A stretch of DNA of 25,906 nt from a virus. The number at the start of each line of letters is the position of its first letter. Within the stretch, counting starts at the first letter, position 1. The notes beneath the pieces were generated by a model that saw nothing but the letters and a program-made list of their open reading frames with translations, did not search any database and was not told where the DNA came from. The position numbers and the translations under genes are program-made. The stretch spans positions 1 to 25,906 of the IMG/VR virus record IMGVR_UViG_3300048921_000058; one strand, given 5' to 3'. Below are positions 1-25,906 of the stretch, piece after piece.

Positions 1-523
1 CTGTGATGGTGGTAGTACCCCGATCCACGCCGACGGTGCTTCCATCAGGAAGCACGGGTTCCATGCTGTTACCAGAAACCGTAACGCAAACGGCCTCAGA
101 TGGCTGTACACCCTGGCGGCGTAGAGTCATTTTCCCGAACCGAAGCTTCTGCCTTGGCGATTCGTGAACTGCCGTAATTCCAGCGCCTGCTGATAACTCG
201 ACTTCCTTGAGAAACGGCACATAGACCTCGTCATCATCCAGCGGGGTCTCATCGTCCCATACGTCGAAAGACCCGATTAACACGGCGTTTGATTCGACTG
301 TAGAAGGGCGCTGATTGCCTTCCGGCGAACCAGTCCCTTCTGAAAGCCACACGGGGTCTACGCCGCATATCTGAGCCAGCCTTATCAGGTGTCCAGAGGT
401 GCGAGTAAGCCCTCGCTCTATCTCCGAGATGGACGCCTGTTTTATGCCTGCGCGATCAGCGAGTTCAACCTGGGTGAGCCCAGCGCCTTTTCGTGCTTGT
501 TTCAATCTGTCTTTGAGTTCCAT
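1..523 (-). CDS. CI-like phage repressor, S24/LexA family (partial at left edge)
   Basis: This is the lysogeny repressor: it binds operators next to its own gene, silences the early lytic promoter and is expected to cleave itself during the SOS response. Translated on the - strand from the ATG at 523-521, the 174 visible residues show an N-terminal helix-turn-helix (about residues 16-38, LTQVELADRAGIKQASISEI), a linker, and the start of an S24 peptidase domain. The domain has a likely autocleavage site in the SAGAG stretch near residues 111-115 and the nucleophile Ser153 in SGNSMEP. The catalytic lysine and the C-terminus lie beyond the window edge. No good Shine-Dalgarno precedes the ATG, and the best -10 sits only about 10 bases upstream, so the message may be nearly leaderless, as for lambda cI from PRM. 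It diverges from the Cro-like gene across 90 bases. Confidence 0.93.
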   Translation of the reverse strand, partial: MELKDRLKQARKGAGLTQVELADRAGIKQASISEIERGLTRTSGHLIRLAQICGVDPVWLSEGTGSPEGNQRPSTVESNAVLIGSFDVWDDETPLDDDEVYVPFLKEVELSAGAGITAVHESPRQKLRFGKMTLRRQGVQPSEAVCVTVSGNSMEPVLPDGSTVGVDRGTTTIT

Positions 524-532
524 GCCCGCCAA

Positions 533-559
533 TTTATAGGCCAACCTTTGCAGTTGCAA
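533..559 (-). promoter_or_regulatory. Repressor maintenance promoter PRM (predicted, weak)
   Basis: Read on the - strand, TATAAA (538-533) can serve as a -10, with TTGCAA (559-554) as a -35 at a short 15-base spacing. A poor spacing fits a promoter that needs activation by bound repressor. The expected start falls within a few bases of the repressor ATG at 523. Confidence 0.4.
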
Positions 560-582
560 AAAGGTATCCCTTTCCATAAAAT
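554..582 (+). promoter_or_regulatory. Early rightward promoter PR (predicted)
   Basis: A -35 of TTGCAA (554-559) and a -10 of TAAAAT (577-582) are separated by 17 bases. The predicted start is near 589, about 25 bases before the ATG of the Cro-like gene. Both operators overlap this promoter. It would drive the early operon from 614 to at least 6091. Confidence 0.65.
560..573. promoter_or_regulatory. Repressor operator half-site pair 1 (AAAGG-TATC-CCTTT)
   Basis: Palindrome with AAAGG and CCTTT arms around four bases, matched by a second copy 23 bases downstream. It overlaps the spacer of the predicted rightward promoter, so a bound repressor would block polymerase. Repeated dyads between divergent repressor and Cro genes are the usual CI/Cro operators. 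A related, looser dyad (TTTGCA-GT-TGCAAA, 547-560) lies immediately to the left and may be a third site. Confidence 0.8.
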
Positions 583-598
583 AAAGGCATCCCTTTAT
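581..598. promoter_or_regulatory. Repressor operator half-site pair 2 (ATAAAGG-CATC-CCTTTAT)
   Basis: Second copy of the dyad, here with seven-base arms, making it the most symmetric of the set. It covers the end of the predicted -10 and the expected start of the early rightward transcript. The distance of 23 bases, about two helical turns, puts both sites on the same DNA face, which favours cooperative binding. Confidence 0.8.
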
Positions 599-613
599 AT
601 GGGCGGAGATTCG

Positions 614-835
614 ATGAACAACACTTTCAAAAAACTTGTAGAGCACTTCGGCTCCCAAGCAGCAACCGCAGCCGCCCTTGATGTGAAACAGGGGACTGTA
701 AGCGGCTGGGTCAGGGGGCTTCACGGCTGTTCCGCCGAGGCCGCCTTGAAGGCGGAGATCGTGACGAAAGGAAAATTTCTTGCGCGTGATCTGCGACCAG
801 GACTGCCAGAGAACGCTTCCCGACTGTTGAGCTGA
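614..835 (+). CDS. Cro/YdaS-like DNA-binding regulator
   Basis: A 73-residue helix-turn-helix protein that resembles YdaS/Cro-type regulators of lambdoid prophages. The motif EHFGSQAATAAALDVKQGTVSGW (residues 10-32) is a compact helix-turn-helix, and ARDLRPGL near the C-terminus is typical of the YdaS group. Such proteins bind the same operators as CI and switch the phage to lytic growth. The ATG at 614 is preferred because GGAG (605-608) lies five bases upstream and the start sits just downstream of the predicted PR. An upstream in-frame extension would run through the operators and the antisense of the repressor, so it is rejected. It is the first gene of the early operon. Repressor-versus-activator function is inferred from position. 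Confidence 0.85.
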   Translation: MNNTFKKLVEHFGSQAATAAALDVKQGTVSGWVRGLHGCSAEAALKAEIVTKGKFLARDLRPGLPENASRLLS

Positions 836-910
836 TTATCCAGCAGCTTGGCTTGCGCTGGCAGTGCTTCGGAAATGCTGGAAATCCATACAGTAAAAAA
901 TCGCAGACGA

Positions 911-936
911 AAAAAAGCCGGTGGCTAGACCGGCTT
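911..936 (-). terminator. Hairpin with A-run on its left; terminator for leftward transcription
   Basis: AAGCCGGT (915-922), a six-base loop and ACCGGCTT (929-936) form a perfect 8-bp stem. The run of A at 910-916 becomes a U-tract on the - strand, so it reads as an intrinsic terminator for leftward transcripts. To the right only CTTCTTC follows, a weak tail. It may protect the early operon from antisense RNA or partly attenuate early transcription. The 129-base gap 836-964 shows no gene. Confidence 0.55.
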
Positions 937-964
937 CTTCAAACAACAAATTTCAGGGGCCAGT

Positions 965-1705
965 ATGAACACGAACGTCACCCCCGGCAATACCCCGAAT
1001 CCTGCGATACGTTTTGCTCAATCTCAAAACGTGTCGCGACACATGTCGTCGCGCGAGATCGCCGAACTGATCGGCAGCTCTCACGACAACGTGCTGAAAA
1101 CCATCCGTGCGTTGGTTGCGAAGGGTGTCGTTTCTTCAAACGACACCCCCTACGTGCACCCACAGAACGGGCAGGTTTACCGCGAGTTCCTGCTGTCACA
1201 GCGCGACACGTTGGTTGTTGTGTCCGGTTACAGCGTCGAGCTGCGTGCCCGGATCATTGATCGTTGGCAAGAGCTGGAAGCCCAAGCGGGCCAGTTCCAG
1301 ATCCCGGCCACCTACGCCGAGGCGCTGCAGGCTGCAGCTGATCAAGCGAAGGACAACCAAACCCTGCGCCTGGTCATACTCGATCAGGCGCCGAAGGTTG
1401 CGGCCATCAACCGTCTGGCAGCTGCGGGCGGCGCGATCTGCATCACCGACGCCGCGAAGCACTTGCAGCTGAAACCTTCGAAACTCTTCGCCTGGATGCA
1501 GCAGAACCGGTGGATCTTTCGCCGCCAAGGCTCCGGCCGCTGGACTGCCTACCAACCACGCATCACCTCCGGGCTCATGGTCCACAAAGTCACTGCTCTC
1601 AAGCCTGACTCAGAAACCGGTGCCGATCGTGCCGCTTTCGATCCTCTCGTTACCCCAAAGGGCCTTGCCCGTTTGGCCGAATTGAATATCGGAGCCTCGC
1701 TGTGA
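965..1705 (+). CDS. Rha-family regulator fused to KilAC (antirepressor-like) domain
   Basis: A 246-residue two-domain protein. Residues about 26-107 match the phage Rha family (MSSREIAELIGSSHDNVLKTIR, then YREFLLSQRDTLVVVSGYS and RARIIDRWQELE). Residues about 135-240 match the KilAC domain of phage antirepressors (LAAAGGAICITDAAKHLQL, LFAWMQQNRWIFRR). Proteins with this architecture are annotated as antirepressors or Rha regulators and bind DNA or the repressor to modulate the lysis-lysogeny choice. AGGGG (955-959) lies five bases before the ATG, and the gene ends in an overlap with the following GTG start, which supports translational coupling. The exact target of this protein cannot be read from the sequence. 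Confidence 0.88.
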   Translation: MNTNVTPGNTPNPAIRFAQSQNVSRHMSSREIAELIGSSHDNVLKTIRALVAKGVVSSNDTPYVHPQNGQVYREFLLSQRDTLVVVSGYSVELRARIIDRWQELEAQAGQFQIPATYAEALQAAADQAKDNQTLRLVILDQAPKVAAINRLAAAGGAICITDAAKHLQLKPSKLFAWMQQNRWIFRRQGSGRWTAYQPRITSGLMVHKVTALKPDSETGADRAAFDPLVTPKGLARLAELNIGASL

Positions 1706-2493
1706 GCGTTCAAGCAATGTCATGGGCGCTGTCTTTGCCCACGCAAGTTCTCAAGGATGCCAGTGCCCGGCACGTGCTGCTGTGCTTGGCCAACTATGCC
1801 GGATCGAATGGCGCTGGCGCGTTCCCGTCGGCTACCACCCTGGCTCAGGACACCGGCCTCTCCGAGCGCACCGTGCGCTACAAGCTGGATGACTTGGAAA
1901 ATTCCGGACTGATCCAGAAGGGCAACCAGGCGATCGCCGCTGTTCACATTGATCGCCACGACCGTCGCCCAGTCGTTTACGACCTTCAACTATCGCGGGG
2001 TGCAAATGCTGCACCCCGTACAGAACGGGGTGCAGATGAAGGCACGGGGTGCAATCCACAACAGAACGGGGTGCAACCTACGACAGAACGGGGTGCAGCG
2101 GCTGCACCCAATCCGTCACTTAACCATCAATTAACCGAAGAGCAGCTGCAGCAGCGCGAGATTGATGCCGCTCTTGCCGAACAGAACAGCGCCGCCATCG
2201 AGCCGCAGGATGATCGCCAACGCTTCGCCATGTTCGCCACCTGGGTCCCGAACGAGAAGGGGCTTTCGGATCAAATCGCCATCGCCGGGCTTCCTGCTGA
2301 CGCGGTTCCTGAAGCGGCGATTCGGGCGTTCATGGGGTTCTTCGTCGCCAAGCCAGCGACTGTTGATACCTCGGCCGGCTGGTGCTACCGGCTGGTTCAG
2401 TGGGTCAAGCGCGAACGCGTCAAGGCTTCGGGGCAAGGCAAGGCGCCTGACTTCGATAGCACCAGTTGGGCTGAAAACCTAGGAGACTTGTAA
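1702..2493 (+). CDS. O-like replication initiator: winged helix plus DnaT-like C-terminal domain
   Basis: A 263-residue protein expected to open the phage origin. The N-terminal part (about residues 14-95) is a winged-helix domain: FPSATTLAQDTGLSERTVRYKL is the recognition motif, and the VVYDLQL strand closes the wing. The C-terminal part (about 173-240, with GWCYRLVQWVKRE) resembles the DnaT/primosomal single-strand-binding domain found in many phage O-type proteins. The linker between them (about 99-137) is Ala/Gln/Gly-rich and encoded by iteron-like DNA repeats, the same arrangement as lambda ori inside gene O. The start is GTG at 1702, overlapping the previous stop, with GGAG (1691-1694) seven bases upstream. 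An ATG at 1717 is a possible alternative. Confidence 0.87.
   Translation: MSVQAMSWALSLPTQVLKDASARHVLLCLANYAGSNGAGAFPSATTLAQDTGLSERTVRYKLDDLENSGLIQKGNQAIAAVHIDRHDRRPVVYDLQLSRGANAAPRTERGADEGTGCNPQQNGVQPTTERGAAAAPNPSLNHQLTEEQLQQREIDAALAEQNSAAIEPQDDRQRFAMFATWVPNEKGLSDQIAIAGLPADAVPEAAIRAFMGFFVAKPATVDTSAGWCYRLVQWVKRERVKASGQGKAPDFDSTSWAENLGDL
1996..2109. repeat. Iteron-like array, candidate replication origin inside the O-like gene
   Basis: Five direct copies of CGGGGTGCA start at 1996, 2026, 2045, 2067 and 2089, the last four 19-22 bases apart (about two helical turns). Three of them share the longer CAGAACGGGGTGCA. Two inverted copies (TGCACCCCG at 2010-2018 and TGCACCC at 2103-2109) pair with neighbours. 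An A+T-richer stretch with two TTAACC copies follows at 2119-2136 and could be the unwinding element. Lambda-type phages place ori iterons inside gene O; the function here is inferred. Confidence 0.75.
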
Positions 2494-3269
2494 TGGGCGT
2501 TCCTGCGAAAAAAACGACCCTCAAAAGCGCCAATACGTTGCTGAAGACCATGGGCAACCTGCCGCCGGTTATCCCATCCGTCCCAACCCAGTTGCCTCCC
2601 GGCACCACCGAAGTCGTCAATGCTCTGTTCAAGGAGTTGAAGGCCATCTTTCCAGCATGGCGCCAGGCTTGGCCAGACGATGAGACCCTGGACGCCGCGA
2701 AGCGCAGCTGGATCAAGGCTTTCATGGCCGAGGGAATCAATCGGCTCGAGCAGATCCGGTATGGCATCCAAAACTGCCGAAAGCTCGGCGGAGATTTTGC
2801 GCCGAGCGTTGGCAAATTCATCAAGTGGTGTCAGCCAACTCCAGAAATGTTGGGTATTCCCACCCACGATAGGGCGTTTCGTGAGGCGCTGGAGAACTCA
2901 CATCCGAGTCGGGCGGATTCGCGTACTTGGTCACACCCGGCGGTTCGGCACGCCGCGCTGCAGTGCGAGCTTCACAACCTCGCGGACCAGGCCTCTGAGA
3001 AGGCGAGCGAAATCTTCGACCGAGCCTACGACATCACCATTCGCATGCTGGTGCAGGGTCAAGATCTCGACGACATCGCGATCGGTATCGGCCACGACAG
3101 CCAGAAATCTGAGATGGAGTACGCGGTGGAAGAGGGAGAGCGCTTCGTTCACGCAACGATCAGTCGTCAAGGAGTTTCGACCGATGGCAAGACCGCGCGT
3201 GAGCAGCTGCTGCGCCGGTTTGGCCTCACGCCATCTCCGCGCGTTGTTGGAGGTGCCCAGCATGGCTGA
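2493..3269 (+). CDS. P-like replication protein (helicase loader)
   Basis: A 258-residue protein that resembles lambda gpP: an N-terminal linker, then a segment of about residues 42-115 (FKELKAIFPAWRQAWPD, GINRLEQIRYGIQNCRKLG, FAPSVGKFIKWCQP) characteristic of the family. gpP proteins bind the O initiator at ori and deliver the host DnaB helicase. The ATG at 2493 overlaps the TAA of the O-like gene (TAATG) and AGGAG (2481-2485) lies seven bases upstream, so the two are translated as a pair. The C-terminal half is charged and helical and less recognisable. Placement after an O-like gene is the strongest support. Confidence 0.83.
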   Translation: MGVPAKKTTLKSANTLLKTMGNLPPVIPSVPTQLPPGTTEVVNALFKELKAIFPAWRQAWPDDETLDAAKRSWIKAFMAEGINRLEQIRYGIQNCRKLGGDFAPSVGKFIKWCQPTPEMLGIPTHDRAFREALENSHPSRADSRTWSHPAVRHAALQCELHNLADQASEKASEIFDRAYDITIRMLVQGQDLDDIAIGIGHDSQKSEMEYAVEEGERFVHATISRQGVSTDGKTAREQLLRRFGLTPSPRVVGGAQHG

Positions 3270-3471
3270 TCGCCGCCTGGCTGTTCCTGAGATCGAGACC
3301 TACCGCTGGGCCGTGTTCTGCTGCTCTTTCAAGGTTGATTTGAGCTCGCCCCCTGATCACGCGTTGGCTCTGTTCGCCGATGAGGCGATGGCCAAGCGTT
3401 ATGGGGCCTGGATGTGGCCGGGCACCTACGAAGTCGTCGACGTCGTCACGGGGAAGCCGGCATGCGCGTGA
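3262..3471 (+). CDS. Small hypothetical early phage protein
   Basis: 69 residues starting MADRRLAVPEIETYRWAVF, with no domain I recognise. It contains several Trp/Tyr and a CCSFK motif, and no membrane segment or signal peptide. The ATG at 3262 overlaps the end of the P-like gene by eight bases and has GGAGG (3249-3253) upstream, while its own end overlaps the next gene by ten bases. This packing inside the replication operon argues that it is real. Its middle reads like a small substrate-processing or phage-specific regulator, but no function can be assigned. Confidence 0.65.
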   Translation: MADRRLAVPEIETYRWAVFCCSFKVDLSSPPDHALALFADEAMAKRYGAWMWPGTYEVVDVVTGKPACA

Positions 3472-3764
3472 GTTCGAGAAAGCTCCGCGCCTCGGCCAAT
3501 GGCCAAGAGTGCACCGTCCGGATGCCGGGCATCTGCAATTACAACCCAGAAACCACCGTCCTTGCACATCTGCCATGCGGGCAGAAGGGCATGGGCATGA
3601 AGGGCTTCGACACCGTCGCGGTTTACGCCTGCAGCGCTTGCCATGACGTCATCGACGGCCGCGCCGCCGGCGACATCGACTGGCAGGACATGCCGCGCGC
3701 CATTGCCGAAAACCACGAAGGCCTGATCCGGGCCGGAATTCTCACCGTAAAGGGGGCTGCATGA
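3462..3764 (+). CDS. YbcO/DUF1364-like putative nuclease
   Basis: A 100-residue protein with the pattern of the prophage YbcO family: C17-TVRMPGIC25-NYNPETTVLAH36, then GMGMKG and ACSACHD with Cys57, Cys60 and His61. The cysteines and histidines look like a zinc site and the family is annotated as a putative nuclease in lambdoid nin regions. It sits next to RusA, as in DLP12-type prophages. The ATG at 3462 overlaps the previous stop by ten bases; a GTG at 3468 is possible, but the ATG is the simpler choice. Enzymatic activity is inferred from the family and no substrate is known. Confidence 0.8.
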   Translation: MRVSSRKLRASANGQECTVRMPGICNYNPETTVLAHLPCGQKGMGMKGFDTVAVYACSACHDVIDGRAAGDIDWQDMPRAIAENHEGLIRAGILTVKGAA

Positions 3765-4138
3765 TCGACATGACGCTGCCGTGGCCGCCAAAGGAGTTGA
3801 GTCCGAATGCGCGCGTGCACTGGCGGCAAAAACACAAACACGCGAAGGCGTACCGCCGCACCTGCGGTCTGATCGCGCTGGCGCTGGATGCACCGCGTCT
3901 CAGCGGCAAGAAGTACTTCTGGATCACGTTCTGCCCGCCGAATCGCCGCTCTTACGACGATGACAACCTGGTGGCGCGTTTCAAGTCCGGCCGGGACGGC
4001 ATTGCCGATGGCCTGGGCATCGACGACAAGAACTTCGTCACGACGATCAACATCGGCAAGCCGGTGCCGGGCGGCGCGGTGCGTGTGCACATCCGGGATT
4101 ATCCAATCGACGCCGAACCGGCAGCGGTGGGTCAATGA
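3761..4138 (+). CDS. rusA: RusA-family Holliday junction resolvase
   Basis: A 125-residue endonuclease of the RusA family that cuts four-way junctions formed during phage recombination and replication. The N-terminus has the typical LPWPPKELSPNARVHW motif, and the active-site region RRSYDDDNLVARFKSG gives Asp66 and Asp68 of the D-x-D-N motif. Asp88/Asp89 in GIDD supply the third acidic residue. Length is normal for the family (about 120). The ATG at 3761 overlaps the stop of the YbcO-like gene (ATGA), with AAGGGGG upstream, and its stop overlaps the recombinase start in the same way. Confidence 0.92.
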   Translation: MIDMTLPWPPKELSPNARVHWRQKHKHAKAYRRTCGLIALALDAPRLSGKKYFWITFCPPNRRSYDDDNLVARFKSGRDGIADGLGIDDKNFVTTINIGKPVPGGAVRVHIRDYPIDAEPAAVGQ

Positions 4139-5415
4139 CTACTGCGGCAGTGAAAATCACCCAGGCCGAAATCAAGCGGCAGGCCGCCGGCACCGCGCAG
4201 GATCTACGCGACCTTGAGAACAAAGGCCTTTACCTGCGCTTCAACAAGGCGCGAACCGGCGGTTCATGGTTCCTGGTGTTGAAAGGGGAGTGGAACCACA
4301 TCGGCACTTACCCTGAGCTTGTTCATACCCAGGTGGTCGCTGCGCTCCCTGCGATTCGTCTGCGTCTGGCAGCTGGCGAAGGCGCAAGCCTGTCCAAGTG
4401 GAACAACGTCGGCGAGCTGCTGGACTGGTTCGCTGATCGCATGTCGCGCGATCGCAACCTGTCGATCAAGCGCAAGAACACTGGTGCATCGATCATCAAG
4501 TGCCACCTGAAACCGCGGCTCGGTGAGCTGCCACTGATCGCCATCGACAAGGCTTCGCTCGACACCTTGCTGATGTGGCCGCTACAGGAGACGGTTTCCA
4601 TCGACTACGTGCGTTCGGCATTCCAGCTGCTGGCCCTGGCATTCCGGCAAGCGGCCAAGCTGGGGATGATTACGTCCAACCCGATGGCGGCGATCCGCTT
4701 CAACGACTTCTCAAAGGCAAAGGTTGGCATCAAACCGTCCAGGCTACGCGGCGTTCAGTTGGAAGGCCTGCTCGGGCAACTGGCCGAGGTCATGACCACA
4801 GCGCCGCTGGATTCGATGCTCGCGCTGATGATGCTTTGCCACGGCACGCGGATCGGCGAAACCCGAATGGCGCGCTGGTCGCACATCAGCCTGGCCGAGC
4901 GCGAGTGGTTCATCCCAGCCGAGAACACGAAAACCGGCGTCGAGCATCACCTGCCCCTGACCGAGCAAGTGTGCACGCTGCTGACCCGGTACCGCGAAGG
5001 CCAGTTCGTCCGGGGCTATGAGGGCCAGTGCCTGTTCCCGGCGCGCAACGGCAAGGCACTGGGCGAGGCTCAAGGTTGCGCTGTGTTCCGGCGGCTGGGG
5101 CAGGGCGAGTGGACCAGTCACGATTTGCGCAAGGTGGCGCGCACGGGCTGGGCAGATCTCGGCATCGACCACCTGATTGGCGAGCTGCTGATCAACCACG
5201 CGATGGGCCACAACGTGAAGGTTTACATCCAGTCGGACGTGATGAGCCGCAAGCGTGATGCCCTCGAGCAGTGGCACGCACATCTAGATCAGAAAGGCTT
5301 TGCAGCGATTCACGGATTGACCGGCTTTAGATTTGAAGATTCTGGTAATTCGCTGCAAGCCACAGACCACAAGGCCTGCAAGGCCATTGAAGAAACAACC
5401 ATAGGCGAGGTTTAA
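4135..5415 (+). CDS. Tyrosine site-specific recombinase (integrase family)
   Basis: A 426-residue tyrosine recombinase. The N-terminal 85 residues resemble the DUF4102-like arm-binding domain of P4-type integrases (LENKGLYLRFNKARTGGSWFLV). Residues about 90-195 are the core-binding domain and about 205-385 the catalytic domain. The active-site set is visible: Arg239 in HGTRIGE, Lys266 in NTKTG, His329 and Arg332 in HDLR, His355 in INHAMG, and the nucleophile Tyr364 in VYIQSD. It starts at an ATG overlapping the rusA stop, so it is co-translated with early lytic genes rather than having its own promoter. No attP-like gap or excisionase adjoins it. It may be the phage integrase or a second recombinase with another role, such as resolving replicated DNA. 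Confidence 0.9.
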   Translation: MTTAAVKITQAEIKRQAAGTAQDLRDLENKGLYLRFNKARTGGSWFLVLKGEWNHIGTYPELVHTQVVAALPAIRLRLAAGEGASLSKWNNVGELLDWFADRMSRDRNLSIKRKNTGASIIKCHLKPRLGELPLIAIDKASLDTLLMWPLQETVSIDYVRSAFQLLALAFRQAAKLGMITSNPMAAIRFNDFSKAKVGIKPSRLRGVQLEGLLGQLAEVMTTAPLDSMLALMMLCHGTRIGETRMARWSHISLAEREWFIPAENTKTGVEHHLPLTEQVCTLLTRYREGQFVRGYEGQCLFPARNGKALGEAQGCAVFRRLGQGEWTSHDLRKVARTGWADLGIDHLIGELLINHAMGHNVKVYIQSDVMSRKRDALEQWHAHLDQKGFAAIHGLTGFRFEDSGNSLQATDHKACKAIEETTIGEV

Positions 5416-5417
5416 AA

Positions 5418-5735
5418 ATGGATAAAAAGCAGTATGGCCCCGCCTTTGTGCGCCGCCAGATCCCGCTCACCGACTGCCCGTCCTGTGCCGGGAAAGGGAT
5501 GATCCAGGGCGTGTTTCATCAGCTCGACTGCATCGGTTGTCACGCTTCCGGCCTGGTGCACGCCGAAACGCTGGAACCGCTGCCGGTCGACGAACTGATC
5601 GTTCAGCTCGGCATGCTGATCCGCCAGGGTGGTCGCCCTGCGATCCTTCCGCCAGGTGCGCCGACGTCGATGGCAGACCTGTACCAGCAAACCAATACTC
5701 GCGGGCCGGGTGGCTCGTCTTACAAGGGGGATTGA
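5418..5735 (+). CDS. Small CxxC zinc-finger-like phage protein
   Basis: 105 residues with two DnaJ-type half motifs: Cys20-Pro-Ser-Cys23-AGKG and Cys38-Ile-Gly-Cys41-HASG. Together these form a plausible single zinc-binding site, followed by an acidic linker (AETLEPLPVDELIVQLG) and a flexible Gly/Pro-rich tail. The start ATG follows the recombinase stop by two bases, with GGCGAGG upstream. Immediately before a Q-like antiterminator, such zinc-finger proteins are common in Pseudomonas lambdoid prophages, but their role is not established. An accessory transcription or nucleic-acid-binding function is only an inference. Confidence 0.72.
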   Translation: MDKKQYGPAFVRRQIPLTDCPSCAGKGMIQGVFHQLDCIGCHASGLVHAETLEPLPVDELIVQLGMLIRQGGRPAILPPGAPTSMADLYQQTNTRGPGGSSYKGD

Positions 5736-5737
5736 GC

Positions 5738-6091
5738 ATGGCCTTCACTCCAACATTTAAAGAACGCACCGCCGAGGATCTGCTGGAGCATTGGGGCCGG
5801 TGGGTCGTGCTGGGCTCCGGCGTGTCCTGCTGCGCATCCCGCGAGAACACAATCCTGTCGCCGATGATCACCGATGACGACGCGCTGATGATTGATGGCC
5901 TGATGGGCCGCCTGCTGAAGCGTTACCCGGAGTGCGGCCAGGTGCTGATGCGCTACTACACCAGCCGGGATACGTCGCTGATGGAAGTCGGCAAGAAGAT
6001 GAAGTTCGGCGAGGAGAAGACTCGGCAGCTCTGGAAGGCCGGCGTGGCCTGGATTGATGGCGCGCTCGACATTCGGCGTCAGGCCGCTTGA
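5738..6091 (+). CDS. Q-like late antiterminator
   Basis: A 117-residue protein that resembles phage antitermination proteins of the Q/DUF1133-like group. It contains LLEHWGRWV, SPMITDDDALMIDGLM and LMEVGKKMKFGEEKTRQLWKAGVAWIDGAL (residues 81-110), the last being a helix-turn-helix of sigma-region-4 type. Q proteins load on RNA polymerase paused at the late promoter and make it ignore terminators. Its placement at the end of the early operon, with a consensus -35 overlapping its stop codon and a terminator about 50 bases further on, strongly supports the call. ATG at 5738 is preceded by AAGGGGG. Longer in-frame readings through the preceding gene are rejected. Confidence 0.82.
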   Translation: MAFTPTFKERTAEDLLEHWGRWVVLGSGVSCCASRENTILSPMITDDDALMIDGLMGRLLKRYPECGQVLMRYYTSRDTSLMEVGKKMKFGEEKTRQLWKAGVAWIDGALDIRRQAA

Positions 6092-6116
6092 CAGGCCCGG
6101 GGACTGACTATAGATT
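6088..6116 (+). promoter_or_regulatory. Late promoter pR' (predicted)
   Basis: A perfect -35 TTGACA (6088-6093) overlaps the stop codon of the Q-like gene. A -10 of TATAGA (6109-6114), or TAGATT (6111-6116) at the ideal 17-base spacing, follows. The predicted start near 6122 leaves a leader of about 25 bases before the first terminator hairpin. This matches the lambdoid late promoter that Q acts on. Confidence 0.75.
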
Positions 6117-6144
6117 TCAGTTACTTTGCGGTTTTTCCGCGTGC

Positions 6145-6171
6145 AAAGCCCGTCTCCGAGATGGGCTTTTT
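6145..6171 (+). terminator. Intrinsic terminator tR' in the late leader
   Basis: AAAGCCCGTCT and AGATGGGCTTT pair as an 11-bp stem with one G-U and a three-base loop (CCG), followed by a T-run (6167-6171). It lies immediately after the predicted late promoter, so late transcription should stop here unless Q is present. An upstream repeat CTTTGC (6124-6129) can pair with GCAAAG (6143-6148) and would compete with its left arm. Confidence 0.85.
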
Positions 6172-6286
6172 GCTTTCTGGAGATGATCAAAGCCCGGCGG
6201 AAACGTGCAGGGGTAACAGTCAGCGTGGGGACTGGAGGGAAACGCCACGACAGCAACCTGACAGGGTCGCCATCTCCATCCATTGA

Positions 6287-6311
6287 GCCTCGGCATTCGC
6301 CGGGGCTTTTT
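6287..6311 (+). terminator. Second intrinsic terminator before the holin
   Basis: GCCTCGGC (6287-6294), a loop of ATTC and GCCGGGGC (6299-6306) form an 8-bp stem with one T-G pair, followed by TTTTT and then CGTTTT. It backs up the terminator at 6145. The 308-base stretch 6092-6399 holds only the promoter, these two terminators and the holin leader; no gene is visible in it. Confidence 0.8.
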
Positions 6312-6399
6312 CGTTTTCGGCTCCACCACACCCATCGCTCTGAGCTGGGAGTGCTGCTGGAGCCGAACCTAATGCACTCCCCGAAAGGGAGGAATCGAG

Positions 6400-6723
6400 A
6401 TGCCGAACATGCCTGAGAAGGATCCCGGACTGTGGGCCGCTGTGCTCGCCTGGCTGCTGCTGCACCAGCCGCAGCTCTATGCCGCTGGCCTGTCGGTCGG
6501 CATCGCCGTGCTGCGAGTGATGTACGGCGGCGGGACACGTCGTCAGATGTACCTGGAAGGCGCGCTGTGTGGCTTGGTCACGCTTTCGCTGGTGCCACTC
6601 CTTGAATGGATGGGCTTACCGCAAAGCATGGCCACATTTGCCGGCGGCGCTGTTGGCTTCTTGGGTGTCGAGAAAGTGCGCGGTTACTACGACCGTGCAG
6701 CAGCTCGAAAGGTTGAAGGCTGA
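6400..6723 (+). CDS. Lambda-family holin
   Basis: A 107-residue inner-membrane protein of the lambda-S-like holin family, the same length as lambda S. Hydrophobic segments are visible at about residues 11-24, 26-42 and 53-69, with a less hydrophobic GGAVGFLG stretch near 83-90 and a charged tail (EKVRGYYDRAAARK). Holins form the timed membrane lesion that releases endolysin. GGGAGGA (6387-6393) lies seven bases before the ATG. A second Met at codon 4 gives a possible dual start (107 and 104 residues), as in lambda S, but without a lysine between the two. It is the first gene of the late operon, while no endolysin is present in the window. Confidence 0.9.
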   Translation: MPNMPEKDPGLWAAVLAWLLLHQPQLYAAGLSVGIAVLRVMYGGGTRRQMYLEGALCGLVTLSLVPLLEWMGLPQSMATFAGGAVGFLGVEKVRGYYDRAAARKVEG

Positions 6724-6947
6724 TGGCCTGCTCTGGTTGTGCGGATCGTCGCGAATGGATCAAGAAGTGGAGCAAGGTGGCCTATGAGCGAGCCCAACGA
6801 ATTCTCAGCCCAGGTACTGATCAGCCCCGAGCAGATGACGGTGATAGCCGGCCGGGAGCAGGAGTTCCTGTCGATCCTCAGACAGCAGCTCCAGGAGCAG
6901 ATGAAGACCAACGAGCTGCTGACAGCGCTGATTCAGTCACTGAATGA
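6723..6947 (+). CDS. Small Cys-containing phage protein overlapping the next gene
   Basis: 74 residues from an ATG that overlaps the holin stop (TGATG). The first 28 residues (MACSGCADRREWIKK, then VAYERAQRIL) look like a conserved small protein that often follows the holin in Pseudomonas phages. The remainder is low-complexity and overlaps the next gene in another frame for 164 bases. No signal peptide or membrane segment is present, so it is not a spanin. The Cys3/Cys6 pair could bind metal. Function is unknown, and the C-terminal part may be a by-product of the overlapping frame. Confidence 0.55.
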   Translation: MACSGCADRREWIKKWSKVAYERAQRILSPGTDQPRADDGDSRPGAGVPVDPQTAAPGADEDQRAADSADSVTE

Positions 6948-7020
6948 CGAGCAGGTTGATGACGATGATGCCGAGCCGCTGACCTACATGGACGGCACGC
7001 CCGTCAATGGCGGTGGTTGA
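6784..7020 (+). CDS. Small acidic coiled-coil phage protein
   Basis: 78 residues beginning MSEPNEFSAQVLISPEQM, with a helical Gln/Leu-rich middle (FLSILRQQLQEQMKTNELLTAL) likely to form a coiled coil and an acidic tail (DEQVDDDDAEP) ending in YMDGTPVNGGG. The ATG at 6784 has AAGGTGG six bases upstream, and the stop overlaps the HNH start (TGATG). A longer in-frame reading back to 6739 lacks a ribosome-binding site and would begin within the preceding gene. Similar small proteins occur before the HNH/terminase block of related phages. Function is unknown. Confidence 0.72.
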   Translation: MSEPNEFSAQVLISPEQMTVIAGREQEFLSILRQQLQEQMKTNELLTALIQSLNDEQVDDDDAEPLTYMDGTPVNGGG

Positions 7021-7367
7021 TGGCCAAGCTGACTTCGCTCAAGTCTGAGCTGCAGGCTCAGCCGTCACGCCTCGCCAGCATCAACCCTGACTCATGGCGG
7101 TCCGGCAAGCAGACAGCGGCTCAGCGTGGCTACGGCTACAAGTGGCAGAAGGCTCGGGCTGTCTGGCTTGAGCTGCATCCACTCTGCGTCTACTGCGAAC
7201 GCAACGGGCGAGTAACGGCAGGCACCATCGTTGACCACATCGTCGAACATCGCGGCGATCAGACGTTGTTCTGGGCGCGAAGCAACTGGCAGACGCTTTG
7301 CCAACCCTGCCACGACATCGTGAAGAAGGCCGAGGAGGCCGCCCGGCGAAATGAGGCACGCGACTGA
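7020..7367 (+). CDS. HNH endonuclease of the DNA-packaging module
   Basis: A 115-residue HNH nuclease. Zinc ligands Cys56-x2-Cys59 and Cys94-x2-Cys97, the catalytic DH pair Asp72-His73 (IVDHIVEH), Asn89 and His98 are all visible. In cos phages with 3' overhangs an HNH protein next to the terminase is needed for efficient cos cutting, and this gene lies directly before the probable cos region and the terminase genes. The ATG at 7020 overlaps the previous stop and is preferred over the in-frame TTG at 7017. No intron or inteins adjoin it, so a homing role is unlikely. Confidence 0.9.
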   Translation: MAKLTSLKSELQAQPSRLASINPDSWRSGKQTAAQRGYGYKWQKARAVWLELHPLCVYCERNGRVTAGTIVDHIVEHRGDQTLFWARSNWQTLCQPCHDIVKKAEEAARRNEARD

Positions 7368-7394
7368 CGTGCTTCGGAGGGGTGTGGCACGTCA
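7365..7394. other. 8-bp inverted repeat at start of candidate cos region
   Basis: TGACGTGC (7365-7372) and GCACGTCA (7387-7394) are perfect inverted arms around a 14-base G-rich core (7373-7386, with GGAGGGG). The left arm includes the HNH stop codon. The position between HNH and TerS is where HK97-type phages carry cos, so this may be a binding or nicking site. A transcriptional role is less likely because no T-run follows. Confidence 0.5.
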
Positions 7395-7410
7395 TTGCCC
7401 CGAATCAAGA

Positions 7411-7429
7411 GGGGAGGGGAGGGGAGGGG
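7411..7429 (+). other. Perfect G-quadruplex motif (four GGGG runs, one-base loops)
   Basis: Four runs of four G separated by single A bases. Such short loops favour a very stable parallel quadruplex. It lies 86 bases before the terminase small subunit gene, inside the 147-base non-coding packaging region 7368-7514. A C-rich stretch (7459-7471) lies downstream on the same strand. Confidence 0.8.
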
Positions 7430-7514
7430 TAAAAGTTCACACCTTTTTGCTCCAAGACCACCCTCCCCCTCACGCGCAGATTTTATCCCCCTTTTGAAAA
7501 AAGGAATTCAGCAA

Positions 7515-7922
7515 ATGGCAGGCGTAAAAGGCAAGAGCGGGGGCGCTCGCCCCAACTCTGGCGGCGCTCGGCCGGGCGCTGGCCGGAAAAAGAAGGTTGA
7601 TCCGGAATCACCAAACCAATCCTCGGTGACCGTGGAGTTCGAGGCCCAGCCACATGGCGGTGCACTGAAGCGGGAAAAGGCGGTACCGGTCCCGGCGCCA
7701 GAGATGGACATGCTTTCGCTACTGACGAAAATTGCACTGGGCCAGCTTGATGCCAGCCCGATACAGGTGAGGGCGGCCATCGCCGCGGTTCAATACACAC
7801 ACGTTAAGAAAGCGGATGGCGGCAAGAAGGATGAGGTGCAGAAGGCAGCCGAGCAGGCCGCTGGAAAATTTTCCCGGCAGGCACCGCCCAAACTGGTCGC
7901 GGCGAACGGTAAGCAGGTTTAA
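7515..7922 (+). CDS. Terminase small subunit
   Basis: 135 residues. The basic, Gly/Ser-rich N-terminus (KGKSGGARPNSGGARPGAGRKKK, residues 5-27) is typical of small terminases in this phage group and would contact DNA. The middle (about 74-105) is helical, MDMLSLLTKIALGQLDASPIQVRAAIAAVQY, and would support oligomerisation. It recognises cos and recruits the large subunit. The ATG at 7515 follows AAGGA (7501-7505) at nine bases. A longer reading from 7395 crosses the non-coding G-rich region and is rejected. A short hairpin (CCTTTT 7490-7495, AAAAGG 7499-7504) overlaps the ribosome-binding site. Confidence 0.85.
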   Translation: MAGVKGKSGGARPNSGGARPGAGRKKKVDPESPNQSSVTVEFEAQPHGGALKREKAVPVPAPEMDMLSLLTKIALGQLDASPIQVRAAIAAVQYTHVKKADGGKKDEVQKAAEQAAGKFSRQAPPKLVAANGKQV

Positions 7923-7924
7923 CT

Positions 7925-9616
7925 ATGGAATGGTCAACGGCATGCCCGGACTGGGCGCAGCGACTTGTTGACCGCGAGTCGATCATTCCTCCGCCAATCT
8001 TTGTCGATGAGGCTGAACGAGCCTTAGCAATTTTCATGGAGCTGAGAGTCCCGGATCTGCCCGGTAAGCCAAGAATGGCTGACTGCTGTGATGAGTGGGT
8101 GCTCGACTACGTTCGGTGCATTTTCGGTGCTTACGACGGAGAGACAGGACGCCAACTGATCCGAGAGTTCGGCCTGCTCATCAGCAAGAAAAACACAAAA
8201 AGCACGATTGCTGCCGGGATCATGCTGACGGCTTTGATCTTGTGTTGGCGGGAGGAGGAGGAGCATCTGATCCTGGCGCCGACCCGCGAGGTAGCGGACA
8301 ACGCTTTTAAGCCGGCCGCGGCAATGGTCCGAGCCGATGAAGAACTGTCGGCGATGTTACACATTCAGGACCATATCAGAACTATCACCGATCGAACGAC
8401 GCGCAACTCGCTGAAAGTCGTTGCGGCTGACACCGACACCGTGTCTGGCAAGAAGTCGGGCAAGGTCCTGGTCGACGAGCTCTGGGTCTTTGGTAAGCGC
8501 GCCAACGCCGAGTCGATGTTCATGGAGGCGCTCGGCGGACAGATATCTCGCGAAGAGGGTTGGGTTATCTACCTGACGACGCAGAGTGACGAGCCACCTG
8601 CAGGCGTTTTCAAGGAACGCTTGAGTTACTGGCGTGATGTTCGGGATGGCAAGATCCTCGATCCAAAAACGCTGGGTGTTCTATACGAATTTCCGCAGCA
8701 GATGGTTGATGGTAAGGGCTATCTGAAGCCAGAAAACTTCTACATCACCAACCCCAATATTGGACGATCGGTGAGTGCGGAATGGCTTGAGGATCAGTTG
8801 AAAAAACGGCTGGGGTCCTCCGATGGGTCTCTACAAAAATTCCTCGCGAAACATCTCAATATCGAAATCGGCCTGAATTTACGCAGCGATCGCTGGGCTG
8901 GAGCTGATCATTGGGAGGCGGCTTCCGAGTCTGGCATGAGCCTCGAAACACTACTCGAAAGATCGGAGGTAGTGACTGTCGGCATCGACGGTGGCGGCCT
9001 TGATGACCTTTTGGGTTTGACCGTACTGGGGCGAGAGCCTTGCACCCGCCGGTGGCTTCATTGGGCTCATGCTTGGGCTCACCAGATCGTTTTCGAGCGC
9101 CGGAAGGACATTGCCAGCGTATTGCGAGACTTTGAAAGCGCGGGCGATCTCACGGTGGTTGATCGACCTGGTGATGACGTGCAGCAGGTTGCTGACATCA
9201 TCTGCGACATCCGCGATCGAGGACTACTGCCGGAAAAGTTCGCGATTGGCGTGGACGCTGCCGGTATAGGCGACATCGTCGATGAGCTCACTACGGAAGA
9301 ACGAGGCATCGTGATGGAGCAAATTGTCGCTATCTCCCAGGGCTGGAAGCTGAACGGCGCAATCAAAACTACAGAACGCAAGGTTGCCGGCGGCGAGTTG
9401 GTTCATTGCGGAAGTGCGCTGATGAGCTGGTCCGTAAGTAACGCGCGGATTGTCCCCCAGGGAAACGCCATCACGATCACTAAGCAGGCCAGCGGCTCGG
9501 CAAAGATCGACCCGCTCATGTCCACATTTGATGCCGTCTCCCTGATGGCCCTCAACCCCGAAGGCGCTGGCGACCTGCAGGGCTTTTTCGATAACCCGAT
9601 CATGGTAGGAATCTGA
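7925..9616 (+). CDS. Terminase large subunit (HK97 gp2 type)
   Basis: The 563-residue packaging motor and nuclease. ATPase domain: a Walker A-like loop SKKNTKST (residues 87-94, with Lys92), Walker B VLVDE (181-185) and the coupling motif YLTTQSD (216-222). Nuclease domain: acidic residues Asp355 and Asp360 in GIDGGGLDD and Asp444 and Asp450 in GVDAAGIGD, an RNase-H-like arrangement. Length is normal for the family. The Walker A has Thr where Gly is usual before the lysine, a variation seen in this clade rather than clear evidence of inactivity. It begins two bases after TerS and its stop overlaps the portal start. Confidence 0.95.
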   Translation: MEWSTACPDWAQRLVDRESIIPPPIFVDEAERALAIFMELRVPDLPGKPRMADCCDEWVLDYVRCIFGAYDGETGRQLIREFGLLISKKNTKSTIAAGIMLTALILCWREEEEHLILAPTREVADNAFKPAAAMVRADEELSAMLHIQDHIRTITDRTTRNSLKVVAADTDTVSGKKSGKVLVDELWVFGKRANAESMFMEALGGQISREEGWVIYLTTQSDEPPAGVFKERLSYWRDVRDGKILDPKTLGVLYEFPQQMVDGKGYLKPENFYITNPNIGRSVSAEWLEDQLKKRLGSSDGSLQKFLAKHLNIEIGLNLRSDRWAGADHWEAASESGMSLETLLERSEVVTVGIDGGGLDDLLGLTVLGREPCTRRWLHWAHAWAHQIVFERRKDIASVLRDFESAGDLTVVDRPGDDVQQVADIICDIRDRGLLPEKFAIGVDAAGIGDIVDELTTEERGIVMEQIVAISQGWKLNGAIKTTERKVAGGELVHCGSALMSWSVSNARIVPQGNAITITKQASGSAKIDPLMSTFDAVSLMALNPEGAGDLQGFFDNPIMVGI

Positions 9617-11013
9617 TGGCCAACAAAAAACCAGGCCGGGTGAAGGCTGCGCTGCAGAACTGGCTCGGCGTACCGATTGGGCTGAAGGATGGCTCGTTCT
9701 GGCAGGAGTGGTTCGGTACATCGGCGGCGGGCAAGCATGTGTCGGTGGATAAAGCCATGCAGCTGTCCACCGTTTGGGCCTGCGTGCGGTTGCTGTCAGA
9801 ATCTGTATCCACGCTACCGCTCAAGCTTTACCAGCGTATGCCTGATGGTTCTCGCACGCCGGCGAAGGATCACCCGTTGTATCGTGTTTTGTGCCGGGTG
9901 CCGAATTCGGAGATGACGCCTCAGCGCTTCATGCTGCTGGTAGTGGCGAGCATCTGCCTTCGCGGCAATGCCTTCGTCGAAAAGAAAATGATCGGCAGCC
10001 GGATAATCGCGCTGGTGCCGCTGCTACCGCAGTGCATGAGTGTGAAGCGCCTGGATACCGGGCGGCTGAAATATACCTATACCGAGAGCGGTAACGAACG
10101 GGATATTCCTGAGAAGAACCTCATGCACATCCGCGGCTTCGGTCTGGATGGTGTTTGTGGGATGTTGCCAGTTACAACCGGCCGCGAGATTTTTGGATCT
10201 GCGATGGCAGTTGAGGAGGCAGCCGCGAAGGTGTTTGCCCAAGGCATGCAGGCTTCCGGCATCCTCAGCAGTGACGCCAAAATCACTCCACAGCAGCGCG
10301 AGCAGCTCCGGACAAGTCTCAATGCGTTCATGGGTTCGAAGAACGCCGGCAAGATCATGGTCGCGGAAGCGGGCTTCAAGTATCAGGGCATCACAATGAA
10401 CCCTGAAGCGGCGCAGATGCTGGAGTCTCGATCGTTCAACATCGAGGAGATGTGCCGCTGGTTCCGTGTTCCGCCGTTCATGGTTGGGCATATGGACAAG
10501 CAGTCCAGTTGGGCCAGCTCGGTCGAGGCACAGAACCTGCACTTCCTGACCAACAGCCTCCGGCCTTTGCTGGTGAATATCGAGCAGGAGATCACTCGCT
10601 GCCTGATCGGCGACGCAGACGCTGATGAGTACTTCGCCGAGTTCTCCGTTGAGGGTCTGCTCCGTGCTGATAGCGCCGGCCGGGGCGCCTGGTACAACAC
10701 TGCTCTGCAAAATGGCTGGATGTGCCGAAACGAAGTGCGTCGACTGGAGAACCTGCCGCCAATTCCTGGTGGTGACATCTACACGGTTCAGTCCGCGCTG
10801 GTTTCACTCGATCAGCTCGGCAAGCAATCGGCTGGCATGTCTCCAGCTGCGACGGCATTTATGTTGCGAATCGCTGCCGCTAACCAAGCCGGCGACAAGG
10901 CGACTCTCTCGGATGCTTTCGAGCTTGCCAACAAGGCGCTGGAATCCGGAAACCCGGACGGGCCACTGATGGCCCATGCGCTGATTTCGCTGCCTTTGCT
11001 TAAAGCAGCCTGA
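9616..11013 (+). CDS. Portal protein (HK97 family)
   Basis: A 465-residue protein that forms the dodecameric ring through which DNA enters the head and to which the connector binds. HK97-type hallmarks are visible: MQLSTVWACVRLLSESVSTLPLKLY (residues 48-72), DHPLYRVL, FMLLVVASICLRGNAF, and RSFNIEEMCRWFRVPPFMVG (272-291) with WASSVEAQNLHFLTNSLRPLL after it. Length is typical. The ATG at 9616 overlaps the terminase stop (TGATG). The C-terminal 60 residues, rich in Ala and Asn, are variable in the family. Confidence 0.95.
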   Translation: MANKKPGRVKAALQNWLGVPIGLKDGSFWQEWFGTSAAGKHVSVDKAMQLSTVWACVRLLSESVSTLPLKLYQRMPDGSRTPAKDHPLYRVLCRVPNSEMTPQRFMLLVVASICLRGNAFVEKKMIGSRIIALVPLLPQCMSVKRLDTGRLKYTYTESGNERDIPEKNLMHIRGFGLDGVCGMLPVTTGREIFGSAMAVEEAAAKVFAQGMQASGILSSDAKITPQQREQLRTSLNAFMGSKNAGKIMVAEAGFKYQGITMNPEAAQMLESRSFNIEEMCRWFRVPPFMVGHMDKQSSWASSVEAQNLHFLTNSLRPLLVNIEQEITRCLIGDADADEYFAEFSVEGLLRADSAGRGAWYNTALQNGWMCRNEVRRLENLPPIPGGDIYTVQSALVSLDQLGKQSAGMSPAATAFMLRIAAANQAGDKATLSDAFELANKALESGNPDGPLMAHALISLPLLKAA

Positions 11014-11027
11014 CCCTGGAGTAAATC

Positions 11028-11915
11028 ATGACCTTGAAGACCATTCCGGTGGCTCCGGCGGCTCGCCCGTGCGCGCAGGTTCAGTGCGACCTCACGCCGA
11101 AGGCGCTGGAGCGCTGGAATCCATCCATCAAAGCGGCCGCTACCGATGACAACACCATCACGATGTACGACCCGATCGGGTACGACTGGTGGACTGGCGA
11201 CGGTGTAACCGCCAAGCGCGTCAGCGCTGCGCTGCGCAGCATCGGCGATAACGACGTGACAGTGAAAATCAACAGCCCGGGCGGTGATGTATTCGAGGGG
11301 CTGGCGATCTACAACCTCCTTCGAGAGCACAAGGGCAAGGTGACCGTCCAGATTCTTGGCTTGGCAGCCTCAGCGGCATCGTTCATTGCGATGGCTGGCG
11401 ATGAGGTGCAGATCGCTCGCGCCGGCTTTTTGATGATCCATAACAGCTGGACCGGTGTTGCTGGTGACCGAAACGAAATTCGTGAGGTTGCAGACTTCCT
11501 CGAACAGATCGATGGATCTCTTGCCGACATCTACGCCGTGCGCACCGGTGACAAGGTCGAGGAAATGAGCCGGCTCATGGACGTTGAAACCTGGATGGGC
11601 GGCTCAGCCGCCATAGATGCTGGCTTTGCCGACTCGCTGCTCGCCTCTGACGCAACGAAAGAAGACACCAATGCAATGACACCTCACCAAGTGGCCGCGC
11701 GCCGCCTGGACATGATTCTTGCGAAACAGGGAATGCCCCGCACCGAGCGGCGATCCCTGATTCAAGACCTCAAGGCGGGTATGCCCGGCGCTACCCCCTC
11801 CGGCAAGCAGAACGCTGCCGAAACACCGGCCGACCTGGCCAACCCAATCGCCGAACTACAAGCCGCATTGTCGCGGTTTTCGGCTGCAGCTACCCATACC
11901 GGAGTCAAACCATGA
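11028..11915 (+). CDS. ClpP-like prohead protease
   Basis: A 295-residue serine protease of the ClpP/S14-like head maturation type. The fold signature VKINSPGGDVFEGLAIYNLL (79-98) is followed by the nucleophile Ser115 in GLAASAASF, His138 in FLMIHNS, and a likely Asp185 in the segment before ETWMGGSAAIDAGFADSL. It cleaves the N-terminal delta domain of the capsid protein after prohead assembly. Residues 220-295 form a hydrophilic, Ala/Pro-rich extension that may act as internal scaffold. GGAG (11018-11021) precedes the ATG, and the stop overlaps the capsid start by four bases. Confidence 0.93.
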   Translation: MTLKTIPVAPAARPCAQVQCDLTPKALERWNPSIKAAATDDNTITMYDPIGYDWWTGDGVTAKRVSAALRSIGDNDVTVKINSPGGDVFEGLAIYNLLREHKGKVTVQILGLAASAASFIAMAGDEVQIARAGFLMIHNSWTGVAGDRNEIREVADFLEQIDGSLADIYAVRTGDKVEEMSRLMDVETWMGGSAAIDAGFADSLLASDATKEDTNAMTPHQVAARRLDMILAKQGMPRTERRSLIQDLKAGMPGATPSGKQNAAETPADLANPIAELQAALSRFSAAATHTGVKP

Positions 11916-13126
11916 GCGAAAACACCGCTGATCTGCTGAAGAATGTTTCCAACGAGCTGAAAAAGGCCACTGACGATTTCAGCAGGCAGGCAGAAAACGC
12001 ACTGAGCGAGGCCAAAAAGGCCGGCACGCTGTCTGCCGAAACCAAAAACGCTGTCGACGAACTGGCAACCAAATTCAACAGCCTGACCGAGGCTGAGAAG
12101 CAACTGAAGGCCCAGTTGGGCGAGCTGGAACAAGAATTCGCACGCATCCCATCGCAATCGCGTCCGGGTGTGCAGGACACTCTTGGTGGCGTGGTGATCA
12201 AAAGCGAAGCCCTCAAGGAGTTCGCCAAACACATCGAGGCGTCGAAGCGTCTGAGCGTTCCGGTGAGCGCTGCGCTGCTCACCGCAAACGTGCCTGGCAC
12301 CATCGTCGCGCCTGATCGACTCTCGGGCATTGACGTGATGCCGAAGCAGCGCCTGTTCATTCGCGACCTGATCGCGCCAGGTCGAACCACTTCGAACACC
12401 ATCTACTGGGTTCAGCAAACCGGCTTCACTAATGCTGCCAAGGCGGTCGCCGAGAACACCCAAAAACCGTACAGCGATATCACCTTCGCGGAGAAAATCA
12501 CTCCGGTGCGCACCATCGCGCACATGTTCAAGGCGTCCAAGCAGATTCTCGACGACTTCGCGCAGTTGTCGTCGACTCTGGACACCGAGATGCGTTTCGG
12601 CCTCAAGTACGTCGAAGAGCAGGAAATTCTGTTCGGCGACGGCACCGGGGCGCACCTCGACGGCATTGTGCCGCAGGCCAGTGCGTTCGATGCTGCCTTT
12701 GACGTTGCAAATCAGACCGGCATCGATGATCTGCGCCTGGCGATGCTGCAAGCCCAGCTGGCACGTCTGCCGGCATCCGGCCACGTCCTTCACTTCATTG
12801 ACTGGGCGAAGATCGAGCTGACGAAGGACAGCTTGGGGCGCTACATCTTGGCCAACCCATTGGGCTTGGCAGGTCCAGTCCTCTGGGGCTTGCCTGTGGT
12901 GGCCACCGAGATCGCAGCGTTCCAGGGCAAGTTCCTGACGGGTGCGTTCCAGACCGGCGCGCAGATCTTCGATCGTGAAGATGCAAACGTGGTTATCTCG
13001 ACCGAGAACGCCGACGACTTCGAGAAGAACATGATCTCCATTCGTTGCGAAGAGCGCTTGGCGCTGGCGGTTAAACGTCCTGAAGCCTTCATCTACGGCA
13101 GCTTCACCGCACCGACCACACCTTGA
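11912..13126 (+). CDS. HK97-fold major capsid protein
   Basis: 404 residues. The N-terminal 85-95 residues are helical, charged heptads (NVSNELKKATDDFSRQAENALSEAK onwards) forming the delta or scaffold domain that the adjacent protease removes. The remainder is the HK97 fold: PGTIVAPDRLSGIDVMPKQRLFIRDLI, the E-loop with NTIYWVQQTGFTNAAKAVAENTQKP, the P-domain around SKQILDDF and the DGTGAHLDGI turn, then the A-domain with WGLPVVAT and the FEKNMISIRCEERLALAVKRPEAFIYG strand. Covalent cross-linking residues cannot be assigned confidently. The start overlaps the protease stop, so the two are translationally coupled. Confidence 0.95.
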   Translation: MSENTADLLKNVSNELKKATDDFSRQAENALSEAKKAGTLSAETKNAVDELATKFNSLTEAEKQLKAQLGELEQEFARIPSQSRPGVQDTLGGVVIKSEALKEFAKHIEASKRLSVPVSAALLTANVPGTIVAPDRLSGIDVMPKQRLFIRDLIAPGRTTSNTIYWVQQTGFTNAAKAVAENTQKPYSDITFAEKITPVRTIAHMFKASKQILDDFAQLSSTLDTEMRFGLKYVEEQEILFGDGTGAHLDGIVPQASAFDAAFDVANQTGIDDLRLAMLQAQLARLPASGHVLHFIDWAKIELTKDSLGRYILANPLGLAGPVLWGLPVVATEIAAFQGKFLTGAFQTGAQIFDREDANVVISTENADDFEKNMISIRCEERLALAVKRPEAFIYGSFTAPTTP

Positions 13127-13134
13127 CCTGGACA

Positions 13135-13155
13135 GGGCCGCCAATAAGGCGGCCC
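13135..13155 (+). other. GC-rich hairpin after the capsid gene (no T-run)
   Basis: GGGCCGCC (13135-13142), a five-base loop and GGCGGCCC (13148-13155) form a perfect 8-bp stem in the 42-base gap after the capsid gene. Without a T-run it is not a good terminator. It could block 3' exonucleases and raise capsid mRNA stability relative to the distal genes, or act as a pause site. Confidence 0.6.
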
Positions 13156-13168
13156 ACTGGAGGGCATC

Positions 13169-13525
13169 ATGAAGTTGATCACTTTGAAACCGCTGTATCT
13201 GGGCGGCAAAACCCTGGTCGAAGGCTCGCCGTTCATTACTGACGAGCAACATGGACGGCAGCTTCTGGCAAAAGGGTTCGCAGCCGAGCATAAAGGCGAT
13301 GAATCGCCGGAAGTCGATTTGACCTCTGATCAGGCAGGTGGCGGAGCATTGACCACGGAAAGCCTTGTCGGCAAGTCAAAGACCTTTGATTTGAAGCAGC
13401 TGGGCCATGGTCATTGGATTGTGGTGAACGCCGAGGGTCAGCAGGTCGGCGACTTCAGCGGAAATAAGGCCGCTGCAATTACCGAAGTTGAGCGACTCAC
13501 CGCTGAAGCAGCTCCGCAGGTGTAA
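13169..13525 (+). CDS. Small head-region protein, DUF7210-like N-terminus
   Basis: 118 residues. The N-terminal 45 (MKLITLKPLYLGGKTLVEGSPF, then DEQHGRQLLAKGFA) form a short SH3-like or beta-rich module seen in proteins following capsid genes in HK97-like phages. The C-terminal half (SKTFDLKQLGHGHWIVVNAEGQQVGDF) looks like a second small beta fold. A Gly/Ser-rich linker joins them. CTGGAGGG precedes the ATG at a good distance. A structural or decoration role in the head is likely from position but cannot be shown from the sequence. Confidence 0.6.
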   Translation: MKLITLKPLYLGGKTLVEGSPFITDEQHGRQLLAKGFAAEHKGDESPEVDLTSDQAGGGALTTESLVGKSKTFDLKQLGHGHWIVVNAEGQQVGDFSGNKAAAITEVERLTAEAAPQV

Positions 13526-13527
13526 CC

Positions 13528-14004
13528 ATGAGCCTGATCGATATTGAGCGTGCGATGAAACACGTTCTGGCTGAACCCGAAGATCAAGATTTGGTTCAGG
13601 ACAAGCTGGATGCGGCCGAGGGTGCCGCCATGAAGTACCTCAATCGGCGCGTGTTTCTCGATCAGGCCGCCATGGATTTGGCAAAAGCAAGTATTCCCAC
13701 CCTGATGCAGTCTGCTCGCGCCGCGAACACCGCAGCCGTTGAAGCCGCGAACGCTGTTGATGACGCTCGCGACCGATGCGTTCTGCTCGATTACGCCAGG
13801 CAAGCGCTTGCCGATGCGCATGAGGAAATCGACGCAATCGCCTACGGAATGCTGCTGAAGCCTGAGTTCACGGCGGCATGCCTGCTCACACTCGGCCACT
13901 TGTTCGCGAACCGCGAGGATGTGGTGGTGGGCGCCGTTGCAACAGAATTGCCAATGGCCTCCAAACACCTACTGACTCCTCTTCGCGCGAGGATGGGGGT
14001 GTGA
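13528..14004 (+). CDS. Head-tail connector protein (gp6-like adaptor)
   Basis: A 158-residue helical protein similar to the HK97 gp6 type adaptor, which forms a ring beneath the portal. Visible features are SLIDIERAMKHVLAEPEDQDLVQDKLDAAEGAAMKYLNR (2-40) and the C-terminal KPEFTAACLLTLGHLFANRED (111-131). Between them is an Ala-rich insertion (about 55-90), longer than in HK97 gp6 itself. It begins two bases after the preceding stop, and its own stop overlaps the next start. The neighbours' order (adaptor, stopper, gp10-like, terminator) supports the role. Confidence 0.8.
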   Translation: MSLIDIERAMKHVLAEPEDQDLVQDKLDAAEGAAMKYLNRRVFLDQAAMDLAKASIPTLMQSARAANTAAVEAANAVDDARDRCVLLDYARQALADAHEEIDAIAYGMLLKPEFTAACLLTLGHLFANREDVVVGAVATELPMASKHLLTPLRARMGV

Positions 14005-14345
14005 TGCGCGCCGGCCGACTTCGTCACCGAATCGATATCCAGCGGAAGGTGACGGGCCGCGATCCTGACACTGGAGAAGTGATCAAGGAGTCTTGGGTTA
14101 CTAAGTGGGAGAAATGCCCGGCTGCATTTGAGCCGTTGAGTAGCCGCGAATTCATCGCTGCCAAGGCTGAGCAGGGCGAGGCGACCGCGCGCGTCGTTAT
14201 TCGATATCGCCCAGGTGTCCTGCCGACGATGAGAATCCTGTATCGCGGCGACATCTACACCATTGTTGGCCCGCCATTGGCCGACCCGGTATCTGGTAAG
14301 GATTACCTCAGCATTCTGGTGTCCACGGGGGTGAACGATGGGTGA
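14004..14345 (+). CDS. Head closure / head-tail joining protein
   Basis: 113 residues with the typical start MRAGRLRHRIDIQRKV and the following PDTGEVIKESWVTKWEKCPAAFEPLSSREFIAA. The protein is small and beta-rich, as in the SPP1 gp16/HK97-type stopper family (PF05521-like). It plugs the connector after packaging and provides the docking surface for the tail. The start ATG overlaps the previous stop (TGATG) and its end overlaps the next gene by eight bases. I assign it with good confidence from its N-terminal motif and its position. Confidence 0.88.
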   Translation: MRAGRLRHRIDIQRKVTGRDPDTGEVIKESWVTKWEKCPAAFEPLSSREFIAAKAEQGEATARVVIRYRPGVLPTMRILYRGDIYTIVGPPLADPVSGKDYLSILVSTGVNDG

Positions 14346-14802
14346 TTTTTGGCTCCAGGGAGTGGATGGCGTCGTCGGAAAGATGCGTGGGCTGGCGCCG
14401 AAGTTACGGCGCTCCGGACTGAAGAAGGCCGCTCGGCGAGCCATGAACATTGTCCGTGACTCGGCGAAAGCCAAAGCCAAAACCATCGACGATCCGGAAA
14501 CCGCCGCAAAGATCTGGAAGAACATCGTCACGCAGGACTCCCCCAAGGAAGGCGCCCAGGTTGGCGGTGTGGTGATGCGCGTGGGGGTTCGAGGCGGTGC
14601 TGGTGCAAACCAATACAGCAAGGACGCATCGGGAAACCCGGGCGGGGACACCAGGCACTGGCGTTATATCGAGTTCGGTACCGAGCACAACCCAGCTGCT
14701 CCCTTCATGCGTCCAGCCCTGGCCGACAACGTCGGTCCAGTCACCGAAAAATTCGCCAATGAATTGAGTGCTGAGATCGACGCAGCGCTGAGAGGGCAGT
14801 GA
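14338..14802 (+). CDS. HK97 gp10-like tail completion protein
   Basis: 154 residues. The N-terminal region (QGVDGVVGKMRGLAPKLRRSGLKKAARRAMNIVRDSAKA) and the C-terminal RHWRYIEFGTEHNPAAPFMRPAL block are diagnostic of the HK97 gp10 family, a neck component between head and tail. The gene is nested in a chain of overlapping genes: its ATG lies inside the end of the head-closure gene, and its TGA overlaps the following ATG. It is basic at the N-terminus and has no membrane segment. Confidence 0.88.
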   Translation: MGDFWLQGVDGVVGKMRGLAPKLRRSGLKKAARRAMNIVRDSAKAKAKTIDDPETAAKIWKNIVTQDSPKEGAQVGGVVMRVGVRGGAGANQYSKDASGNPGGDTRHWRYIEFGTEHNPAAPFMRPALADNVGPVTEKFANELSAEIDAALRGQ

Positions 14803-15170
14803 TGTTCGCACCCATTTTCAAGGTTTGCTCGGCTGATTCCGGCGTTGGTGCGCTGATCGGCGCCGGTACCGAGTGCCGGCTCTACCTGTTTGGCGAGGCG
14901 CCGGCGGATGTGATCAAACCCTACGCGGTTTGGCAGACGATCGGCGGCGCGCCGGACAACTATCTGGCCGACCGTCCCGATAGCGACCGATTTGAGCTGC
15001 AGGTCGATGTTTATGGCACGGCTGCGACCCAGACAAGGAATGTTGCTCGGGCTATTCGTGACGCCATTGAGCAAAAGGCTTATGTGACCCGTTGGGGCGG
15101 CGAATCGCGCGACGCTCCGACCAAAACTTACCGCTACAGCTTCGACGTGGACTGGTGGGTATCCCGCTGA
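14802..15170 (+). CDS. Tail terminator-like protein (DUF3168 family)
   Basis: 122 residues from the ATG at 14802 (the GTG one codon earlier is less likely). It begins MFAPIFKVCSADSGVGALIG and contains LYLFGEAPADVIKPYAVWQTIGGAPDNYL and DRFELQVDVYGTAATQTRNVARAIRDAIE, the signature of DUF3168/tail-terminator proteins. The family caps the tail tube and joins it to the connector. It is followed by an intrinsic terminator before the tail tube gene. Confidence 0.85.
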   Translation: MFAPIFKVCSADSGVGALIGAGTECRLYLFGEAPADVIKPYAVWQTIGGAPDNYLADRPDSDRFELQVDVYGTAATQTRNVARAIRDAIEQKAYVTRWGGESRDAPTKTYRYSFDVDWWVSR

Positions 15171-15189
15171 CCGCCCGATGTAATCAATG

Positions 15190-15211
15190 CCCGCCTTGTG
15201 CGGGTTTTTTT
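15190..15211 (+). terminator. Intrinsic terminator inside the late operon, before the tail tube gene
   Basis: CCCGC (15190-15194), a five-base loop and GCGGG (15200-15204) are followed by seven T bases. It would separate head-connector genes from tail genes unless Q-modified polymerase reads through. A near copy of its right arm, T-run and following ATGC recurs at 16797-16811. Confidence 0.85.
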
Positions 15212-15234
15212 ATGCCCGACATACGGAGAAACCC

Positions 15235-15726
15235 ATGTCGATCCTCACCCAAGGAACCAAGATTTACGCTCTGGTGCCACCGATGACCGGTACCGGCCCG
15301 CTGACCGTGCTGCCCATCGATTGCGCTACCGCTTTCAACCCGGGTGGTGCACCGGCCGACCAGATCGACGACACCTGTCTGGAAGACACTGTCCGTAAAT
15401 CCAAAAAAGGCCTGCGCACCCCCGGCCAGGCTTCGATGACCATCCTGGCCGACCCGCGCAACGCCAGTCATATTCGCCTGCATCAGCTCTCCGAGGCTGA
15501 CGGTGAAACCACGATCAAGTGGGCTGTGGGTTGGTCTGACGGCACCGCCGCTCCGACGGTAAATACGGCTGGCGATGATTTCGAGCTGCCAGAAGCACGC
15601 ACCTGGTTCGTCTTCGAAGGCTATGTCGCGGATTTCCCGTTCGACTTCGCCGGCAACGCGAACGTCAGTACCGCTGTTTCCATCCAGCGATCCGGCGGCT
15701 CAGCCTGGATTCCGAGAACTGCATAA
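15235..15726 (+). CDS. Major tail tube protein
   Basis: 163 residues starting [16 protein letters not shown], with a beta-rich body: [43 protein letters not shown] and [30 protein letters not shown] (about residues 124-153). This is typical of the lambda V/HK97-type tube protein family that stacks as hexamers around the tape measure protein. GGAG (15225-15228) precedes the ATG at six bases. A longer reading from 15187 crosses the terminator and is rejected. It follows the tail terminator gene and precedes the assembly chaperones, as in HK97. Confidence 0.9.
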
Positions 15727-15735
15727 GGCCGACCC

Positions 15736-16068
15736 ATGAAACTGGCAGATCTGAAAAAGAAGGGAGGCGTCATCACCGACGCCTTCGTGAAGAAGTCCGT
15801 CGAATGGACCCACAACGTCAAGGGCAAGGACGTTACCGAAAAGTTCGATATCCACGTCCGCCGGCACGCGTTTGGCGTCATGGAAGCAATGTTCATCGGT
15901 GGCGAGGCGCAGAAATACCGGAACGCGCGCTATCTGGCCGCCAGTGTGTTTCTCGGCCCTGATGGCGCCGAGGAGCTGCCGTTCGACGATGCGGTCAACC
16001 TCGACCCTGGACTGGGCATTGCCCTGCTGCAGGCCGTGAACGAGGTCAATGCCCCAGTAAAAAACTGA
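15736..16068 (+). CDS. Tail assembly chaperone G
   Basis: 110 residues, MKLADLKKKGGVITDAFV..., acting with its frameshifted GT form to hold the tape measure protein during tail assembly. Residues EWTHNVKGKDVTEKFDIHVRRHAFGVMEAMF lie near 22-52. The last codons are GTA-AAA-AAC followed at once by TGA. The heptamer A-AAA-AAC (16059-16065) in this phase is a classic -1 slippery site. No chaperone domain was named from a database; the call rests on position between tube and tape measure genes, length and the frameshift. Confidence 0.85.
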   Translation: MKLADLKKKGGVITDAFVKKSVEWTHNVKGKDVTEKFDIHVRRHAFGVMEAMFIGGEAQKYRNARYLAASVFLGPDGAEELPFDDAVNLDPGLGIALLQAVNEVNAPVKN

Positions 16069-16118
16069 CAGCCGCCGATGAGTTGCACCACGAACTGGTG
16101 CTCAACGGAGTCGGCGGC
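16059..16118 (+). promoter_or_regulatory. Programmed -1 ribosomal frameshift site with downstream stem-loop
   Basis: The slippery heptamer A-AAA-AAC (16059-16065) is followed immediately by the G stop codon TGA (16066-16068). After a five-base spacer, GCCGCCGA (16071-16078) pairs perfectly with TCGGCGGC (16111-16118). Inside it, GTTG/CAAC and CACCA/TGGTG (16082-16106) form a further interrupted stem with loop CGAAC. This combination is the usual design for tail chaperone frameshifting. Confidence 0.85.
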
Positions 16119-16352
16119 CGCACGATCGCGGAGCTCAAACGGAACATGAGCTACGCGGAAATGCTGTCATGGGCGGCGTATCGGGAGAAATACGGATCTT
16201 TCAACCCGATGCATCGTCAGGAGCAGATGTCGGCCATCATTGCACTGCAGGTTCACCGGCTCGGTTCTGGCAAGGCTGACCTGATCGACTTCATGCCGCA
16301 TGCCGAGCGCCCAGCGCTCACGCTGGAACAGGCGATGGAGGATTGGGTGTAA
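16065..16352 (+). CDS. T domain of the GT tail assembly chaperone (-1 frameshift extension)
   Basis: This frame has no well-placed ribosome-binding site or ATG. It is entered from gene G by a -1 shift at A-AAA-AAC (16059-16065) to give a GT fusion of about 205 residues. The T part reads LTAADELHHELVLNG, then GGRTIAELKRNMSYAEMLSWAAYREKYGSFN and ends TLEQAMEDWV. The SYAEMLSWAAYRE stretch with its downstream M/Q-rich helix is typical of T domains in HK97-like phages. The join lies at 16065, the last base of the slippery codon. Confidence 0.88.
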   Translation: MTAADELHHELVLNGVGGRTIAELKRNMSYAEMLSWAAYREKYGSFNPMHRQEQMSAIIALQVHRLGSGKADLIDFMPHAERPALTLEQAMEDWV

Positions 16353-16404
16353 TCGGTGTCGTAGTTGATGATAGATTCCCAAGTTAATTCTTGGAGGGTT
16401 TGAT

Positions 16405-16770
16405 GTGAGAAAAACATCTCTATCGGCGCTGATTTTGTCGATGGCCGCAGGGAGTGCGCAAGCCGAAACAACTATGGATCACATATCCATGCAAGTTATT
16501 TCCTATCGTTCTTTCGCTGCTGCAAATTTATGCCATGTGAACTCAGGTCTTTATGGGCAAGTTCTACAGCAACGGGAAAAAGGTATAAGCAAGAGCGCGC
16601 TTGAGGAAAAGCTTGATGTGGCCAGTGCTCCGGCGATACAGGAAATTATTGATACCGCTTATAGACCGCCAAATTCCCAAGTAGTACAGCCTGAAGATTT
16701 TTATAAGAGCTGCATTGCTTCCCAGCAGGCAGTGATTCAGAAAGAAATCGCAGGCATGTCGACTAAATAA
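16405..16770 (+). CDS. Secreted moron protein of unknown function (possible superinfection exclusion)
   Basis: 121 residues from a GTG (16405) with GGAGG (16393-16397) seven bases upstream; the nearby ATG at 16403 is followed by a stop. A Sec signal peptide is clear: MRKTS, a hydrophobic ALILSMAAG core and an AQA cleavage site before Glu21. The mature part of about 101 residues is helical with two cysteines (Cys43, Cys103), so it probably carries a periplasmic disulfide. It is visibly A+T-richer than the tail genes and is followed by its own terminator, both marks of a moron. It sits between the tail chaperones and the tape measure gene, where HK97 carries its gp15 superinfection-exclusion gene, but it is not obviously homologous. 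Its function is unproven. Confidence 0.8.
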   Translation: MRKTSLSALILSMAAGSAQAETTMDHISMQVISYRSFAAANLCHVNSGLYGQVLQQREKGISKSALEEKLDVASAPAIQEIIDTAYRPPNSQVVQPEDFYKSCIASQQAVIQKEIAGMSTK

Positions 16771-16786
16771 GCTTGCAGCCATCCAG

Positions 16787-16808
16787 ACCCGCTACGGCGG
16801 GTTTTTTT
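16787..16808 (+). terminator. Intrinsic terminator after the moron
   Basis: ACCCGC (16787-16792), loop TACG and GCGGGT (16797-16802) followed by seven T bases. It ends moron transcription just before the tape measure gene. Q-modified late transcription must read through it for the tape measure protein to be made. Confidence 0.87.
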
Positions 16809-16825
16809 ATGCTTGGAGAAAAGTT

Positions 16826-19800
16826 ATGTCATCCCGTTCGCTGGGCACGTTGACACTGGATCTCGTTGCCAAAATCGGCGGCTTTCAGCAGAACATGGAT
16901 CAGGCATCAAGGTCTGTTGCGGGGTCAGGCTCAGCTGCAGTAAAGGCTTCCGCTCAGGTTCAAGTTCTCGAGCGGCAGTTCTCATCATTGGCTGGTGTGG
17001 CATCTAGAATTGCAGGGCCACTCGCTGCCGCATTCAGTGTAAACGGCATTTACAACGCCAGTGAGGCATACAGCACCCTGACGAACAGGCTGAAGCTTGT
17101 AACCAATGGCTCTGTAGAGCTTGCTACTGCTCAGGCAGCTGTATTCGGTATCGCCCAAGATGCTCGGCAGCCCCTGACCGCGACCGCCGAACTTTACCAG
17201 CGCATCGCGACGAATCAAAAGGAGTTGAAGCTCACTGGCGAAGGTGTGGCCGGCATCGTCGGCACAATCAGCAAAACGCTTGCGATCTCCGGTTCATCTG
17301 CCGAAAGCGCGAATGCCGCGTTGATTCAGCTCGGCCAGGCATTTGCCTCCGGAGTATTGCGCGGCGAGGAGCTGAATTCGGTTCTAGAGCAGGCCCCCGC
17401 GCTGGCTCAGGCGATCGCGAAAGGCATGGGCAAGACTGTTGGTGATTTGCGCAACCTCGGCGAACAAGGACTGCTCACCGCTGACGCCGTAGTGAAGGCC
17501 CTTCAGAACCAAGAAGGCGCCGTTGATTCGTTGTTTTCGAAAATGACGGCAACCATTGGGGGCAGCCTTACAGTCGTAGGAAACTCAATCACTCGGTATA
17601 TCGGTGAGATTGACCAGTTGACCGGTGCGAGCGGCAAGATCGCCGGCGAAATTCTCGCTTTTGCCAAAACCTACGATAGTGGCGTGCCACTTGTTCTTGA
17701 TGGGATCCGCGAGCACTCTGATGCTCTTTCACAAATTCTGACCACTGGCCTTTATATTGCGCTCGGTAAAGTTGCTGGCGGGTTCGCGCAGCAGGGCGCT
17801 GCGGCGATTTCGACTGCTGTAGCGAACCAAACAGCTCTTGCTTCCTCGGCCGCACTTGCCAAGCAGGATCTGTTGGCGGCTCAGGCCAAACAACTGGACG
17901 CCAAAGCATCGGTTCAGCGGGCAAATCTTGAGTTGAGCGCCGCACAGGGAAAGGTCGCTTCAGATCGGGTGCGCCAGGCCTCAGAGCTGGCCAACATCCA
18001 ATCCGTACAAGCCGCACTTGCTGCCGAGTTGACGCTTGAGCAGGAGCGCTTGAAAGCGCAGATCAACGAGCAGGGGCGCGCAGCGTCGGTTGCTCGGATC
18101 TCCGAGATTCGTCTCGCACAGGTCGCGGTGATCAAGCAGGTTGAAGCCGCGGAACGCTCCTTGGCCAGCACTACGGTGGCGTCCTCGGCACTCGTGGAAA
18201 AGGCCTATGCAGGGCGAACTGCAGCAACATTGGCTTTCGCTGAAACGACCGCCGCCGTCAACGCGCTGAGCGTCGCATCGAATAATGCCGCTGCCGCAGC
18301 CAGCGTAACCGGGCGGGCATTTTCCGCACTTGCAACTGCGGGTAGCGGAGCCTTGGCGATGCTCGGCGGCCCGGTAGGGCTGGTGTTCATCACAGCCGCC
18401 GCCGCGCTTTCCTTCATCGACTTTCGCAGCAGTGCCGACAAGGCAAAAGAGGGCCTTGAGCAGCTTCAGGGGCCGTTGGATCAGGTAATCGCCAGATTCA
18501 AATCCATGACAGAGGAGCAACGCGCCGGCGCCCTGGTTCGCTGGAGTGAGGCACAGGTTGATGCGGTGAAGGCCGCAAAAGGAGAGCTGGATACCCTCCA
18601 GGCGACTCTGAAAAAAGGGGTTCTGGGATCTGACTCGCTTTCTCTGCCGTCGAGGATTGCGGGTTCCAGCAACGACGAAACGATCAAAAGAGCTCAGGCA
18701 TACGAGGATTTGCGTACGAGGATTGACGAAGCCGCGAAAAGCGGTCAGTCGATCATTCCTATTTTGGAGGAGGCGGGCAAGGTACCTGGCGTTTCACCGA
18801 AGTTGGTAGATGACCTGAAAAAAGGCGCTGAAGCATGGTCGACGCAGAACCAAGTTGCCAGGGAAGCTGAAGATCGTCAGCGCATACTCCGGGGCGAGAT
18901 GGACAAAACCGCCGCATCGGCGGCGAATGGCGCAGCGGCGACCGGCGGAATGACCACTGCCGGCGAGAAGTACCTGAAAACCTTGCAGGCTCAGTTGGGC
19001 AAGCTGCAGGACAACAACGACGCGGTGAAGGAAGCCACCCGATACCTGGACCAGCACAAGGAACTGAGCGAGGCTGATCGGACGGCGATTATGTCCGTCG
19101 CCTACGCTACGAAAGCTCAGGATGAAGCCAACAAGGCCGCCACCAAATCGACGAAGGACGCAGCCAAAGCCCAGACCTCTCTGAAGGAGCAGTTGAAGCA
19201 GGCTGCTGCCGGTTTTCTCGACCTTAAAAAATCGTTCGATCCGGTGGGCGCAGCATCTGAGCAATTTCAGAAGTCGACCGGGCAGCTCAACCTTCTTTTC
19301 AAGAATGGGAAGATCACCCAGGAAGATTACGGCAAGGGCACCGCGTGGCTGGCAGAGCAATTCAATACTGCCACCAAGGCAGCGCTCGGCCTGTCACAGG
19401 CTGAGGAATACCGCCTTGAGCTGGAGAAGAAGCTCAACAATGATCGCGCTCAATACGCGAGCCAGGCCGCGGCAGTCGGGCAGGGTGATAAGGAAGCCGA
19501 ACGCGCGCAGCAGCGCCTGGAGCTTGAGCGTGAGACGAACGAGCGTCTGCTTTCGCTTCGCACCGAACTGGCCAATGCTACGACGGAAAAGCAGCGCAAT
19601 GACCTGCAAGCCCAGATTGATCTGACGAACGAGTATCTGCCGAAACAGGTTGATGCCATGCGTGAGGGTTTCAGGCAGATCGACGAAGCCCAGGCGGATT
19701 GGTCAAATGGTGCGCGATCAGCGTTTGCCAATTACATGGACAGCGCTTCGAACGTCGCCGAGCAGACGAAGAACCTGTTTTCTGACGCCCTCAACGGCAC

Positions 19801-20407
19801 AGAAGACGCGCTGGTGAACTTCGTCAAAACGGGAAAGCTTTCGTTCCGGGATCTGGCTGATTCGATCGTCGAGGACTTGATCCGGATCCAGATCCGGCAG
19901 GCCGCCGTCGGCTTTCTCGGAGGTTTTGCCGGGCTGTTCAGCGGCGGTGGTGGGGCTTCTACCCTGGGCGCCGGCACCATGACCGGTTTCAGCGAGGGCA
20001 GCATGGTGATGAATGCCAAGGGTGGCGTTTACGACTCGCCAAGTCTTTCGTCCTTTTCGAACCAGATTCACGACAGCCCGCAGATGTTCGCGTTTGCCAA
20101 GGGCGCCGGCATCTTCGCGGAGGCCGGCCCAGAGGCAATTATGCCGCTGACCCGAGCCGCTGATGGATCTCTTGGCGTTCGCGCGATCGGCAACGGCGAC
20201 ACCTCGGCGGCAGAAACCGCAGCCACTGAAACCTCCTCGATCGGCGGAATTACCCAGTACATCACCGTCCAAGGTTCGGCTGATGACGCCACACTGGCGC
20301 GCATCCAGCAAGCGGCCAAGCAGGGCGCTCAGGATGGCTACAGCATGGTGCTTCGCGATCTAAAAATGAACGGCCCAGCCCGGCAGCTAATTGCCAGAAA
20401 TCGATAG
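16826..20407 (+). CDS. Tail tape measure protein
   Basis: A 1193-residue protein that sets tail length and helps eject DNA. The N-terminal TMP domain is visible (SLGTLTLDLVAKIGGFQQNMDQASRSV and the SKTLAISGSSAESANAALIQLGQAFASGVLRGEELNSV stretch). Next is a long Ala/Gln/Glu coiled-coil zone (about residues 340-480), a hydrophobic segment (about 506-530, GALAMLGGPVGLVFITAAAALSF), a second coiled-coil region (about 690-960), and a lambda-family C-terminal block (NYMDSASNVAEQTKNLFSDALNGTEDALVNFVKTGKLSFRDLADSIVEDLIR) followed by a glycine-rich hydrophobic stretch. At roughly 0.15 nm per residue, the tail would be on the order of 180 nm, an inference. No lysozyme domain is apparent. GGAG (16815-16818) precedes the ATG. 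Confidence 0.93.
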   Translation: MSSRSLGTLTLDLVAKIGGFQQNMDQASRSVAGSGSAAVKASAQVQVLERQFSSLAGVASRIAGPLAAAFSVNGIYNASEAYSTLTNRLKLVTNGSVELATAQAAVFGIAQDARQPLTATAELYQRIATNQKELKLTGEGVAGIVGTISKTLAISGSSAESANAALIQLGQAFASGVLRGEELNSVLEQAPALAQAIAKGMGKTVGDLRNLGEQGLLTADAVVKALQNQEGAVDSLFSKMTATIGGSLTVVGNSITRYIGEIDQLTGASGKIAGEILAFAKTYDSGVPLVLDGIREHSDALSQILTTGLYIALGKVAGGFAQQGAAAISTAVANQTALASSAALAKQDLLAAQAKQLDAKASVQRANLELSAAQGKVASDRVRQASELANIQSVQAALAAELTLEQERLKAQINEQGRAASVARISEIRLAQVAVIKQVEAAERSLASTTVASSALVEKAYAGRTAATLAFAETTAAVNALSVASNNAAAAASVTGRAFSALATAGSGALAMLGGPVGLVFITAAAALSFIDFRSSADKAKEGLEQLQGPLDQVIARFKSMTEEQRAGALVRWSEAQVDAVKAAKGELDTLQATLKKGVLGSDSLSLPSRIAGSSNDETIKRAQAYEDLRTRIDEAAKSGQSIIPILEEAGKVPGVSPKLVDDLKKGAEAWSTQNQVAREAEDRQRILRGEMDKTAASAANGAAATGGMTTAGEKYLKTLQAQLGKLQDNNDAVKEATRYLDQHKELSEADRTAIMSVAYATKAQDEANKAATKSTKDAAKAQTSLKEQLKQAAAGFLDLKKSFDPVGAASEQFQKSTGQLNLLFKNGKITQEDYGKGTAWLAEQFNTATKAALGLSQAEEYRLELEKKLNNDRAQYASQAAAVGQGDKEAERAQQRLELERETNERLLSLRTELANATTEKQRNDLQAQIDLTNEYLPKQVDAMREGFRQIDEAQADWSNGARSAFANYMDSASNVAEQTKNLFSDALNGTEDALVNFVKTGKLSFRDLADSIVEDLIRIQIRQAAVGFLGGFAGLFSGGGGASTLGAGTMTGFSEGSMVMNAKGGVYDSPSLSSFSNQIHDSPQMFAFAKGAGIFAEAGPEAIMPLTRAADGSLGVRAIGNGDTSAAETAATETSSIGGITQYITVQGSADDATLARIQQAAKQGAQDGYSMVLRDLKMNGPARQLIARNR

Positions 20408-20422
20408 AAACAGGAGTACCGC

Positions 20423-21007
20423 ATGGCTATCGAATGGCCGGCTTCGCTGTGCCCGAACGAAATGACGTGGGGCATGGTTTACAACAATCGGAGCTTCACC
20501 TCGACGCTTTCAAATGCCCAGCAGATCGTTGGATACCCGGGTTCCTATTGGCAGTGCACGCTCACATTCAACTCCATGAGCCGCGCCAAAGAACGGCAGC
20601 TGTCTGCTGTTATTGGTCGGCTTCAGGGGATGCTCGGAACCGTGAACATTCCTGCGTTCACTCGCCGGCGCACCGACTCGATTGGAGCGCCGGTGGTGAT
20701 CACCGGTAATGCCCAGGCAACCGTGATGACAATCGGCGGCGTTACCGCAAGCCGTAAGGTCTTCAGCTACGGCGACTACATCAGCATCAACGGTGAGATG
20801 TTCGAGATTGTTGATGACGCGTCATCGAATGCACAGGGCAGGGTTCAGGTGACGCTTAACAAGCGAATCCGAAAGGCCCTGGTCGCTGGCGCCGCCGTTG
20901 AGTACCGCAATCCGTTCGCAGAGATGCGGCGAACGGACGACAACCACAGCTTCACCATTCAGCCCTTGGTGGCCAATGGCACGCTGCAACTCAGGGAGGC
21001 CTTCTGA
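20423..21007 (+). CDS. Minor tail protein (distal-tail-like, after tape measure)
   Basis: 194 residues, beginning MAIEWPASLCPNEMTWGMVYNNRSFTSTL. A beta-rich middle (QATVMTIGGVTASRKVFSYGDYISINGEMFEIVDDA) and the C-terminal NPFAEMRRTDDNHSFTIQPLVANGTLQLREAF fit the distal tail or M/L-type minor tail proteins of Pseudomonas siphophages. It would connect tube to tip. AGGAG (20412-20416) lies six bases before the ATG, and the stop overlaps the next start by one base. Assignment rests on position and general resemblance. Confidence 0.75.
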   Translation: MAIEWPASLCPNEMTWGMVYNNRSFTSTLSNAQQIVGYPGSYWQCTLTFNSMSRAKERQLSAVIGRLQGMLGTVNIPAFTRRRTDSIGAPVVITGNAQATVMTIGGVTASRKVFSYGDYISINGEMFEIVDDASSNAQGRVQVTLNKRIRKALVAGAAVEYRNPFAEMRRTDDNHSFTIQPLVANGTLQLREAF

Positions 21008-21609
21008 TGCCCTCAGCATTCCCGTTCAGCCAGAACGTGGTGAACATCATCGCCACTGGCCGGTTCATGCCGGTCTACGCCGTGCAGCTCGATTTCGTGG
21101 ACGGCATGGTCTTCGCGCACACCGGTACCGGCGACCTGGTGGTCGACGGCATCACCTATCAAGGGGTGGGCAATTTCGGCCAGGTCAGCCAGTCGCAGGA
21201 AAGCGACAACTCCGGCTCGCCGATGTCGGTCGAGCTGACCCTGAGCGGCCTGGATGCCTACATCCTCTCCGAGACGAACGTGCGCGGTTGCCGAGGCCGA
21301 ATGGCCAAGGTCCTGTTCGTGGTGTTCGACGAGGCTGGCAACTACGCGGCGGACATCCTGTTTTCCGGCCGAATGGATGCAGCCAAGTTCTCGTTCGCCG
21401 GCAACGGCCAGGACGGCAACAGCATCACCGTGCCCGTGGTCGACCGGATGGCTGAGTGGAGCCGCACCGGTACCGAACGCTTCACCGACGAAAACCACCG
21501 CGCGCGCCACGACGGCGACCGGTTCTTCTACGCCATCGCCCAGATGTCCGAGTGGCCCATTTACTGGGGCTCGAAGAAGGACGCACCGACATTCACCTAT
21601 GGAAGTTAG
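21007..21609 (+). CDS. Minor tail protein, DUF2163-like
   Basis: 200 residues, starting MPSAFPFSQNVVNIIATGRFMPVYAVQLDF. The blocks VYAVQLDFVDGMVFAHTGTGDLVVDGITYQGVGNFGQVSQSQESDN (23-67) and ILFSGRMDAAKFSFAGNGQDGNSITVPVVDRMAEWSRTGTERFTDENH resemble the phage hub/DUF2163 family that lies next to the NlpC/P60-like peptidase in tail tips. It carries no catalytic motif. The start overlaps the preceding stop (TGATG). I call it a tail-tip hub component by analogy. Confidence 0.75.
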   Translation: MPSAFPFSQNVVNIIATGRFMPVYAVQLDFVDGMVFAHTGTGDLVVDGITYQGVGNFGQVSQSQESDNSGSPMSVELTLSGLDAYILSETNVRGCRGRMAKVLFVVFDEAGNYAADILFSGRMDAAKFSFAGNGQDGNSITVPVVDRMAEWSRTGTERFTDENHRARHDGDRFFYAIAQMSEWPIYWGSKKDAPTFTYGS

Positions 21610-21611
21610 CC

Positions 21612-22010
21612 ATGCGCTACCGAGACTGGACAACCCGTCTGAACGACGTGATCAAGGCCGCCCAAGAGCGGCCTTTTTCATGGGGAGAATTTGACTGTTG
21701 CCTGTTCGCAGCGGACTGCACAGCGGCGATTTGCGGCGTCGATCCGGCCGAGAACTACCGCGGCAAATACACCACGGAAACCGGTGCCAAGCGACAGCTG
21801 AAAAAGCAGCACGGCAGCCTTGAGGCTGCGTGGGATGCCCATTTTGCGAGGGTGCCGCTGACGTTCATCCAGCGCGGTGACGTGGTGCTGTACGACGCGC
21901 CCGGCGGCCGAAGCATGGCTGTTTTCTGGGCTGGCGATTATTGGGCAACAACCGACGACGGCGCAGCCCGTGTCGTATGCGAGCCACTGGCCGCGTGGAG
22001 GGTTGAATGA
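21612..22010 (+). CDS. DUF6950/NlpC-P60-like tail-tip protein
   Basis: 132 residues with FSWGEFDCCLFAADCTAAICG (22-42), which looks like the catalytic Cys region of a reduced NlpC/P60 cysteine peptidase (D-C motif). RVPLTFIQRGDVVLYDAPGGRSMAVFWAGDYWATTDD carries no classical downstream His, so activity is uncertain. In lambda-like tails the K gene occupies the same place and is thought to cut peptidoglycan during entry. The ATG at 21612 follows the previous stop closely, and the end overlaps the J-like gene by four bases. Confidence 0.75.
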   Translation: MRYRDWTTRLNDVIKAAQERPFSWGEFDCCLFAADCTAAICGVDPAENYRGKYTTETGAKRQLKKQHGSLEAAWDAHFARVPLTFIQRGDVVLYDAPGGRSMAVFWAGDYWATTDDGAARVVCEPLAAWRVE

Positions 22011-25000
22011 GCGGCGGCGTCAGAAAACTTGCCTCGGTTGTAGTCGGTGCGGTTGTTGGTTTTGCCCAAGGTGGCCCGTGGGGCGCGGTCGCCGGCGCTG
22101 CGCTGGCCTTCTACGCATCGGAGCAGCAGGAAAAGCTCAACACCAAGTCGCCATTGCGCGACAACGAGCCGTCGGCGCAGACCGTTCGGTCGTCGAAGGC
22201 GCCTGTCCGTTTCATCCTCGGCCGCGTTTCCACCGGTGGCGTGCTGGTCTGGGCGCAGGAGCAGGCCGGCGCGCAGGGTGAGGGCGAATGGCTGCACCTG
22301 GTGTACGTGTTGTGCGAGGGCTCGATCACCGCGCTCGAAAATATTTACCTGGGCGAAGAAGAGATCGGCAGCTACGGTGCGCAGGCGACGTATGAGCTGG
22401 TGGTCAACCCGACCCAGGTGAACGCTTTCCTGAAGGCCAACTGCCCGGACTGGAAGGATAGCCAGATCGGCCGGGGCCTGTCGTTCGTTCGGGTATCGCT
22501 GCAATACAGCGCAGAGAAATTCCCGTCAGGCATCCCGGATACCCGTTTCGTGGTGCGCGGCCGCAACGACGTGTACGACCCGCGCACCGGTACCGCGGTT
22601 TACAGCGCCAATACCGCGCTGCACCTGCTCTGGTTCCTGCGCGCGCGTTGTGGCGTGCCGGACGACGAGATCGTGTTCGAAACCTTCGCCAGCGCGGCCA
22701 ACGTGTGCGACGAGGCTCTGACCAATGCCGACGGCTCGACCAGTCAGCGCTATCGCAGCGGCTGCGTCATCGGTGCGGACGAACAGCGCACAGGCGTGCT
22801 GCAAAAGCTGGAAGCAGCTTGCGGCGGTCATCTGATCCGTGTCGGCGGCCGCTGGATGCTTCAGGCGGGCGCGTACTACGGCCCTTATGATTTCGAGATT
22901 ACCGAAGACATGGTGATCGGCACTGTCACCGGCAGCACCGAGCCGACCAACGATTCGGCGATCAACACCGTCCGGGGCACGTTCATTGACCCGTCGCAGT
23001 CGTGGACGGAAACCGATTACCCGGAGGTCAGTGTTGCCGAATGGATCGTTGAGGACGGCGGCGAGGCGGCAGAAACGCTGACCTATTCCTACGTCACCGA
23101 TCCATATCAAGCCCAGCGCCTGGCGAACATGGAGTTGCGCCGGCGCCGCGCTGGCGGGGCGATCAGCATTCCGATGAACTTTGCCGGCTACAACTGCCGA
23201 CCGGGCCGCGTGGTTCGGGTCAACTTGCCATCGCTGAACATCCTGGGCGAATTCATCGTTTCGGACTGGTCCATGGGCGACAGCGAAGGCTGCACCGTCC
23301 AGGTCAAACAGTACGAGGCGGCGATCTTCGATGATGCCGTTGGTCAACCGTACAACCCGATTGGATTCATCAATCTGCCGGCCGGCGGTCTCGGCACACC
23401 GAGTGCGGTCACGTGGACGCAAGACACCACCGCCGAGGTTACTCAGGGCGTGCTGTCTTGGCTGCCGCCGATGGGCATCGTCAAGGAATACATCGTCATC
23501 GTCCGGCAGGGTGCTACCGCGGTGCAGTCGCACAACGTTCCGGCCACCTCGACGGAGATCGCCATTAACGGCCTGCCGTCTGGAAACTACACAATGAGCG
23601 TGGCGGCGGTTGGGCCGATGGCGCGCTCCGGCGAGGCGACGATCACCGTCAGCATCAACGGACCTCCCATTCCAGAAAGCTGCGTAGTGCAGTCCTCGAT
23701 CGACAGCATCGTGCTGATCCCAAGCAACTCACAAAACGGCCTGAACGGAGGGACTTACGAATACTTCTTCAGCACTTCGCCAACGGCGACTTCTGCTGAT
23801 GCCGAATATCTGGGGCAAGGCCTGACCTTCACCCACAACGGGCTGGGGTTCTGGACCAACTACTACTACTTCATCCGCTCATCGAACGCCTACGGGAAAA
23901 GCTCGTTCCTCTACGTTCCCGCGCAGACGTCAAACGACGTTTCCGCATATCTTGCAGCCTTGGCTGGAAAGATAAGTAAAACGGAACTTGGGCAGGATCT
24001 GGTAACCGAGATCGACAAGATCCCGGGCCTTCAGGATCAGATTGATGCGCTGGATGGCTTGAAAGGGTACGAGCCGGATCAGGTTTATCTGAAAGGGCAG
24101 ATGATCGTCGATGACGGCCAGATCTATCTAGCGCTGCAGCCGGTGCCGGTCAACACCCCACCGCCTAACCCTCTCTACTGGGAGGATGTTGGAGATTTAT
24201 TGGAAACGGCCAATGGCTTGGCCGAGCAGGTGGCCACGCATACAAGCGAGATCACCGAACTCGACGGAGAGGTGACGGCTACCTCAACTGCGTTTAACGC
24301 TCTGCGCGCGTCTTGGCGTGATGATGACGGGCAGGGGGATTTGAATGGCGCGCTAAAGGAATGGGCAAGTACATCAGCCATTGCGAACGAAGATCGAGTC
24401 AGATCCTCCGAGAACCTGGCCAGCGCACAAAAGCTCACCACCCTTGACTCCAAGGTTGGTGAGAACGAAGCGAATGTGATTGATCTGCGCCGCACAGTGG
24501 CAACAGACAAGGAAGCAACGGCTCAGGCGATCACTCAGGTAAACGTCAAGGTCGGTGAGAACGCTGCTGCCATTCAGGAGACCTCGACCGCGTACGCGGA
24601 TACCAGCGGCAAGCTGTCCACAATGTGGTCGGTGAAGATGCAGGTGACTCAGGATGGCAAGTACGTCGCGGCGGGTATTGGCCTCGGCATTGAAAACACG
24701 GGTGCCGGTCTCCAAAGCCAGTTCCTGGTGAGTGCTGACCGGTTCGCCATCGTCAACACGATTGCCGGCGGCGCCATCTCGGTGCCGTTTGCAGTGCAGG
24801 GTGGCCAGGTGTTCATGAACTCGGCGTTCATCCAAGACGGCAGCATCACGATGCTGAAGATCGGCCAATACCTTCAATCCGACAACTATATCCCTGGCAC
24901 ACTTGGCTGGAGGCTGGATAAAGCCGGCAACCTCGAGTTCAACGGTCCAGCGCCTGGGGGAGGTCGTTTAACGATGACCAACCGAGCAATCAAGGTTTTC

Positions 25001-25048
25001 GACCAAAACGGGGTGAAGCGCGTGCAACTTGGAGACCTCGACGCATGA
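22007..25048 (+). CDS. J-like host-specificity protein with C-terminal binding modules
   Basis: A 1013-residue tail-tip fibre protein. The N-terminal 600 residues follow lambda J/HK97-type patterns, including an Ala/Gly-rich first 36 residues, the KAPVRFILGRVSTGGVLVW block (64-82) and beta-sandwich repeats. Residues about 686-735 (GYEPDQVYLKGQMIVDDGQIYLALQPV... YWEDVGD) resemble a small carbohydrate-binding module. Residues 740-860 are heptad-like with two near-copies of KVGENxA 33 residues apart. Residues about 862-1010 carry the DUF1983-like end (DGKYVAAGIGLGIEN, NRAIKVFDQNGVKRVQLGDLDA). It recognises the host receptor. Its start overlaps the previous stop. Confidence 0.9.
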   Translation: MSGGVRKLASVVVGAVVGFAQGGPWGAVAGAALAFYASEQQEKLNTKSPLRDNEPSAQTVRSSKAPVRFILGRVSTGGVLVWAQEQAGAQGEGEWLHLVYVLCEGSITALENIYLGEEEIGSYGAQATYELVVNPTQVNAFLKANCPDWKDSQIGRGLSFVRVSLQYSAEKFPSGIPDTRFVVRGRNDVYDPRTGTAVYSANTALHLLWFLRARCGVPDDEIVFETFASAANVCDEALTNADGSTSQRYRSGCVIGADEQRTGVLQKLEAACGGHLIRVGGRWMLQAGAYYGPYDFEITEDMVIGTVTGSTEPTNDSAINTVRGTFIDPSQSWTETDYPEVSVAEWIVEDGGEAAETLTYSYVTDPYQAQRLANMELRRRRAGGAISIPMNFAGYNCRPGRVVRVNLPSLNILGEFIVSDWSMGDSEGCTVQVKQYEAAIFDDAVGQPYNPIGFINLPAGGLGTPSAVTWTQDTTAEVTQGVLSWLPPMGIVKEYIVIVRQGATAVQSHNVPATSTEIAINGLPSGNYTMSVAAVGPMARSGEATITVSINGPPIPESCVVQSSIDSIVLIPSNSQNGLNGGTYEYFFSTSPTATSADAEYLGQGLTFTHNGLGFWTNYYYFIRSSNAYGKSSFLYVPAQTSNDVSAYLAALAGKISKTELGQDLVTEIDKIPGLQDQIDALDGLKGYEPDQVYLKGQMIVDDGQIYLALQPVPVNTPPPNPLYWEDVGDLLETANGLAEQVATHTSEITELDGEVTATSTAFNALRASWRDDDGQGDLNGALKEWASTSAIANEDRVRSSENLASAQKLTTLDSKVGENEANVIDLRRTVATDKEATAQAITQVNVKVGENAAAIQETSTAYADTSGKLSTMWSVKMQVTQDGKYVAAGIGLGIENTGAGLQSQFLVSADRFAIVNTIAGGAISVPFAVQGGQVFMNSAFIQDGSITMLKIGQYLQSDNYIPGTLGWRLDKAGNLEFNGPAPGGGRLTMTNRAIKVFDQNGVKRVQLGDLDA

Positions 25049-25398
25049 CTTATGGAGCGAGAGTCTGGGACGAGAATGGCAATCTAGGGATGGACACCAA
25101 CAGCTTCACGTATCAGGTGCTGTGGCAGGGCGTGATCGATTTCAGCGGTACCACGCCCAGTTACACGTTGAGCATTCCAGGCTTCAACCCGGCCAACTGC
25201 GTGTTCATGATCATTCCGACAAGAGCACAGGACGTGCAGTCGTCCGAGACCGACGGTAGCGGCAACGCAAAATCCTACCCCTATGTCACGACCGCCGTCG
25301 GCCAAGTGACTGTGAGGCCGAAGAATCCTTCAGCGAGCGCTTCTACAGGGCAATCGAGGATTGTCGCGAAGGGCTACGCCATCAGGTATTCGACATGA
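25045..25398 (+). CDS. Small tail-tip-associated protein, MxYG family
   Basis: 117 residues beginning MTYGARVWDENGNLGMDTNSFTYQVLWQG. It is beta-rich, Ser/Thr-rich and lacks a signal peptide or membrane segment. The N-terminus (M-T/S-Y-G, then D/N residues and a hydrophobic strand) resembles that of the next gene and of small proteins that follow J in Pseudomonas phages. The ATG overlaps the end of the J-like gene by four bases (ATGA). It may bind the tail fibre or assist receptor contact. Function is unknown. Confidence 0.75.
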   Translation: MTYGARVWDENGNLGMDTNSFTYQVLWQGVIDFSGTTPSYTLSIPGFNPANCVFMIIPTRAQDVQSSETDGSGNAKSYPYVTTAVGQVTVRPKNPSASASTGQSRIVAKGYAIRYST

Positions 25399-25906
25399 GT
25401 TATGGCTTTCAGAGCATCAACGACAACGCCTTCGTACAAATTGACTCCGAAGCTCCAAGGCTTTGTGTGCTCACGAAGGGTTCATACGCAGGCGTGACCG
25501 ATGCTTTTGCAACATTCGCTCGAGCGGTGACGAGTCAGGATCCGCCGCTTGTTTTTATTCGACCAGACCAGACCGGTTCGATTCAGGTACCCATTTCGGT
25601 TTGGTTCACTGGCGGCCCAGGAAACTGGACCGGTTTCGCCATGAAGGCCTCGAACGTGCTGGGCACCTTGAGCGGCCAGTATTTTGTTGCCGCATGGGCA
25701 TCAATGGGGACTGCGGCTTATGGAATGCGCCTATGGGATGGTAATGGCGCCCTTGTCTACGACAGCGGTGCTCCGGCGGTTGTCGTCACCTTTGCTGCAG
25801 GAAACTGGACATACCTCGGCAGTGAGGTTTTGACAGCAGGTAGGCGCTACATCTGGGGCATATCAAAGGCCCTTGGCGTCGGTGAGTATGTTTCGCTCAA
25901 TCCCTT
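25395..25906 (+). CDS. MxYG-family tail protein (partial at right edge)
   Basis: 170 residues are visible (MSYGFQSINDNAFVQIDSEAPRL...), open through the right edge of the window. The start ATG overlaps the previous stop (ATGA). Its opening MSYG and the N-rich first strand echo the preceding gene, suggesting a duplication or shared fold. The middle has Trp-rich strands (TGGPGNWTGFAMKAS, AYGMRLWDGNGALVYDSG, AAGNWTYLGSEVLTAGRRY) typical of carbohydrate-contacting tail proteins. The C-terminus, and hence any fibre or enzymatic domain, is not seen. It is missing from any stop-to-stop scan because it has no stop here. Confidence 0.85.
   Translation, partial: MSYGFQSINDNAFVQIDSEAPRLCVLTKGSYAGVTDAFATFARAVTSQDPPLVFIRPDQTGSIQVPISVWFTGGPGNWTGFAMKASNVLGTLSGQYFVAAWASMGTAAYGMRLWDGNGALVYDSGAPAVVVTFAAGNWTYLGSEVLTAGRRYIWGISKALGVGEYVSLNP

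Follow-up and report, generated by a model that had tools for sequence, protein, structure and literature searches.

The window, by which we mean the whole analysed stretch of 25,906 nt, belongs to a temperate HK97-type Pseudomonas siphophage, whose relatives are Pseudomonas phages and prophages. It encodes a tyrosine integrase, a Rha/KilAC antirepressor, a Cro-like protein, an antiterminator Q, a holin, terminase, portal and capsid proteins, and a J-like tip protein. In the interval between the tail assembly chaperone and tape measure genes, hereafter the slot, direct reading reveals a 121-codon open reading frame with a GTG start on the plus strand (16405–16770, stop codon 16768–16770). The features of this region are as follows (loci of relatives are denoted by L and a number).

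15736–16352, plus strand: tail assembly chaperone pair similar to HK97 gp13/gp14, left border of the slot (phrog_1749, E 9e-32; phrog_337, E 2.5e-22).
16369–16377, plus strand: predicted extended –10 promoter TGATAGATT, with the –10 hexamer TAGATT at 16372–16377 (consensus match).
16393–16398, plus strand: Shine–Dalgarno sequence GGAGGG (direct reading).
16405–16464, plus strand: signal peptide, residues 1–20, with predicted cleavage between AQA and E (sequence; hydropathy peak at residues 6–16).
16465–16770, plus strand: mature, predicted periplasmic protein of about 101 residues (family alignment, AlphaFold2, BLASTP with L018, L014 and L015).
16785–16808, plus strand: intrinsic terminator, an 8-bp stem followed by a T tract (hairpin at 16785–16804).
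16826–20407, plus strand: tape measure protein, right border of the slot (phrog_339, E 1.4e-209).

At the left border, phrog_1749 is annotated as a tail assembly chaperone and phrog_337 as a tail protein. The slippery heptamer A_AAA_AAC is read directly at 16059–16065, at the end of the first chaperone frame, where a –1 frameshift probably fuses this frame to the one ending at 16352, as in HK97 gp13/gp14.

The frame at 16405–16770 is judged to be coding because it has homologues at 43% identity over 121 amino acids (L018, BLASTP E 9e-35) and at 31% identity (L014, BLASTP E 9e-15); L018 resides on the same contig as the Pseudomonas weihenstephanensis prophage locus L044. Residues 1–20 (MRKTSLSALILSMAAGSAQA followed by E) resemble a type I signal peptide. 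No lipobox cysteine is present in the first 32 residues, so that a lipoprotein was rejected, and along the 101 mature residues the hydropathy profile shows no hydrophobic segment long enough to span a membrane. An earlier sequence-only reading had described a secreted product of about 101 mature residues with two cysteines, a GTG start, A+T-rich composition and a terminator of its own, and direct inspection of the sequence bears out each of these properties. The GC content of the gene is 0.454, compared to 0.588 for the window. Its GC3 of 0.41, an atypical base composition as expected of a moron, is below that of all 3,454 same-length coding windows sampled from structural genes, the lowest of which has 0.516. 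The terminator hairpin folds with –14.9 kcal/mol (z –2.3). A terminator hairpin is also retained in the empty slot of L011, which is a caveat to counting it as the gene's own.

Relatives of the slot were collected via searches with the tape measure protein and the tail chaperone. After removal of near-identical slots, 39 remained, 35 with cargo and four empty (L011, L063, L086 and L089). With related phages in the set, these counts are not fully independent. Closest to the window are L001 and L002, whose tape measure proteins are 93–97% identical to that of the window (best segment) and whose cargo is a different one, an unrelated lipoprotein. The DNA of L002 and of L034, a Pseudomonas parakoreensis prophage locus, is mostly 90–100% identical to the window (92–100% for L002) approximately until the chaperone stop codon at 16352, drops to about 50% identity across the slot, and is mostly above 80% again from about 16800. 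From this profile, the exchanged unit comprises the promoter and the gene, roughly up to the terminator hairpin. As judged from these comparisons, the chaperone–tape measure interval is an exchangeable cargo site, with relatives having near-identical flanks carrying unrelated genes.

The same comparisons bear on the possibility of a late tail-assembly or virion protein. The gene lies within the tail operon, and read-through from the late promoter could transcribe it. However, it has a signal peptide, a predicted promoter and a terminator, and unrelated genes or nothing are found in its place beside 93–97% identical tape measure proteins or near-identical chaperones, while the family member in the same slot of L018 adjoins a tape measure protein that is only 40% identical. 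We consider this explanation very improbable. A virion component was rejected, as the gene is replaced or absent in near-identically flanked relatives, and the gene is thus not a required part of the virion.

The predicted promoter TGATAGATT is located 27 nt upstream of the GTG and has a weak –35 box, which explains why the built-in promoter scan made no call at 16369–16377. The sequence TGNTAGATTNCC has a single exact match in the window, at the promoter site. The pattern TGnTAnnnT is observed upstream of the cargo in 32 of the 35 non-redundant slots, against a mean of 2.8 and a maximum of 10 for shuffled upstream regions (500 shuffles), and 0.9 with a maximum of 4 for the cargo-body control. 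Usually it is positioned 21–28 nt before the cargo start codon, the exceptions being L098 (52 nt) and L043, where the start codon was misassigned by the script. Direct reading finds no such element in the four empty slot types. A TTG(A/G) near the –35 position is apparent in the motif profile of many slots; it may partly reflect the terminal Trp codon of the chaperone, and hence we rely on the extended –10 element only. The predicted promoter would suit expression of the cargo in a lysogen and makes such expression likely.

A longer form of the motif, GATGATGGTAGATTGCC, precedes envelope-directed morons at a second site of the tail operon in L106, L107, L113 and L124; the tail gene that follows there resembles lambda I (identified by eye). 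By eye, the cargo of L106 and L107 resembles the superinfection-immunity type, and that of L113 is a PHROG 2315 protein (see below). Near GATGATGGTAGATTGCC in L106, L107 and L110 the first cargo is common, while the second genes, encoding lipoproteins, differ. The 14-mer has 18 matches in 399 Pseudomonas genomes, compared to none for the reversed control. Several of these matches stand before host genes, and hence the motif probably works well as a promoter in the host and is not specific to phages. At L127, L132, L135, L136, L139 and L141, in several Pseudomonas genomes, a motif GATGGTAGATTGCC is found in a conserved region outside prophage tail slots. The gene downstream encodes a protein that contains QTQTNWCWAA and, by eye, looks papain-like.

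Base composition, the terminator (with the above caveat), a conserved extended –10 element as predicted from sequence, and insertion between genes that are adjacent in close relatives, seen from the empty slots and the sharp drop in identity at both borders, together characterize the gene at 16405–16770, on this comparative evidence, as an autonomous moron.

The cargo content differs widely between slots. It includes secreted two-cysteine proteins, lipoproteins resembling the BamE domain (a match of E 0.0026 that stays below the Pfam cut-off), lipoproteins of other kinds, membrane proteins that carry a Zn ribbon at the C-terminus, PF14373 superinfection-immunity and SHOCT proteins, and others, amounting to about a dozen unrelated and mostly uncharacterised envelope-protein families. 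An N-terminal hydrophobic segment, either a signal or a membrane segment, is present in 33 of 35 cargoes and, by a similar measure, in three of the 29 other genes of the window. An exception to this envelope-directed rule is the cargo of L115 and L117, from another phage group: the motif is followed by a protein of about 220 amino acids without an N-terminal signal (MEANRENLRALAV...). The cargo of L082 matches PF14373 Imm_superinfect (E 9.6e-18) and phrog_1039, "immunity to superinfection" (E 1e-22), and those of L084, L085 and L088 resemble it by eye. These superinfection-immunity proteins are the only slot genes that carry an annotated function. The cassette architecture and the exchange of cargo are, by these sequence comparisons, well supported, and we found no description of the slot or its promoter in Pseudomonas phages in the open-access literature.

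Cys43 and Cys103 are the sole cysteines of the window protein and are invariant in the family alignment, which keeps Phe37, Ala40, Cys43, Gly60 and Cys103 with few or no exceptions. AlphaFold2 predicts an all-helical structure with helices at residues 24–58, 63–69, 76–86 and 96–119, most of the mature domain being well predicted; its mean pLDDT is 80, with block means of 80–95 over residues 31–110, and the signal-peptide residues form a low-confidence part. Direct searches with the window protein in Pfam, phages and viral contigs yielded no homologue, and the family members came to light only when the tape measure and chaperone genes were taken as starting points. Alignment-driven scans for the window protein gave no usable conserved stretch or merely re-found two loci. 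A search of 399 genomes from the genus to which P. weihenstephanensis belongs recovered one family member, at an already known locus; 11 candidates were scored per genome in that search, so that it does not prove the family rare. PADLOC has no match for the protein. Among predicted viral structures, the top matches are small secreted proteins or lipoproteins of phages, with probabilities of 0.9–1.0 and no E-value below 0.001. They include a BUCT548 lipoprotein of 114 amino acids; the BUCT548 gene that a tblastn search with L004 detected has this same length.

A relationship to PHROG 2315 emerges from profile comparisons. Alignment of the family with a PHROG 2315-type alignment by hhalign has a probability of 94.5% (E 7.5e-8), or 88% (E 3e-6) with the three closest members only. 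The window protein itself scores no better than E 0.027 against the PHROG 2315 model, and five of ten family members match the model at E <= 0.1, the best at 6e-20. Both sides share a signal peptide, the pattern C...R..G...Y...C, the slot and the promoter type, whereas the window protein stands on a divergent branch and its N-terminal helix is longer. The slot also holds PHROG 2315-type proteins in L004, in L038 and in the published P. syringae phage phiPSA1, where gp03 is located between gp02 and the tape measure gene gp04. PHROG 2315 comprises secreted phage proteins without an assigned function, which in other phages are also found outside tail slots, and thus exclusion is not its only possible role. 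Based on these alignments, we assign the window protein to an all-helical secreted two-cysteine family remotely related to PHROG 2315.

Small secreted helical proteins with two cysteines are generally known to include T6SS immunity proteins and the HdeA chaperone. Accordingly, the product might be a periplasmic immunity protein or inhibitor neutralising a toxin or enzyme, e.g., an interbacterial effector or lysozyme. On the contrary, a fold search of the PDB with the window-protein model gave no meaningful match (best E 4.3), which argues against HdeA-like or T6SS-immunity folds, the protein has no Pfam match, and no adjoining toxin gene was seen. We regard such a role as improbable.

As the sequence-only reading had noted, HK97 gp15 stands at exactly this position, with the frameshifted tail chaperone on one side and the tape measure gene on the other. 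Like the window gene, gp15 has its own terminator, and a sigma70-like promoter, TTCACA-N17-TACGCT, is readable upstream of it. In contrast, gp15 is a protein of 62 amino acids with an N-terminal membrane helix, and the window protein is predicted to be soluble and secreted. The difference described earlier holds: the maximal 19-residue hydropathy is 0.92 in the window protein against 2.43 in gp15, and a signal peptide is present instead of an anchor. The two proteins do not align at E <= 100, and a gp15 homologue was rejected on that ground. Both gp15 and Ltp of the Streptococcus phage TP-J34 prevent DNA injection, and phages escape this effect through changes in the tape measure protein (Ltp) or in the tail tube and tape measure proteins (gp15) (PMC10883804; PMC3952083). 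Ltp is a lipid-anchored lipoprotein acting in a Gram-positive host, unlike the window protein, in which no lipobox was seen. The PF14373 Imm_superinfect and SHOCT proteins of related phages share with the window gene the slot and the promoter motif; they are membrane proteins with no homology to it. Tab, encoded by the Pseudomonas phage JBD26, is a moron of the late operon that the prophage expresses and that acts against the tape measure protein (PMC10884400). It blocks virion assembly inside the cell, whereas the window protein is predicted to be exported.

Given the gp15 precedent at the slot, the injection block by gp15 and Ltp, the immunity proteins among the slot relatives, and the encounter with the tape measure protein that secretion into the periplasm would bring about, we take superinfection exclusion to be the best explanation. 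We give a somewhat better than even chance to the window gene being an exclusion moron that is expressed in the lysogen and works in the periplasm, probably on DNA entry or on the tape measure protein. The extended –10 promoter, the single gene and the terminator would constitute an autonomous prophage cassette in an exchangeable slot. In a lysogen with a silent late operon, host RNA polymerase would start at this promoter and transcribe the gene, and the terminator would prevent it from reading on into the tape measure gene. The product would be exported via the Sec route with loss of the signal peptide, and adopt a small four-helix fold in the periplasm, where a disulfide between Cys43 and Cys103 probably staples it. 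Most likely it would interfere with DNA entry of a superinfecting siphophage, e.g., through binding to the tape measure protein on its ejection or to partners of that protein in the periplasm or inner membrane, in a manner resembling HK97 gp15 and by means of a soluble, unrelated protein. Expression in the lysogen, the disulfide, exclusion of superinfecting phages and the tape measure protein as target are all inferred. Against exclusion, the promoter is a consensus match, and the BamE-like and Zn-ribbon slot genes need not all exclude.

The main competing explanation is a lysogen-expressed periplasmic factor of other benefit to the host, for instance in envelope stress, chaperone-like protection, surface change or competition. 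The promoter, secretion and exchange evidence fits it too, and the BamE-domain-like slot lipoproteins could act on the outer membrane. We hold it to be rather unlikely, as the sole annotated functions in the slot are superinfection immunity, and the characterised occupant in Escherichia coli, gp15, excludes phages (PMC10883804).

Returning to exclusion, the proposal of an autonomous moron in the gp15 slot stands, reinforced by promoter, terminator and exchange, while the notion of an isolated new factor gives way to a two-cysteine family with a remote PHROG 2315 relation. The extended –10 promoter, the exchangeable slot and the family membership, all read from sequence, are additions to the earlier description; of the homology and structure searches that it had suggested, those with the protein itself gave no Pfam or PDB match, and the PHROG 2315 link came from profile comparison of the family. 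A broader and more tentative possibility, to which we give clearly less than an even chance, is that a shared cassette with a near-fixed extended –10 element and a terminator exchanges a large set of envelope-directed exclusion genes at dedicated tail slots of Pseudomonas siphophages, and that the window protein represents a new soluble periplasmic two-cysteine class trapping the tape measure protein in transit.

If exclusion is right, the slot and promoter would allow candidate exclusion genes of Pseudomonas prophages to be found by a simple rule of sequence, namely by taking whatever stands between TGnTAnnnT and the terminator that precedes the tape measure gene, and PHROG 2315 would gain a testable role. 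One more homologue of the two-cysteine family is observed in psageK9 (L102:1987-2240), split over two overlapping short frames at the end of the record, and may be a decayed copy or result from a sequencing frameshift. The psageK9 tape measure gene is at the start of the record, and if the record is circularly permuted, the two genes are neighbours.
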